A DNA stretch of 59,983 nucleotides from Deltaproteobacteria bacterium. Its GTDB lineage: Bacteria > Myxococcota_A > Polyangia > JAAYKL01. The first letter of the stretch is position 1, and each line of letters opens with the position of its first letter. The notes beneath the pieces were generated by a model that was given only the letters and a program-made list of their open reading frames with translations, did no database searches and was not told where the DNA came from. The DNA lies in the NCBI GenBank assembly GCA_029565915.1, contig JAKQNG010000108.1, positions 1 through 59,983 on the forward strand. The letters are read 5' to 3'. Both the position numbers and the translations under genes were made by a program. Shown here one piece after another: positions 1 to 59,983 of this stretch.

Positions 1-2
1 AA

Positions 3-71
3 GCGGCCCGGATCCTCGGCATCCCGCGCCGTACGTTCTATCGACGCTTGAAATCCATGAACCTTCTGTGA
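3..71 (+). CDS. C-terminal end of a sigma-54-type (NtrC family) response regulator, partial
   Basis: This is the last 22 codons of a gene that begins upstream of the window. Reading frame 3 gives AARILGIPRRTFYRRLKSMN and then LL and a TGA at 69-71. The pattern A-A-x-x-L-G-I-x-R-x-T-x-Y-R-x-L-K is the Fis-type helix-turn-helix that closes NtrC-family sigma-54 activators, where it binds upstream enhancer DNA. The receiver and AAA+ domains would lie outside the window, so the exact subfamily and the partner kinase cannot be told. The next gene is on the opposite strand and converges on it, with 24 bases between the stops. Confidence 0.75.
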   Translation, partial: AARILGIPRRTFYRRLKSMNLL

Positions 72-95
72 TCAGTCCCCCATCGCCACCGGCGG

Positions 96-1445
96 TCAGG
101 GTTCGGTCATGGGGACGTCGCTGCTGTCGCAGGTGTAGAACGCGTCCCATGGCGCCACCGTGTTCTGACCCATGGCGCCCACGTTGTCGCTCCAGCCGCA
201 GGCGGGCTTGCAGCAGTCCTGCATGGTGGTGGTGTGATAGCCGGACAGGAATCCGGCGGACTGGGCTGCGGTGACCGTGGTAATGGACGGATCCACGTCG
301 GGAAGGCCACTGTCATCCACCAGCCGGCAGCCCGTGACCCGGGTGAGGTTCTCGGGACAGTTCACCCGCCTGACGAGAATTGACCAGTTCTGGTGGTACA
401 TGGAGTCCACACGGTTTCCCGCGCGGCACGATTCCCGCGTCACGTTCTGCAGGGTCGCGTTGGACGAAACGATTTCGTTGCACAGCTCTTCGACCCGGCC
501 CTGGCATGCCTCCGAACCCAGCGACTCGACATTGGGCATGCCCCAGTCCGGGGCCGCGTTGGGGGACCTGCACTCATCCATCGATACGGTCTTGATGCCG
601 CCGTTGTTCGCCTGGCCGTACGTGGAGTAACCATCGTACAGGTAGTTGCCATATGTACCCGCCAGTCCGATATCCGCGCAGGCGTTGTGGGCGCCGAATC
701 CACCGGCCCCCATGTACAGGTCGAAGCTCTCAGTGGTGGCGGCGATGTTGAACACTTGAATGATCACCGGTTTCGGTGCCGGGGATGCCGTCCACTCGGA
801 CCACGGTTCCGTGAACACGGCCTGGTAGCACTCGCAGCAGGGATGGGTTCCCGACACCCCCGCGTCGATGCCCCCTTCGTTCTTGTCGTGGCCCGCCACC
901 GCGTAGATAAAGGGCGGGTCCTCGGGCGACGTCCACCCGTACAGGTCCGCATCCGCACGAGCGGCGCTGGTCATCTCCGGGCTGAACATCATGTAGCGCG
1001 AACAGGCAAAACCGATGGCGCCGTCCTTGTCCGCAGCGTTTTCGCAGGCGTTGCGCGGTCGGCACACGCCGCCGCATACCGTGGATGTGTTGCCGGAGAT
1101 GCACGCCATGTCCTGCTCATAAGTGAACTTCAACTGACACGAATCCGGCGGATCGATGAGAAAATCCACGTCCCAGTCAATATCCGTGTCGCCGTCCGTG
1201 TCGGTGTCCGTGTCGCTGTCTGTGTCGGTGTCGCTGTCTGTGTCACTGTCTGTGTCACTGTCTGTGTCGCTGTCTGTGTCGCTGTCTGTGTCGTTGTCCG
1301 CATCGCTGTCGCTGTCTCCATCGCTGTCGCTGTCCGTGTCGGTGTCGCTGTCTGTCGTGGAAGGTCGCTCGTCCGACGCGCATCCGACCGGGCCGGTTGA
1401 AAAACACATTGCCGCCATCAGGGCTGCTGCATTCCGGAATGTCAT
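96..1445 (-). CDS. Secreted lipoprotein with GH45-endoglucanase-like domain in permuted order
   Basis: This 449-residue protein starts at an ATG preceded by GGAGGTGA. A lipoprotein signal peptide ends at Cys22 (PVGCAS), and an Asp-Ser/Thr linker covers about residues 31-90. The rest resembles glycoside hydrolase family 45 (subfamily A endoglucanases such as Humicola EGV) in pieces. A CCECY block (203-207) matches CCACY. SFDLYMGAGG (240-249) matches the HFDLNIPGGG segment that carries the acid Asp121, so D242 is its likely equivalent. VNCPENLTRVTGCR matches the late VQCPAELVARTGCR. The hallmark DCCKPACGW, with the base Asp10 equivalent at D410, sits at the C-terminus instead of the N-terminus. 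Cellulase or glucanase activity at the cell surface is inferred from these motifs only. It lies 4 bases downstream of mutY on the same strand. Confidence 0.7.
   Translation of the reverse strand: MTFRNAAALMAAMCFSTGPVGCASDERPSTTDSDTDTDSDSDGDSDSDADNDTDSDTDSDTDSDTDSDTDSDTDTDSDTDTDTDGDTDIDWDVDFLIDPPDSCQLKFTYEQDMACISGNTSTVCGGVCRPRNACENAADKDGAIGFACSRYMMFSPEMTSAARADADLYGWTSPEDPPFIYAVAGHDKNEGGIDAGVSGTHPCCECYQAVFTEPWSEWTASPAPKPVIIQVFNIAATTESFDLYMGAGGFGAHNACADIGLAGTYGNYLYDGYSTYGQANNGGIKTVSMDECRSPNAAPDWGMPNVESLGSEACQGRVEELCNEIVSSNATLQNVTRESCRAGNRVDSMYHQNWSILVRRVNCPENLTRVTGCRLVDDSGLPDVDPSITTVTAAQSAGFLSGYHTTTMQDCCKPACGWSDNVGAMGQNTVAPWDAFYTCDSSDVPMTEP
1180..1362. repeat. Hexanucleotide-like repeat encoding an Asp-Ser/Thr linker
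   Basis: This is an in-frame, imperfect array of GTC-plus-variable-codon units (minus strand GAC alternating with Ser, Thr, Ala or Gly codons). It encodes about 60 residues of alternating Asp and Ser/Thr. It links the lipidated N-terminus to the GH45-like domain and probably acts as an acidic, calcium-binding or extended spacer. The array has no constant spacers, so it is not a CRISPR. Confidence 0.9.
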
Positions 1446-1449
1446 CGGG

Positions 1450-2565
1450 TCACCTCCGTTGGTAATCGTTCTGCTTTGTATTCTGTGTTTCAAAATACGC
1501 CATCAGCGTCGGCATGAAAAGGCGGTTGGCGCCCGGGAAGGGATATTGAACCCACCGGGATGGTTGAATCCAGGCAAAATCCGTCGGTCCCCGGAGCCGG
1601 ACACGGCCGGAGACGACACGGCAGACGAACACGTCGATCGCCGCCGTAAAGTGGGTGTAGGCATGGCGCACGGACGCGAGGTGGCAGACCGGTTCCACGC
1701 GAAGATTCACTTCCTCGCGGATTTCACGGACGCAGGCACCAGAGGCCAATTCCCCTTTTTCGATGGTTCCGCCGGGCAGTTCCCACAGTCCACCGAGCAG
1801 GCCGGTTTCGGGACGGCGACAGATGAGCAGCCGGTTACCCCGGATGACGGCACCCACGGCCACGCGTCGCACGGGCGGCCTCTTCTTCCGCAGGCGGACG
1901 GGCAGACGGTCCGTGCAGGATTCCTTTCGCGCGATGCAGAACGCCGCTGCCGGACAGCGTCCGCAGTCGGGATGACGGGGTGTGCAGATGCGGGCCCCCA
2001 GCTCCATCATCGCCTGATTCCAGTCCCCCGGGCGCGCCCGGCACAACAGGTCATCCGCCGGGGCCGCAAAGGCGGCATGGGCCCTCGGACCGTTGACGGG
2101 CACCTCCATTTTCAGCAGGCGGGCGATCACCCGTTTCACATTGCCGTCCACGGCCGCTACGGGCACGCCGAACGCGATGCTGCCCACGGCCGCCTCGATG
2201 TACGGACCCACACCCGGCAGGGAGCGGAAGATCGCCCGATCGACGGGCACCTCGCCGCCCCATTCGTCCATCACCCGCCGGGCCGCCTTCTGCAGGTTCC
2301 GCGCCCGCGCGTAGTAGCCCAGCCCTTCCCACTGCTTCAGCACATCGAAGGAGTCCGCCCGGGCCAGGGCCGCCGGGGTTGGAAAAGCCGCCATGAAACG
2401 CAGAAAATAGGGAATGACCGCCTCCACGCGGGTCTGCTGCAGCATCACCTCGGACACCCAGATGGCAAACGGGTCCGCCGTATCCCGCCAGGGCATGGAC
2501 CGCCGGTGGGCGTCAAACCAGCCCAGCAGGGATGCGTGAAACCGCTTTTTCGCAACGGGCGTCAA
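1450..2565 (-). CDS. mutY: A/G-specific adenine glycosylase MutY
   Basis: MutY removes adenine mispaired with 8-oxoguanine. The N-terminal HhH-GPD domain has the catalytic Glu39 in SEVMLQQTR, the hairpin LPGVGPY, and the general-acid-region Asp140 in AAVDGNV. The 4Fe-4S loop is C194-x6-C201-x2-C204-x5-C210. The C-terminal third is a Nudix-fold domain for 8-oxoG recognition. Unusually, its Nudix box is almost complete (GGTIEKGE, then REIREEV); in most MutY proteins this box is degraded. The start is TTG: its first base precedes the TGA of queH, giving a TTGA overlap that suggests translational coupling. No ATG lies upstream of residue 24, and the TTG start gives normal length (371 residues). 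Confidence 0.95.
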   Translation of the reverse strand: MTPVAKKRFHASLLGWFDAHRRSMPWRDTADPFAIWVSEVMLQQTRVEAVIPYFLRFMAAFPTPAALARADSFDVLKQWEGLGYYARARNLQKAARRVMDEWGGEVPVDRAIFRSLPGVGPYIEAAVGSIAFGVPVAAVDGNVKRVIARLLKMEVPVNGPRAHAAFAAPADDLLCRARPGDWNQAMMELGARICTPRHPDCGRCPAAAFCIARKESCTDRLPVRLRKKRPPVRRVAVGAVIRGNRLLICRRPETGLLGGLWELPGGTIEKGELASGACVREIREEVNLRVEPVCHLASVRHAYTHFTAAIDVFVCRVVSGRVRLRGPTDFAWIQPSRWVQYPFPGANRLFMPTLMAYFETQNTKQNDYQRR

Positions 2566-3116
2566 TGGTCGAAACCGCGCTTCGAAAACTCGCAGCCGCA
2601 GTAATTCTGCCGGTAGAGACCCAGCTCCTTCGACAGGCGGATGCTCTCGCGATAGCCGCCGTCCGCGCCGAAGTCGATTTCCAGAAAATTGAGGCCCGCT
2701 GCTGCCGCCGCCTCGCGTCCGGCCCGGTGGATCACCTCTTTGTCCTTGTACGGGCTGATGGAGAGAGTGGTGGTAAAATGCGGAATCTTCCGATTGGCCG
2801 CAAAACGCGCCGACCGCTCAAAGCTGAAGCGGAAACAGACGGCACAGCGCGCACCACCCTCGGGTTCCTGTTCAAAACCCGCAATCCGCGCCAGCCAGTG
2901 ATCGTGTGCGTACTCGTCCACGAAGAGTTCCAGTCCGTGGTGGGCGGCCACCTTCTTCGCGTAGTCGAGCCGCTTGTCATGCTCCGCCCGGGGATGGATA
3001 TTGGAATCGCTCCAGAACAGAACGGGTACATAGTTTCGCTTCAACACCTCGATACTGTGGGTGGCGCAGGGGCCGCAGCACAGGTGAAGCAGTACGCTTT
3101 CGCGGGTCGGTGTCAC
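2562..3116 (-). CDS. queH: Epoxyqueuosine reductase QueH
   Basis: This 184-residue protein belongs to the QueH (former DUF208) family, which reduces epoxyqueuosine to queuosine in tRNA, the last step of queuosine synthesis. It replaces the cobalamin-dependent QueG. The N-terminal HLCCGPC motif (Cys13, Cys14, Cys17), the CAVCFRF pair and the C-terminal GLYRQNYCGC motif supply the iron-sulfur and metal cysteines typical of the family. The start codon is GTG. It is the first gene of a pair with mutY, overlapping it by four bases. The divergent pseudouridine synthase upstream is another RNA-modification gene, so the 55-base gap between them probably holds both promoters. Confidence 0.93.
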   Translation of the reverse strand: MTPTRESVLLHLCCGPCATHSIEVLKRNYVPVLFWSDSNIHPRAEHDKRLDYAKKVAAHHGLELFVDEYAHDHWLARIAGFEQEPEGGARCAVCFRFSFERSARFAANRKIPHFTTTLSISPYKDKEVIHRAGREAAAAAGLNFLEIDFGADGGYRESIRLSKELGLYRQNYCGCEFSKRGFDH

Positions 3117-3171
3117 GGGGCCATCCTATCCCCTTTTGCAAATCTGTTCCATGCGCTATGAACGGAGCACC

Positions 3172-4011
3172 ATGAAACTGCGCCATCGCTCAACGGTTGA
3201 AAAAGAGGGACTGCTGGTGGACTACCTGGCGGCGCAGACGGGGCTCTCGAAAATCCGCATAAAAAAAGCCCTTACCGCCGGCGCCCTTGTGCTGGAGCGG
3301 ACTTCCGCCCGGGGCGCTGCCGCAAAACCCCGCCGGGTGCGGCGCAACCAGTACGTCGTGCGGCCCGGCGACCGCCTGGATTTTCACTTTGACGACAACG
3401 CCCTCCTGCCGCCGCCGGAGTTGCCCTTTGCCCTGTTCGATACGCCCCACTACGGCCTGTGGTTCAAACCCGTCAACGTGCTCTCCCAGGCGAGTCCCAG
3501 TGGCGACCTGTCGTCCATGGAGCGGCTGGTGGCGGACATCCGGGGCGGCGGCCCTCTGCACATGGTGAACCGGGTGGACCGGGAAGCCAGCGGCATTGTG
3601 GCAGTCGCCTACCATCCGGAGGCGGCGGCGCGGCTGAGCGCCATCTGGAAGGCGGATGGGGTGGAAAAAATCTACCAGCTCGAAGTGCGCGGTGCGCCCT
3701 CGTCCGAAGAAGGCGTCATTTCGCGCCCCCTGGATGGACGCCGGGCAGTGACGCGCTGGTCTTGCGCGGGATGGGCGAAGGAGGGACGGACCACGTTTGT
3801 GCGGGCGCGCATTGAGACGGGCCGGCACCATCAGATCCGCCGCCATTTCGCCGCCATCGGTCATCCCGTGATGGGTGATCCCCGCTACGGGGAGGACAAC
3901 GCGGATCCCCGCGGCCTGCGGCTCGTCTCCAGCGAAGTTCGCTTTATCTGTCCATACTCCCGCCAGGAAGTCCACGTAACGGTTCCCGCCGAGCGCCTCC
4001 TGTTCGGATAA
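3172..4011 (+). CDS. RluA-family pseudouridine synthase
   Basis: This 279-residue protein has an S4-like N-terminal region (about residues 10-75, basic) followed by the RluA/RsuA catalytic fold. The catalytic motif is NRVDREASG, where Asp is the nucleophile; the family usual is H-R-L-D-x-x-T-S-G. The later motif RIETGRHHQIRRHFAAIGHP, with GDPRYG after it, is also family-typical. It should isomerise uridine in rRNA or tRNA; the exact target cannot be read from the sequence. The start at ATG 3172 is chosen because GGAG lies six bases upstream; an in-frame start 36 bases earlier has no ribosome site. The gene is divergent from queH and ends just before the cobalamin riboswitch. Confidence 0.88.
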   Translation: MKLRHRSTVEKEGLLVDYLAAQTGLSKIRIKKALTAGALVLERTSARGAAAKPRRVRRNQYVVRPGDRLDFHFDDNALLPPPELPFALFDTPHYGLWFKPVNVLSQASPSGDLSSMERLVADIRGGGPLHMVNRVDREASGIVAVAYHPEAAARLSAIWKADGVEKIYQLEVRGAPSSEEGVISRPLDGRRAVTRWSCAGWAKEGRTTFVRARIETGRHHQIRRHFAAIGHPVMGDPRYGEDNADPRGLRLVSSEVRFICPYSRQEVHVTVPAERLLFG

Positions 4012-4044
4012 AACGTTTGACATCCCGCGCATTGCGGACCTAGA

Positions 4045-4215
4045 TTCGCCGCGTGCCGGTGCCCGGAAACGGGCGAGAAGGGAACCCGGTGAAAGACCGG
4101 GACTGCCCCGCAGCGGTAAGCGGGTGTTTGTCAAACACCTCGTAAGTCCGAAGACCTGACGGCACCGTCGCAGCCCACCCGCTGCGGCGGACGAGGATCC
4201 GGGAGTCTCGCGGGA
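4045..4215 (+). promoter_or_regulatory. Cobalamin (AdoCbl) riboswitch
   Basis: The leader of the TonB receptor gene contains the conserved cobalamin aptamer blocks in order. First comes a GGGAA-CCGGTGAAA-GACCGG-GACTGCCCCGCAGCGGTAAG stretch around 4078-4120. The B12 box AAGTCCGAAGACCTGACGG follows at 4144-4162. Boundaries are approximate because only the core can be recognised by eye. The aptamer should shut down the downstream receptor and lipoprotein genes when cobalamin is plentiful. Confidence 0.93.
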
Positions 4216-4268
4216 GGCGGCCCGGTCGAATACCGGACATCCCCTGTTCTGTTTTTGACCGACCCGTC

Positions 4269-4292
4269 CCTCCGTTTTCCCTCTCCCGGAGG
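4269..4292 (+). promoter_or_regulatory. Hairpin that can mask the ribosome site of the cobalamin receptor gene
   Basis: CCTCCG (4269-4274) can pair with CGGAGG (4287-4292), leaving a 12-base loop. The second arm is the core of the GGAGGAAGGA ribosome site for the TonB receptor gene. With the riboswitch just upstream, this suggests translational control by sequestering the ribosome site. No clear terminator (stem plus U-run) is visible between the aptamer and the gene. Confidence 0.5.
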
Positions 4293-4303
4293 AAGGATGC
4301 GCG

Positions 4304-6307
4304 TTGCGGATCTGCGCCCTGCGGATATGGATGACCATCGTACCGATTGCCCTGTCGGCGGCTCTCCCCGCCCGTGGGGACGATGAAGCGTTCACCTCCG
4401 AAGTCCGGGCGCCGCGCCTCAGTCCGGCGGACGAAACCACCGGATTCGCCCAGTCCGTTCCTGTGGACGAAGAAACCTCCCGCATGACCTCCCTCTCGGA
4501 GGTGCTGTCTGCTTCGCCCGGCGTGCAGGTACGCACCCTCGGCGGGCCCGGCGCTTTTGCCAGCGCTTCCATCCGCGGCGCCACGCCGGCCCAGACCTCC
4601 GTGTACCTGGACGGCGTCCTGCTCAATGCGGGGGGATTCCCGTCGGTCGATCTGGGCAGCCTGCGACTCGCCTCCTTCGGCGCCCTGGACATCTACCGCG
4701 GCACGACACCCGTGGCGCTGGGCACCGGAGGACCCGGCGGCGCCATCTCCCTGCGCACCCGACGCATCCAACGGCCGTTTCAGGAAATCGCCCTGAGCGG
4801 TGGTTCCTTCGGCGCCGCACGCCTCCTGTCCCTGACCGGCGTCCGGATGGGCACGGTGGATGCCCTGTGCATCGTTTCGGCAGAGCGCGCAAACGGCGAC
4901 TTTATCTTTCTCAACCGCAACGGAACCCTGAGCAACCCCCGGGACGACCGCTTCGAACCCCGCCGCAACAACGCCTTTCAGTCGGGAGGCGCGCTGGTCA
5001 AACTGGCGTGGCGCACGGGCCCCTGGCAATGGACCGCCATGAACGATCTGATGGTGCAGCACCGGGGGCTGCCTGGCCTGTCGGGCATCCCCACCCGCAC
5101 CGCCTCCCTGCGGACACTCCGGGACACGGCCGCCCTGCAGGGGGACGTTCCCGTCGGCCGGCGCGGAGAATTGTCCGCGGGCCTGTCCTGGCTGGGGCTC
5201 CGGGAAGACCTGAGCGACCTTTTCAACGAAATCGGGCTGGGGCACCAGCGGGTGGTGGCCGGAACGGACGCGCTGGATGCCTCGATGGCGCCCCGCGTGC
5301 ACTGGAGCGATGTGCACGATTCCTTATTGCGGATCTCCGCCCGGGCAGAGACCTACACATCCCGGGAGCTGGTGCAGGGAGTGACCGGCGGGCCCGTACG
5401 GCGCCTCATCGGCCGCGCCGCCCTCGCCCACGAATGGCGGCCCGCGGCACCTTTCCTGCTGGTCCCCGCCATCCGTCTGGAAGCCCACGGCACAAAAGAG
5501 GACGGGGACACGCACTCATCATCCAATCTGTTCTGGTCCCCATCCCTGGGCGCCCGATTCGAACCCGCCACCGGCGTATTCCTGCGGATGAACGGGGCCA
5601 GGAGCGTGCGCCCCCCGGATCTGTGCGAGCTTTACGGCGACCGGGGCACCACCGTGGGCAATCCCCGGCTGAAGGCCGAAACCGCGTGGACCGCGGATGC
5701 GGGCGTCACGCTGGAACGCCAGGCGGGGTCTGTCGTCACCGACCTGCGCTTCGACAGCGCCCTGTTCGCGTCAACCGTCAACCGGCTCATCGCCTGGGTG
5801 CAGAACTCCCAGAACACGGTACGGCCCGAAAACATCGACGAGGCGCGCATCGCGGGGGTCGAGACCTCGCTGCAGCTCACGGTGGCCCGCCACCTGCGCA
5901 TTTCGGGCAACCACACCTGGCTGCTCACCCGCAACCGATCCCGTCGACCCTGGCTCGACGGCCGGCAGCTGCCCGGACGCCCCGCCCACGAGGGCAGCGG
6001 CAGGATCGCGTTCCTCGCGACGCGCGACCCGCTGGACCTTGCCGCCTGGTTCACGGGCGACTTTGCGGCGGCCACCTGGCTGGACCAGGCGAACTACCGC
6101 AGGGAGGAGGCGCGGATTCTGCTGGGCACCGGCGGACGGGTCAGCCATTCGGAAAGCGGCCTGTCGCTGACCCTGGAAGTGCGCAACCTGCTCAACCGGA
6201 CAGCCGTGCGGGACGGGGACGGTCGGCTGCAACCCCTTGAGGACTTCGTGGGGTTTCCCCTGCCCGGACGCACGGTCTTTGTCACGCTGGACTGGGCCAC
6301 ACCATGA
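4304..6307 (+). CDS. btuB: BtuB-like TonB-dependent outer-membrane receptor
   Basis: This 667-residue protein has a signal peptide ending near residue 24 (AALPARGDD). A TonB plug follows at about residues 60-160, with GVQVRTLGGPGAFASASIRG, VYLDGVLLN and GGPGGAISLRTRR. The remainder is a long beta-barrel ending at the outer membrane. The riboswitch directly upstream points to cobalamin or a cobalamin precursor as cargo. The start is taken as TTG 4304, six bases after AAGGA. An out-of-frame ATG at 4297 opens a 29-codon reading frame overlapping this start, so translation may be coupled through that short frame. The final residue is proline, not the usual aromatic, so barrel insertion may rely on the nearby Phe and Trp. 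Confidence 0.85.
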   Translation: MRICALRIWMTIVPIALSAALPARGDDEAFTSEVRAPRLSPADETTGFAQSVPVDEETSRMTSLSEVLSASPGVQVRTLGGPGAFASASIRGATPAQTSVYLDGVLLNAGGFPSVDLGSLRLASFGALDIYRGTTPVALGTGGPGGAISLRTRRIQRPFQEIALSGGSFGAARLLSLTGVRMGTVDALCIVSAERANGDFIFLNRNGTLSNPRDDRFEPRRNNAFQSGGALVKLAWRTGPWQWTAMNDLMVQHRGLPGLSGIPTRTASLRTLRDTAALQGDVPVGRRGELSAGLSWLGLREDLSDLFNEIGLGHQRVVAGTDALDASMAPRVHWSDVHDSLLRISARAETYTSRELVQGVTGGPVRRLIGRAALAHEWRPAAPFLLVPAIRLEAHGTKEDGDTHSSSNLFWSPSLGARFEPATGVFLRMNGARSVRPPDLCELYGDRGTTVGNPRLKAETAWTADAGVTLERQAGSVVTDLRFDSALFASTVNRLIAWVQNSQNTVRPENIDEARIAGVETSLQLTVARHLRISGNHTWLLTRNRSRRPWLDGRQLPGRPAHEGSGRIAFLATRDPLDLAAWFTGDFAAATWLDQANYRREEARILLGTGGRVSHSESGLSLTLEVRNLLNRTAVRDGDGRLQPLEDFVGFPLPGRTVFVTLDWATP

Positions 6308-6320
6308 GGAGGAACACCTG

Positions 6321-7430
6321 ATGCATTGGCGGATTCCACTTATCATTGCGCTGCTGGCCACGGGCTGCGATGGCGGTCCGACAGACGTGCCGGTGCCGAT
6401 TGCCGCCGGCGTGCTGGTGGTGACCACAGACTATGAAACGGGTTCGTTTGCCGTCATCGACCCCGACTCCCTGGAGTCATTTCACAGCGGAGTGATGCTG
6501 CACAAGGACGCCGTATGCCGCACCGACCCGCTCTTTCCGTTTGCCTTTGTCATCGAACGGCTCGGCGCCGACGCCGTGGCTGTCCTCGACCCCGGCAACG
6601 GGTGGCGCATCGCCGCGGAGTATTCGGTGGGCGCCGGTGCGAATCCCCAGGATTTCGTCCTTCTGTCCGACGAACGGGCCGCCGTCTCCCTTTATGAAGA
6701 GCCCGCCCTGCGGCTGGTCCATCCCCTGACCGGCGCCGGCGCCGGCGAGGTGGACCTGCGGCCCTTTGCCGACGATGACGGCAATCCCGAGGCCGGCGGG
6801 CTCGCCACCCGTGGTGACCGGGCGTTCGTCCTCCTGCAGCGACTCGATCGGGACGGCGGCTTTGCACCAGCGGATCGGGGACTCATCGTCCCTTTGACGC
6901 TGGAGGGCGACGTGGAACAGGCCATCCTGCTGTCCGGTGCAAACCCCGCCGTGCGACCGCGATACCAGACGGCACTGGAACGCTTTGTCATCGTGGAGTC
7001 GGGTCACTTCACGGTCATGCAGGACGAGGTACTGCCGGACGGCGGCGTGGAGCTCTTCGACCTCACAACAGGCACCCTGAGCGGGTTTGTCATCACCGCA
7101 CAGGCGCTGGGTGGCGACATCGTCGACGCGGTCATCGCATCGGCGCAAACGGGGTTCGCCATCATCGGCGTGCGCGAAGGGGATGTCCCGACGACCCGGC
7201 TGGTCCCGTTCGATCCCGTCGCGGGCACCGCGGGCCCCGCCCTGATTGTCTCCCCGGCGTGGGATCTGGTCTCCCTGGAGCTGACCCCGGACAACCGGGA
7301 GCTGTGGGTGGCGGACCGGAACTTCAGCGCTCCGGGCGTGCGGGTGTTCGACGTGGAATCAAAAGGGGAACGCACCGTCGCCCCCATCGACACCGGCCTG
7401 CCCCCTTTCATGATCTGTTTTTTTCCCTAA
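6321..7430 (+). CDS. BtuG-like beta-propeller lipoprotein
   Basis: This 369-residue lipoprotein has a short signal peptide and lipobox LLATGC (Cys16). The mature part repeats a YVTN/quinoprotein-like blade pattern, such as VVTTDYETGSFAVIDPDSL, AVLDPGNGW, VELFDLTTGTL, LVPFDPVAGT, and LELTPDNRELWVADRN followed by VRVFDVES. This fits a seven-bladed propeller. It begins 13 bases after the receptor gene, with GAGGAGGAA as ribosome site, so the two are one riboswitch-controlled unit. In Bacteroides, the surface lipoprotein propeller BtuG binds cobalamin and hands it to BtuB. The same role is inferred here from fold and position; sequence homology to BtuG was not tested. A general periplasmic or surface propeller is the alternative. 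Confidence 0.65.
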   Translation: MHWRIPLIIALLATGCDGGPTDVPVPIAAGVLVVTTDYETGSFAVIDPDSLESFHSGVMLHKDAVCRTDPLFPFAFVIERLGADAVAVLDPGNGWRIAAEYSVGAGANPQDFVLLSDERAAVSLYEEPALRLVHPLTGAGAGEVDLRPFADDDGNPEAGGLATRGDRAFVLLQRLDRDGGFAPADRGLIVPLTLEGDVEQAILLSGANPAVRPRYQTALERFVIVESGHFTVMQDEVLPDGGVELFDLTTGTLSGFVITAQALGGDIVDAVIASAQTGFAIIGVREGDVPTTRLVPFDPVAGTAGPALIVSPAWDLVSLELTPDNRELWVADRNFSAPGVRVFDVESKGERTVAPIDTGLPPFMICFFP

Positions 7431-7543
7431 CCGGATCTCCTTGATTTTCGAGTTGAAATCGATGGGGAGTTCTTATTAAATCGGCCCCGCCCGGGCGCCC
7501 CTCGGCCCGCACGACAACCCATCTTCTGACTGGAGGAATCCCG

Positions 7544-9190
7544 ATGACAAAAACCCGTTCCGCCCTCTGCGAAGCCCGCATGAAGTATCAACCCAAACTG
7601 CCCGTCGCCCTCCGCAGCGGCCTCCGGAAAGTCGTGGTGAAAAAGGGCGAAGCGACGCAGTCCGCCGCAGATCAGGACCGCATCCGGGGCTTGTTTCCCG
7701 CTACCTACGGCGCACCCGTCGTGACCTTCGAAAACGGGGAGGCGACGAACGCGCGACCTCTCACCGTGGGTGTCGTTCTTTCGGGAGGGCAGGCGCCCGG
7801 CGGCCACAATGTCATTTCGGGCATCTACGACGGCGTGAAGTCCGCGGATCCGAAGAGCCGGGTGCTGGGCTTTCTGGGCGGTCCCGGCGGCCTGGTGGAC
7901 GGCAAGTTCCGCGAGATCGACGACGCCACCATGGACCTGTACCGCAATTCCGGCGGCTTTGACCTCATCGCGTCGGGGCGCACCAAGCTCGAGAGCGAAC
8001 AGCAGTTCGCATCCTGCGTTCAGGTGGCGAAGGCCAACGGCCTCGATGCCATCGTCATCATCGGCGGCGATGATTCCAACACCAACGCGGCGGTGCTGGC
8101 GGAATACTTCGTGGCAAAAAAGGTGGACTGTGTGGTGGTGGGCTGTCCCAAGACCATTGATGGCGATCTGAAGAACAAATACATTGAGGCGCCCTTCGGC
8201 TTTGACACGGCGGCGAAAACCTACGCGGCCCTCATCGGCAACATCGCCAGGGACGCCAACTCCGCCCGCAAATACTGGCATTTTGTAAAACTGATGGGTC
8301 GCAGCGCGTCCCACATCGGTCTTGAGGTGGCCCTGCTCACCCAGCCGAACATCTGCCTCATCTCTGAAGAGGTGGAAGCCGGACAGCTGACCCTGGACCA
8401 GGTGGTAAGGGCGATGGCCGACGTGGTGGCCGCCCGCGCCGAACAGAAAAAGAACTTCGGCGTGGCGCTGATCCCCGAAGGGCTCATCGAGTTCATCCCC
8501 GAAATCAAGTCCCTCATCCGGGAGCTGAATGACGCCCTCGTCAAGTGCGAAAAGGACGTGGAGAGCGCCGGCCGCGTGGACGAAAAAATTGCCATCGTGT
8601 CGAAACACCTGTCGAACAAGAGCGCGGAGGTGCTTTCCTCCCTGCCGGAGAGCATCGCGGCCCAGTTGCTGCTGGATCGGGATCCCCACGGCAATGTGCA
8701 GGTTTCCCTCATCGAAACCGAAAAGCTGCTCATTGAAATGGTGGGCCGGGAGCTGAAAAAGCGCCCCGGTTTCAAGGGCAAGTTCAAGGCCCTCAATCAT
8801 TTCTTCGGTTATGAGGGACGCTGCGCCCATCCGTCCAATTTCGACTCGGACTACGCCTATTCGCTGGGGTTCAGCGCGGCGGTGCTGGCGCAGAACCGGC
8901 TCACGGGCTACATCTCCGCCGTGCGCCACCTGAAGGACGGCGCGGAAAACTGGGTGGCCGGCGGTGTGCCCACCTCCATGCTGATGAACATGGAACGCCG
9001 CCACGGCGAGGACAAACCCGTCATCCAGAAGGCCCTTGTCGATCTGAAGGGACCCGCGTTCAAGGTTTTTGCAGACAACCGGGACCGATGGGCCATCGAA
9101 GAAGCCTACCTGTATCCGGGCGCCATCCAGTACTTCGGACCCTCCGAAATCTGCGACGCGGTCACCGAAACACTGCGGCTGGGCGCCTGA
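7544..9190 (+). CDS. pfp: Pyrophosphate-fructose-6-phosphate 1-phosphotransferase
   Basis: This 548-residue enzyme phosphorylates fructose 6-phosphate with pyrophosphate instead of ATP, reversibly. The length fits the long PFP clade (plant beta-subunit and spirochaete type). The motifs are GVVLSGGQAPGGHNVISG near residue 76, GGDDSNTNA near 174 and PKTIDGDLKN near 202. Asp in GGDDS, in place of Gly in GGDGS, is the known marker of pyrophosphate use. The ATG is preceded by CTGGAGGAA. It stands alone as a transcription unit; pgi, the preceding step in glycolysis, is at 45.5-47.2 kb. Confidence 0.94.
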   Translation: MTKTRSALCEARMKYQPKLPVALRSGLRKVVVKKGEATQSAADQDRIRGLFPATYGAPVVTFENGEATNARPLTVGVVLSGGQAPGGHNVISGIYDGVKSADPKSRVLGFLGGPGGLVDGKFREIDDATMDLYRNSGGFDLIASGRTKLESEQQFASCVQVAKANGLDAIVIIGGDDSNTNAAVLAEYFVAKKVDCVVVGCPKTIDGDLKNKYIEAPFGFDTAAKTYAALIGNIARDANSARKYWHFVKLMGRSASHIGLEVALLTQPNICLISEEVEAGQLTLDQVVRAMADVVAARAEQKKNFGVALIPEGLIEFIPEIKSLIRELNDALVKCEKDVESAGRVDEKIAIVSKHLSNKSAEVLSSLPESIAAQLLLDRDPHGNVQVSLIETEKLLIEMVGRELKKRPGFKGKFKALNHFFGYEGRCAHPSNFDSDYAYSLGFSAAVLAQNRLTGYISAVRHLKDGAENWVAGGVPTSMLMNMERRHGEDKPVIQKALVDLKGPAFKVFADNRDRWAIEEAYLYPGAIQYFGPSEICDAVTETLRLGA

Positions 9191-9223
9191 TCTCCTCCTG
9201 TCGATTTTCCGGATTTTCGAATT

Positions 9224-9874
9224 CTACTCCACGCGGGCGTCGAGGATGTAATCCAGTTGCGGAAACGATGCTTTGAGGTAAGCGTTTCCCTTTGTCTGAA
9301 TCAGCGCCTGGGACGGGCCCTGTCCCCGGGGCGCGCCTTCGCCGTAACCGGCATACAGCTTTTTAACGGTGTCGAGATCGCGCACCTTTCCGAAAGCGGC
9401 AAAGCCCATGCCGTCGAGCTGCGCGTTGTCCGCCAGATTGATGAAAAACTGAGTGGTGCGGGAGCCGGGGCCGCCCATGGCAAAGGTCACCGTGCCCGCT
9501 TCGTTGCCCTGCTTCACCGGATCGTCGGCGATGCGGCGATCCCGCCACCTTGCCATGACCGCCGGGTCCCCGTGGATGCCGGCCTGGGCGATGAACCCTT
9601 CCAGCACGCGGAAGAAGGCCACATCCCGGAAAAAACCTTCCTGCACAAGTTCGTAGAATCGCTGTGCGCCAAGGGGTGCCCACGCCTTCTTCACATCGAT
9701 GAGAATCGGGCCCTTTGTGGTCTCCAACCGCACCGAGAATTCGTCCGGGCATACGGCCGGAGCAGTGGACGGGGCCTTTGTTGCGGGTTGTGGGGATTCG
9801 TCGCCGCTCCTGCCGCTGCCGCAGGCGACAAGCAGCGCGGCAGCCAGTACAGATAAAATGGAGTTCGTTTTCAT
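9224..9874 (-). CDS. Cyclophilin-type peptidyl-prolyl isomerase lipoprotein
   Basis: This 216-residue protein has a signal peptide with lipobox LLVACGSG, then a cyclophilin domain from about residue 48. The family pattern is visible: LETTKGPILIDV, APLGAQRFYELVQEGFF, VAFFRVLEGFIAQAGIHGDP, MGGPGSRTTQFFINLADN, and FAAFGKV. The conserved catalytic Arg and FxxG/Q core are present (FFRV, QAG, TQFFIN). It should speed folding of periplasmic or membrane-attached proteins at prolines. The ATG at 9874 is chosen because it gives a proper lipoprotein signal; longer frames lack one. It is divergent from the NAD kinase gene with 121 bases between. Confidence 0.9.
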   Translation of the reverse strand: MKTNSILSVLAAALLVACGSGRSGDESPQPATKAPSTAPAVCPDEFSVRLETTKGPILIDVKKAWAPLGAQRFYELVQEGFFRDVAFFRVLEGFIAQAGIHGDPAVMARWRDRRIADDPVKQGNEAGTVTFAMGGPGSRTTQFFINLADNAQLDGMGFAAFGKVRDLDTVKKLYAGYGEGAPRGQGPSQALIQTKGNAYLKASFPQLDYILDARVE

Positions 9875-9995
9875 GGGCCATGATCTGCCAGAGTGGGCGG
9901 AGCCGCGCAAGACAAAGCAACCGCTGATCTCACCTGCATGCGACGACCAGATTTTCACTTCCGCGGATGCCCTCAAAAGGAGTAAGACTCCGGTC

Positions 9996-10883
9996 ATGAA
10001 GATTCTCGTCATCCATCGCCGTTCTGACTGGGCGGATATTTCTGAAGGCGCCGATCCACTGATTCGCGGATACGTTCAGCAGGGGGATCCGATTGTGGAC
10101 CGGATTCTGCGGGCCCATGAGGCCCACGAGGAATCCATGGAAAAGGTGCGGGCGGCACTGGCGCGCCGGGGCGCGGAGGCGGTGTGGCGCCACGATTTCA
10201 GCGGTGTCGTCCCCGATCGGTTCGATCTGGTCATCACCCTGGGCGGAGACGGAACAGTGCTCCACGTGTCCCATTTCATCGGAACCGTGCCCATTCTGTC
10301 CATCAATTCGTCGCCGGAGACCTCCATCGGGTACTTCGCCGCCGGGGATGCGGACAACGTGCCGGAAATCCTCGACCGGATCGAGGCCGGTGCCATGCCC
10401 CGCCAGCGGCTGTTCCGCATGGAAGTCATGTTAAACGGCGAAGTGGTGAATTCCCGTGTGCTGAACGATGTGCTGTTCTCCAATGTCTGTCCGGCATCCA
10501 CCACCCGCTACCACCTGCGCTGGGAGGACCGGGCGGAAGACCAGGTGTCGTCGGGCCTGTGGATATCCACGGCGGCGGGATCCACAGCGGCACTCCGGGC
10601 AGCAGGTGGTTCACCGATGAATATCGGAAGCGACCGCATCCAGTTCGTCGTACGGGAACCCTGCCACGGAGGCGGCCGACGAAACCTGTCCCTGCCGACC
10701 CTGGTCAAAGGGTCCTTCGGCCCCGGTGGCGCGTTTTCGGTCCGGTCCCGGTCTGCGGATGCCCGGCTGTTCATCGACGGGCCGCACGTGGTTGTTCCGG
10801 TCAAATTCGGCGATATCATTACGGTTTCCGGAGGCGCCCCCCCCATTTCGGTGTACGGAAATCTGGCAGAAAATAAAACTTGA
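9996..10883 (+). CDS. nadK: NAD kinase
   Basis: This 295-residue enzyme makes NADP from NAD. The signature LGGDGTVLHVSHF is near residue 82, with NDVLF as the second substrate motif and STAAGSTAALRAAGG as the later nucleotide loop. The N-terminal block (SDWADISEGADP) and the short distance between motifs resemble the NADK3-like branch rather than E. coli NadK, and the usual first metal-site variants are kept. ATG 9996 is the first start giving the canonical MKILVIH strand; AAGGAG lies about 13 bases upstream, a wide spacing. rplU follows after 85 bases. Confidence 0.88.
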   Translation: MKILVIHRRSDWADISEGADPLIRGYVQQGDPIVDRILRAHEAHEESMEKVRAALARRGAEAVWRHDFSGVVPDRFDLVITLGGDGTVLHVSHFIGTVPILSINSSPETSIGYFAAGDADNVPEILDRIEAGAMPRQRLFRMEVMLNGEVVNSRVLNDVLFSNVCPASTTRYHLRWEDRAEDQVSSGLWISTAAGSTAALRAAGGSPMNIGSDRIQFVVREPCHGGGRRNLSLPTLVKGSFGPGGAFSVRSRSADARLFIDGPHVVVPVKFGDIITVSGGAPPISVYGNLAENKT

Positions 10884-10907
10884 TCTGGCGTTGCGGGTGG
10901 GTAAAAT
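10880..10907 (+). promoter_or_regulatory. Candidate sigma-70-type promoter for rplU-rpmA
   Basis: TTGATC (10880-10885) and TAAAAT (10902-10907) are separated by 16 bases. The predicted start site falls about 55 bases before rplU. The -35 element overlaps the nadK stop codon. This is read by eye only. Confidence 0.5.
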
Positions 10908-10968
10908 ACCGACCCTCCCATGTGTGTCATGGGCTGTGGTTCGCATTTCGCGGAAAGAGGAAGAAATC

Positions 10969-11280
10969 ATGTACGCAGTTATCGCAACCGGTGGAAAACA
11001 GTATCGCGTCGCTGAGGGCACGCGGGTCCGGGTGGAAAAACTGAGCGGAGACGCCGGTGGAAAAGTGGTTCTGGATCAGGTGCTCATGCTCGGCGACGGC
11101 GAGAAGTCAAAGATCGGCGCTCCCCTTGTCAAGGGCGCGAAGGTCGAGGCGGAAATCGTGACCCAGGGCCGTGGAAAAAAGGTCATCGCGTATCGCTACA
11201 AGCGCCGCAAGATGATGCGCAGGAAAAACGGACACCGCCAGAGCTTTACGGAGCTCCGCATTACCAGCATCAAAGCGTAG
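10969..11280 (+). CDS. rplU: Large ribosomal subunit protein bL21
   Basis: The 103-residue product matches bL21 over its full length. It begins [17 protein letters not shown], contains the central [20 protein letters not shown], and ends with the basic [20 protein letters not shown] region that contacts 23S rRNA. The ATG is preceded by AGAGGAAGAA. It forms the usual pair with rpmA, 10 bases downstream. Confidence 0.98.
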
Positions 11281-11290
11281 GAGATTCGCC

Positions 11291-11539
11291 ATGGCACATA
11301 AAAAAGGTCAGGGTTCAACAAGTAACGGACGGGACAGCATCGGCAAGCGGCTGGGCGTAAAAAAATACGACGGCGAAAAAGTGGTGCCCGGGAACATCCT
11401 CGTGCGACAGAGGGGAACCACATTCCACGCGGGCGAGGGCGTGATGACCGGCGGCGACTACACGCTGTTCGCCGTCGTCGAAGGTACCGTGAAGTTCCAC
11501 ACGTGCAGAAACCGCAAGCTCGTCAGCGTCATCGCCTGA
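11291..11539 (+). CDS. rpmA: Large ribosomal subunit protein bL27
   Basis: This 82-residue protein is bL27, whose N-terminus reaches the peptidyl-transferase centre. It begins directly with [16 protein letters not shown], so it is the usual uncleaved form without the Firmicutes-type leader. The AGGAG ribosome site overlaps the rplU stop. In many bacteria obg follows; here a cysteine desulfurase gene follows instead. Confidence 0.98.
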
Positions 11540-11576
11540 TTCACCTCTTTCACCTTGTTCATTCTTCGGGTTGTCG

Positions 11577-12731
11577 ATGAAGGAAATCTACTTCGATAAC
11601 GCGGCAACGGCGCGTCCGCGGGAAGAGGCGCTGGCAGCCGTGGTGAAAGCCATGGGGCCGGATTTCGCGAATGCATCTTCCCTCCATCGAAAAGGGGTGG
11701 ATGCAGCCGCGCGGATACGGGAAGCGATGGAGTGGATGAGTGCCCTGGCGGGAGGTGGTGAATGGAAAGTCCTGTTCACGTCCGGAGGCACTGAAGCGGA
11801 CAACCTGGCCGTACTCGGTTCGGTTCCGAAGGGGCGGCGCGACACAGTGGTGACCAGTTCCCTCGAACACGCGGCCGTGGAATCGTCATGTCGGGAAGTG
11901 GCCCGGCGGGGAGGGCGATGCGTGGTGGTAAAACCACGGCAGGGAGGCGTCCTCCATCCGCAGGATGTGGCAGCGGCGGTAGACGATCGCACGGCGCTGG
12001 TGTCCATTGTCCATGTGGCCGGTGAAATGGGCACCGTGCAACCGATCAACGATATTGCGCGCGCAGTGAAACAGAAAAATAAAAAGGCCCGGTTTCATAC
12101 GGACGCGGTGCAGGCGGCGGCCCGACTGGCGCGACTCGACTACGGGCCGGCGGTGGACATGGTGGCGCTGTGCGGCCACAAAATCGGTGGTCCCATGGGC
12201 GTTGGGGCCCTGCTGCTGCGCCCGGGAGTCACTGTTCGCCCCCTGTTTTTCGGCGGCGATCAACAAGAAGGCGAGCGACCCGGTACTTTCAATGTGCCGG
12301 GCATTGCGGGAATGGGTGCGGCGGCACGGATGATGGTGGCCGAACGGGCAGAAGCGGTACCTCGATTGGCGGACTTGACCGCACGGCTGGGTCGTCGGCT
12401 CCTGCAGTCAGCAGAGGGCGTGCGCCTTCTGGGAGAAGAATCCTGTCGCGCGCCGGGGTTGCTCGTTGTCGCGGTTCGCGGTGTGCGCTCCGAGGTGCTG
12501 CTGCACACCATGGAAAAATACGGGTTGTTTGCCTCCGCCGGTTCCGCCTGCCATTCTACCCGCCGGGAACCACCGGCCTGTCTGGTGGACGATGGTCTGG
12601 CACCGGACGAAGCCGTGGTGCGGTTCACTCCCGGGGCCGGCGTAACGGAGGACGACGTGGAAGACGCGGCACGGATATTCGAAACCGCGCTGCAGGAGGT
12701 GCGCTGCGGCAACGCGGGCAGGATGAAATGA
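11577..12731 (+). CDS. Cysteine desulfurase (IscS/NifS class)
   Basis: This 384-residue PLP enzyme removes sulfur from cysteine as an enzyme-bound persulfide. The N-terminal MKEIYFDNAATARP, FTSGGTEADN, SLEHAAVES, FHTDAVQAAARL, the PLP lysine in CGHKIGGPMGVGAL (near residue 200) and the active cysteine in SAGSACHSTRREPP (near residue 325) are all present. The gene ends in an ATGA overlap with thiI, so it is most likely the dedicated sulfur donor for tRNA 4-thiouridine, and possibly also thiamine. A TTG six bases upstream is an alternative start. No Fe-S scaffold gene is nearby, which argues against a main role in cluster assembly. Confidence 0.92.
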   Translation: MKEIYFDNAATARPREEALAAVVKAMGPDFANASSLHRKGVDAAARIREAMEWMSALAGGGEWKVLFTSGGTEADNLAVLGSVPKGRRDTVVTSSLEHAAVESSCREVARRGGRCVVVKPRQGGVLHPQDVAAAVDDRTALVSIVHVAGEMGTVQPINDIARAVKQKNKKARFHTDAVQAAARLARLDYGPAVDMVALCGHKIGGPMGVGALLLRPGVTVRPLFFGGDQQEGERPGTFNVPGIAGMGAAARMMVAERAEAVPRLADLTARLGRRLLQSAEGVRLLGEESCRAPGLLVVAVRGVRSEVLLHTMEKYGLFASAGSACHSTRREPPACLVDDGLAPDEAVVRFTPGAGVTEDDVEDAARIFETALQEVRCGNAGRMK

Positions 12732-13900
12732 AGCAGGAGCTGTTTTCGGGAGCAGGCGTGGTGCTGCGTCTGGGTGAACTCTACCTGAAAGGCGGCAACC
12801 GCCGGCTGTTCATGAACGCGCTGGTGGCCAACGCGAAGCGCGCGCTGCAGGGACGGGACGAAGTGCGCATGCACGTGTCCGAGGGACGGGTGTTTCTCAC
12901 AGGCGCCGACGACGAAGACATCTGCGCGCGGATGAGATGGGTGTTCGGTTTCTCGTCGTATTCGCCGGTGCGGTATTGCGAAAAGTCCATTGATGCCATC
13001 TGTGCACAGGCCGTTTCCCTGGCACGTGCATACGGTGGCAGTCCGCAGACAACCTTTCGCATTGCGGCGCGGCGGTCGGACAAATCATTTGATCACACAT
13101 CGGCGCAGATCGGTATTCTGGCCGGCAATGCCGTGAATGAGGCCACGGGCTTTGGCGTGGATCTGGAGTCGCCGGACCTGTCCATCGGCGTGGAGGTGGG
13201 AAAAGAGTGGTGCTTTCTGTGGACGCAGCAGCTCGAAGGCGCCCGTGGACTGCCGGTGGGAACGTCGGGGCGGGTCATGCTGCTCCTGTCGGGCGGAATC
13301 GATTCGCCGGTGGCGGGTCATCTGTTGCAGAAGCGCGGCGTAGAACTCAGCGGGGTGTATTTTCACGCGTTTCCCTATACCTCGGACGGTGCAAAGCAGA
13401 AGGTCATCGATCTGGCGCGAGTACTGGCGCGGCGACAGCGATCGTTCCGGCTCCACGTGGTTCATTTTGCGGCAACCCAGGAGGCCCTGCGGGACGCGGC
13501 AGGCCAGGGATATCTGGTGCTGCTTTACCGACGCATGATGATGCGGATTGCCGGCGAACTGGCCCGGGGACAGAAAATGGCCGCGCTGGCCACGGGCGAA
13601 AACCTGGGACAGGTGGCCAGCCAGACGCTGGAGAACATGGCGGTGGTGGAGGCAGCGGCGCCGTTTCCGGTGCTGAGACCGCTGCTGACGGCCGACAAGC
13701 TCGAAACCATTTCACTGGCCCGGACCATCGGGACATTCGACATTTCTGTCCGGCCCTTCGAAGACTGCTGCACCCTCTTCGTTCCACCCCATCCGCAAAC
13801 CAGAGGGCGCGCGGATATCGCGCAGAAGATGGAATCGCGCGTGGACATTGAGGCCTGCGTGGCCGACGCCGTCCGCACGGTGGAAGTCATTGATCTGTAG
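12728..13900 (+). CDS. thiI: tRNA 4-thiouridine synthetase ThiI
   Basis: This 390-residue enzyme adenylates U8 of tRNA and inserts sulfur. It has an N-terminal ferredoxin-like and THUMP region (about residues 1-165), then the PP-loop LLLSGGIDSPVAGHLL (from about residue 184) and the family block CCTLFVPPHP. There is no C-terminal rhodanese domain, as in the short Bacillus-type enzymes that take sulfur from a dedicated desulfurase. The neighbouring, overlapping desulfurase gene fits that arrangement. The ATG overlaps the TGA of the upstream gene. Confidence 0.95.
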   Translation: MKQELFSGAGVVLRLGELYLKGGNRRLFMNALVANAKRALQGRDEVRMHVSEGRVFLTGADDEDICARMRWVFGFSSYSPVRYCEKSIDAICAQAVSLARAYGGSPQTTFRIAARRSDKSFDHTSAQIGILAGNAVNEATGFGVDLESPDLSIGVEVGKEWCFLWTQQLEGARGLPVGTSGRVMLLLSGGIDSPVAGHLLQKRGVELSGVYFHAFPYTSDGAKQKVIDLARVLARRQRSFRLHVVHFAATQEALRDAAGQGYLVLLYRRMMMRIAGELARGQKMAALATGENLGQVASQTLENMAVVEAAAPFPVLRPLLTADKLETISLARTIGTFDISVRPFEDCCTLFVPPHPQTRGRADIAQKMESRVDIEACVADAVRTVEVIDL

Positions 13901-13915
13901 CTTGTTATCCGGTGG

Positions 13916-14641
13916 TCAGTGCTTCTGGGGAAGGGTTGTCCGGGTCGGATGGAAAGGTGCCGGGGTGATAGTCGGTGTGTGACGTTTTTCACCCGGCCGA
14001 AAGGACGCGAATTTCTTCTGGATGCGGTTCTCGGGCTCGGGAGGCAGGGACAGGGTCCGGCGCAGCGCCGGCGTCGTCCGCTGAAACCGCGCGCCCACGA
14101 CAAAGTGATCACCTTCCCGCGTCACCCGCTCCACGATGACGTTGCAGTCGAAGGGCTGCGGTGCGCTGTCCGTGTAGATCAGACACTGGAGGTTGTCCCC
14201 TTCTGCCACTTCCGTGTCCGTTTCCAGCGCAATGCCGCCCGGTCCCGCGTTGCGCGACGTGGCAGACACCCATGTATCGCCCACCTTCAGTTTCGCCGCG
14301 CATTCCTGCAGGCTGCGGGCCCGTCCCTGTCGGCGGTCCACCGCTTCGCCCGCTGCATACTGCAGCAGGAAATCCCGTGTCCCCGATGCGCCTTCATCAA
14401 ATTCGAAACCGATGCCCGATGGCAGAGAAGAACTCCAGGCCCGCGGCCGACGGTGCCAGACCACGATTCCCCAGGCGACGACCGGCGTACCGATCCCTTC
14501 CATCCGCAGCGACAGTCGAATTCGATCACCCAGACCAAAATAGTTGTCCGTGCGGATGAACAATCCACCGTTGGGCAGGTCCCGGAGGTAGTTGGCCAGA
14601 AGTTCCGCGCGGGTCATCGTGGCTTCGATCGTCGGTCCCAT
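13916..14641 (-). CDS. PilZ-domain protein with two PilZ-like modules
   Basis: This 241-residue cytoplasmic protein probably senses cyclic di-GMP or is a PilZ relative. Residues about 10-90 match the myxobacterial PilZ-like pattern: LPNGGLFIRTDNYFGLGD, VVAWGIVVWHRR, PSGIGFEFDE. A second module at about 110-205 has TSRNAGPGGIALETDTEV, GDNLQCLIY, and HFVVGARFQR. The canonical RxxxR arginines are not clearly present in the first module; the second has SRNAGPGG in the D/NxSxxG position. The C-terminal 30 residues are basic and proline-rich. It converges on thiI, 15 bases apart. Confidence 0.7.
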   Translation of the reverse strand: MGPTIEATMTRAELLANYLRDLPNGGLFIRTDNYFGLGDRIRLSLRMEGIGTPVVAWGIVVWHRRPRAWSSSLPSGIGFEFDEGASGTRDFLLQYAAGEAVDRRQGRARSLQECAAKLKVGDTWVSATSRNAGPGGIALETDTEVAEGDNLQCLIYTDSAPQPFDCNVIVERVTREGDHFVVGARFQRTTPALRRTLSLPPEPENRIQKKFASFRPGEKRHTPTITPAPFHPTRTTLPQKH

Positions 14642-14768
14642 GGCTTCAGATTACTCCTGTTTCAGTAGAAGTAAAACGGCCATTTGACCCCGTCCGGCGC
14701 GGGTTTTACGAAACATTTTTAACACGCCTGCCGCAGAAGACAGATTCCAACCGGTTATCCGGCAACGT

Positions 14769-15899
14769 TCACAGGACGGGTTCTCCTGCCTGTGCGGGTT
14801 CGGTGGCAGGTGGGGTGTACATGGCCTTTTCGCCGGGACCGCTCCAGTCCGTCCATACGGCCGGGCGATCGCGCACGTCCATGTGAATAAAAACGGAATT
14901 GGGATAGTAGCCGCAGCCCGTGTCCTGCAGCTGGGTGCAGAATTCGTACAGCTCCCGGTTCGGTACGCCGGAGACGCGGAAGTCCAGGGCCTGTCCAAGT
15001 GTGTGGTAGGATTCGGTGCCTGTCTGGGACGGTCGATATCCGGACACCAGTTCGAGCTGCTGTCCGGGCCATCGCTCGGCCACCCGCTGAATCATGTGCA
15101 GGAGGCGGGGATGCAGGAGCCGGAGATTCTTTTTCGTTCCCGTCGGCGAGGACAGGCGGCTCAGTTCGCGCCGGGAGGCCGGATTGATCTGGCCGTTCGC
15201 CTTCATGAGGCGAAGGGTGGCCCGTTTGCCGTTGCTGATGCGGACAAAGTGAATCGGCTGGATCGTATAGCCCTTCACGCGCACCGGCACCACCTGCCGG
15301 GCTCCGGGAATCAGGATTTTCTCGCCGGCGGTGAGGGGACGTTCCTGCCCCATTTTGTTGGCGGCGATGATCCGCTCCTTCGCCACGTTGTAGGCCCGCG
15401 CGATAATCCACAGGTTCTGGCCCGGCTGCACCGTATGCCGCACGCCGCCCCGGACGACTTCGCCGCTCTTCACCAGCGTGTCGATTTTCTTTGGCCGGCC
15501 GGCCGCGTCCGCGCCTTCGTCCGCGGAGGGGATGACCAGCGTGCGACCGGGTTGCAGAGGAGATTGCGTTGCCATCTTATTGGCCGCCGCCAGCCGTGCG
15601 ACAGGCACGCCGTGGGTCTTTGCGATGGCCGCGAGGGTATCTCCCGGTTTAACCACATGGGCCCGTCCACCACCCCGGGTCCGCGATGGAATGCGGATTT
15701 CTTCTCCGACCTTCAGGTTCTGACCGGGCGACAGTCCGTTTTCTGCGCGCAGATCGTCCTGGGAAACGCCGTAGTAATCGGCCACTTTTGCCACGCTGTC
15801 CCCGGAACGCACCAGGTGCGTGCGGCCTTTCTGGGCGGCGATCGGTGCGGCGCAGAGAAACATCGCAAGGCACAGGGCGGTGAAAAGGATACGCTGCAT
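14769..15899 (-). CDS. Secreted LysM protein with M15/DUF882-like peptidase domain
   Basis: This 376-residue protein has a signal peptide ending near AAPIAAQ. Three LysM domains, each with the HxVxxGDS/TL start, lie at about residues 28-75, 80-125 and 153-200. The C-terminal domain (about 280-350) resembles DUF882 / D-Ala-D-Ala carboxypeptidases of the M15 type: SGYRPSQTGTESYHTLGQ, ALDFRVSG and FIHMDV supply the His, Asp and His zinc ligands. It should bind peptidoglycan and cut peptide cross-links. ATG 15899 gives a normal signal peptide; an upstream GTG at 15920 is possible. The gene follows the lolC-like gene by 29 bases. Confidence 0.82.
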   Translation of the reverse strand: MQRILFTALCLAMFLCAAPIAAQKGRTHLVRSGDSVAKVADYYGVSQDDLRAENGLSPGQNLKVGEEIRIPSRTRGGGRAHVVKPGDTLAAIAKTHGVPVARLAAANKMATQSPLQPGRTLVIPSADEGADAAGRPKKIDTLVKSGEVVRGGVRHTVQPGQNLWIIARAYNVAKERIIAANKMGQERPLTAGEKILIPGARQVVPVRVKGYTIQPIHFVRISNGKRATLRLMKANGQINPASRRELSRLSSPTGTKKNLRLLHPRLLHMIQRVAERWPGQQLELVSGYRPSQTGTESYHTLGQALDFRVSGVPNRELYEFCTQLQDTGCGYYPNSVFIHMDVRDRPAVWTDWSGPGEKAMYTPPATEPAQAGEPVL

Positions 15900-15928
15900 C
15901 GTCTGTGTGGACGCGGACACGGCGCGGA

Positions 15929-17188
15929 TTATTCCGGGCGCATGCCGTCCACGGGCCGCAGCATGGAGGCTGTGATGCTGGGAATGACCGTGGCGATGAC
16001 ACAGATCAGAAAAGCCACCAGGGCGGATGCCGCAAAGTTCATGACGTCCAGCGTGACCGGCAGATGATCGATCAGATAAACCTCGGGATCGAGGGGCCAG
16101 CCCACCCGGTCCAGCAGCCAGCAGGCGCTCCAGCCGACCACCAGCCCGATGGCGATACCGACGATGCCCACGACGGTCCCCGCGTGCAGGAAGATTCCCA
16201 GGATACCCGCGTGGGAGGCGCCCATGGACTTGAGAATGGCGATTTCCCGGCGCTTGTCGAACACCATCATCACCAGGGTCGCAATGATGTTGAAGGCGGC
16301 CACGCCGACGATGATGGAGAGCAATACCACAAAGGCCAGCTTCTGCGTTTTGAGGGCAGTGAAGAGGGGACGGTTCAGTTCTTCCCAGTCCACGGTCCGG
16401 TAGGGACCTTCAGCGAATCGCTGCTCAATGCGCTTTGCCACCTCGCCGGCTCTGTGCATGTCCGTCACGACCAGCTCCAGTCCCGTGACTGAATCGCCCT
16501 GATCGAAAAAGCGCTGGGCTTCGAACAGATCGACGAATACGAGCTTGGTGTCGTATTCGAGGAATCCCGCGTAAAAAATCCCCGTTACCTTGAACTTGAG
16601 GTACCGCGGCGCTTCCTTGCCGTCGCTCCACCCCAGGGAGGACAGGCCGATGAGGGGCGTAGTGATCTGCACCGTGTCACCCACCTTCGCAAAAAGGTTC
16701 TCCGCCAGGGTAGCGCCAATGATGATGCCCGGAAGTGTCCCGCCGGATCTTTTTTTATCATCGCGGGTTGTCCGCAGTCCCTTGACGGAGCCTTTCACGA
16801 TATGACGCGGCAGATCCAGCACTTCGCCCACCCGCCGCGGATCGACACCCTTCAGCAGCACGCCGGCAGAGTGGGTGTCTTTTGAAATCATCATTTCCTG
16901 AATCACGAAGGGTTCCACCGCCTTCACACCGGACATCCGTTCCACGGTCCGCATCACGTCGCGGTACTCGTGAAACTCCATGCCGTATTTCATCACCAGC
17001 ACATGGGCGTTGACGCCGAGTACCTTGCGGATGAATTCGTCCTGAAATCCCGTGGAGATGCACATGACCGACGACAGGGCACCCACGCCGAGGGCAACGC
17101 CGGCGATGGCGATGAACGTGATGGCCGAGATCGTTCTTTTCTTTTTTGATTTGATGTATCTTGAGCCAATGAACGCGGCGTAATGCAT
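15929..17188 (-). CDS. LolC/LolE-type lipoprotein-release ABC permease
   Basis: This 419-residue inner-membrane protein has the MacB/FtsX fold. One N-terminal membrane helix (FIAIAGVALGVGALSSVMCI) precedes a periplasmic domain of about 220 residues, and three helices lie near the C-terminus. The N-terminal YIKSKKKRTISAITFIAIAG and the coupling segment KRREIAILKSMGASHAGILG are LolC/E hallmarks. It should extract lipoproteins from the inner membrane, a heavy task given the many lipoproteins nearby. The ATPase LolD is not next to it. The start at 17188 is the first in-frame ATG; its ribosome site is weak (GAGAAG). Confidence 0.9.
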   Translation of the reverse strand: MHYAAFIGSRYIKSKKKRTISAITFIAIAGVALGVGALSSVMCISTGFQDEFIRKVLGVNAHVLVMKYGMEFHEYRDVMRTVERMSGVKAVEPFVIQEMMISKDTHSAGVLLKGVDPRRVGEVLDLPRHIVKGSVKGLRTTRDDKKRSGGTLPGIIIGATLAENLFAKVGDTVQITTPLIGLSSLGWSDGKEAPRYLKFKVTGIFYAGFLEYDTKLVFVDLFEAQRFFDQGDSVTGLELVVTDMHRAGEVAKRIEQRFAEGPYRTVDWEELNRPLFTALKTQKLAFVVLLSIIVGVAAFNIIATLVMMVFDKRREIAILKSMGASHAGILGIFLHAGTVVGIVGIAIGLVVGWSACWLLDRVGWPLDPEVYLIDHLPVTLDVMNFAASALVAFLICVIATVIPSITASMLRPVDGMRPE

Positions 17189-17329
17189 CGCTTCTCTTAT
17201 CCCGCGACGGGACCTCCGGGCAACGCCATTCCTCGCCAAAAATCTGTTTTCTGCGATTGACCCGGTGGATAAAAGCGCATAAGTTCCTCCCACGCGAACG
17301 CGCGTAAGTTGAAGAAAATACGGAGAAAG

Positions 17330-17548
17330 ATGCCTAAGGAAGACCATATTGAACTGGACGGTGTCGTGGAGGAAGTGCTCGCCGGTGGCATGTTCCGGGT
17401 CCGCCTCGAATCGGGCCTGACCGTGCTTGCCCACCTGGCGGGCAAAATGCGAAAATTCCGCATCCGCATCGTTCTGGGGGATTCCGTCCGCATCGCCGTG
17501 TCGCCCTATGACCTGACAAAGGGGCGGATCATCTTCCGCAACAAGTAG
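17330..17548 (+). CDS. infA: Translation initiation factor IF-1
   Basis: This 72-residue OB-fold protein blocks the ribosomal A site during initiation. [39 protein letters not shown] and [10 protein letters not shown] match IF-1 throughout. ATG 17330 follows CGGAGAAAG. A TTG 21 bases upstream is in frame but would add a basic extension not seen in the family. It is directly followed by tRNA-Cys. Confidence 0.97.
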
Positions 17549-17554
17549 CGTTCC

Positions 17555-17625
<71 letters not shown>

Positions 17626-17766
17626 CAGAATCATTACAGTGCTGATGTGATTCCTCTTCGCGGAAGGTTTTTTTTGCACTCCGATTGAAGAATGATTACG
17701 CCCTTCCAGTCCATGAAAAGAACACAACAGCTTTTTCGCAGGCCTGTGCGGGAGAGGACGAAAGCA

Positions 17767-19020
17767 ATGAAATCAACAGTTCTGGTATTGACGATGGCGC
17801 TGGCGATGGGAACTGCCGCGGCGGCGGATCCGCTGGCGCAGAAGTTGAAGGAAGCGGGATCGAAGGACGCCGTCGAGCTGATCAGGGCGGGAAACCTCCT
17901 GCTGGAAGCCCGCCGCACCGAAGAGGCGAAACGGGCGTTCAAGGATGCGGCCATGCGGATGACGGACAAATCGGAGGCGGCTCTGGGCCTTGCCCTCATC
18001 CGGATGTACACGTCGGACCTTCATCAGGCGAAAGTCGCCTGCCGCAACCTGAAGGAAGAGTATCCGTCATCGGACATTTCGAGCCTCTGTTACGGTCAGG
18101 TATGGCTCACCTTCGGGCGTTCGGCCCGGGCCATTGAGGACTTTGAGGCGATTGTGAAAAAGGGCGGAGATGTGCGTGCCCGCACGGGTCTGGCGCGCAC
18201 GTATGCGCTGATGAACGAAACGGACCGCGCCATCGAAACCTTCCGCGACGCCATCGATGCGGGTGCCGGCTATGAGGCCCGGCTGGGACTTGGCCTGGCC
18301 CTGGAACAGAAGGGGCGCAGGGATGAGGCCCTCGCGGCGCTGAAGGCCACCCTGGAGGAGCAGCCCCTCTCCTCCCTTGCCCGATATCACTACGGTCGCC
18401 TGCTGGGCGCCGGGAAAGAGGCGCGATCGCACATTGAGCAGGCCCTGGCCCTGCGTCCCGACTGGGCGGATGGCCTCGGCACCCTGGGGGATCTGCTGCT
18501 TGCCGAAGGGAATGCGGCGGATGCCCTCGTCGCGTTTCGCAAGGCGTCGACACTGGAACCGGAACGGGGCGCCTTCCGACTGGGACTCGGGCGGGCCCTT
18601 TATCAGCAGAAAAATTACGCGGAGGCGCGGACGGAACTCGACAAGGCGCTGTCCCTGGTGCCGAGTTACGTGGACGCCACTCTCATGCTGGCGGATGTGG
18701 AGTTGGCCGCCGGCGACGAATTCAAGGCTGCCGATCTGGCCGAGCGCGCCGTTGCCCTGAGTCCGGACAGCGCCGACGTGTGCATCGGTGCCGCGCAGCT
18801 GTTTCACCGGATGAAGCGCTACACGAAGGCGAACGCCTACTATCAGAAAGCCGCCGCCCTTCTCCCGGGCAGCTCGACGCCCCTTGTATTCCTGGGAGAT
18901 ATCGCCTGCGAACGACAGCTGTTCAAGGAAGGCGCAGACTATTACGCCGCAGCGTTGAAGGGAGACCTGAAAGAATTCCGCAGAAGCGACATCGAAGCCC
19001 GCGCGAAAAAGTGCCGCTGA
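17767..19020 (+). CDS. Exported TPR-repeat protein
   Basis: This 417-residue protein has a signal peptide (MKSTVLVLTMALAMGTAAAA). Around ten tetratricopeptide repeats follow, with repeated Ala, Gly and Tyr positions (for example TLGDLLLAEGNAADALVAF and GLGRALYQQKNYAEARTEL). It probably works in the periplasm as a scaffold. No catalytic motif is seen. ATG 17767 is chosen for the signal peptide and the GAGAGGA upstream. The algH-type gene begins 46 bases after it, so it may head the coupled set that follows. Confidence 0.82.
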   Translation: MKSTVLVLTMALAMGTAAAADPLAQKLKEAGSKDAVELIRAGNLLLEARRTEEAKRAFKDAAMRMTDKSEAALGLALIRMYTSDLHQAKVACRNLKEEYPSSDISSLCYGQVWLTFGRSARAIEDFEAIVKKGGDVRARTGLARTYALMNETDRAIETFRDAIDAGAGYEARLGLGLALEQKGRRDEALAALKATLEEQPLSSLARYHYGRLLGAGKEARSHIEQALALRPDWADGLGTLGDLLLAEGNAADALVAFRKASTLEPERGAFRLGLGRALYQQKNYAEARTELDKALSLVPSYVDATLMLADVELAAGDEFKAADLAERAVALSPDSADVCIGAAQLFHRMKRYTKANAYYQKAAALLPGSSTPLVFLGDIACERQLFKEGADYYAAALKGDLKEFRRSDIEARAKKCR

Positions 19021-19066
19021 CCCCTCCTGTTTTTCCCCTCGCCCCCTCGACTTATCCACTGCCCTG

Positions 19067-19648
19067 ATGCAGAATCCGCCCATGGAAACCCAACTGGCGC
19101 CCGGATTTCTCATCGCTGCTCCCCATCTGTCGGATCCCTTCTTCCGGCAGGCCGTGGTGCTGCTGCTCGAACACGACAACGAGGAAGGGACGTTCGGTAT
19201 CATCATCAACCGCAGCGCCCGCATCACCCTGCGCGATGTGTTCGAAGAGCTGAAAATCGATCTGTCGCCGGAATGGACGGATGAAAGTCTGCCGCCGGTG
19301 ATGGAGGGCGGGCCCGTGACGCCGGAACTCGGCTGGGTCATCCACAGTCCCGACTGGCATTGCGAACAGACGCGGGTGTTCGGCGGTACAACGGCGGTGA
19401 CCTCGTCGCGGGAAATTCTTGAGGTCATCGCGCACAGGGAAGGTCCGGCGGTGTGGTGGTTCTGCCTCGGCTATGCGGGCTGGGCCGCGGGCCAGCTGGT
19501 GGGAGAGATCCGCGAAGGGGCCTGGCTGCACCTGTCCTATGAGGACGAGCTCATTTTCCGGGTTCCTCCCGCCGAACGCTGGCACACGGCAATTTCCCGG
19601 CTGGGCATCGATCCCCTCTGCCTGTCTCCCGTGGTGGGAGGCGCCTGA
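19067..19648 (+). CDS. YqgE/AlgH family protein
   Basis: This 193-residue protein belongs to the YqgE/AlgH family (DUF179), widespread in Proteobacteria and of unsettled function. AlgH was first linked to alginate regulation in Pseudomonas. The N-terminal APGFLIAAPHLSDPFF, the LLLEHDNEEGTFGIIINR strand and the block VMEGGPVTPELGWVIH, with the late WFCLGYAGWAAGQL, define it. It starts at ATG 19067 or ATG 19082; neither has a good ribosome site. Its TGA overlaps the ATG of the next gene, so it is coupled to two outer-membrane proteins. Confidence 0.92.
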   Translation: MQNPPMETQLAPGFLIAAPHLSDPFFRQAVVLLLEHDNEEGTFGIIINRSARITLRDVFEELKIDLSPEWTDESLPPVMEGGPVTPELGWVIHSPDWHCEQTRVFGGTTAVTSSREILEVIAHREGPAVWWFCLGYAGWAAGQLVGEIREGAWLHLSYEDELIFRVPPAERWHTAISRLGIDPLCLSPVVGGA

Positions 19649-20217
19649 TGGGTATCCGCCCGCTCTCCTTTCTGCTGGTACTTCTGCTGGCCGCGCCGGT
19701 TCACGCAGCAGCGGCGGATCCGGTCCGGAAGGGGAAAGGTCCCCGATTTCACGCCACGGCGGCTGTGTCGAGCGCGGTGATGGGCGCCATCGCGGGATGG
19801 GAGTGGCACAACACGCTGGCCTGGGGCGGCACCTTCGGGTTAGGGACGCGCCGCTTCAGTGCGTTTGTCAGCGTGGAACACGGCTTTTACGGCTACGGCG
19901 CCGGCGGGCCCCACCTGAGCAACGAGGTGTTGAACGGCGGGCTGGGCGTGGACGTGGTGTTCTTCGACGATCATCTGCGAGCGGCCCTTGTTTCGGGTCC
20001 GGCCATCCTGCTGACGGACAGCTTCCGCACGGATGCGGGCAGTGTGGGGTTGTTCTTCGAGGTGAAGCCCGTCGGTTTCCGCATTCCGGCAAAAAAGGTA
20101 TTCATCGAAATTTTTCCCCTGTCGTTTTCGTGGGTCATGCCCGTGGTACAGGGAATTCCTCTGGTGTACCTCAACTACCGCACGTCGATTGACCTGTGGT
20201 TCGGATGGGGTCGATGA
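19648..20217 (+). CDS. Putative small outer-membrane protein, first tandem paralog
   Basis: This 189-residue protein has a signal peptide (SFLLVLLLAAPVHAAAA). The rest alternates polar and hydrophobic residues as in beta-barrel strands, with many Gly and aromatic residues (FSAFVSVEHGFYGYGAGG and later YLNYRTSIDLWFGWGR). The function is not recognised. The second half aligns with the next gene: FFDDHLRAALVSGPAILL against LFGDRVRMALSAGTSTLL, and LNYRTSIDLWF against LEYRTAIGFEV. It overlaps its neighbours by one base upstream and four bases downstream (TGATG and ATGA). Confidence 0.7.
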   Translation: MGIRPLSFLLVLLLAAPVHAAAADPVRKGKGPRFHATAAVSSAVMGAIAGWEWHNTLAWGGTFGLGTRRFSAFVSVEHGFYGYGAGGPHLSNEVLNGGLGVDVVFFDDHLRAALVSGPAILLTDSFRTDAGSVGLFFEVKPVGFRIPAKKVFIEIFPLSFSWVMPVVQGIPLVYLNYRTSIDLWFGWGR

Positions 20218-20807
20218 GGATGCGGTGGACATGGGCCGCGTCATTTCTGGTCGCCCTGTTGGCGACGGGCGGCACCGTCCGGGCCGGAACGTCAGCAACG
20301 CCCGATCGGGAAGGCCTGCGGCTGGCCCTGTCCGCGTTCGGTTCCCTGGCGGGTGATCTGCCCCGGCGGTCCAACAACGCGGCGGGCTTCGGTTTTTCTC
20401 TGCGCGTAGGGTGGCGCGGCGTCATCGGCGCACCGGACGGTCCGGCCATGGGTGTGTTCGGCGAATGCAGCCGCGATCGCTGGGTGGCAGCGGAGACGCA
20501 ACTGAAGGTGGTGAGCGGGGTGTTCAATGCGGGAATGGGGGCCGAGCTGCTGCTGTTCGGGGACCGGGTGCGCATGGCGCTGTCCGCCGGAACGTCCACC
20601 CTGCTGTTCGATGCCGCATTTCACTCCGCCGGTTCCACCGGGTTCTACGTGGACATCCAACCCGCGTCCCTGCGCTGGCCCATCGGGCGGCGGGCGGTGC
20701 TGGAGCTGTTGCCCATCGGCGCCGTGGTGCTCGTTCCCGGAACAGGAAACCCGTTGCTGCGGCGGCTGGAATACCGGACTGCCATTGGATTCGAGGTGCC
20801 GTTTTGA
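20214..20807 (+). CDS. Putative small outer-membrane protein, second tandem paralog
   Basis: This 197-residue protein has a signal peptide (MRMRWTWAASFLVALLATGG) and the same barrel-like pattern as the preceding protein. Shared landmarks are the NxGMGAEL/NGGLGVDV strand, the (F/L)xD(R/H)xR turn, the GSxGFxxxxxP segment and the C-terminal YRT strand. It therefore arose by tandem duplication and has since diverged strongly. ATG 20214 overlaps the stop of the previous gene, and its own stop overlaps the TTG of the next. No function is known. Confidence 0.7.
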   Translation: MRMRWTWAASFLVALLATGGTVRAGTSATPDREGLRLALSAFGSLAGDLPRRSNNAAGFGFSLRVGWRGVIGAPDGPAMGVFGECSRDRWVAAETQLKVVSGVFNAGMGAELLLFGDRVRMALSAGTSTLLFDAAFHSAGSTGFYVDIQPASLRWPIGRRAVLELLPIGAVVLVPGTGNPLLRRLEYRTAIGFEVPF

Positions 20808-21838
20808 AAGCGACTGGACACGCGTCGGTGATCTGCGCCCTGCTCGCGGCGATGGTGATGTCCCGCGCCGCCTCTGCCTACTACATCGATACGGGCATAT
20901 CGGAAGGCTGCCACGAGGAGATGACGCTGCGCGTGTTGTCGGATTTTCTGGCCGGGACGGACGCGTTTGCGGACGTGGAGCTGCCCGCCGATCACCGCTG
21001 GCAACAGTACGCGGATGCGGTGTTTGCCGGCCTGTCCCTGAATTTCGATACGGTGGAAGAAGAATATGTGGCGGTGAGCATCCTCATCGGCACGCGGTGG
21101 CCCGATGAGCACGGTCGCTCGGTCACCAGCCTCTCGGCTCTGTACGCCACCCACGGTGATCCGTCCGATCAGCACGAGCACTGCCTGCGTGCGGTGGAAG
21201 AGGACGGGTCGTCGGGGGATGCGACGGCCCTCTCCCGCGCCCGGGCGTTCCTCGACGACGAGGTGGCCACGGCAATGAGCTATCAACTGCTGCCTTCGTC
21301 GCAGCGGAACCGGGCGTTTACGGAGTACGTGGAGTACTACGGTCCGGTCTCCATTGTGCTGTATGCGCCCGGATACTATCTGGGCATGGCCATCCACGGG
21401 CTGCAGGATTGCTTCTCCCATACCCTGCGCGCAGAAGACCTGTTCTCCATCGTCCACGTCCTGAATTTCGTGGATGCGGTGTCGGATGATTACAGCGAAG
21501 CGAGGGACGGACTGGCCCACTCGTATGCGATGGACGCATGTAACGCGCGGACCGAGCCCCTGCGGGAGGCGGCCGCCGAAGCCACGTTCGAGTTGCTGGG
21601 CGCGCTGCTGTCGCCGTCCACGCAGGATGCCAGGGACGTGGTCTCCGCCGTGGCGGATCGCTGGATGGCGCTGACCCCCGGTTGCACAATGGACAACGAC
21701 TACTGTGATTCGCCCTGGCTGGAGCTGGCGCAGGAGGCACCGGCAGAGCCCATCATGGGATGCGCGGCTGTGCCGCCCCGGCGATCGGCTTCCCTGTTCT
21801 CGTTGCTCCTCGCATTCTCTGGCGGGAGTGCTGACTGA
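20804..21838 (+). CDS. Secreted protein resembling zinc-dependent phospholipase C / S1-P1 nuclease fold
   Basis: This 344-residue protein starts at a TTG overlapping the previous TGA (TTGA). Signal peptide ICALLAAMVMSRAASA ends before YYIDTG. Largely helical, it contains ISEGCHEEMTLRVL early and AIHGLQDCFSHTLR later. The second, H-x3-D-x3-H, resembles the metal-binding helix of zinc-dependent phospholipases C and S1/P1 nucleases. Several paired cysteines suggest disulfides. The C-terminus has GCAAVPPRR then a short hydrophobic stretch (SLFSLLLAF), recalling a sorting tail such as MYXO-CTERM but without its terminal arginine cluster. Zinc hydrolase activity is inferred weakly. Its TGA overlaps the ATG of the ATPase gene. 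Confidence 0.5.
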   Translation: MKATGHASVICALLAAMVMSRAASAYYIDTGISEGCHEEMTLRVLSDFLAGTDAFADVELPADHRWQQYADAVFAGLSLNFDTVEEEYVAVSILIGTRWPDEHGRSVTSLSALYATHGDPSDQHEHCLRAVEEDGSSGDATALSRARAFLDDEVATAMSYQLLPSSQRNRAFTEYVEYYGPVSIVLYAPGYYLGMAIHGLQDCFSHTLRAEDLFSIVHVLNFVDAVSDDYSEARDGLAHSYAMDACNARTEPLREAAAEATFELLGALLSPSTQDARDVVSAVADRWMALTPGCTMDNDYCDSPWLELAQEAPAEPIMGCAAVPPRRSASLFSLLLAFSGGSAD

Positions 21839-23142
21839 TGGACGGGGCTGCCTTCGTTTCGCGCCTGAAAGAGGCGGTGGACGGTGTACCCCTGCCGGTC
21901 ATCCGCGGCACCGTGACCATGGTGCACGAATGGTTTGCCGAGGCACTGCTGCCCGGCGCGGGACCGGGGGCGGTGGTCAAAGGGAGGGACGGGCGGCGAC
22001 TGCGGGTCGTGGCCGTGAACGGGGATACGGTGCGGATGGCACCTCTGTGCGGACCGGATCTGAAGGTGGGGGACGAGGTCATGCTCGAGGAGGCCACCCT
22101 GACCATTCCCTGCGGCGACGGTCTTCTGTCCCGGGTCATCGATCCCCTGGGTCGGCCCATCGATGATCGCGGGCCTCTGAAGGACTGCGAAAACTGTTCC
22201 ACGCGGCGGCAGGCGCCCAATCCCCTTGCCCGGCGCCGGGTAGATGTGCCGTTCGTCACGGGCCTGCGGGTCCTCGACGGTCTGCTCGCCATCGGTCGCG
22301 GCCAGCGCATCGGCCTTTTCGCCGGTCCGGGTCAGGGAAAATCCACGCTGCTCGGCGAGCTGGTTTCCGCCGCGGACTGCGACGGGGCGGTGGTATGCTT
22401 GGTGGGCGAGCGGGGGCGGGAAGCGGGCGAATTCGTCCACGACATCCTTTGTGAGGCGGGACTGTCCCGGTCGGTGGTGGTGCTGGCCACGTCCGATGCG
22501 CCGGCCGCGCTGCGCTGCGCGGCGCTGGAAACCGCCACGTCCATTGCAGAGTGGCAGCGGGATCAGGGTCGTCACGTGCTGCTGCTGGTGGATTCCCTCA
22601 CGCGGGTCGTGCGGGCCAAACGGGATCTGGATGCGGCCCTGGGACAGGTGGCCGGTCCGTCCGGTTATCCGGCGACTGCCTTTTCGGCCCTGCCGGGCCT
22701 GCTGGAGCGGGCCGGCTGCGACGGGACGGGCTCCATCACCGGCGTGTACACGGTGCTGACGGAGCGGGACGGGGACGACCCGGTGGGACAGGAAGTGCAG
22801 TCCCTGCTGGATGGCCACGTAGTACTGTCCGCGGCGCGGGCCCGGGCGGGCCGATGGCCGGCGGTGGATGTGGTCCGCTCCGTGTCCCGGGTGATGCGCA
22901 ACGTGGTGGACGCCGAACATCTGGCCGCCGCCGAAAAGGTGCGGGCCGCTCTTGCCGCGTGGGACGAAAACGCGGACCTCGTGCTCATCGGCGCCTACCG
23001 GGAGGGCACGTCGCGGGAAATGGACGCATATCTGCGGCACCGGCAGGCCATCGAGGCATTTCTGACGCAGAAGAGGGGCGAGCGCTCGGCTCTTGATGAA
23101 ACCCGGGCGGCACTGCGGGCGCTGGCAAAGAAGCTTTCCTGA
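21838..23142 (+). CDS. FliI/SctN-type ATPase, orphan
   Basis: This 434-residue protein belongs to the FliI/YscN (SctN) branch of rotary ATPases that power flagellar and type III export. An N-terminal beta-barrel domain is followed by LLSRVIDPLGRPID, the Walker A loop AGPGQGKST (near residue 163; families normally have AGSGVGKS), the catalytic-Glu segment VGERGREAGEF, and Walker B LLLVDSLTR. ALGQVAGPSGYPATAFSALP and GSITGVYTVLTERDGDDPV are family signatures. No other flagellar or injectisome gene is present, so the partner cannot be named. It is the last gene of a chain with one- to four-base overlaps. The role could be export, or a repurposed ATPase. Confidence 0.88.
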   Translation: MDGAAFVSRLKEAVDGVPLPVIRGTVTMVHEWFAEALLPGAGPGAVVKGRDGRRLRVVAVNGDTVRMAPLCGPDLKVGDEVMLEEATLTIPCGDGLLSRVIDPLGRPIDDRGPLKDCENCSTRRQAPNPLARRRVDVPFVTGLRVLDGLLAIGRGQRIGLFAGPGQGKSTLLGELVSAADCDGAVVCLVGERGREAGEFVHDILCEAGLSRSVVVLATSDAPAALRCAALETATSIAEWQRDQGRHVLLLVDSLTRVVRAKRDLDAALGQVAGPSGYPATAFSALPGLLERAGCDGTGSITGVYTVLTERDGDDPVGQEVQSLLDGHVVLSAARARAGRWPAVDVVRSVSRVMRNVVDAEHLAAAEKVRAALAAWDENADLVLIGAYREGTSREMDAYLRHRQAIEAFLTQKRGERSALDETRAALRALAKKLS

Positions 23143-23175
23143 ACCATTTGCCTTCTCGAATCGGCCGTGTCCCGA

Positions 23176-25311
23176 TCAGCCGCGGATCGGCAGCTCAATG
23201 ATGAACCTGGTGCCCTGTTGCGGCGCGGATTCCACGGTGAGGGAGCCTCGATGGTGTTCAGTGATGATGAAGTAGGACACGGCGAGTCCCAGTCCCGTGC
23301 CGCTGCCCGCGGGTTTGGTGGTGAAGAAGGGTTCGAAGCAACGGCGGCGCACCACCTCGTCCATGCCCGGTCCGTTGTCGCAAATGTCGATGCGCACCTT
23401 GTCACCGGCGGCGCTTTTCGACGTGCAGATGCGGATGGTCGGCGACGAGGTTCCGGCTTCGTGCATGGCCTGGGCCGCGTTCTGCAACAGATTGAGCAAC
23501 ACCTGCTGCAGGCGGGGTTCGTCGCAGGGCACCTTCGGAAGGTCCGGCGCATCTTCGCGTTCGATGCGGATCTTCCGAAAATCCCGACCGCCCTCCACGT
23601 CGAATTCCGTCCGGGCCAGTCTCAGGGTACAGTCGATGATGCGTTCCAGATCCGCCGGTAGAGGGGCGTGATCGGCGGTCCTCGCGAAACTGAGCATATT
23701 GCGGACGATGTCCGCCGCCCGGCCGGCCGCGTGGTCGATGGTATCCACCAGATGCAGGATGCCCCTCTTTTCCATGAATGACCGGATGGCGTCCACCCGC
23801 GTGCCCGCCTCTGCCGCTGCCGCTGCATTGGCCGGCGCATCGCGCATGGTGTCCAGTCGATGGCGCAGGACTGCGGCGCTCTGCAGGATACCCGCCAGGG
23901 GATTGTTGATTTCGTGGGCCACGCCGGCTGCCAGACCGCCGACGGACAGCATCTTTTCGCTGACCAGCAGTCGCTCGGTCATCTGCATTCGCTCGGTGAT
24001 ATCCTGCACGATGCCTTCGGATCGCACCACGCGCCCCGCTTCCCGGATGTGATGGCATTCCCCGTGCACGTGGCGAACGGCGCTGTCGTCCGCGCGACGG
24101 ATTCGAAAATCGATCTGGTAGTCGTCCCGGTGCTGCTCCGCGGTGCTTTCAAAGGCTTCCCGAACGCGTTCCACATCGTCCCGATGACACAGGGCGAGAA
24201 GCGCAGGACCGGTGACGGGCGCCGCGCCGGGTGCAAGGCCGAAGATCCGGCAGGCCTCGTCAGACAGGTCTATCCGGCTGCCACCGGGTTCGCATTCCCA
24301 GCTGCCCACATGGGAGATGGACTGGGTCTTTTCCTGGAGGGCCAGCAGCTTCTCGACGGCCAGGCGGGACGTTCGCTCATCGGCGGCCCGACGGCGGTCT
24401 GCGGCAGAGGCACGGCGCAGCATCCGCACGTAGCCGGTAAAGAGAATCGATACCAGCAGGCCGATTCCCAGGGTTACCCAGATCATCGCATCCGGTGTGT
24501 CGGATGCGGCCGGATGGAGCGCGGTATCCACCGCGTAGGATCGCCGACCGAGATGGAAGGAGACGCGATGGGACAGCGAATCGGTCGATGGCGAACGACG
24601 GCAAAGGGCGCTCGGATGGTTGCAGTAAATCGGGGACGGTGGATCCGTGTCGTCCCCGGTGGAAAAGACAGAGAAGATCCGCTGCTGCCGGGCAGCGATG
24701 GCAATGGCCTCCTCCAGGGCCAGCTCCGTTGCGACGAGGGCGAAAACGACCATGGGCTTTCCAACCCGGATCCGGTGCACGGACGCGCTGCTGACCGGAA
24801 GGGCAACCAGCAGGAGGCGGTGGGATGGGCCGGTGGTTTCCGTCGGTACGGGAGTCATCCACAGGCCACCGTGGCGGCGGGCATCAGTGAGGCCGGCGGT
24901 GAGGCGGCGGAAGGTCTGGTCATCCAGTTTCCATCGGCCGGTCGTCCCGTCTTCTGCAAAGCGGATGGCGTATCCGGCACCATCCATCTGCGCGACGGCA
25001 AGGACGCGGATGGCCGGATGGTCCGGCAGAAACTGCTGCGCAAACGAACGGAATTCCTCCCCGGTGACCTCCTCGGAGGAGGCGAACAGGCCTTCAACGG
25101 CCATGGCCACCATCGCGTGGAAATCGAAGGCACGGTGGACAGACGATGCGATGCGCGCGCCGTCTTCCGCCATGGCGGATCGCTCCACCTGCCGCTCCCG
25201 GTGGACCGCGCCGGAAACCGCGAGGGCAGTGAGGCACAGTCCGATGGCCGCAGCGGCAATGTCGGGCCACTGCGAAAACGGGCGGATCAGTCGTCTGTCG
25301 GCTGGGTTCAT
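23176..25311 (-). CDS. CHASE-PAS sensor histidine kinase
   Basis: This 711-residue inner-membrane kinase has a first membrane helix at about residues 18-36 and a CHASE-type periplasmic sensor (about 40-250) containing FASSEEVTGEEFRSFAQ. A second helix (about 274-298) precedes a PAS domain ending with EGIVQDITERM. The HisKA helix has the phospho-accepting His in GVAHEINNPLAG (near residue 464). The HATPase domain has NLLQNAAQAM, DNGPGMDE and GTGLGLAVS. It should autophosphorylate in response to a small periplasmic ligand. No response regulator is adjacent, so its partner is elsewhere. It is divergent from the pseudokinase gene. Confidence 0.93.
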   Translation of the reverse strand: MNPADRRLIRPFSQWPDIAAAAIGLCLTALAVSGAVHRERQVERSAMAEDGARIASSVHRAFDFHAMVAMAVEGLFASSEEVTGEEFRSFAQQFLPDHPAIRVLAVAQMDGAGYAIRFAEDGTTGRWKLDDQTFRRLTAGLTDARRHGGLWMTPVPTETTGPSHRLLLVALPVSSASVHRIRVGKPMVVFALVATELALEEAIAIAARQQRIFSVFSTGDDTDPPSPIYCNHPSALCRRSPSTDSLSHRVSFHLGRRSYAVDTALHPAASDTPDAMIWVTLGIGLLVSILFTGYVRMLRRASAADRRRAADERTSRLAVEKLLALQEKTQSISHVGSWECEPGGSRIDLSDEACRIFGLAPGAAPVTGPALLALCHRDDVERVREAFESTAEQHRDDYQIDFRIRRADDSAVRHVHGECHHIREAGRVVRSEGIVQDITERMQMTERLLVSEKMLSVGGLAAGVAHEINNPLAGILQSAAVLRHRLDTMRDAPANAAAAAEAGTRVDAIRSFMEKRGILHLVDTIDHAAGRAADIVRNMLSFARTADHAPLPADLERIIDCTLRLARTEFDVEGGRDFRKIRIEREDAPDLPKVPCDEPRLQQVLLNLLQNAAQAMHEAGTSSPTIRICTSKSAAGDKVRIDICDNGPGMDEVVRRRCFEPFFTTKPAGSGTGLGLAVSYFIITEHHRGSLTVESAPQQGTRFIIELPIRG

Positions 25312-25387
25312 CGCGACAATCGAAGTGTCGCATCTTTTGTTGTAAATGCAAACGCATTGGGCCGCCCGGTCGCTGCGCGCCGCTCAT

Positions 25388-25417
25388 TTGATTTCACCCG
25401 CCGGATTCCTCTATAAT
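25388..25417 (+). promoter_or_regulatory. Candidate sigma-70-type promoter for the pseudokinase gene
   Basis: TTGATT (25388-25393) and TATAAT (25412-25417) are 18 bases apart. The consensus -10 overlaps the first in-frame ATG (25416), which therefore lies before any transcript start. This decides for ATG 25449 as the real start of the gene. Confidence 0.65.
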
Positions 25418-25448
25418 GGATTCCGTTGTCACAACGACCGGGGAAGTC

Positions 25449-27023
25449 ATGGAATCGTCGCAGTCAATTGTGCTCGAAAAGAAAAAAGGCCTGCACACGG
25501 GAAAGGTATTCCAGTCCCGTTTCGTGGCGGGCCTCATGAACTGTCAGGATTTCCTCGGCGCGTTCTACGAATGCACCGACAGGGAATCCGGTGAGGCCTG
25601 TACCATCCGCCTGTGGAGCGGTGCCGTCACGACCGATCCGCCGTTGATCGAGGTCCTGCATCCGAACATCGTCACCGCGGAAGCCCTGTCAGCGCCCGGA
25701 AAGGTTCCCCGGTTCGCCGTCTACGAATCCGATGTCCAGCTGACGTTGCGCGAATGGATGCGGCTGCATCGGCGGCCGGCGCCGGGCGTCATCCTGTCGG
25801 TGATGGCCCAGTTGTGCGGCGCGGTGGAGGCCCTGCACGGCAAGGGCGTTGTCCACGGCGCCCTGTGTCCCGAAACCATCTTCATCGGCGTGAATTTCAC
25901 GGGGCAACTCGAAGTGTGCCTGCCGGACCTGCGATTCACCATCTCGGCCTCGTCCATCGCCGCAAAGGCATACCAGTCCGCCGGACGCCTCGATGGCGCT
26001 TGCGCCGACGTGAGGGACGATGTGCGGGCCCTCGGCGTCATGCTGTACGAAGCGTTTTTTTCAAGACGGCCCTTCAACGGAAAGACGGTGGAAGAACTGA
26101 GGGCAGCCCTTTCTTCGGATCCGTCCTTTTCCGGTCGGGAGGATCTGACGGCATCTGCTGTGGCGCTGATGAAGAAGGCCCTGCAACCCGATGGCGGGTA
26201 TGGCGATGCGGCGGGTTTCGGCCGGGACCTGCAGCAGGTCGCCGACGAATACGCGGGCGGCGCGCCGGTATTTGTCACACCGACGGCGGCAGTAGTAGTT
26301 CCCGATCGGGCACCCAAGGCGGAGCGGACACCGGTGGAAACCGATGCATCCGGCGAACGCCTGCTCGACGATCTCTCCACGTCTGAAATCGATCTGGTGG
26401 AGCTGCGCACGGGTCGCAACCCGGCCCTGGCCGCCGCTCTGGTGGCAAAGGCGAATGCGAAACCGGCCCCGGCGCCCGCAACCCCCCCTCCTCCTTTCGA
26501 GGTGGACATTCCGGTGGAGCTGGAGGAGACGACCCGGGACGTATCCACCATGGACGTGGAGATCATCGGAACCATTCCGGCCACAACGCCGGCAAAGACG
26601 CCGGGTGATCGCCGCCGTCTCATCGCGGTGGCAGCCGCCGTGCTGCTTCTTCTGCTGGTGGGAATCGTCCTCCTGACGGTGCTTTCTGCAAGAGACCCCG
26701 GAAAGAAACAGAAGAAAGCGACGCCGGACCGGGCCCACGTTTCGACGACCTCATCACCGGCGGCGGAAGAGTCGACGGCGGTGGAGGTGCCGGCAGAACA
26801 ACCGGTCCAGGCACCGGCAGAACCGGCGGTGGCGCCGGACGCGGCGCCGGTGGCAGAACCCGTGAGTGCCGACGAGGAAACAGCTGTGGCAGAACCGGCG
26901 GCGGAGCCGGTGAAAGCGGTCCCGCAAGAGGAATCCCCCAACCGGACGGCCGAACCGGAAAATGACCCGCGACCCTCCCGTCGGAAGGGCGGTGGCTGGG
27001 CGACGAATCCCTTTGGAGAGTGA
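25449..27023 (+). CDS. Membrane-anchored Ser/Thr pseudokinase
   Basis: This 524-residue protein has a Ser/Thr kinase-like domain at about residues 15-265, a basic linker, one membrane helix (about 390-412) and a Pro/Ala/Glu-rich C-terminal tail outside the membrane. The kinase fold is recognisable: LSVMAQLCGAVEALHGKGVVHG, ALCPETIF, and DDVRALGVMLYEAFFSRRPF. The key residues are gone: the HRD triad reads HGA, DFG reads PDL, and the ATP-lysine strand reads CTIRLW. It is therefore probably a scaffold that does not phosphorylate. ATG 25449 has GGGGAAG upstream. The exported protein gene follows after four bases, so the two may form a signalling pair across the membrane. Confidence 0.82.
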   Translation: MESSQSIVLEKKKGLHTGKVFQSRFVAGLMNCQDFLGAFYECTDRESGEACTIRLWSGAVTTDPPLIEVLHPNIVTAEALSAPGKVPRFAVYESDVQLTLREWMRLHRRPAPGVILSVMAQLCGAVEALHGKGVVHGALCPETIFIGVNFTGQLEVCLPDLRFTISASSIAAKAYQSAGRLDGACADVRDDVRALGVMLYEAFFSRRPFNGKTVEELRAALSSDPSFSGREDLTASAVALMKKALQPDGGYGDAAGFGRDLQQVADEYAGGAPVFVTPTAAVVVPDRAPKAERTPVETDASGERLLDDLSTSEIDLVELRTGRNPALAAALVAKANAKPAPAPATPPPPFEVDIPVELEETTRDVSTMDVEIIGTIPATTPAKTPGDRRRLIAVAAAVLLLLLVGIVLLTVLSARDPGKKQKKATPDRAHVSTTSSPAAEESTAVEVPAEQPVQAPAEPAVAPDAAPVAEPVSADEETAVAEPAAEPVKAVPQEESPNRTAEPENDPRPSRRKGGGWATNPFGE

Positions 27024-27027
27024 GCGG

Positions 27028-27861
27028 ATGAGAGCTGGAGTCATCGTAATGTGCGTGTGCCTGACGGCATCACCCCTCCTGGCCGGAGAAGAAAAAGAAC
27101 AGGATTTTCGATGCCCCGCGGTTCCCGCGAAGGAAGAGGTGGCGACAAAGAAGGCCGGTCGCTACTTCAACGAAGGGGCAACGCTGGCCGAACAGGAAAA
27201 ATACCTGCAGTCCCTGGAGCGGTATCTCTGCTCCCTGCGGATGAAACCCCATCCCAACACCATGTTCAACATCGCCCAGCTCGCCAAACTGATTGTCGTA
27301 CGGGGGCCGGCGATTCAGCAGCTCATCAAGTTCCGCAACCGCAACGAAGGACACCCCTCGGTTCCGGAGATCAACGATTTGATTGCCAGGATGGAGAGCG
27401 GCGATATCGACGCCATCGGCGCGAACGATGTCCCGGAGGAGCCATTGCCACCGGAACCGCCAACGCCGGAGCCGCTGCTCGCGGACGAGGAGATCGCCGC
27501 CCCCGCTCCCGAACCGGCCGCGGCCGAAAAAGGAGACCGACGGTTGAAAATTGCCGGAATCGCCCTGCTCGCCGGCAGCGGCGCCTTTCTGGCCATGGGG
27601 GTGGGGATGAACGCGGCGGCCGCTGGTGCGAAAACGGATGCGGAAGGTGCAACGAGCTATGACGGCTTCACCTATTCTGAGGAGCGGATGTCCAATTTCA
27701 TCGCCGGGTCCGTCATCGGCTACCTGCTGACGGCGGGGCTTGCCACGGCCGGCATCATCTGTCTCCATCGCTTCCGCCATCCGGCAGAACAGCCGGATCC
27801 GCGCACGGAGCTGTCGGTGCGCCTGCGTCCGGGATTTCTGTCTCTTTCCGGTACGTTCTGA
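27028..27861 (+). CDS. Exported protein with TPR-like N-terminus and membrane helices
   Basis: This 277-residue protein has a signal peptide (VIVMCVCLTASPLLAG). A repeat-like helical segment follows (YFNEGATLAEQEKYLQSLER, then a MKPHPNTMFNIAQLAKL type hairpin seen in myxobacterial TPR partners). A Pro/Glu linker (about residues 140-165) leads to two hydrophobic helices, IAGIALLAGSGAFLAMGVGM and IAGSVIGYLLTAGLATAGII. The function is unknown. It starts four bases after the pseudokinase stop with GGAGAG as ribosome site, so the two are cotranscribed. Confidence 0.7.
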   Translation: MRAGVIVMCVCLTASPLLAGEEKEQDFRCPAVPAKEEVATKKAGRYFNEGATLAEQEKYLQSLERYLCSLRMKPHPNTMFNIAQLAKLIVVRGPAIQQLIKFRNRNEGHPSVPEINDLIARMESGDIDAIGANDVPEEPLPPEPPTPEPLLADEEIAAPAPEPAAAEKGDRRLKIAGIALLAGSGAFLAMGVGMNAAAAGAKTDAEGATSYDGFTYSEERMSNFIAGSVIGYLLTAGLATAGIICLHRFRHPAEQPDPRTELSVRLRPGFLSLSGTF

Positions 27862-27869
27862 CCGGCTCC

Positions 27870-28436
27870 TCAGAATGGATTGTCCCGCAGGGCACGGTCC
27901 CCGGCCGGTGCAAGGGTTTCGTCACAGGACGTCACCAATGCCAGCGGCAGGTCCTCTTCGGGCAGCTTGAACACCCCTTCGTGGAACAGGCGGTTCACAT
28001 AGTCTTTCTGGCGGGTGAGGGCCGCCCTGAGGCAGGAGACCCCCGATTCGAACTGTCCTTCCGCAAGAACCCGATCCCCGTTCCGGTCGGCGCAGAGTCT
28101 GGCAAATCGATCCCGCCATGCCTTTGCATACGCGTCCATGCTGTTGACCAGGATTTCCGCATCACCGGCCGCCAGACGCCCTTCATAGATGTTGACCGCG
28201 AGGTTCAGGTCCGACTGAATCTGATAGCTCCAGATGGCTTCCGATGCGGACTGGAAGATGGTGCAGGGATCCACCGAGCTGTCGGACAGATCGAGCTGGT
28301 TCTTCACCACCTCGGCAATTTCGGGCTCCGACGGCGCGAGGGGCGCAGGCGGCGGTGCGAGGGGCGGCGGTTTCGGCTGGCAGGACAGCAGCAGCAACAC
28401 GACCCCCGGGGCGATGATGCAGAGCATCCGTGTCAT
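27870..28436 (-). CDS. Lipoprotein of unknown function
   Basis: This 188-residue lipoprotein has lipobox LLLLSCQP followed by a proline-rich spacer (PKPPPLAPPPAPLAPSEP). The mature domain is mainly helical with three well-separated cysteines (DPCTIFQ, ARLCADRNG, GVSCLRAAL), plus one near the end (VTSCDETL). I do not recognise the family. ATG 28436 is chosen for the signal peptide; the ribosome site is weak. It converges on the preceding gene with eight bases between the stops, and is divergent from the M16 peptidase gene. Confidence 0.65.
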   Translation of the reverse strand: MTRMLCIIAPGVVLLLLSCQPKPPPLAPPPAPLAPSEPEIAEVVKNQLDLSDSSVDPCTIFQSASEAIWSYQIQSDLNLAVNIYEGRLAAGDAEILVNSMDAYAKAWRDRFARLCADRNGDRVLAEGQFESGVSCLRAALTRQKDYVNRLFHEGVFKLPEEDLPLALVTSCDETLAPAGDRALRDNPF

Positions 28437-28553
28437 GGAAATAAGGTAGCGCAACTTGCACTGCGGGCAAGAATCCATCCCATGGGTCGTCCCCGAATCC
28501 GGGGCGGCTTTTGCTTGTCGTTGCCGCCGTCTTCGTGATTCACTGGGTGCGCG

Positions 28554-31145
28554 ATGAAGACCACCTCTGCCCCGGCCACGCTGACCTGCCGCCTCGACAA
28601 CGGAATGACCGTCATCCTGCGGGAGTGCCACGGCGCGCAGGTGGTGGCCGCACAGGTGTGGGTGGGCGTCGGTTCATCGGACGAAGGCGATGGGGAGGCG
28701 GGCATCGCCCATGTGCTGGAGCACATGATTTTCAAGGGAACGGCAAGGCGGGGCGTGGGCGACATCACGAGGGACGTGGAGCGGGCCGGAGGCGGCATCA
28801 ATGCGTGGACTTCGCTGGACGAAACCGTTTTTCACGTGACCCTGGCCGCGGCGTCGGCGGATGTCGGGCTCGACGTACTGTCCGATGCCCTGCTCCATCC
28901 CACCCTGGACGGCGGCGAGCTGGCCCGGGAACTGCCCGTCATCGCCGAAGAGATCCGCATGGGCGACGACAGCCCCGAGCGGGTGGTGTCCGCCGGCCTG
29001 TTTGCGCGGATGTTTGCGGACAGTCCTTACGGCCGCCCGGTCACGGGCAGCGAACAGACCATCGGCCGGCTGAAGGAAGAGGATGTGCGGGCCTTTCACG
29101 CCCGGTGGTACACGCCCGCCAACATGGTGTTCATCGCCGTGGGGGACTTTTCAATCGATCCGTTCCTGGAACGGGTGAAGCACTGGTTCGGCGGAGTCCC
29201 CGGCGCTCCAGCCCCGATTCGGCGCGGATTTCCGGATCAGCCCGCTCAGCGGGCAATGCGGGTGGTCACGCGGGCGATGCCCGTGGCTGAGTGTTCCGTG
29301 GCCATGGGGGTCAAGGTGCCCGGTTTCCGCCACCCCGACGTGCCGGCCCTCGATGTACTCGCCGCGCTGCTGGGACAGGGGGCGAGTTCACGCCTGGAAA
29401 CACTGGTGTGCCGCAAGCTCTCCTTTGCCACAGAGGTCAACGTCGTCTCCTACACGCCGCGGGACGAAGGCGCGCTGGCGGTGTATGCCCGGGTGCCCGT
29501 TCCGCGCCTGCAGGACTTTCTGGCGGAGACAGCGGCCCAGCTGTGCCTCATCACCCGGCAGACGCCTGCCCGCCCGGAAGTGGACAAGGCGATCCGGCTG
29601 CTCATCAGCGAGGACGAATATGCCGGCGAAACCGTGGACGGACAGGCCCGGCGCATCGGCTATGCGCGCCTCTACACGGACGACGAAACTTTTGAAGAAA
29701 AATACACGGCGGCCCTGCGGGCGGTAACGCCGGACGACGTGAGGGAGGTGGCATCCCGCTATCTGCAGCTCTCCCGGCTGACGGTCAGTGCAGTGGTGCC
29801 GCAACGGGACGCCGGAGGTATTGCGAAGGCGGCGCTGAAGGCGGCGGTGACTGCCGGCTGGCGGCGAAGGGATCGCCGGCGATCGGTATTTCGCGGTGGC
29901 GATCCGCTGGTGGTCCGGCTCGACAGCGGCGACACGGTGATTGTGAAGCCCGTGGTTCCGGCCGCCACAGTGGCTGCCCGCGCCGCCTTCCTGTTCGGCC
30001 AGCGCAACGAGCCCGCGGCGTATGCCGGAATGGTGCCCCTCATGTCGGCCCTGCTGGTGCGGGGCGCTGCCGGTGTCGGAGGAGAAGAAATCGCCCAGCA
30101 GATGGACAACCTGGCCTGTTCGGTGAGCGGCTTTTCCGGCCGCAATACCCTGGGCATCAGCGGCGAATTCCTCAAGGAAAACTGGATGGACGGACTGGCA
30201 TTGATGGCCCGGTGCATGACGGCGCCGTCATTCGAACCCGCGGAAACCCGACGGGAGAAGCAGATCTTTTCCCGGTTGATTTCCGGCGACCTGAAAAACG
30301 CGCGCGCCGAGGCCTTCCGGCGGTTCCAGCAGGAGCTGTTCGGTACTCACCCCTACGGACGCCCCATCTACGGCACCATTGGCAGCCTGACAAAAGTGAC
30401 GCCGGAGGTGCTGCGCCGGTACCATCGCCGGGCCGTATCGTCGCCCATGGTGCTGGCGGTGGTGGGCGCGGTGGACGCGGAGGCCGCCGTGGATTGCGCG
30501 ATGCGGCATTTCCCGTCCCGGGGACAGAGGACGGCCCTGTCCCAGCCCCGTTCCTGGGCCCGGCCGCAAGGGCCCCTGCAGGTGGTCCGCTCCATGGCCC
30601 GGGAACAATCGCATCTGGTCATCGGGTTTCCCGGCGCCATGCTGAACGGCGTGGATCGCTATGCCATCGACGTGCTGGTGGAGATGCTGGGAGGGCACGG
30701 CGGGCGTCTGTTTTCAAGTATCCGGGAAGAGCAGTCCCTGGCCTACGACGTCTCGGGCCTTTCGTTTGACGGCCTGGAGCCGGGGTTTGTGGCGTTTTAC
30801 GCGGGCACGTCGCCGGGCAACGAACGCGCAGTGGTGGATGCCATCCTGCAGGACATCCGCCGCATCCAGCAGACCCCGCCGGCCGCGGACGAACTGCAGC
30901 GCGTCATCCGCTACCTGACGGGTTCAAGGACCATTGCCAACCAGCGATTTTCTGCCCGGGCAGCGGACATGTCCCTCGGATATCTCTATGGCCTCGGTCC
31001 GGATGCGGCCACCGTCTACGTGAACGAAATTTCCCGGGTGACCGCCGCGCGGGTGGTGGAAGTGGCGCGCACCTACCTTTGCTCGGACCACATGGTCATT
31101 TCCTGCGCCGGACCCGGTGCCGGCCGGCTCCGGTTCAAATGGTGA
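28554..31145 (+). CDS. Double-module M16 zinc peptidase
   Basis: This 863-residue protein contains two M16 modules (about residues 10-430 and 450-863). The first carries the inverted zinc motif HVLEH (53-57) and the downstream glutamate in the ELPVIAEEIRMGDDSPERVV helix, so it is the catalytic half. The second lacks HxxEH, as in mitochondrial processing peptidase alpha or the pitrilysin C-half, and includes the GGHGGRLFSSIREEQSLAYDV signature. There is no signal peptide, so it is probably cytoplasmic and degrades peptides. Many M16 enzymes of this type exist as two separate genes; here they are fused. It overlaps the next gene by a few bases. Confidence 0.92.
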   Translation: MKTTSAPATLTCRLDNGMTVILRECHGAQVVAAQVWVGVGSSDEGDGEAGIAHVLEHMIFKGTARRGVGDITRDVERAGGGINAWTSLDETVFHVTLAAASADVGLDVLSDALLHPTLDGGELARELPVIAEEIRMGDDSPERVVSAGLFARMFADSPYGRPVTGSEQTIGRLKEEDVRAFHARWYTPANMVFIAVGDFSIDPFLERVKHWFGGVPGAPAPIRRGFPDQPAQRAMRVVTRAMPVAECSVAMGVKVPGFRHPDVPALDVLAALLGQGASSRLETLVCRKLSFATEVNVVSYTPRDEGALAVYARVPVPRLQDFLAETAAQLCLITRQTPARPEVDKAIRLLISEDEYAGETVDGQARRIGYARLYTDDETFEEKYTAALRAVTPDDVREVASRYLQLSRLTVSAVVPQRDAGGIAKAALKAAVTAGWRRRDRRRSVFRGGDPLVVRLDSGDTVIVKPVVPAATVAARAAFLFGQRNEPAAYAGMVPLMSALLVRGAAGVGGEEIAQQMDNLACSVSGFSGRNTLGISGEFLKENWMDGLALMARCMTAPSFEPAETRREKQIFSRLISGDLKNARAEAFRRFQQELFGTHPYGRPIYGTIGSLTKVTPEVLRRYHRRAVSSPMVLAVVGAVDAEAAVDCAMRHFPSRGQRTALSQPRSWARPQGPLQVVRSMAREQSHLVIGFPGAMLNGVDRYAIDVLVEMLGGHGGRLFSSIREEQSLAYDVSGLSFDGLEPGFVAFYAGTSPGNERAVVDAILQDIRRIQQTPPAADELQRVIRYLTGSRTIANQRFSARAADMSLGYLYGLGPDAATVYVNEISRVTAARVVEVARTYLCSDHMVISCAGPGAGRLRFKW

Positions 31146-31906
31146 CGTTCCGCACCTTTTCGCTGCAGTCGGGATCCTGCGGAAACTGCATCTTTGTGGA
31201 AGGCGCCGGTGTGCGCGTGCTGGTGGACGCGGGCCTGAGCGCGAAGAACGCCACCCGCCTCCTGCGGGATCACGACGTGGCGGCGGACACCATCGACGCA
31301 GTGCTGATTTCCCACAATCACGGGGACCATTCCCGCAGCGCGGGCATCTTTCACCGGGCCTTCGGAGCGGAGTTGTTCATCACCCGCGGCACCTTTGATG
31401 CCTGTGAAAACCACCTCGGCCGACTGTCGCAGGTCCGACAATTCCATCCGGGAGAATACCTCCAGCTCGGCCCTCTGACGGTGCAGACCATCCCCACCCC
31501 TCACGACGGGGTGGACGGAGCCTGCTTCGTGTTCGACACGGGGTGCCTGCGCCTCGGTGTCCTGACGGATCTGGGACACGTCTTTCCCGGACTGGAAGAA
31601 ATTGTCTGCTCCCTGGACGCCGTATTTCTGGAAAGCAACTTCGACCGGCAGATGCTGGAGAACGGCCCTTATCCGCACTGGCTGAAACGACGCGTCGCCG
31701 GGCCGGGAGGCCACCTCTCCAACGACGAATGTGCATCCCTGCTCCAGAAAGCCTTTCACCGGAAACTCCGATGGGCCGCCCTTGCCCACCTCTCCGGCGA
31801 AAACAACTCGCCGGACATCGCCCTCGACTGTGCCCGCAGGGCCGTGGGCGACAGGGACATCCACGTGGCCCGCCGGGATGCACCCTCCCCCATGCTGTCC
31901 CTGTAG
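31139..31906 (+). CDS. YycJ/WalJ-like metallo-beta-lactamase-fold hydrolase
   Basis: This 255-residue protein has the MBL-fold motif SHNHGDHSRSAG with the ligands HxHxDH, then TPHDGVDGACFVF, VLTDLGHV and DAVFLESNFD. Together these are typical of the YycJ (WalJ) family, linked in Firmicutes to cell-wall stress and to DNA metabolism. The conserved LQSGSCGNCIFVE start also matches. The start is ATG 31139, overlapping the M16 gene by seven bases, or GTG 31142, giving a four-base overlap. The substrate is not known. Confidence 0.88.
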   Translation: MVTFRTFSLQSGSCGNCIFVEGAGVRVLVDAGLSAKNATRLLRDHDVAADTIDAVLISHNHGDHSRSAGIFHRAFGAELFITRGTFDACENHLGRLSQVRQFHPGEYLQLGPLTVQTIPTPHDGVDGACFVFDTGCLRLGVLTDLGHVFPGLEEIVCSLDAVFLESNFDRQMLENGPYPHWLKRRVAGPGGHLSNDECASLLQKAFHRKLRWAALAHLSGENNSPDIALDCARRAVGDRDIHVARRDAPSPMLSL

Positions 31907-32061
31907 GCATTCCCGGCAGGGCTGCCCGAGGGCGACCCGAGGGTGACCGGGGAGGTGACCGAATCTGCATTTATTGCATCCCTGCATCCTCCCTGCGTGT
32001 TTAACCTTTTTGCCAGATCTGTTATTTTGACCTTCATTTATTAACAATCAGGGAGGGTAAT

Positions 32062-33930
32062 ATGTTCAGACTAACAGGCTTGATGCTTGTGCTATTTGTG
32101 GCAGCCTGCAGCACAGATCCGCCTGGCACCTGCAGTGTGGAAGAAAACGACGATGGCTCCAGCACTGTTACCTGCAGCGATGGCACCACCACGACCCTTG
32201 TGCTGCCCGCCGATGGCACCTCGTGCAGTGTGGCAGAAAATGACGATGGCTCCAGCACTATCACCTGCAGCGACGGCACCACAACAACCCTTGTACCGCC
32301 CGCCGATGGCACCTCATGCAGTGTGGCAGAAAACGACGATGGCTCCAGCACTATCACCTGCAGCGACGGCACCCGGGTAACATTGTCCGGCGGCGCAGAT
32401 GGAGAAGCTTGCAGCGTGGCCCAGTCCGGGCTGATTACCTGCCCCGACGGCAGTTCGTACACCCTGCTTGAAGGTCCTCCGGGTCAGTCGGGCACGCCGG
32501 GTGAAAATGGCCTGTCGTGCGGGCTTGAAGAGCAGGCCGATGGTGCCATTCTGCTGGTATGCCAGGACGGCTCCAGCGCAATGGTGCGGCCCGGGAACAG
32601 GCGACACATCATTCTGATCATTGGCGGTGGCATGGAACCAGCCAACGAGATTGCCGCCAGCCGCTACTACTATGGGGAAGATTTCGCGCTCCAGCATCAC
32701 GATTTCCCATATCAGGCATATGTGACAACCTGGGATGTGAATTCTTATGACGCCTATGCCACTCTGGCTTCAAAGCCAGCCTTTAACCCCGCCACCTTCG
32801 ACTGGACCGTGGGATACGATCCCGCGCGCGGCGGGCAGCTCCCCTATCCGCTTCAAGAAGATACCGCCACTCTGCAGGACTACATTTTCCCCTATGGCAA
32901 CGCCACGTCACCTTCGACCGATAGCGCCTCGGCCGCAACCGCCATGGCCACCGGCTATAAAACCGACAGTGGCAACATCGCCTGGCTTCCCGGCGACCCC
33001 GTCGACGGCAGCATCTTCACCTCGATGGAACTCCTGCGCGCCTGGCGGGGGATGGGCATCGGCGTTGTTTCCAGCGTGCCCTTTTCCCATGCCACGCCGG
33101 CCGCTTTTATCAGCCACAATATATCGCGCAGCAATTATGCGAGCATTGCTCACGAAATCATCATCCAGACCCGTCCCGATGTGGTGATTGGCGGCGGCCA
33201 CCCCACCTATTATCCGGGGAACACCTACATCAGCTCATCCGACCTCTCCTATCTTGAATCCACCACCGACTATGTGTATGTGGGGCGCACAGACGGCGTG
33301 GATGGCGGGCAGACTCTGATGGCAGCGGCGCAGCTGGCTGCCGCAGGCAATCTGCCGTTATTGGGCCTTTTCGGCGGCTCTGGAGGTGGTTTTGAAACCC
33401 CGACTGTTACCCATTCACCAGGCAGCCCGACCTATCAGCAGGGCTCTGATGAAAATCCCGATCTGCCGGAAGCCGCACAGGCGGCCCTGACCCGCCTGCA
33501 AACAAATGCCAACGGGTTTTTCCTTATGATCGAACAGGGCGAAATCGACTGGGCCAATCACAACCATGACTACAAGTCTATGGTGGCCCTGGTGCTGGAG
33601 CTCAACCAGACCGTGCAGGCAGTGGTAAACTATGTGAACCAACCCGGCGATGCCATCGATTGGAGCAATACCACTCTGGTCGTCACTTCCGACCATACCA
33701 ATGGTGCCCTGCGGTTTGTTTCCCCATTGGGCCTGGGCGAGATGCCTGACGATCTATCGAGCTATGTGAACTACAAGGCCAATGGCCACACCAACGAGCT
33801 GGTCAGTCTGTCAGTGCAGGGTTGTGGCGCCGGGGCGTTCTGGCGCTATGCGCGCAACTACCCCGGGGCCGTGCTGGTGGATAACACTGCCATTTTCAGA
33901 GCTGTGCTCGATATAGGTCTGGGCCAGTAG
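32062..33930 (+). CDS. Alkaline-phosphatase-superfamily lipoprotein lacking one metal ligand
   Basis: This 622-residue lipoprotein has lipobox LFVAACST. Residues about 20-150 are short Cys-Asp-rich repeats and a collagen-like GPPGQSGTPGENG. The PhoA-type domain follows with nucleophile TDSASAATAMATGYKT and metal-site motifs EQGEIDWANHNHD, TSDHTNG and GHTNE. The first metal motif reads IGGGM (Gly189) where the family has IGDGM; the missing Asp equals E. coli Asp51, which bridges zinc 2 and magnesium. The protein may be weakly active, use metals differently, or be a binder. The ATG follows CAGGGAGGGT. Third codon positions are richer in A and T than in neighbouring genes, which could mean acquisition by transfer. 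Confidence 0.85.
   Translation: MFRLTGLMLVLFVAACSTDPPGTCSVEENDDGSSTVTCSDGTTTTLVLPADGTSCSVAENDDGSSTITCSDGTTTTLVPPADGTSCSVAENDDGSSTITCSDGTRVTLSGGADGEACSVAQSGLITCPDGSSYTLLEGPPGQSGTPGENGLSCGLEEQADGAILLVCQDGSSAMVRPGNRRHIILIIGGGMEPANEIAASRYYYGEDFALQHHDFPYQAYVTTWDVNSYDAYATLASKPAFNPATFDWTVGYDPARGGQLPYPLQEDTATLQDYIFPYGNATSPSTDSASAATAMATGYKTDSGNIAWLPGDPVDGSIFTSMELLRAWRGMGIGVVSSVPFSHATPAAFISHNISRSNYASIAHEIIIQTRPDVVIGGGHPTYYPGNTYISSSDLSYLESTTDYVYVGRTDGVDGGQTLMAAAQLAAAGNLPLLGLFGGSGGGFETPTVTHSPGSPTYQQGSDENPDLPEAAQAALTRLQTNANGFFLMIEQGEIDWANHNHDYKSMVALVLELNQTVQAVVNYVNQPGDAIDWSNTTLVVTSDHTNGALRFVSPLGLGEMPDDLSSYVNYKANGHTNELVSLSVQGCGAGAFWRYARNYPGAVLVDNTAIFRAVLDIGLGQ
32131..32409 (+). repeat. Three 93-bp tandem repeats in the phosphatase N-terminus
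   Basis: Units begin with TGCAGTGTGG at 32131, 32224 and 32317, exactly 93 bases apart, and are almost identical at their 5' parts. Each encodes a 31-residue unit of the form CSVxENDDGSSTxTCSDG plus a variable tail. A diverged fourth unit begins at 32410 and a fifth near 32520. Each unit has two cysteines that could form one disulfide. Confidence 0.9.
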
Positions 33931-33987
33931 TGTCCTTCCGGACAGTGTGCGTTTCATTCCCGACCGGGGTACCCCGACCGGAAGATC

Positions 33988-36900
33988 TCAGAACAGGATG
34001 TGCTCGATGGCGTTTGCGCGGCGGACGTCTGCGACAAATTCCCTTTTCCAGCGGCCCCCCAGGCGCAGTTGCGCGGCAGCGACAATGAGGGAACGGCCGG
34101 TCACCCGCACCGCACCGTGGATTTTCGACAGCCCCTGGACACAGGATGGGCAGGTGGTGAGGACGGTAACCCCCGGGGTGCCGGCGGCGTCGCCGATGAG
34201 TTTTGCCTTGCGGGACCGCAGTACGGTGGAGATGTGCGGAGTGGACAGTGCGAGGGTGCCGCCTTCGCCGCAGCACCGGGGAATCATGACGGCGGATTTG
34301 TTGAGCAGTGCGGATACCACCTTCGCCGATGCGCCACTGGAGATGGGCGAGTGACAGGGTTCGTGAAAGAGGACGGCTCCGTCCGTGACCCCTTCGGTGG
34401 TCCACAGACCCTGCCCCACGAGGAATTCATTCACATCCATGAGAACCGAATCGACAAAGATTTCTTCGAGCCGATATCTGGCCAGCATCTCTTTACACGT
34501 GCCGCAGGTCACCAGCACGTGACCGATGTTCATGTAGCTGACGGTCTCCGCGATGCGGTGAAAGGTGACGCTGTTTTCGTAGGCGATGGCCTCCGCCTGT
34601 GCGCCGCGTCCGTTGGCCACCAGCGGATAGCCGCAGCACAGGTATTCGGGGGGAATGACAACCCGGACACCGGCGCGGTACAGCATGGCAAGGGCGGCAA
34701 ATGAAATGTCGGAGAACATGCGTTCGGAGCCGCAGCCCGGGAAGTACAACACACTGGCGGCAACGGGCATCTGCCGGTTTTCGATGGCGTAAAACGTGTC
34801 AGACCGGCGCAGGCCGAAAACCTCCCGGATGGTGGGCGTTCCCGCGACGGGGAAACGACCGTCCAGCAGGTGGTGGAGCACCGGGGTCACCTTTGCGGTC
34901 AACCGACGCAGGGGCGTGAGGGCCAAGCGGGCGGTCCGCTGGGCGCCGTAACCACCGCGCAGCAGGGCCAGGCGCATGAACCGGTTGAAATGAAAACCCC
35001 GCCGCTTCAGGTAGAACAGCGTCATCCGCGTCAACGGCTTCATCCTTGCCCGTCGCCGCTGCATGAGCAGACGTCGCAGGGCGAGGGTCACGTCGCCGAA
35101 GTCGATGTTCACCGGGCAGGGGGCAAAGCAGTTGTGGCACATGGTGCAGTAGCTGGCGATCTCCGTCAGCATGCGGAAGTTGCGCAGGGTCAGGTTGCGG
35201 GCCGTCTGGGCCTCGTAGAGAATCGCTTCAATGATGAGGGAAACGCCCAGGATCTTGTTGCGCGGACAGTAGTGGGTGTTGCCCGCCGGATACTGGGTGT
35301 TGCAGTTTTCCTTGCACTTGCCGCAGCGGACGCAGGCCGAGATGGAGCTGGTCAATTCCTTCAGATCTGCCGCCTCCAGGATGAGCGCCTCCTTGTTGAG
35401 CAGGTGAAGCGACGGCGTGTAAACCGCGTGGTGGGGAAAATCCGCGATCAGCTTTCCCGGATTGAACAGGTGGAGCGGATCCGCCTCGTCCTTGTAGCGC
35501 TGATAGCGATCGATCAGTTCGCGATCGATGAAGCGCAGCTTGGTCAGGCCGATGCCGTGTTCGCCCGAAATCACGCCGCCGAGTTCGCTGGTCCGGCGCA
35601 TGATGGTGCCGGCAGTGTCGTGCGCTTCGCGCATCATCTCGTAGTCGCCCGAATGGACGGGAATGTTCACGTGGATATTGCCATCCCCCGCGTGCATGTG
35701 GGTGGCGATGATGATGCGGCGGGTCTGTTCGGCCGCGAGCACCGCGTCAAACTGCCGGAGTCGTTCATCATAGCCGGCAAACAGGGCGCGGACAGCGGGA
35801 ATATCCGGCTCGTCCTGCGCCAGCATGGCCAGGGCACGGGAGCGGCGTTCGCTGAAGAACTCGTCGTCCGGCCAGGTGGCGAGGCAGGTTGCCAGCCGGT
35901 TCGCGCAGGCCGTCCGGTTGGCCTGCTCCTTATTCCGGTTCAGCTCGTCGATGAACGTGGCGAATTCCGGCAGCGACTCGATGGGGATAACCACGTCTTC
36001 GTTCAGCTTGAACGCGTTCGTGTGACGGGCGATGGTGCCGAGGTTCTTGCGATCCTTCCAGAAGAGCTGGCGCTGCGTCGTGTCCGCCGCCAGAAAACCC
36101 TCGCAGTTGAACGGCGACACGATTTGCAGCAATTCGTCACAGCGCTTTTGGAGGCACTGTTCATCATCGCTCTCCACGTCGATGAGCAGCACGGCGCGGG
36201 GCGATTCGCTGCGGCTCGACTTGTTGCGGTAGTTCACCGCCTGCGCGTACTTGTCGTCAAAGTGTTCAAGGGCCGTCAGAAACACGGTCGATTGCCCCTC
36301 GAAGGCATTGCGAACGGCGACGATGGCGCGGGACGCATTGATCAGGTCTTTGCCATAGAACTCCAGGCACACCGTGCGGGTAAATGCGAAGGGACGGTAA
36401 AGGACAAAGCGGGCAGAGACAATGATGCCGTCGCCGCCTTCCTTCTGCACGCCGGGCAGTCCGTTCAGCGCCTTATTGGTGATATCCTTGCCAACGCCGG
36501 CGCGGCGGATATCGGTTCCTTTCAGCTCGATGGTGCGCAATGGAGTCGTTTCTTCGCCCGCGCGGAACACATCGAAGATCACAGTGTCGGAAGGAAGGAT
36601 TTTCCGGTGGGGATGGTTGCGCCGGCAAACCTCCAGGATGTCTCCTCGGGCATCCACGATGCGGAACGAAAATAGGTTGTCAATGGCGGTGCCCCACATG
36701 ACGGCCTTTTTGCCGCCGCAGTTTTCGGCGATGTTGCCGCCGATGGTAGACGCCCAGGCGCTGGTGGGATCTGTGGCGAAGATGTACCCGCGGGATTCGC
36801 AGGCCTTTGCCACGTGATCGGTAATGGCGCCCGCCTGCACTTCGACGACAGGGATGATCCGTCCGTCGCACATCACTTCTTCAATATTGCCGATACGGGA

Positions 36901-37554
36901 CAACTTTTCGGTGTTGACGATCAGGGTGTCCGGATGCACCGGCACCGCGCCACCCGTGAGACCGGTTCCTCCGCCCCGGGGAATGATTTTCAAGCCCAGC
37001 CGGATGGCCCCTTCCACCAGGGCCGCCATCTGGCTTTCGCTTTCGGGATAAACCACAGCCACGGGATATTCCACACGCCAGTCCGTGGCGTCCGTGGCGT
37101 GCAGCACCTTGTGGAATGCCGAGAACCGGATGTTCTCCTTCGCCGTGGCCCGTTTCAGCACATGGACAATCCGCCGCCGTCGGGCCGGTTCATCCTTCAG
37201 GCGTAAAAACAGGTGCCGATCCGCCGCTTCCACTTTCTGCAGGATGCCGGTCACCCGGTCGTCGCCGGCGCCCTTTGCAATAATGTCCAGTTTGCGGCGG
37301 TGCACCCGGCGCAGCCGATGCTGCTTATGCGGATTATCGAGGAAGTCATTGAAGACGTAAGGATTGCGGTCGAGGAGGAAGATGTCTCCGATGACCTCGA
37401 ACAGCAGCTTGGCGCTGCGGCCGGTCACCCGCTGGCGACGCAGGTCATCGAGGGTTTCCCAGGTCTGCGCATCGAAATAGCGCAGGATGATTTCCCGGTC
37501 GGAAAACGAAGTGTAGTTGTAGGGAATTTCGCGATATTTCGGGGTGTCGGTCAT
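33988..37554 (-). CDS. FAD-linked dehydrogenase fused to Fe-S and CCG domains
   Basis: This 1188-residue protein fuses a GlcD/D-lactate-dehydrogenase-type flavoprotein with a GlcF-like iron-sulfur half. A leading domain (about residues 1-150) precedes the FAD site PRGGGTGLTGGAVPV (near 188). HMHAGDGNIHVNIPVHSGD and GEHGIGLTKLRF end the flavin half. Two 4Fe-4S motifs are CVRCGKCKENC (near 738) and CTMCHNCFAPC (near 803). Two CCG domains have PGCGSERMF with YLCCGYPL, and EPCHSP with RCCGEGG. It probably oxidises a 2-hydroxy acid such as lactate or glycolate and feeds the respiratory chain; the substrate is not readable. ATG 37554 follows CGGAGA. No membrane helix was seen. Confidence 0.9.
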   Translation of the reverse strand: MTDTPKYREIPYNYTSFSDREIILRYFDAQTWETLDDLRRQRVTGRSAKLLFEVIGDIFLLDRNPYVFNDFLDNPHKQHRLRRVHRRKLDIIAKGAGDDRVTGILQKVEAADRHLFLRLKDEPARRRRIVHVLKRATAKENIRFSAFHKVLHATDATDWRVEYPVAVVYPESESQMAALVEGAIRLGLKIIPRGGGTGLTGGAVPVHPDTLIVNTEKLSRIGNIEEVMCDGRIIPVVEVQAGAITDHVAKACESRGYIFATDPTSAWASTIGGNIAENCGGKKAVMWGTAIDNLFSFRIVDARGDILEVCRRNHPHRKILPSDTVIFDVFRAGEETTPLRTIELKGTDIRRAGVGKDITNKALNGLPGVQKEGGDGIIVSARFVLYRPFAFTRTVCLEFYGKDLINASRAIVAVRNAFEGQSTVFLTALEHFDDKYAQAVNYRNKSSRSESPRAVLLIDVESDDEQCLQKRCDELLQIVSPFNCEGFLAADTTQRQLFWKDRKNLGTIARHTNAFKLNEDVVIPIESLPEFATFIDELNRNKEQANRTACANRLATCLATWPDDEFFSERRSRALAMLAQDEPDIPAVRALFAGYDERLRQFDAVLAAEQTRRIIIATHMHAGDGNIHVNIPVHSGDYEMMREAHDTAGTIMRRTSELGGVISGEHGIGLTKLRFIDRELIDRYQRYKDEADPLHLFNPGKLIADFPHHAVYTPSLHLLNKEALILEAADLKELTSSISACVRCGKCKENCNTQYPAGNTHYCPRNKILGVSLIIEAILYEAQTARNLTLRNFRMLTEIASYCTMCHNCFAPCPVNIDFGDVTLALRRLLMQRRRARMKPLTRMTLFYLKRRGFHFNRFMRLALLRGGYGAQRTARLALTPLRRLTAKVTPVLHHLLDGRFPVAGTPTIREVFGLRRSDTFYAIENRQMPVAASVLYFPGCGSERMFSDISFAALAMLYRAGVRVVIPPEYLCCGYPLVANGRGAQAEAIAYENSVTFHRIAETVSYMNIGHVLVTCGTCKEMLARYRLEEIFVDSVLMDVNEFLVGQGLWTTEGVTDGAVLFHEPCHSPISSGASAKVVSALLNKSAVMIPRCCGEGGTLALSTPHISTVLRSRKAKLIGDAAGTPGVTVLTTCPSCVQGLSKIHGAVRVTGRSLIVAAAQLRLGGRWKREFVADVRRANAIEHILF

Positions 37555-37582
37555 GGTGTTCTCCGGGCCGGTTTCTGCCGGG

Positions 37583-37610
37583 AATATAGGAGTTCCAGCC
37601 GGTTTGGCAA
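37583..37610 (-). promoter_or_regulatory. Candidate sigma-70-type promoter for the FAD/Fe-S oxidase
   Basis: On the minus strand TTGCCA (37610-37605) and TATATT (37588-37583) are 16 bases apart and end about 29 bases before the ATG. The region lies between the divergent oxidase and ars genes. Confidence 0.55.
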
Positions 37611-37652
37611 GGTCTGTGCAGTGGTTGGTGCAATGGAAAAATGTCTGACTGC

Positions 37653-37684
37653 TTGCAAATAACCGTTTAAGCGGTTATTTGCAA
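37653..37684 (+). promoter_or_regulatory. Palindromic ArsR operator overlapping the ars promoter
   Basis: TTGCAAATAACCG (37653-37665) and CGGTTATTTGCAA (37672-37684) are perfect 13-base inverted arms around a six-base spacer. The palindrome ends 19 bases before arsR. TTGCAA in the left arm and TTATTT in the right arm are 16 bases apart and could be the -35 and -10 elements, so a bound repressor would block the polymerase. There is no U-run after it, so it does not look like a terminator. Confidence 0.85.
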
Positions 37685-37703
37685 CTGTGACGGAGGCAAA
37701 GAA

Positions 37704-38096
37704 ATGAAACAACTGGCCGGTATCTTCAAGGCCCTCAGTGACGAAACCCGGTTACAGATGATGTCCCTGCTGCTGCGCACCGGGGAGCTCTGCGTGTGTG
37801 ATTTCGTTGCAGTGCTCGACATTACCCAGTCCAAGGCGTCGCGCCACCTGCGCTATCTGGTGAACGCGGGGTTGCTGATCGATCGCCGGGCGGCCACCTG
37901 GGTGTATTACCGCGTAACGCCGGAACCGAAGGCGGCAGCAGCCGGCATCCTGTCTCTGCTCTCCAGCGTGCTGGCGGGACAATCAGACCCGCAGCTTTCA
38001 AAGCGCCTGGACCGATGGCGCAGGAAGAAGAGCTGCGGCGCCACCTGCGGTGCGCCCGCGGCAACCAGACGAGCGACCACCGGAGGAAAACACTGA
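37704..38096 (+). CDS. arsR: Arsenic-responsive repressor ArsR
   Basis: This 130-residue winged-helix repressor should bind the palindrome upstream and let go when As(III) binds. The arsenic-sensing pair is in [12 protein letters not shown], matching the E. coli-type ELCVCDL site (two Cys in the alpha-3 helix). The recognition helix follows ([19 protein letters not shown]). The C-terminal tail is basic and has another cysteine pair (CGATCGAP), which may add to binding. The start follows GACGGAGGC. Its stop overlaps the acr3 start by one base (TGATG). Confidence 0.95.
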
Positions 38097-39154
38097 TGGA
38101 CCGCACCACAACGGGTGCCCGCCTATCGTTTCTGGACCGGTACCTGACCGTGTGGATTTTTGTCGCCATGGCCATTGGCGTGGGCACCGGCAACCTGGTG
38201 ACCGGGTTCGTTCCGTTCATCAACCAGTTCAACGTCGGCACGACGAACATCCCCATTGCCATCGGGCTCATCCTCATGATGTACCCGCCGCTGGCGAAGG
38301 TCCGTTACGAGGAAATGGGGCCGGTGTTCCGCAACATCCGCGTGCTGGGACTGTCGCTGGTACAGAACTGGATCATCGGTCCCATCCTCATGTTCACTCT
38401 GGCCGTGCTCTTTCTGCACGACAAGCCCGAGTACATGGTCGGCCTGATCCTGATCGGCCTGGCCCGCTGCATCGCCATGGTCATCGTCTGGAACGACCTC
38501 GCGAAGGGCGACACCGAATACTGCGCAGGACTGGTCGCCTTCAACGCGATCTTCCAGGTGCTCTTCTTCTCCATCTACGCTTTTGTCTTCATCACCGTTG
38601 TGCCAACCTGGTTCGGCATCCAGGCTGTCGAGGTCAACATCACCATGGGCGAGATCGCCAGGAGCGTCCTCATCTACCTGGGCATCCCGTTCCTCGCCGG
38701 CGTCATCACCCGGTTCTCGCTCATCAAGCTCAAAAGCAAGGACTGGTACCACACCAAGTTCATCCCGAAGGTCAGCCCGATCACCCTCATCGCGCTGCTG
38801 TTCACCATCATCGTGATGTTCTCGCTCAAGGGCGAGACTATCGTCGAGCTGCCGCTCGATGTGGTTCGCATCGCGATCCCGCTCCTCATCTACTTCGTCG
38901 TGATGTTCTTCATCTCATTTTTCATGTCGAAAAAGGTCGGCGCGACCTACGGCCAGGCGACCACGCTCTCGTTCACAGCGGCGTCCAACAACTTCGAACT
39001 GGCCATCGCGGTGGCGGTGGCCACATTCACCATCAGCCACGGCGCGGCCTTTGCGGCGGTCATCGGCCCTCTTGTCGAGGTGCCGGTGATGATCGGCCTT
39101 GTCCGCATTGCGCTGTATCTGAAGAAAAAACTGTTTCAGGAGGTGCCTCAATGA
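38096..39154 (+). CDS. acr3: Arsenite efflux permease Acr3
   Basis: This 352-residue, ten-helix permease exports As(III) by proton exchange. The start of the second half of helix 4 contains [19 protein letters not shown] with the essential cysteine of Acr3, and [20 protein letters not shown] is the conserved helix-9 motif. The N-terminus ([20 protein letters not shown]) is typical. It starts with GGAGGAAAACACTG before the ATG and overlaps arsC by four bases, so arsenite made by the reductase is exported directly. Confidence 0.97.
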
Positions 39155-39576
39155 AAGGTGTACTGTTTCTGTGCGTGGCGAATTCGGCCCGCAGCCAGAT
39201 GGCGCAGGGAATTGCCCGCCGCATCCTGCCGGCAGAGGTGAAGGTGTGGTCGGCGGGTTCAAAGCCGACGTCAGTTCGTCCGGAAGCGATTGCCGCCCTC
39301 ATGGAAGTCGGCATCGACATTTCCCATCACCACGCCAAATCCGTGGCCGACATTCCCGCAACGGAAGTCGACACAGTCATTACCCTGTGCGGCGAGGAGG
39401 AGTGTCCGCTCTTCTTCGGCAACGCGACGCGACTCCACTGGGGACTGCCGGATCCGGCGGCGGTGAACGGGTCAAACGAAGAGCGCCTCAATGCCTTCCG
39501 CGCCGTGCGCGACGAGCTTGAAAATCGAATCCGGACGCTGATTCCGGAACCGGCAGCATCAGGAGCACTGTCATGA
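39151..39576 (+). CDS. arsC: Arsenate reductase, LMW-phosphatase type
   Basis: This 141-residue enzyme reduces arsenate to arsenite. The phosphatase-like loop is [15 protein letters not shown] (Cys8, then C-x5-R-S). The resolving cysteines lie in [12 protein letters not shown]. They are four residues apart, whereas thioredoxin-coupled Bacillus and Staphylococcus ArsC have six; this shorter form belongs to a separate subgroup. The HWGLPDPA block supplies the catalytic Asp. It overlaps acr3 and arsM by four bases each. Confidence 0.93.
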
Positions 39577-40367
39577 GCCACATCAGAGCGAACAACGTGG
39601 ACGATCTGGTGCGCGCCGCGGTGCGCGAGCAGTATGGAAAAGTCGCCAGGGCAAACACCGGTTGCTGCTGCTCACCCGGCTGCTGTACGCCGGCAAAGGA
39701 AGCCAGCCTTGCACTCGGCTACACCCCCGGTGAACTCGGCAGCGTTCCTGCAGGTGCCAACCTCGGGCTCGGCTGCGGAAACCCGCAGGCCATCGCCGCC
39801 ATCCGGCCGGGCGAAACGATCCTCGATCTGGGCGCCGGCGCGGGCTTTGACTGCTTCCTTGCGGCAAAGCAGGTCGGCCCGGACGGAAAAGTCATCGGCG
39901 TCGACATGACAGAGGAGATGGTGCAGAAGGCCCGTGCCAACGCACGCGAAGCGAAAGTTGAAAACGTCGAATTCCGGCTCGGAGAGATCGAGCACCTGCC
40001 CGTGGCGGATGGAGAAGTCGATGTCATCATATCGAACTGCGTCATCAACCTGTCGCCGGATAAAGAAGCCGTTTTTACCGAGGCCTTCCGGGTGCTGAAG
40101 CCCGGCGGTCGCCTGGCCATTTCGGACATCGTTGCCACCGCGCCGATTCCCGATGAACTGGCGAAAAACGTCAAGGCCCTGACCGGCTGCGTTTCCGGCG
40201 CAGCTCCGGTCGAAAAGGTGCAGCAGCTCCTGCAGGCCGCCGGCTTTGAAAAAATCCGCATCGACCCTCAGGAAGAAAGCCGCGGGTTCATCCGCGACTG
40301 GTTTCCCGGAACAAACGCCGAAAAGTATGTTGTCTCTGCGCACATTGAGGGATGCAAGCCCCGATGA
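39573..40367 (+). CDS. arsM: Arsenite S-adenosylmethionine methyltransferase ArsM
   Basis: This 264-residue enzyme methylates As(III) to mono-, di- and trimethyl species. The SAM site is ILDLGAGAGFDCFLAA. The three conserved arsenic-binding cysteines are in LGLGCGNP, SNCVINLSPDK and TGCVSGA. An extra cysteine-rich motif near the N-terminus (GCCCSPGCC) is common in the family. The start overlaps arsC (ATGA). In the operon it gives a detoxification route parallel to efflux. Confidence 0.96.
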   Translation: MSHIRANNVDDLVRAAVREQYGKVARANTGCCCSPGCCTPAKEASLALGYTPGELGSVPAGANLGLGCGNPQAIAAIRPGETILDLGAGAGFDCFLAAKQVGPDGKVIGVDMTEEMVQKARANAREAKVENVEFRLGEIEHLPVADGEVDVIISNCVINLSPDKEAVFTEAFRVLKPGGRLAISDIVATAPIPDELAKNVKALTGCVSGAAPVEKVQQLLQAAGFEKIRIDPQEESRGFIRDWFPGTNAEKYVVSAHIEGCKPR

Positions 40368-41539
40368 AGGAACGCTGGAAGTTACTGCTGGTCCTGGCCG
40401 TGTTCGCGGCCTGCTGGTTTCTGCCCATCGACAGTGACCATTTCTGGAGCGCGGTGAAAGAGAGCCTGCGACTCGTTAACTGGTATGCCCGGGAACACGT
40501 GCTGCTCTGCCTCATCCCGGCCTTTTTCATTGCCGGCGCCGTCAGCGTCTTTGTCAGCCAGGGCGCGGTGATGACGTATCTGGGACCAGAGGCAAAAAAG
40601 GTCATCGCCTACCCGGTGGCAGCGATTTCCGGAACAATCCTCGCGGTGTGTTCGTGCACGGTGCTCCCCCTGTTTGCCAGCATTCACAAACGCGGCGCGG
40701 GCCTCGGACCGGCCACCGCGTTTTTGTACTCGGGGCCCGCCATCAACGTGCTCGCCATCATTCTCACCGCCCGTGTGCTCGGACCGGAACTCGGCATCGC
40801 CCGGGCGGTGGGCGCCGTCTCGTTTGCTATGATCATCGGCCTGCTGATGCACCTCATCTTTCGAAAAGAAGAAGCATCCAGACAACTCGCGGGACCGGTG
40901 GTCATGCCGGACGAAAAAACGGAACGCGCGCTGTGGCAGGACGGCATTTATTTTGCCGCGATGCTCGGCATCCTCGTTTTCGCCAACTGGGGCAGGCCCG
41001 CCGATGGAGAGAGCGGCGTCTGGGCCGCCATCCACTCGGCGAAATGGATCGTGACAGGTATACTTGGAGTGACGCTCGTCGCCAGCCTCGCCTTCTGGTT
41101 CAAGAAGGACGAGCTGACGTCCTGGATCGATTCAAGCTGGACCTTTGCCAGGCAGATCCTGCCGCTGCTGCTCGTGGGAGTGCTGGCCGCGGGTTTTCTC
41201 CTCGGCGGCCCCGGAGGAGGCGACAAGGGGTTGATTCCGAATGCATGGATTTCGCAATTGGTGGGCGACAACTCGCTTTTCGCCAACTTCTTTGCCTCAT
41301 TCGTCGGCGCGTTCATGTACTTCGCCACGCTCACGGAGGTGCCGATTCTCGAAGGACTGATCCAATCGGGGATGGGAAAAGGACCGGCCCTTGCACTGTT
41401 GCTCGCGGGGCCGGCCCTGTCGCTGCCCAACATGCTGGTTATCCGCAGCGTGATGGGCACCAGAAAGACCGTTGTCTTCGTCGGCCTGGTGATCGTTCTC
41501 TCTACCGTCGCCGGCATGGCCTTTGGGACGTTATTGTAA
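40364..41539 (+). CDS. ArsP/SO_0444-like permease
   Basis: This 391-residue protein is a permease of the DUF318/YraQ group that contains ArsP, the exporter of trivalent organoarsenicals such as methyl-As(III). About eight to ten membrane helices can be drawn. GTILAVCSCTVLPLFASIHK carries the CSC cysteines typical of the group, and GPALSLPNMLVIRSVMG is the second conserved segment. Next to arsM, export of methylated arsenic is the natural role; other DUF318 members move other metals. ATG 40364 overlaps the arsM stop. Confidence 0.85.
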   Translation: MKERWKLLLVLAVFAACWFLPIDSDHFWSAVKESLRLVNWYAREHVLLCLIPAFFIAGAVSVFVSQGAVMTYLGPEAKKVIAYPVAAISGTILAVCSCTVLPLFASIHKRGAGLGPATAFLYSGPAINVLAIILTARVLGPELGIARAVGAVSFAMIIGLLMHLIFRKEEASRQLAGPVVMPDEKTERALWQDGIYFAAMLGILVFANWGRPADGESGVWAAIHSAKWIVTGILGVTLVASLAFWFKKDELTSWIDSSWTFARQILPLLLVGVLAAGFLLGGPGGGDKGLIPNAWISQLVGDNSLFANFFASFVGAFMYFATLTEVPILEGLIQSGMGKGPALALLLAGPALSLPNMLVIRSVMGTRKTVVFVGLVIVLSTVAGMAFGTLL

Positions 41540-41585
41540 AGCAGACCATCCGCCGGGATGGCGGAGTGACCAACGGAGGTCAGAG

Positions 41586-41825
41586 ATGATTATCAGAGTT
41601 CTGGGGACCGGATGTCCGAAGTGTAGAAAGCTTTATGCGGAAGCAGAAAAAGCCATCGCCGTTTCCGGCGCGTCAGCCGGACTCGAAAAGGTGGAAGGCA
41701 TTGATGAGATCATGAGCTATGGCGTGATGATGACGCCCGCTCTGGTGATTGACGAAGAAGTAAAGGCCAGCGGCCGCATCCCCACGGCGGCGGAAATCAC
41801 TGCGTGGATCAAGGAGAAAGCATGA
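41586..41825 (+). CDS. Small thioredoxin-like protein, ArsE-like
   Basis: This 79-residue protein has a thioredoxin-like fold and a CPKC redox motif (GTGCPKCRKLYAEAEKA), with a cis-proline region in MMTPALVID. GGAGGTCAG precedes the ATG. Between arsP and arsF it fits ArsE of the arsEFG organoarsenical module described in Shewanella. Its role there is electron delivery for reducing the nitro group of phenylarsonates. A general redox partner for the operon is the alternative. Confidence 0.78.
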   Translation: MIIRVLGTGCPKCRKLYAEAEKAIAVSGASAGLEKVEGIDEIMSYGVMMTPALVIDEEVKASGRIPTAAEITAWIKEKA

Positions 41826-42325
41826 CCCGGAGAGCAAGAACGATTCTGTCCGCTTCCTTTGCACTGATGGCAATGGCATTCTGGGCCTGCAGTGAAGCGG
41901 CAGACGCGAAGAACGGTCCAGTAAAGAACGAATCAGTGACCGCAACCGCCCCCGGTGGCGACAATCCTGCAACGGAAAGGCCGGACCGGGTGACCGTATA
42001 CTATTTTCACAACACCCGTCGCTGTCCCACCTGCCTCGGCATTCAAAAAAACATCGAGGAGGCGATTGAGCAGCATTTTCAACAGGCCATCCAGGCGGGA
42101 ATGCTCTCCTTTGAGGCACTCAACATGGAGGAAGCGGCCAACCGATCGCTGGTCGAGCAGTTCCAGCTTTCCTTTGGCACAATGGTTGTTGCCGCGAAGG
42201 CAGAGGACCGGATTGTCAGGTGGGAAAATGCCGACAAGGTCTGGCAGTATGCCCACGAGCCGTCGAAGCTTCAGACCTACATCAGAGAAACCGTGTCCAC
42301 CCATGTGAAGATGGTGACGGAGTAA
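41822..42325 (+). CDS. arsF: ArsF-family lipoprotein or periplasmic redox protein
   Basis: This 167-residue protein has a signal peptide with a lipobox-like FWACSEA. The redox motif follows in YYFHNTRRCPTCLGIQKNIEE, which is the pattern of ArsF-family nitrophenyl compound nitroreductase subunits. It overlaps the arsE-like gene by four bases and lies three bases before arsG. The reaction, reducing nitroaromatic arsenicals, is known from the Shewanella homologues and inferred here. Confidence 0.83.
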   Translation: MTRRARTILSASFALMAMAFWACSEAADAKNGPVKNESVTATAPGGDNPATERPDRVTVYYFHNTRRCPTCLGIQKNIEEAIEQHFQQAIQAGMLSFEALNMEEAANRSLVEQFQLSFGTMVVAAKAEDRIVRWENADKVWQYAHEPSKLQTYIRETVSTHVKMVTE

Positions 42326-42328
42326 TCG

Positions 42329-43027
42329 ATGGATTCATTTTCTATCGCAACGGGCACCGCCCTGTGGCTCGGCATTCTGACCTCCATCAGCCCGTGTCCG
42401 CTGGCGACAAATATCGCGGCGGTATCCTACATCGGCAAGCGGGTCGGGCGGCCCTCCATGGTGCTGTTATCCGGACTCCTGTATACGCTGGGGCGAACTC
42501 TCAGTTACTTTGTTGTGGCCTTCATCGTTGTCAAAGGCCTCACTTCGGTTCCGGCGGTTTCCATGTTTCTGCAGAGCCGGATGAATCAATTTCTGGGTCC
42601 CATTCTGCTCGTCGTCGGCGTGTTGCTGCTGGATTTCATTCCCTGGCCCTGGAACGGTGGCGGACGCGGCGTTTCATCCAGCCTGCAGGCGAGGGTGGAC
42701 AGGATGGGCATCTTCGGCGCTGGTCTGCTGGGTCTTCTGTTCGCATTGACCTTCTGCCCGCTATCCGCGGCGCTGTTTTTCGGAAGCCTCGTTCCACTGG
42801 CCGTCAGGTACGAGTCGAGCATTCTGCTGCCCGGACTATACGGCGTCGGGACCGCGCTGCCCGTGGTGTTATTTTCGTTGATTCTCGCGTTTTCCGCCCA
42901 TCGGGTTTCAAAAGCCTTCAACGCCCTGACCCGCGTCGAGCCGTGGATGCGGCGCATCACCGCGGCCATCTTCATCGGTGTGGGCGGCTGGTTCAGTCTC
43001 ATCTATCTGTTCGAAGTGCCGCTGTGA
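42329..43027 (+). CDS. arsG: ArsG-family aromatic arsenical efflux permease
   Basis: This 232-residue inner-membrane protein is a CcdA/DsbD-like permease with six helices. TSISPCPLATNIAAVSYIG and FALTFCPLSAALFFG each contain the conserved cysteine and proline of this fold. The ArsG family exports aminophenylarsenicals made by ArsEF. It is the last gene of the operon. The next gene begins 61 bases further, probably with its own promoter. Confidence 0.85.
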   Translation: MDSFSIATGTALWLGILTSISPCPLATNIAAVSYIGKRVGRPSMVLLSGLLYTLGRTLSYFVVAFIVVKGLTSVPAVSMFLQSRMNQFLGPILLVVGVLLLDFIPWPWNGGGRGVSSSLQARVDRMGIFGAGLLGLLFALTFCPLSAALFFGSLVPLAVRYESSILLPGLYGVGTALPVVLFSLILAFSAHRVSKAFNALTRVEPWMRRITAAIFIGVGGWFSLIYLFEVPL

Positions 43028-43088
43028 TGTTGTCTGCTATACTTTGATCGAGTTCGCATCCCTGGACATCGAAATAAAAGGAGCACAC

Positions 43089-43934
43089 ATGCGGGCGTAT
43101 CAATGGACTGTTCTGCTTGCGGGCATGCCTTTGTGGCTGCTGACGGGTTGCGGCAGCGCGGGCGCTCCGGTGGTGGAGACGACCGAAAAGGCAGGCTGCC
43201 ATTACGATGCCCAGTGCAAGGGCGACCGCCTCTGCGTGGCGCAGGTATGCGTGAGTCCGCAGTATGCTGCTGCTTATGAAGAAAAGATGATGAAGGAGGG
43301 CGGCGTCGCTCCGGAGGCAGCGCCGATCGCAATACCACCTGCACCGGAAGTGGCGGTTCATTCAACCGTCGGACCGGCGGTGGACGAAAAACCTGCGCCA
43401 GTTGAAAAATGGGATGCAGACAGCAGTTCAACGGATAAGCCGGTTTCGCTGTATACGCCGCCGCCATCCCAGATTCAGATGCAGTGTTCCCCGATGGAGA
43501 TTGCCCGGTGCATGAAACAATGTGAAGAAGGCGATGCGGTGTATTGCTATGCGGCGGCCAAGGCACAGGAAAACCTTCCCGGCGCATCCCAGAACGGTGA
43601 ACAGATTCTGCTGGCCTACACCCGGGCATGCGAGGGCGGATTCGGCGCGGCCTGCGTGAACATCGCGCGGATGCATTTTACGGGACAGCACGTAAAAAAA
43701 AGCGAAGCGACTGCCTTTTCGATGAACAAGGAGGCCTGTGCGAAAAACGATATGTATGGTTGCGCCAACGCAGGTCTCATGGCCGAGCGGGGCGTGGGCA
43801 CAAAAAAGAGCATGTCTGTCTCCCACGAGTATCGCACAAAAGCCTGCAGTCTCGGTCATGCGGATTCCTGTGCCGCCGTGGAAGCCGCCGAACAGCGGAT
43901 GAAAGAGGCGGATGCGGCCGCGGAGTGGTATTGA
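43089..43934 (+). CDS. Lipoprotein with Sel1-like cysteine repeats
   Basis: This 281-residue lipoprotein has lipobox LLTGCGSA. A short EGF-like or Kazal-like block, CHYDAQCKGDRLCVAQVC, is followed by a Pro/Ala spacer (about residues 70-135). A Sel1-type repeat region comes last, with CMKQCEEGDAVYCYAAA, ACEGGFGAACVNIARM, ACAKNDMYGCANAGLM, and ACSLGHADSCAAVE. The cysteine-pair Sel1 form recalls the HcpA family. It starts with AAAAGGAGCACAC before the ATG. It may be a surface or periplasmic interaction protein; no direct link to arsenic is visible. Confidence 0.78.
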   Translation: MRAYQWTVLLAGMPLWLLTGCGSAGAPVVETTEKAGCHYDAQCKGDRLCVAQVCVSPQYAAAYEEKMMKEGGVAPEAAPIAIPPAPEVAVHSTVGPAVDEKPAPVEKWDADSSSTDKPVSLYTPPPSQIQMQCSPMEIARCMKQCEEGDAVYCYAAAKAQENLPGASQNGEQILLAYTRACEGGFGAACVNIARMHFTGQHVKKSEATAFSMNKEACAKNDMYGCANAGLMAERGVGTKKSMSVSHEYRTKACSLGHADSCAAVEAAEQRMKEADAAAEWY

Positions 43935-43940
43935 CTTGCT

Positions 43941-45518
43941 TCAGCAGGAGGGCGGCGCAAACCGTTCGATGATCTTCAATCCCGCGTGGAGGCCGTCCAG
44001 GGCCGCACTGACAATGCCGCCGGCATAACCTGCCCCTTCTCCTGCCGGATACAGCCCGCTGCAAGAAACAGACTGCCGGGTCTCCTTGTCCCGGACAATC
44101 CGCACCGGCGAAGAGGCCCGCGATTCCGGGGCGATGGCCACGGCGCGATCCTGCAGGAAGCCCGGCAGCTGGCGGTGAAAGGCGGGAATGGCACGCCGGA
44201 GCTTTTCGGCAACGAAAGGCGGCAGTACCGTTTTCAGATCCACTGCACGAAGCCCGAACGCGTATCCCGACCCGGGCAACGTTCGATCCGTCTTTCCTTT
44301 GAGAAACAACGGCAGGGTCTGGGCGGGGGCCGTGTAATCGCTGCCTCCTCGCACGAAGCAGGCGGATTCCACCCTTCGAACAAAGGAGAGGCAGGACGAA
44401 AGATCCGTTCCACCGAAGACGTCCGGTTCCAGGGTCACCACCAGGCCGCTGGAAGAAAACCGTCCATTGCGGGCGTGCAGGGACATGCCGTTTACGCACA
44501 GGTTTCCGGGTTCGTTCACACTGGCCATGGTCCAGCCGCCGGGACACATGCAGAATGAAAACACCGGCACGCCATCCACCCGGGTGGTCAGTTTGTAATC
44601 CGCCGCGCCCAGGGAGGGATGGCCCGCACCGGCACCGAACTGCTGCTGGTCCAGCCATTCCTGCGGATGCTCGACCCGCACGCCCATCTGGAAGGGCTTG
44701 GGGGCCAGTGCCACGCCTGCGGCCTGCAGGGCACACCATGTGTCCCGCGCCGAATGGCCGGTGGCCATGACGACGATGCCGCTGTCCATGGGTCCATCGG
44801 TCGTCTGAACGCCAACCACCGCGCCGTCTGCGGTTCGCAGCCCGGTCATCCGCACGCCGGTGAGAATCCGTCCGCCCAGGGCTTCGATGCGGGCGGCCAG
44901 ACGGGTGACCACGAGCTGGAGATGATCCGTGCCGATGTGCGGTTTGGCGTCGGTCAGAATCTGTCCTGGCGCACCGCATTCCACCAGCAGGTCCAGAATG
45001 CTGCGGATAAACGGATGGGACAGGGAGGTGGTCAGTTTTCCGTCCGAGAACGTGCCGGCTCCTCCCAATCCGAACAGGGCATTGCACTCCTCGTTGACGA
45101 CCCGGGTGCGGGCGAATTCCGCGAGAGCCAGGTTACGGGCTGCCACATCGCCGCCCCGCTCCAGCACCAGCGGTCGATAACCGTGCCGGGCGAGGATCCA
45201 GGCGCAGAAGAGGCCGGCGGGACCCGCGCCGACCACAATGGGTGATCCGGGGACAGATTCTGTACCGATGGCAACATTCATCGTCGAAGCCTCCGGTACG
45301 GGAACCGCATCCGGACCGGACAGGGGCACAGCGCTGTCCACGTCCACGCTGTACACGATCATTGCGGGTTCCTTGCGCGCGTCAATGGATCGCCGGGCCA
45401 CACAAAGGTCGCTCAAGTCGTTGCGTCGGACGCCCAGTTGCAGCGCCGCCCGATCGGCCAGCGCTTCCGCCGTGTCCCGATCATAGCGGAGCCGCAGGCC
45501 GTTGACGCGATATCGCAT
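43941..45518 (-). CDS. COG2509-type FAD-dependent protein
   Basis: This 525-residue flavoprotein has a short N-terminal RNA-binding-like segment (about residues 1-60) and the dinucleotide motif VVGAGPAGLFCAWILARHG near residue 95. GGAGTFSDGKLTT and GAPGQILTDAKPHIGTD are typical of this uncharacterised family. A second FAD loop lies near the end in YPAGEGAGYAGGIVSAALDG. The family is widespread but lacks a proven substrate. It is in tandem with pgi, three bases after its stop, so the two genes are likely cotranscribed. Confidence 0.88.
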   Translation of the reverse strand: MRYRVNGLRLRYDRDTAEALADRAALQLGVRRNDLSDLCVARRSIDARKEPAMIVYSVDVDSAVPLSGPDAVPVPEASTMNVAIGTESVPGSPIVVGAGPAGLFCAWILARHGYRPLVLERGGDVAARNLALAEFARTRVVNEECNALFGLGGAGTFSDGKLTTSLSHPFIRSILDLLVECGAPGQILTDAKPHIGTDHLQLVVTRLAARIEALGGRILTGVRMTGLRTADGAVVGVQTTDGPMDSGIVVMATGHSARDTWCALQAAGVALAPKPFQMGVRVEHPQEWLDQQQFGAGAGHPSLGAADYKLTTRVDGVPVFSFCMCPGGWTMASVNEPGNLCVNGMSLHARNGRFSSSGLVVTLEPDVFGGTDLSSCLSFVRRVESACFVRGGSDYTAPAQTLPLFLKGKTDRTLPGSGYAFGLRAVDLKTVLPPFVAEKLRRAIPAFHRQLPGFLQDRAVAIAPESRASSPVRIVRDKETRQSVSCSGLYPAGEGAGYAGGIVSAALDGLHAGLKIIERFAPPSC

Positions 45519-45521
45519 CGA

Positions 45522-47234
<1,713 letters not shown>

Positions 47235-48332
47235 TTAATCAAGGGCGGGAGCTTCGATCTCGCGCACACTGCCCCACTTGTACAGCAGGCCGTCCGTGGC
47301 CACGTTGTCGCTGCGGAAATACACGGTGATGTTCGGCTTGCCGCTCTCAGACCCGTCCCGATCGGGTGCCGCCGTGAGCGCCATGGATGGCGAAACGCCC
47401 CCCGCACAGGCAGAAGCGCCGGCGCCGAAGGTTGTGCCGTCGTCGATGAACTCGATCAGCTTCACCCAGGTTCCGCCATCCGCACCGTCTGTTTCGTCAA
47501 TCCACATTTCCTGTTTCACCGTACCGTCGGGCAGGTCGTAGACGACGTGCTTGTGTCCGATCCACACGTTCTGCGGCATACCGCCGGACCAGTACACCTG
47601 ATGCATCACATACTCTGAATCCGGATGGTTTGTTTCCTTTTCGAAGTCGACATAGCCGTCGTAGCGCATGCGCGCACCGATGCCGCGGGTGTCGCACTTG
47701 TCAACATCCTCGTCGGCGGTGGTGCCGTGGTTGGTGCGCGCAAACGAGACCATCCCACCCCAGTTTGTGCCGCTGTCCGCCACGCGCATGAAATACATGG
47801 TGATCTCCACATTCCGCCACTGCCTTTCGAGAGCCGGATCGTGGACGTACATGCGCGGCACACTGCCCGAAATCTGCAGGATGCCATCTCCCTCCACGTC
47901 GTAGCTGCCGTTGCCGTGATCCGCGTCAAACCAGGGGTCGCCGGGATCTTCGTAGTTGAAGGTCCTGGGATTTGAATCCCACAGGGCTTCCCAGGACATC
48001 CCGTCGGCAACGGAGGGATACAGCCGCGTGATGCCGAATCCGTCCACTTCCTCCGTGTCAGTGTCGGTATCGGTGTCAGTATCGGTGTCAGTATCGGTGT
48101 CAGTATCGGTGTCAGTATCGGTGTCGGTATCGGTATCGCTGTCGCTGTCCGTGTCGCTGTCGCTGTCCGCATCGCTGTCGCTGTCCGCATCGCTGTCGGT
48201 GTCCGCATCCGTGTCGCCATCAGTGTCGCTGTCCGTGTCCGCATCTGAAGACGGACGGTCGGTCGTTGCCTGGCAGGCAGACAGCCCCAGGGCAAAGGCA
48301 CAGCAAGCGATCACGGTCGAAATGGTTTTCAT
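47235..48332 (-). CDS. Lipoprotein with Asp-rich linker and beta-sandwich-like domain
   Basis: This 365-residue lipoprotein has lipobox GLSACQA (Cys20) and an Asp-Ser/Thr linker from about residue 30 to 93. The mature domain (about 95-365) begins with [20 protein letters not shown]. It contains [24 protein letters not shown], and [16 protein letters not shown] strands, and ends [20 protein letters not shown]. This fits a concanavalin-like jelly-roll, as in carbohydrate-binding or polysaccharide-acting proteins, but I cannot name a family or active site. GAGGAG lies before the ATG. The linker is shared with the GH45-like lipoprotein at 0.1-1.4 kb. Confidence 0.68.
48055..48247. repeat. Perfect and imperfect 6/12-bp repeats encoding an Asp-Thr/Ser linker
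   Basis: A 12-base unit, TCGGTGTCAGTA, repeats about five times nearly without change (about 48067-48126), then degrades into mixed hexamers. It encodes alternating Asp and Thr/Ser on the minus strand. The near identity of the 12-mer units suggests recent slippage. Confidence 0.9.
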
Positions 48333-48366
48333 GATGACACTCCTCTTGTTCCGACACGCCGGCGGC

Positions 48367-49410
48367 TCATCCGAAATGGACGGGATCCGCGGCGGCAAGG
48401 GCCGACTTCAGTTCTCCGTGGCCCGGGAGGCGTTCGAGCACCCGGCGCACCCGTAAAAAGGACTTTTCGACAAACGGCAGATACGACGGATCACCTTTTA
48501 CCCGGTCGATGAATACAAATCGCCCGCCGTCCTTCAGTTTGCGCTGTACCGTGATGATATCGAATTCATACTGCACCTCACCGCGGGGAATCCGCGTGCG
48601 GCGGGCATAGCGTTCGATGACCCTGGACTGCACGTCCGGCGGCAGGTCCACATAGGAATCGTTGAGGAGGGCCACCAGATCGTACACGCGAGGGCCCTGC
48701 AGTCCGTCCTGGAAGTCGATGATGGACAGATGCCGCGCCCGGGGCGTGGGCCCGGTGACCATCAGGTTGCGGGACTGGTAGTCCCGGTGCACGAACCCCC
48801 GGGGCAGCGCCGCGACTTCCCGCGCCAGCTCGTCAAAGGCCCCGTCCAGGGCTTCCCGCTCCGGCGTCGCCAGTGGTTGTCCCCGCAGCGCCTCGATGCC
48901 CCACTCCCGGTAGTGGTCGAGTTCCCACCGCAGCAGCGAAAAGTCGAATTCCCGCTCCTGTGCCTGACAGCCGGCCGGCACGGGCCACATGGACTGGTGC
49001 ATCCGGGCCAGCAGATCCGCCGCTTCCGCGTACCAGTCCTCCACTTCTTCCGCCGACCGCCCCGCGATCCGCGCATTCAGGGTTTCCACGCCCAGGTCTT
49101 CGAGCAGCACCGCGCCGTCCCGCACGGCATCCAGATACACCCGGGGCACCGGCAGTCCGCACGCGGCCATGGCCTTCTGCATATTGATGAACGGCAGTTC
49201 CCCGGGGACACTGCCGGCGGTCTGCTCATCGCTCTTCATGGCCTCGTCCGGCAGCTCCATCAACACCGCACTGGACGGCACACCGTCACCGGCGAGGTGC
49301 AGCCGACGATATCGACGACTGGACGCGCCCTTCTCCATTCCTTCTTCTTTTGTCAGTTCCGCCTGCGGACCGAAGGCCGCGCGCACCAGCTGCTGCGTAT
49401 CCAAATTCAC
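48367..49410 (-). CDS. AmgK-like aminoglycoside-phosphotransferase-fold sugar kinase
   Basis: This 347-residue protein has the APH kinase fold. The catalytic loop is [12 protein letters not shown], and the Mg site is [20 protein letters not shown]. These match AmgK-type anomeric MurNAc/GlcNAc kinases, which recycle cell-wall sugars with the nucleotidyltransferase MurU. No MurU gene is next to it. The start is GTG 49410 or TTG 49404; GGAGGTGAA fits the TTG better, since it overlaps the GTG. The substrate is inferred from similarity only. Confidence 0.72.
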
Positions 49411-49496
49411 CTCCCGCGCCGTTGCTTTCCAACCGGCACCTTCGAGTGTATGTAGAATGGCGTGGTATTTCCACTAAACAACAGGGGAATCCGCTT

Positions 49497-50114
49497 TTGA
49501 CCGATATCGGACAGACCATCGAACACCTGCTGGCCCATCTGGGTCTTCCGTCCCGACCGGATGCCGTCGCGGCCCTGTCCGCCTATGCGGAGGCCGTCTG
49601 CGACTGGAACCGACGGGTCAATCTGACCGGTGCGAAGGACATCCGGGCCTTTGTGGACGGCCCTCTCTTCGACGCGCTCACCGTGGCGCCGGTGGTGCAT
49701 CCCCGGGGAACCCTGGTGGACGTGGGGTCCGGCGGCGGGCTCCCGGGCGTGCCTCTGGCCATCCTGTATCCCTCCCTGGAGGTGACCCTGTCGGAGCCCC
49801 GGGGCAAGCGCGCCGACTTTCTCACCTTTGTGACGTCGCTCCTCCACCTCAGCGCGGCAGTCGTGCGGACCCAGGATCGGGAACTGCCGCCGGGGGCCTT
49901 CGACGGCGCGGTTGCCCAGGCCGTATTTCCTCCCGAACAGTGGATCCCACGGGGACGGCGCCTGTTGCGCAGCGGCGGATATCTGTATGTCCTGTCCAGC
50001 GCCCCCCTGGCGCCGGGCATGCTGCCCGCCTCCGTCTCCGCGGACGCATCGACACACTGGCGCAGGCCCCTGGATGACGCCCGACGGTTTGCGTTCCGGC
50101 TCGTGTGCCGATGA
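49497..50114 (+). CDS. rsmG: 16S rRNA m7G527 methyltransferase RsmG
   Basis: This 205-residue methyltransferase modifies G527 of 16S rRNA. The N-terminal AVCDWNRRVNLTGAKD and the SAM loop LVDVGSGGGLPGVPLAI are hallmarks, followed by EPRGKRADFLTFV. The C-terminal part is short and slightly divergent, with AQAVFPPEQW in place of the usual A-R-A-V/F block. The start is TTG 49497, seven bases after GGGGA. Longer in-frame starts lie on low-complexity sequence and have no ribosome site. Confidence 0.88.
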   Translation: MTDIGQTIEHLLAHLGLPSRPDAVAALSAYAEAVCDWNRRVNLTGAKDIRAFVDGPLFDALTVAPVVHPRGTLVDVGSGGGLPGVPLAILYPSLEVTLSEPRGKRADFLTFVTSLLHLSAAVVRTQDRELPPGAFDGAVAQAVFPPEQWIPRGRRLLRSGGYLYVLSSAPLAPGMLPASVSADASTHWRRPLDDARRFAFRLVCR

Positions 50115-50274
50115 CCGGAAATCGCCGTTGAAACAAATGTTCAGTACAGCCTCTCCGCCGTTTATTCCGTATACTTCCCTGCAGTTAATTCCGGACAATT
50201 CTTAACTCTTTTAACAGCTTGCTTTTCTGTTCGCGGGCACCTGTGAATCAACCGACGGAGGAGAGAGGGCAGAC

Positions 50275-53200
50275 ATGAGCACCAACGCAAACAAGGACAA
50301 TCTCGAAAAATCGTTCAGTGCGGCAACCGCGGCGGTGGAAAACGCGTGGGACAGCGAAGAAGCCTGGACCCACCTGGAAGAATTCTGTGACACCGCCGGC
50401 TACGAAGAAAAGGTGGCCAAGGTTTACCGGCGGGCCCTCGAAACCAAGCTGAGCGGAGATACTTTTGAAAAGGTGGCCCAGCGCGCCGTAGCCTTCTTCA
50501 ACGAGTGGTTCGGCGATTCACCCAGAGAAATCCAGTCTCTGCTCGGCCGCATCATCGAAATCGACGACGGCGCCCGTTGGGCCTTCAACCGCCTGACCGA
50601 GATCCTGTCCGCGGCCGGTGACTGGGACGGCCTGTTCAACATGTATGACAGCGCCCTGGCCCGCAGCCGCAGCGAAGAGCGCAAGAAAGAACTCCTCGAC
50701 GAGGCGGCAAGCATTGCGAGGGACATGGCCGATGCGCCGGATCGGGCGCTGGAATACCTGCTGGCGCTGCAGGATCTGGACCGGGGTAATCGGTCACGGA
50801 TGAGCACCATTGAACGGATGCTCGAAAAACGCGAACGATGGATGGACCTGATTGCCCTCTGGGAGGGCCAGCTCCCCGTCATGACGCCGGAGGAATCGCT
50901 GGAAACGCGACTCGCCATTGCCGACTGCCACATTGAAAAGACCCGGGAGTTCGAGGCAGCCCTGTTCGTGCTGAAGGACATCCTGATGGACCACCCCGGC
51001 CTGGATCGGGCCTGCGCACTCTGTCGGCGGCTGCTGGACAACAGCGATGTGCCCGCCGCCATGCGCCTGCGGGCCCTGGACCTGCTGCTGGTCAACTATC
51101 AGGCGGCGAACCGGCCCAACGACATGGTCTCGGCCCTGGAAACCGCCATCTCATTTGCCGATCCGGAGCATCGTTCGTCTCTGTTCCGCCGGGCAGGCAG
51201 CGCGCTGGCCATTCTCGGGCGGGATGTGGAGGCCATGGGTCACTATGCCGCTCTGCTGCAACAGGACCCGTCGGACGCGGAGGCCCAGAAACAGCTGCGC
51301 ATCCTGTCGTCGCGATCCAAGCGCTACGATCTGCGGGCGGAGGCCCTGCAGCAGGCCGCTCTGGCCACGTCGGACGACGCCATCCGGGTCAGTCACCTGT
51401 GCGACGCGGCGGAGCTGTACGTGGATCACCTGTCCAACACGGACAGCGCCGTGGAAATCTATTCACAGCTGCTGACCCTGCCCGACATCGATTCTTCCAC
51501 CGCCCTGAAGGTGGCCTATCGCCTTGATCAGCTGCTGGCCACCACGGAACAGGATGCGGAACGACTGCCCGTGCTGCAGCGCATTGCCGCCCTGGAACCC
51601 ACGGCGGTGGTGCGCCGAACCGTGCTGCAGGAGGCGGCGCGCCTCGCCCAGCAACTGGAGAACACGGCGGAAGCGCTGGAGTTCTGGAACGCCCTGCTGG
51701 CCCAGAACGAAAACGATCTGGAAGCGCTGAGTGCGGTGATTCACCTGCAGCAGCAGCAGGAGCACTGGGAAGACGTGGTACAGTTTCTTCTCCGGCGGTC
51801 CAAAGCGCCCGTGCTGCGGGAGCAGCGGCGCAGCGATCTCGTCCAGGTGGCGGGCATTCAGCTCAACTACCTGCAGGATCTGCCGGCGGCCATCGACACG
51901 TGGATTTCCATCTTTAACGAATACGGCCCCCGGGCAGATGCGGTGGAACAGCTCGACGATCTGCTGAGCCGCGCGGGTCGCTACAGCGAGCTGGCGGACC
52001 TGTTGCGGAGCGCCGCAGATGGCGAATGGGCGCGGGTGCAGCAGCTGCTGCTGCGACTGGGAGACATCTATGCAAAGGAGCGCAACGATCCGGCCGCCGG
52101 CCTCACCTGGTATGGAAATGTACTGGGCCTTCAGGCGGACAATCCGGCGGCCCTGGCCGCGGTGACGGCCCTGCTGGAGGTGGACACGGTGGCTCCGCAA
52201 GCGCTGGAAATCCTCGTCGCCGCCTGTCGCCGGACCGATGATATCCGCAGCCTGCTCGCCCTGACGGAGCGTCGCATCCGTCTGGAGACGGACGAACCGC
52301 GCCGCATCGAGGTGATGAAGGAGGCCGCCCGGCTGCAGAAGGATCGAGCGGGCAACAACGGCGAGGCCTTTGCGCTGCTCTGTGCGGTACTGCCCCTCTC
52401 CCCTTCCGACAGCTCGGTAGAATCGGATATTCTGGCGCTGGCGGATGGAGTGGATGGATGGGAGGAGGCGGCAAAGGCACTGGAATCGGCAGCCGCCGTC
52501 GCGGTGGATGCTTCCGCCCGGCAGGTGGAGCTGCTGCGGCACGCCGCGAAGATCCGCGAAGACCATCTGGCGGACTACGACGGTGCCCTGCAGGTCTGCG
52601 TGGAAATCCTGAAGAAGAAAAACAGCGATCCGGCGCTGATTTCGTCGGTCATCCGGTTGTCCGCCCGGGCCGGCGCCTGGGCGCGGGGCATGTACGCCCT
52701 GTTTCTCGGCATTGAGACCAGAGGCACCCTGGACGAGGACGGATTGCGGATACTGGAGTCGGCGGCGGCGGCGAAGGATGCATTTGCCGCCCTGTGCGCC
52801 TCCCTCGAAAACGCCATCGCGGAGACCAGGGGACTGCGCCCCGGGCTTGTGCGCGCCCTGGAAATGAAGCTCAGCAACTGGTACTTCGACCGGTGCAACG
52901 ACATCGGGCGGGCCACCGCGGCAGCGGAGCGGGCGGTGGCGGCGGATCCGGACGATCTGGAGGCCCGGCTCCACCTGGCCGTGTTTCAGAGTGATCGTCC
53001 GGGTCGCGCGTATCTGGAAAATCTCCGGGCCATCTACCGGTTGCAACAGGCCGGACTGGAGCCTCTGCTCAAGGCGGCGGAATCGGCGGTCAATTCCCTT
53101 GATGACTATGAGGAAACCAGAGGCCACGTGGTGTACCTGTTCGAGGAGGCGGCCCGACTGTGGCGACTGGGCACCGCCCTGCCGGCCGGACCTTCGGCGG

Positions 53201-56200
53201 CCGAGTGCGCCCTCCAGGCGGTCACCCAGGTGGCCCGGCTCGATCTGGAAAACAACCGGCGGGATCGGGCGGCCCAGTTCCTGCTGGAAGGATCGGCCCT
53301 TCCCTTTGATACGGCGCGCCATCGCTTTCTGTTGACCCAGGCGGCCACCATGCTGACCGAAGCGGGCAACGCACCGGCGGCCATCGAAGTCTACCAGCGC
53401 ATTCTCGAGCGCTCCCCCGACGATGTGGACACCCTCGAAAAACTCGACGTGCTGCTCGAAAAACAGAGCCGCTCCCTCGAACTGCTCGCCGTGCGGCGCA
53501 GGCGTCTGGAGCTGGCCGGTGGGGGTGATCTGAAGGTGCAGCTGCGCCTCGATCTGGCACGACTGGGGGGACTGCTGGAGGGCAGCGATGCCCGCGCGGA
53601 GCTGCTGCGGCAGAATCTGGCGGACGCTCCCGGCCATCCCGAGTCGCTGGCGGCGGTGCAGGAACTGCTGGAAGTCCGGGGCCAGTGGACCGAGCTGGCC
53701 CGCATTCTGGGCGAACAGGCGGAGTACCTGCTGACCGCGGGTGATCGGGAGCGGGCCGCCGCCCTGTTTGATCGGATGGCCGCCATCTGCGAAACCCGCC
53801 TCTCGGATCGGGATCGGGCCATTGACGCCTGGACAAAAGTAGCGGAGCTGCGCACGTCGGCCGCCACGCTGGATGCCCTGGCGCGATTGCACGCGAAAAA
53901 GGGCGATCTGGCCCAGGCCGCCCACTGGCTGCTGGCGCGGCTCGAAATCGCCGGCTCCGAAGAACGCGTATCCACCATGATCCGGCTGGCGCGGACCTGG
54001 CTGCAGATCGGCCGTGGGGACGATGCCACGCAGATTCTCGAAAATGCATTTGAACAGGCGCCGCAGAACGCAGAGGTGCGCAAGCTGCTGCTGGAACAGT
54101 ACCGGGAACAGGGTGTCACCGAAAAGCTCGCCGTGGTTCTGGAGAAATCCACGCAGAACGTGAAGGACAGAAAAACCCAGCTCGCCTACGCCAGGGAAGC
54201 GGCGAAGCTCTATGTCACCCGGATGGGCACACCGGCCCGGGCGGTGAGCGTGCTGAAAACCGTGGTGGAGGCCGATCCGGAAGACGACGAGGCAAAGGCG
54301 ATGCTGGCCGACAGCCTGCTGGAGGCAAAGCTGTACGACGAAGCAAAGGTGCTGCTGGAACAGATTCTGGAGGGATTCGGCCGACGCCGTTCGCCGGCCC
54401 GTGCCGCCATGCATGCCAAGCTGGCCAGCGTCCTTCACGCCCAGGGCGACCTGGTGACCGCCCTCGACCATCTGGAACAGGCGGCGAAGATGGACACGCA
54501 TAACGTGGCCATTGCCTGTCGACTGGCCGAACTGGCCAGGGAAAAGGGCGATCTCGACCTTGCAGATCGCACCTGGCGTTCACTGCTCATGACCGTGCGG
54601 CGCGAGCAGCCCGAAGGGGCCACGGCGGAGGTCGGACCTGCCCGGATCCTGCTGGAGCTGGCACTGATTGCCGGAGAAAAGGGACAACCGGACAAGAAGG
54701 CGGAGCTGCAGGAGTCGGCCCTGGAAGCCCTTGCCCAGGATGATTCCCAGGCGGCCGCCCTGGAACTGCGGGCGGAAGCCCTGCAGGAAAACGCCCTGCT
54801 CGAACAGATTTACGCGCGGCGCCTCACGGTGCTGCAGAAGAACATTGTGCGGGGCAAGGTACTGGCAAAGCTGGCCGCCCTGTATGGTGCGGATCCAGCC
54901 CGGCGGGCCCTTGCATTCGACACCTGGCTGAAGGCGGTGGAAGAGGACCCCGGGGCGCCGACCCACCACGATGCGGCCATGGCCCTTGCCCGGGAGCTGA
55001 ACCGTTTTGATGAATATGTCCGGCTGATTTCGGAGCTGCTGGAAAAAACGCGACGGGATGTGGACGCTCTGGTGCGGTGCGAGCTCCTGCTGCGGCTCGT
55101 GACGATCCGCATTGAACGCAACGAAGATCTCGACGAGGCCGCGCGGCTCTTTGCCCAGGCGGAGGAACTGGAGGTGCGGGAGGTGGATGTGATCCGCACG
55201 GGTGCCCGGCTGGCCGGCGCCCGGGGCGATCGGGACGAACAGATCCGCCTGCTGACGCTGCTGTCAAACATGGGCGAAGGGGAAGTGGCCCAGGATGCCC
55301 AGGTGGACGCGCTGTTCCGCCTGGCGGAAATCCACCTGTCCAGCGACGAAACCTTTGACGAAGGCGTTGCCCAGTTGACGAGTGCGTTTTCCCAGTCGAA
55401 CAATTTTGAGCGGGCGGGACGCATCCTGCGTCGGGTGGCCCGCTCCGGTGCCGACCCGAAACGGCTGATCGGTATTTTTGAAAAGGTGGCAAGGCGATCC
55501 CAGGACAACGAGCTGCTGCTCGAATACTTTGAGATGCTGTCCAGATCCGACGACACCACCCCTGCCCAGCTGCAGGAAGGCGCCACGCTGGCCCTTCAGC
55601 TCGGCCGCGAGGAAACCGCGGAGAACCTGATGACCCGCATGGTGGAGGGCCGCGAAACCCATCCCGAACAGGGGGAAGCGATTTCCTGGGCCATGCTGCA
55701 GATGGGACGCCGCCGTCAGGCCGCCGGCGATCTGGCGGGTGCCGTGCGGGAGATGATGGATGCGGCGGACATCACCGACGACGAGGAAGTCTTCCGGTTC
55801 GGTGTGTCCCTGGCGGATCACGTGCGGACACAAGCGGGGGATCTGCTGCTCGCCGCCCGCGTATACGAACGCCTGCTGGATCTGCGGCCGGGGGCAAAGG
55901 AAGCCTGGCAGCCCCTCGCCGACATTTATGCAGATCTGGCCAATATCGAGGGATTTGAATGCCTGGTGGAAGAAACCATGTACGCCATCGAAGATCCGGC
56001 GGAGCGCAACGGCCTTCGTCTCAAGTGGGCCGAACTCCTGCTCCACGAGGAAAACCGGGCGTCTGATGCGGTGGACGTGATGAAAAATGTCCTCCTGGAC
56101 GATCCGGGCAACATCCGCGCCCTGTCCATGCTGTCGGACTACTACATCCGGTCGGGCAGCACGGACGAACTGCTGGAGCTGCTCTCGGATCGCTTTGCGT

Positions 56201-58032
56201 CGGCCTGTGAGCGCCGCGCCGGAGACGAAGTAAGGGGACTGGCCATCGAGCTGGGTCGCCATGTGGACAGGGATGCTGCCCGCACCTGCTATCGCCGGGC
56301 GCTGGAAGTGGTGCCCGCGGATCGAACCCTGCTGCTGGCGCTGATCGACACCCTCGATCCGAAGGAGGACGGACGGGAGCGGGTGGAACTGCTGGAGCGG
56401 ACCCTGGCATCGGAAGAGGGCGAATCCGCGGCGGAGCTGACGCTGAAGGTGGCTTCTGCCTACGCGGAGATGGGCGACGGGGAAGGTGCCACCCGGACCC
56501 TGCGAAAAGGCCACGAGCGGATCCCCGACAACGATCAGATTAAAAAAGCGCTGGAAGCGGACTTCCGCGCCAGGGGCGATTTCTCCGGTCTTGTGGGAAT
56601 GCTTCGCCGCACGGCCGCGGGGTTGTCGGATCCGGCAGCACGGGTCATGGCCTTTGGCGAAATCGCCGACCTCTACCGGGACGAACTGATGGACGTGGAC
56701 GGTGAAATGGCCGCCCTCTCCGCCATTGGCGACGTGCTCGGGGACAACGTGGATTTCACCATCCGGCTCATCGACTGCATGAAGCGGGCGGGCCACCTGG
56801 ACGATGCGCTGGAGAAGGCTTCGTCCACACTGGCGCGGACAGAGGAACCGTCGCAGCGCTTTGAACTGCTGCGCCTGCGCGCGGACATGCTGAAAACCAC
56901 TGGCGACGTGGATGGCGCCCTGTCCGACATGGAAGAAGCCTTTGACATCCGTCCCGCCGACATGGCCGACGGGCTGGAATCCATACTGCGCAGCCGTCGG
57001 GGCATGTGCGCGTCGAACGGCGACGCGGAGGCCGAGCGGGACATCGTGTACAAGCTGGCGGCCCTTTATGAAACCGTGCAACGGCACGAAGACCGCCGCG
57101 CGCTGCTGGTGGACTGGCTCTCCACAGCCGCGGAAGATACCTACGGATGGCAGGCCCTGCTGCAGGTGGAGCGGGCGACCGGAAACTGGGAAGGTGTGAT
57201 TGAGGCCTGCAAGAAGTTGACGGTGCTCACGGCCAACCACGAACAGATCGACATCGCCCGGATCCTGACGGATGCCTGTCGTCGCACGGGACAGCTGGAG
57301 ATCGCCCGCCGGGGACTGGAATATGTGTACCGCGAAAACATCGACGGCATCTCTCTGCGCGATGACCTGAAACAGATCTATGAAGAAATTGGTGCGTGGG
57401 GCGAGCTGGCGTCCTTCCATGCCCACGACGCAAATGCGGCCGAAGACCCGGCCCGTCGGGCAGACCTGTTCCGGAAGGCCGGCACCGCCTATCTGAAGGC
57501 CGGCGACATGGACACGGCATTGCTGGCGCTCAACGAAGCCCTTTCGCTGGAGCCGGAAAACATGGAAGCCGCTGTTCTGGCCATCGACATCGAAATTGAA
57601 AACGGCGATCTGGAAGGTGCGGAAGCCCACGCCACGGATGCCATCGACGCCTGCGCGAAAAAGCGTTCCCCCGAGCTGGCGGCCCTTCAACTGCGCATGG
57701 GCCGCATCGCCGAAAAGAACGGCGACAAGGTGGGCCAGTTGAACTGGCTGGAACAGGCGGCCACCAGCGACCGCTCGGATGCGGGACTGATCGCCCGGGT
57801 GGCGGATCTCGCCGAAGAAATCCAGGAATGGGAAACCGCCCTGAAGGCGCTGCGGAACATCTCCCTCATGAAGGGCGACTGCCCCATCTCCAAGGCGGAG
57901 TCATTTTTCCGGCAGGGACGGATTGCCTATCAGCAGGGCGACGAAAAGCGCGCCCAGCTCTTCGTCAAAAAAGCCATTCAGGAAGACAAGGACTATCAGG
58001 AAGCCATCGACTACCTGGAACAGATATCCTGA
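50275..58032 (+). CDS. Giant TPR-solenoid protein (2585 residues)
   Basis: This intracellular protein lacks a signal peptide or membrane helix. Nearly the whole length is TPR/HAT-type helical pairs of about 34-40 residues, seen as repeats such as ALEYLLALQDLDRGNRSRMS, YGRALEV-type and AIDAWTKVAELRTSAATLD patterns. At least 50 repeats are likely. The C-terminal 250 residues have more regular TPRs ending in QEAIDYLEQIS. The ATG follows GACGGAGGAGAGAGGG. It stays in frame over 7.7 kb, with a strong Arg/Glu/Ala bias. A scaffold for a large complex is likely; no enzyme domain is seen. The phosphatase gene follows after 45 bases. Confidence 0.9.
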   Translation: MSTNANKDNLEKSFSAATAAVENAWDSEEAWTHLEEFCDTAGYEEKVAKVYRRALETKLSGDTFEKVAQRAVAFFNEWFGDSPREIQSLLGRIIEIDDGARWAFNRLTEILSAAGDWDGLFNMYDSALARSRSEERKKELLDEAASIARDMADAPDRALEYLLALQDLDRGNRSRMSTIERMLEKRERWMDLIALWEGQLPVMTPEESLETRLAIADCHIEKTREFEAALFVLKDILMDHPGLDRACALCRRLLDNSDVPAAMRLRALDLLLVNYQAANRPNDMVSALETAISFADPEHRSSLFRRAGSALAILGRDVEAMGHYAALLQQDPSDAEAQKQLRILSSRSKRYDLRAEALQQAALATSDDAIRVSHLCDAAELYVDHLSNTDSAVEIYSQLLTLPDIDSSTALKVAYRLDQLLATTEQDAERLPVLQRIAALEPTAVVRRTVLQEAARLAQQLENTAEALEFWNALLAQNENDLEALSAVIHLQQQQEHWEDVVQFLLRRSKAPVLREQRRSDLVQVAGIQLNYLQDLPAAIDTWISIFNEYGPRADAVEQLDDLLSRAGRYSELADLLRSAADGEWARVQQLLLRLGDIYAKERNDPAAGLTWYGNVLGLQADNPAALAAVTALLEVDTVAPQALEILVAACRRTDDIRSLLALTERRIRLETDEPRRIEVMKEAARLQKDRAGNNGEAFALLCAVLPLSPSDSSVESDILALADGVDGWEEAAKALESAAAVAVDASARQVELLRHAAKIREDHLADYDGALQVCVEILKKKNSDPALISSVIRLSARAGAWARGMYALFLGIETRGTLDEDGLRILESAAAAKDAFAALCASLENAIAETRGLRPGLVRALEMKLSNWYFDRCNDIGRATAAAERAVAADPDDLEARLHLAVFQSDRPGRAYLENLRAIYRLQQAGLEPLLKAAESAVNSLDDYEETRGHVVYLFEEAARLWRLGTALPAGPSAAECALQAVTQVARLDLENNRRDRAAQFLLEGSALPFDTARHRFLLTQAATMLTEAGNAPAAIEVYQRILERSPDDVDTLEKLDVLLEKQSRSLELLAVRRRRLELAGGGDLKVQLRLDLARLGGLLEGSDARAELLRQNLADAPGHPESLAAVQELLEVRGQWTELARILGEQAEYLLTAGDRERAAALFDRMAAICETRLSDRDRAIDAWTKVAELRTSAATLDALARLHAKKGDLAQAAHWLLARLEIAGSEERVSTMIRLARTWLQIGRGDDATQILENAFEQAPQNAEVRKLLLEQYREQGVTEKLAVVLEKSTQNVKDRKTQLAYAREAAKLYVTRMGTPARAVSVLKTVVEADPEDDEAKAMLADSLLEAKLYDEAKVLLEQILEGFGRRRSPARAAMHAKLASVLHAQGDLVTALDHLEQAAKMDTHNVAIACRLAELAREKGDLDLADRTWRSLLMTVRREQPEGATAEVGPARILLELALIAGEKGQPDKKAELQESALEALAQDDSQAAALELRAEALQENALLEQIYARRLTVLQKNIVRGKVLAKLAALYGADPARRALAFDTWLKAVEEDPGAPTHHDAAMALARELNRFDEYVRLISELLEKTRRDVDALVRCELLLRLVTIRIERNEDLDEAARLFAQAEELEVREVDVIRTGARLAGARGDRDEQIRLLTLLSNMGEGEVAQDAQVDALFRLAEIHLSSDETFDEGVAQLTSAFSQSNNFERAGRILRRVARSGADPKRLIGIFEKVARRSQDNELLLEYFEMLSRSDDTTPAQLQEGATLALQLGREETAENLMTRMVEGRETHPEQGEAISWAMLQMGRRRQAAGDLAGAVREMMDAADITDDEEVFRFGVSLADHVRTQAGDLLLAARVYERLLDLRPGAKEAWQPLADIYADLANIEGFECLVEETMYAIEDPAERNGLRLKWAELLLHEENRASDAVDVMKNVLLDDPGNIRALSMLSDYYIRSGSTDELLELLSDRFASACERRAGDEVRGLAIELGRHVDRDAARTCYRRALEVVPADRTLLLALIDTLDPKEDGRERVELLERTLASEEGESAAELTLKVASAYAEMGDGEGATRTLRKGHERIPDNDQIKKALEADFRARGDFSGLVGMLRRTAAGLSDPAARVMAFGEIADLYRDELMDVDGEMAALSAIGDVLGDNVDFTIRLIDCMKRAGHLDDALEKASSTLARTEEPSQRFELLRLRADMLKTTGDVDGALSDMEEAFDIRPADMADGLESILRSRRGMCASNGDAEAERDIVYKLAALYETVQRHEDRRALLVDWLSTAAEDTYGWQALLQVERATGNWEGVIEACKKLTVLTANHEQIDIARILTDACRRTGQLEIARRGLEYVYRENIDGISLRDDLKQIYEEIGAWGELASFHAHDANAAEDPARRADLFRKAGTAYLKAGDMDTALLALNEALSLEPENMEAAVLAIDIEIENGDLEGAEAHATDAIDACAKKRSPELAALQLRMGRIAEKNGDKVGQLNWLEQAATSDRSDAGLIARVADLAEEIQEWETALKALRNISLMKGDCPISKAESFFRQGRIAYQQGDEKRAQLFVKKAIQEDKDYQEAIDYLEQIS

Positions 58033-58077
58033 ACCGGCCCACGTCGTACTTCAACGTGAACGACCCCCGGAGGGAAC

Positions 58078-59748
58078 GTGGAATCCAATTTTGAGTTCAG
58101 CTCTGACCCGGAAGTCGCCAAGCGACAGATGCTGGCGATCCTGTATCTGTTAACCGCGTTCGGCCACGCGGACGGCCGATTTGACATGGCCGAGAAGCGC
58201 TTTGTACAGGAAAAGGTCGCGGCCCTGGTCGACCAGCGCATGAAGGCGGCCGTCGCCAACCCGCTGCAGCGTCTCGCCACCACCGACCGGATGGTTGAGC
58301 AGTACCAGCGCGTAGCGGCCAGAATTGATAAAAAAATTGTTGCCCTGTTCAGCGAGTCGGTGGCCGAAGGGGAGAGCCAGGAGCAGTTTGTCCTCGCCAA
58401 GCTCACCCTGCGTTGCTACGAGCTCCTCCGCCCGTTTGACGAGGCCGCGCGTGAGGTGTTGTTCAAGGTCGTCGACGACTTCATCCTTGCGGACGGGGTG
58501 GCTCATCCGGCCGAAGAGAAGCTCCGGAGCGACCTGCAGCGTCTGCTGGCCGAGCCCATGGAGATCACCGATTTCGAGGTGATCGAGGATGAGTCGGCCG
58601 GACACGTCCAGTGGGCAGAGGAACAGACCCTCGTCCCCCGCGCGGCGGACCACCCGTTCTTCCAGCGCCTGGAACAGGCCTATCCCCGGGACCCCGCCAG
58701 TTTTGGCAGGATGGCCCCCGAAGACGTGGCCCTGGTCCGAAAGGTGCGCAGCATGCTCGACGCAAGGCGCGCCGCTGGTGCCGGCCGGTTGACGGGCGCC
58801 GGAAGCTTTGCCGATTTCGCCGGGCAGGAGCCGTTCCTCGACGGATATGTGCACGTGCTGCCCCCTTCTTCCAGCGCCGGTTACGAGCTGATCGTGCTGG
58901 GCGATCTGCACGGCTGCTATTCATGCCTGAAGGCGGCGCTCATGCAGACCGACTTTCTCGCCAAAGTGCAGGCGCACAAAGATGATCCCGCGGCGAACCC
59001 GGACACGCGCCTCGTCCTGCTCGGCGACTACATCGATCGCGGCCGGTTCAGCTACGACGGCGTGCTGCGCACGGTCATGCAGCTCTATGTCACTGCACCG
59101 GATGCCGTGATCATGTTGCGGGGCAACCACGAATACTATGTGGAGTACAAGGGCCGCATCCTGGCCCCGGTGCGCCCGGCCGAAGGCATGATGGACCTGG
59201 AGGGCATTGCCAGCGACGCGTTCTTTAAAGAGTACATGCAGATGTTTGAAGAGCTGCCTGTGGCACTTGCCTTCGATCGCATCATTTTCACCCACGGAGG
59301 GATTCCGCGCGATACCTCCATGCGCGACAAATGGCAGGATCTGTCATCGCTGAACGACCCCGGCGTGCGCTTTGAAATGATATGGAGCGATCCGGCCGAT
59401 ACGGACGCGGTCCCCGACGAGCTGCAGCAGCAGGTGGCCCGTTTCGGTTACGGGACAGCGCAGTTCCGGCGCTTCATGGCCAGGATCGGCTGTTCGACCA
59501 TGGTGCGCGGGCACGAGCGCATCGTCGAAGGCTTCCGCCAGGAGTACGCGTTTCCCGATGCCAGCCTGTACACGCTGTTCTCCGCCGGAGGGGAGACCTG
59601 CCTGGATCTGCCCGAAACCAGCAACTACCACGAAGTGACCCCCCGCGGGCTCACGGTCCGATGGCGCGACGGTGTGAGCACAGTTACGCCGTTTACCATC
59701 GACTGGGCCCCTTACAATACCTCTGCCCGCAACCGCTTCTACGCCTGA
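58078..59748 (+). CDS. TerB-like domain fused to PPP-family phosphatase
   Basis: This 556-residue protein starts with GTG 58078, preceded by CCCGGAGGGAAC. Residues about 10-165 are a TerB-like helical domain; the AFGHADGRFDMAEKRF and ILADGVAHPAEEK loops have the acidic metal-site pattern of that family. The C-terminal half is a Ser/Thr PPP phosphatase: GDLHGCYS (near 275), GDYIDRG (near 315), RGNHEYY (near 349), THGGIP and RGHE supply the two-metal centre. Substrates are probably phosphoproteins or nucleotides. It likely acts with the giant TPR protein upstream. Confidence 0.88.
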   Translation: MESNFEFSSDPEVAKRQMLAILYLLTAFGHADGRFDMAEKRFVQEKVAALVDQRMKAAVANPLQRLATTDRMVEQYQRVAARIDKKIVALFSESVAEGESQEQFVLAKLTLRCYELLRPFDEAAREVLFKVVDDFILADGVAHPAEEKLRSDLQRLLAEPMEITDFEVIEDESAGHVQWAEEQTLVPRAADHPFFQRLEQAYPRDPASFGRMAPEDVALVRKVRSMLDARRAAGAGRLTGAGSFADFAGQEPFLDGYVHVLPPSSSAGYELIVLGDLHGCYSCLKAALMQTDFLAKVQAHKDDPAANPDTRLVLLGDYIDRGRFSYDGVLRTVMQLYVTAPDAVIMLRGNHEYYVEYKGRILAPVRPAEGMMDLEGIASDAFFKEYMQMFEELPVALAFDRIIFTHGGIPRDTSMRDKWQDLSSLNDPGVRFEMIWSDPADTDAVPDELQQQVARFGYGTAQFRRFMARIGCSTMVRGHERIVEGFRQEYAFPDASLYTLFSAGGETCLDLPETSNYHEVTPRGLTVRWRDGVSTVTPFTIDWAPYNTSARNRFYA

Positions 59749-59790
59749 ACCATTGCGGATCCCGGAATGACGGGTCAGATCTCTGATTCG

Positions 59791-59845
59791 CAAATAACAT
59801 GTAGTTGTTATTCATGTTGCTCAAATAACAACTTGATGTTATCCA
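59791..59845. promoter_or_regulatory. Two tandem ArsR-like operator palindromes
   Basis: Site 1 (59791-59814) is CAAATAAC-8 bases-GTTATTCA. Site 2 (59822-59845) is CAAATAAC-8 bases-GTTATCCA. They start 31 bases apart, about three helical turns. The left half-site CAAATAAC is identical to that in the ars operator at 37.65 kb, whose spacing is 10 instead of 8. A regulated gene probably lies past the window. Confidence 0.5.
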
Positions 59846-59906
59846 GTCGTCCCTGAAAAACCGCAAAGGCCCCGGGAAGATTGATATCTTTTCGTTGTGA
59901 TTCGTG

Positions 59907-59956
59907 ATCAAATCACCATGAAACCGCCGATCGGCCCGAAAAGCTGGTGATTTGAT
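59907..59956. repeat. 12-bp inverted repeat at the right edge
   Basis: ATCAAATCACCA (59907-59918) and TGGTGATTTGAT (59945-59956) are perfect complements around a 26-base loop. It could be a second operator or a structured leader. There is no U-run after the stem, so it is not an ordinary terminator. Confidence 0.5.
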
Positions 59957-59983
59957 GCAGCCCAAAACCCAAGAAAAGACCTC

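Follow-up and report, generated by a model that had tools for sequence, protein, structure and literature searches.

Type III systems are generally recognized by their gene clusters. Here we asked why the gene for a type III export ATPase (sctN) should lie at the end of a tight run of genes that also contains algH, two genes for small secreted barrel-like proteins (omp1 and omp2), and a gene for a secreted hydrolase-like protein (hyd). The stretch of DNA analyzed (the window; 59,983 nucleotides) is contig 34 of a 4.14-Mb assembly that has 343 contigs, a completeness of 90%, and a contamination of 4.9%. The original prediction was that the five products might form a small export or envelope machine, the ATPase of which had been recruited to a new role.

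The algH-omp1-omp2-hyd-sctN operon

The five genes were located on the forward strand between positions 19067 and 23142, and the predicted overlaps of one to four bases were borne out. Specifically, algH (19067 to 19648, with an in-frame alternative start at 19082) shared 1 base with omp1 (19648 to 20217) in the sequence TGATG at 19646 to 19650, and omp1 shared 4 bases (ATGA at 20214 to 20217) with omp2 (20214 to 20807), for which the start may be the ATG at 20214 or the in-frame alternatives at 20196, 20205, or 20220. The TTG start of hyd (20804 to 21838) overlapped the end of omp2 by 4 bases (TTGA at 20804 to 20807), and hyd shared 1 base with sctN (21838 to 23142) in the TGATG at 21836 to 21840.

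The first and last products had been predicted to be AlgH and a type III export ATPase, and the Pfam and NCBIfam models agreed confidently. AlgH (AlgH/YqgE) matched PF02622 (DUF179) across the full profile (E = 6.3e-43), and the ATPase matched ATP-synt_ab (4.5e-63) and T3SS_ATPase_C (5.5e-20), with SctN as its best NCBIfam model. Omp1 and Omp2 were indeed paralogous: they were 25% identical in their mature parts and belonged to a single family of 16 aligned members, and orthologues of the pair were present in seven relatives. The gene at 17767 to 19020 on the same strand encodes an exported 417-aa protein recognized by Pfam TPR models, and this protein had been proposed as a further part of the set. 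When the sctN loci of relatives were compared, the gene was found upstream of algH in G003, G011, and G013 and further off in G001, G010, and G012, but no copy was found at the locus of G008. Thus, it is a frequent neighbor and not an obligate one.

Elsewhere in the window, an arsenic-handling-like group (efflux permease, arsenate-reductase-like, and methyltransferase-like genes, judged by eye from the sequence) was located at 38015 to 43027, and a protein with repeated ENDDGSSTxTCSDGTTTTLV units was encoded at 32137 to 33930. Several exported proteins rich in DSDTDSDT were observed in the window and in the rest of the genome.

The order algH-omp1-omp2-hyd-sctN was found in seven other genomes that represent three other genera (with the window genome counted in, the carriers were G000, G001, G003, G008, G010, G011, G012, and G013), and the gene ends were tight or overlapping in those other genomes as well. 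Recurrence on this scale excluded chance. Because the order spanned the two branches of the SctN tree of the family, and because the five genes stayed together in G008 and in G001, G010, and G012 after the flanking genes had changed, the order is probably under selection. Either it is the ancestral state and was lost in G002, G004, G005, and G007, or it was gained twice. In G002, algH and sctN adjoined each other and the omp-hyd module was located elsewhere.

Type III core genes outside the window

SctN could be aligned with EscN, the closest protein of solved structure, over 395 residues (E = 8e-89). The Walker A (GPGQGKST), GERGRE, Walker B (LLLVDSLTR), and SVSRVM motifs were intact, as was the catalytic Glu. 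Among the 13 family members, 11 carried SctN at 47 to 57% identity over most of its length, and in G009 it was a fragment at a contig end. In a tree for which the bootstrap had not settled, the FliI rows formed their own clade (support 98/99) and the support for the family's SctN rows was 90/79. In addition, the flagellated relatives carried a second, clustered set with FlhA, FlhB, FliPQR, and FliF adjoining FliI, which indicated that SctN and FliI are separate paralogues. A search of GTDB contigs with SctN produced only two distant archaeal matches. In the window genome, we found a single ATPase of the SctN/FliI type; the others were F1/V-type and Rho-like genes. Since the F1/V-type genes exist separately, a recruited F1/V-type subunit was rejected as the identity of SctN.

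The statement that the ATPase had no other secretion genes was correct for the window, in which none was recognized, but not for the genome. Eight core genes besides sctN were found as single copies on seven other contigs, and the idea of an orphan ATPase was therefore rejected. The distant export gate that had been suggested as a thing to look for was thus present in the same genome, spread over contigs. Specifically, SctV (405 residues) ran to the end of contig C102, and SctR was cut by the start of contig C81. A short SctU of 233 aa was encoded on C56 (L118:9411-10112, minus strand) between a ferredoxin gene and the PriA gene, and MglA/MglB-like genes were noticed by eye near sctU. SctS and SctT were adjacent on C118 (L318:9258-10250, minus strand), directly upstream of BamA and Skp. 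SctJ, on C236, was a lipoprotein-like protein of 188 aa that matched positions 76 to 170 of the 179-position YscJ/FliF profile, and SctQ and SctL were located on C131 and C162, respectively. A complete system elsewhere that lacked only an ATPase had been named as evidence against a new machine; this is nearly what the genome contains, although the system was scattered and did not form one locus.

The sctN, sctU, sctS/T, and sctJ genes were each located about 20 kb or more from the contig ends, and breaks in the assembly alone therefore do not explain the scattering. The Sct genes were likewise on different contigs in G010 (about 200 contigs). Outside the family, SctL adjoined SctN in 14 of the 19 SctN loci of the class, and this adjacency looks like the older arrangement. 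At L054 and L056, which represent two further families of the class, the neighbors of SctN were instead DnaJ-like and pseudouridine-synthase-like genes; hence, the scattering of SctN may be class-wide.

Each traced gene had a stable partner. Across genera, SctR adjoined Lon, SctST adjoined BamA and Skp (an arrangement kept in G001 and G011), and SctQ and SctJ were each beside a different Ser/Thr kinase gene. The short SctU adjoined PriA in the window genome and in G001, G005, G008, G010, and G012. FliO adjoined SctR in five relatives; in the window genome, the contig begins inside SctR. The pairing of SctN with AlgH fits this pattern as one more locus, and the SctST genes, given their BamA and Skp neighbors, may be co-regulated with the assembly of the outer membrane. 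SctT, SctU, SctQ, and SctJ were about 25 to 37% identical between genomes, compared with 48 to 82% for their partner genes; these four thus evolve fast and may be in the course of decay. In the part of the open literature that was covered, we found no paper that linked algH with sctN or that dealt with a scattered Sct set in Myxococcota.

Several of the components were reduced. The autocleaving C-terminal (switch) domain of SctU was absent from the 233-aa protein, and no other SctU match was found in the genome. The SctU matches stopped near position 238 of 335 in G000, G001, G002, G005, G010, G012, and, weakly, G008; these were the only seven family genomes with the short SctU, and only flagellar FlhB was found in G003, G004, G007, and G011. 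SctJ was without ring domain 1. The SctV proteins of G001, G003, G010, G011, and G012 matched positions 1 to 298 or 301 and 473 to 656 with only a short stretch between, so that the cytoplasmic part lacks about 150 residues. By analogy with FlhA, these residues presumably include the substrate-docking subdomains. SctV was full-length in G002, G004, and G009.

The shortening of SctU, SctJ, and SctV, the fast divergence, and the scattering itself would all be expected if the Sct genes were remnants of a type III system that has been lost and had been kept by chance in housekeeping operons. We consider this unlikely, given that all eight components other than SctN were open frames in the window genome (as were most of them in each relative), that the ATPase motifs of SctN were intact, and that the flagellated relatives kept the scattered set in addition to their clustered one.

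The omp-hyd module

The window Hyd protein alone matched no Pfam family. However, seven of the eight aligned members of its family matched PF00882 (Zn_dep_PLPC), the best of them above the cut-off (1.7e-7), and we refer to Hyd as a secreted zinc-dependent phospholipase C (PLC)-like protein. The conserved His and Asp residues were H37, D101, H117, H126, H198, D202, H206, H239, and D244, and they included the runs H198-x3-D202-x3-H206 and H239-x4-D244, which we take to be reminiscent of the zinc ligands of bacterial PLC. The omp family showed no good Pfam fit; one member, a related fused protein, weakly matched OMP_b-brl. Profile searches of solved structures with the hyd and omp alignments produced no match, and structure predictions made from the window sequences only (mean pLDDT of 35 and 42) were too poor for use. 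Hyd and both Omp proteins carried signal peptides and looked Sec-exported. We infer that Hyd is catalytic and held at the cell surface.

Of 290 genomes of the class, 75 carried the hyd family, whether or not they had SctN. Judging from this distribution, omp-omp-hyd is an independent, class-wide module separate from SctN. At 16 of 20 hyd loci located away from sctN, a head-to-tail omp gene ended within 30 bases of the start of the hyd domain. Two of the remaining four loci had hyd and omp only in a single frame, one had an omp match on the opposite strand, and one, at a contig end, was without omp. A sorting tail that resembles MYXO-CTERM was frequent in the module.

In G004, G120, G231, and G255, a single frame joined Hyd to a barrel, with a Cys-TM-Arg tail and then a second signal-peptide-like segment between the two. 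The MYXO-CTERM model TIGR03901 scored over its cut-off in G231 and weakly in G255, and it did not match in G004 or G120. Single polyprotein-like frames with a PLC-like domain, a MYXO-CTERM-type tail, a signal-peptide-like segment, and a barrel were observed at L248, L250, L251, and L272; the chain made from such a frame may give rise to two mature proteins. A tail of the Cys/TM/Arg type was also present in Hyd of G001, G010, and G012 and in distant homologues. The MYXO-CTERM tail was not found in the window Hyd, which ends GCAAVPPRRSASLFSLLLAFSGGSAD and has no basic tail.

A gene for a PAP2-family phosphatase followed hyd in G236 and G131, which fits a role in lipid processing. Four-gene units with overlapping ends, in the order omp, hyd, lipoprotein-like gene, omp, were noted in two further families, at L261:2370-5897 and L268:7435-10839. 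Their third gene differed, being PnrA/Bmp-like at L268 and of no clear family at L261. We found no published description of a barrel-coupled PLC-like module in the portion of the open literature that was covered.

The reason for the linkage and comparison with known systems

The five products could in principle work as one envelope machine, in which the PLC-like enzyme and the barrels are exported at the expense of ATP hydrolysis by SctN, or as a device for contact-dependent prey lysis, the type III-dependent step of which is carried out by the PLC at the surface. The presence of the five-gene order in both branches of the SctN tree is in keeping with this reading, as is the finding that a needleless T3SS* is required for prey lysis in Myxococcus xanthus (PMC12075869). 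Furthermore, G006 (88% complete), the sole family member in which SctR, SctU, SctV, SctT, SctJ, SctQ, SctS, and SctL were not found and in which no ATPase match rose above F1-like genes, was also one in which hyd was not found. However, the signal peptides of Hyd and the Omp proteins point to Sec export, and hyd and sctN were on different contigs in G002, G004, G005, G007, and G009. A test for co-occurrence showed no association either: in 58 genomes of the class, with SctN presence called by match strength so that some matches are possibly FliI, hyd was present in 18 of 51 genomes with SctN and in 2 of 7 without it (Fisher p = 1). The two genomes with hyd and without SctN were G014 and G033, and hyd was absent from most of the genomes with SctN. 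A common machine is thus improbable, even more so than chance survival of relics. The remaining proposal, that SctN was recruited to a new role independent of type III export, draws on the lack of any other recognized Sct gene in the window and is very improbable, because SctN was the sole SctN/FliI-type ATPase found in a genome that contained the remaining core export genes once each, in scattered form.

Given the lack of association between hyd and SctN, we read the linkage as co-expression inside one envelope operon, which is the likeliest reason for it, and not as a sign of a common machine. It is probable that two independent things share this operon, namely, the ATPase of a dispersed "Myxo"-type type III apparatus and an omp-hyd surface module. 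On the type III side, sctN would encode the ATPase of a nonflagellar apparatus whose genes have moved, singly or in pairs, into unrelated operons. SctN, together with SctL as stator and SctQ as sorting ring, would supply a gate in the inner membrane made of SctRST, SctU, and SctV. This gate has lost the switch domain of SctU and part of the cytoplasmic domain of SctV (the latter loss being that seen in relatives) and so would export, if it exports, to the periplasm or via a partner without substrate switching. On the surface side, omp1-omp2-hyd would encode a Sec-exported zinc-PLC-like enzyme that originally had a MYXO-CTERM tail, together with an outer-membrane barrel or a pair of them, made in step with the enzyme, that would hold or display it, as in the TraA/TraB pair. 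In this family, the position of the module between algH and sctN gives one translationally coupled envelope operon.

A more specific and tentative idea is that this is a working minimal type III machine without a substrate switch (no SctU cytoplasmic domain, short SctV and SctJ), the single genes of which are wired into BamA, AlgH, Lon, PriA, and kinase operons. Its synthesis could then follow envelope biogenesis, and its ATPase could be translated together with a phospholipase-barrel complex that is located at the surface and used on cell contact.

What makes the Sct core set instructive is that, although atomized, it has remained as open frames in many genera, and each traced gene has its own constant, unrelated partner. 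Parts long thought essential are missing from it. It offers a natural test of which export-gate parts are dispensable and of the function of "Myxo"-type type III apparatuses. In turn, the PLC-like module with its coupled barrel appears to be a surface system that is widespread in the class, and in some genomes it is a single frame with the sorting tag in the middle.

The presence of core export genes and an ATPase in a Myxococcota-like genome is shared with the "Myxo" T3SS and T3SS* of M. xanthus (Abby & Rocha 2012, PMC3459982; PMC12075869), and FliO with SctR, as found in the relatives, has been reported for Myxococcota T3SSs (PMC12403147). The genome itself appears to be of Myxococcota origin, judging from a MYXO-CTERM tag in a homologue of the same class, the MglA/MglB-like genes near sctU, and FliO beside SctR in the relatives. 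The scattered set resembles, by analogy, an atomized and reduced "Myxo"-type T3SS. It differs from the clustered "Myxo" T3SS in that its genes occupy at least eight places, SctU has no C-terminal domain, SctJ has no ring domain 1, and SctV is shortened in relatives. The T3SS of Chlamydiales is also split among several loci, at least four (PMC3459982), but here nearly every gene is alone with its own conserved housekeeping neighbor.

For the surface module, the closest parallels are in M. xanthus, where MXAN_5598 is a single adhesin/MYXO-CTERM/barrel frame and the traA and traB genes overlap (PMC11980579); the same work describes the MYXO-CTERM tag as universal in Myxococcota. Like those systems, the module couples a barrel to a surface protein of the MYXO-CTERM kind, either through overlapping genes or within one frame. 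In contrast to them, its surface domain is zinc-PLC-like, its barrel is short (about 180 aa) with no recognized OmpA domain, and the tail of the window Hyd is degenerate. Compared with zinc-dependent phospholipase C (PF00882) itself, Hyd is distant and has no solved-structure match by profile, but most members of its family match the Pfam model and the order of the His/Asp motifs is similar.
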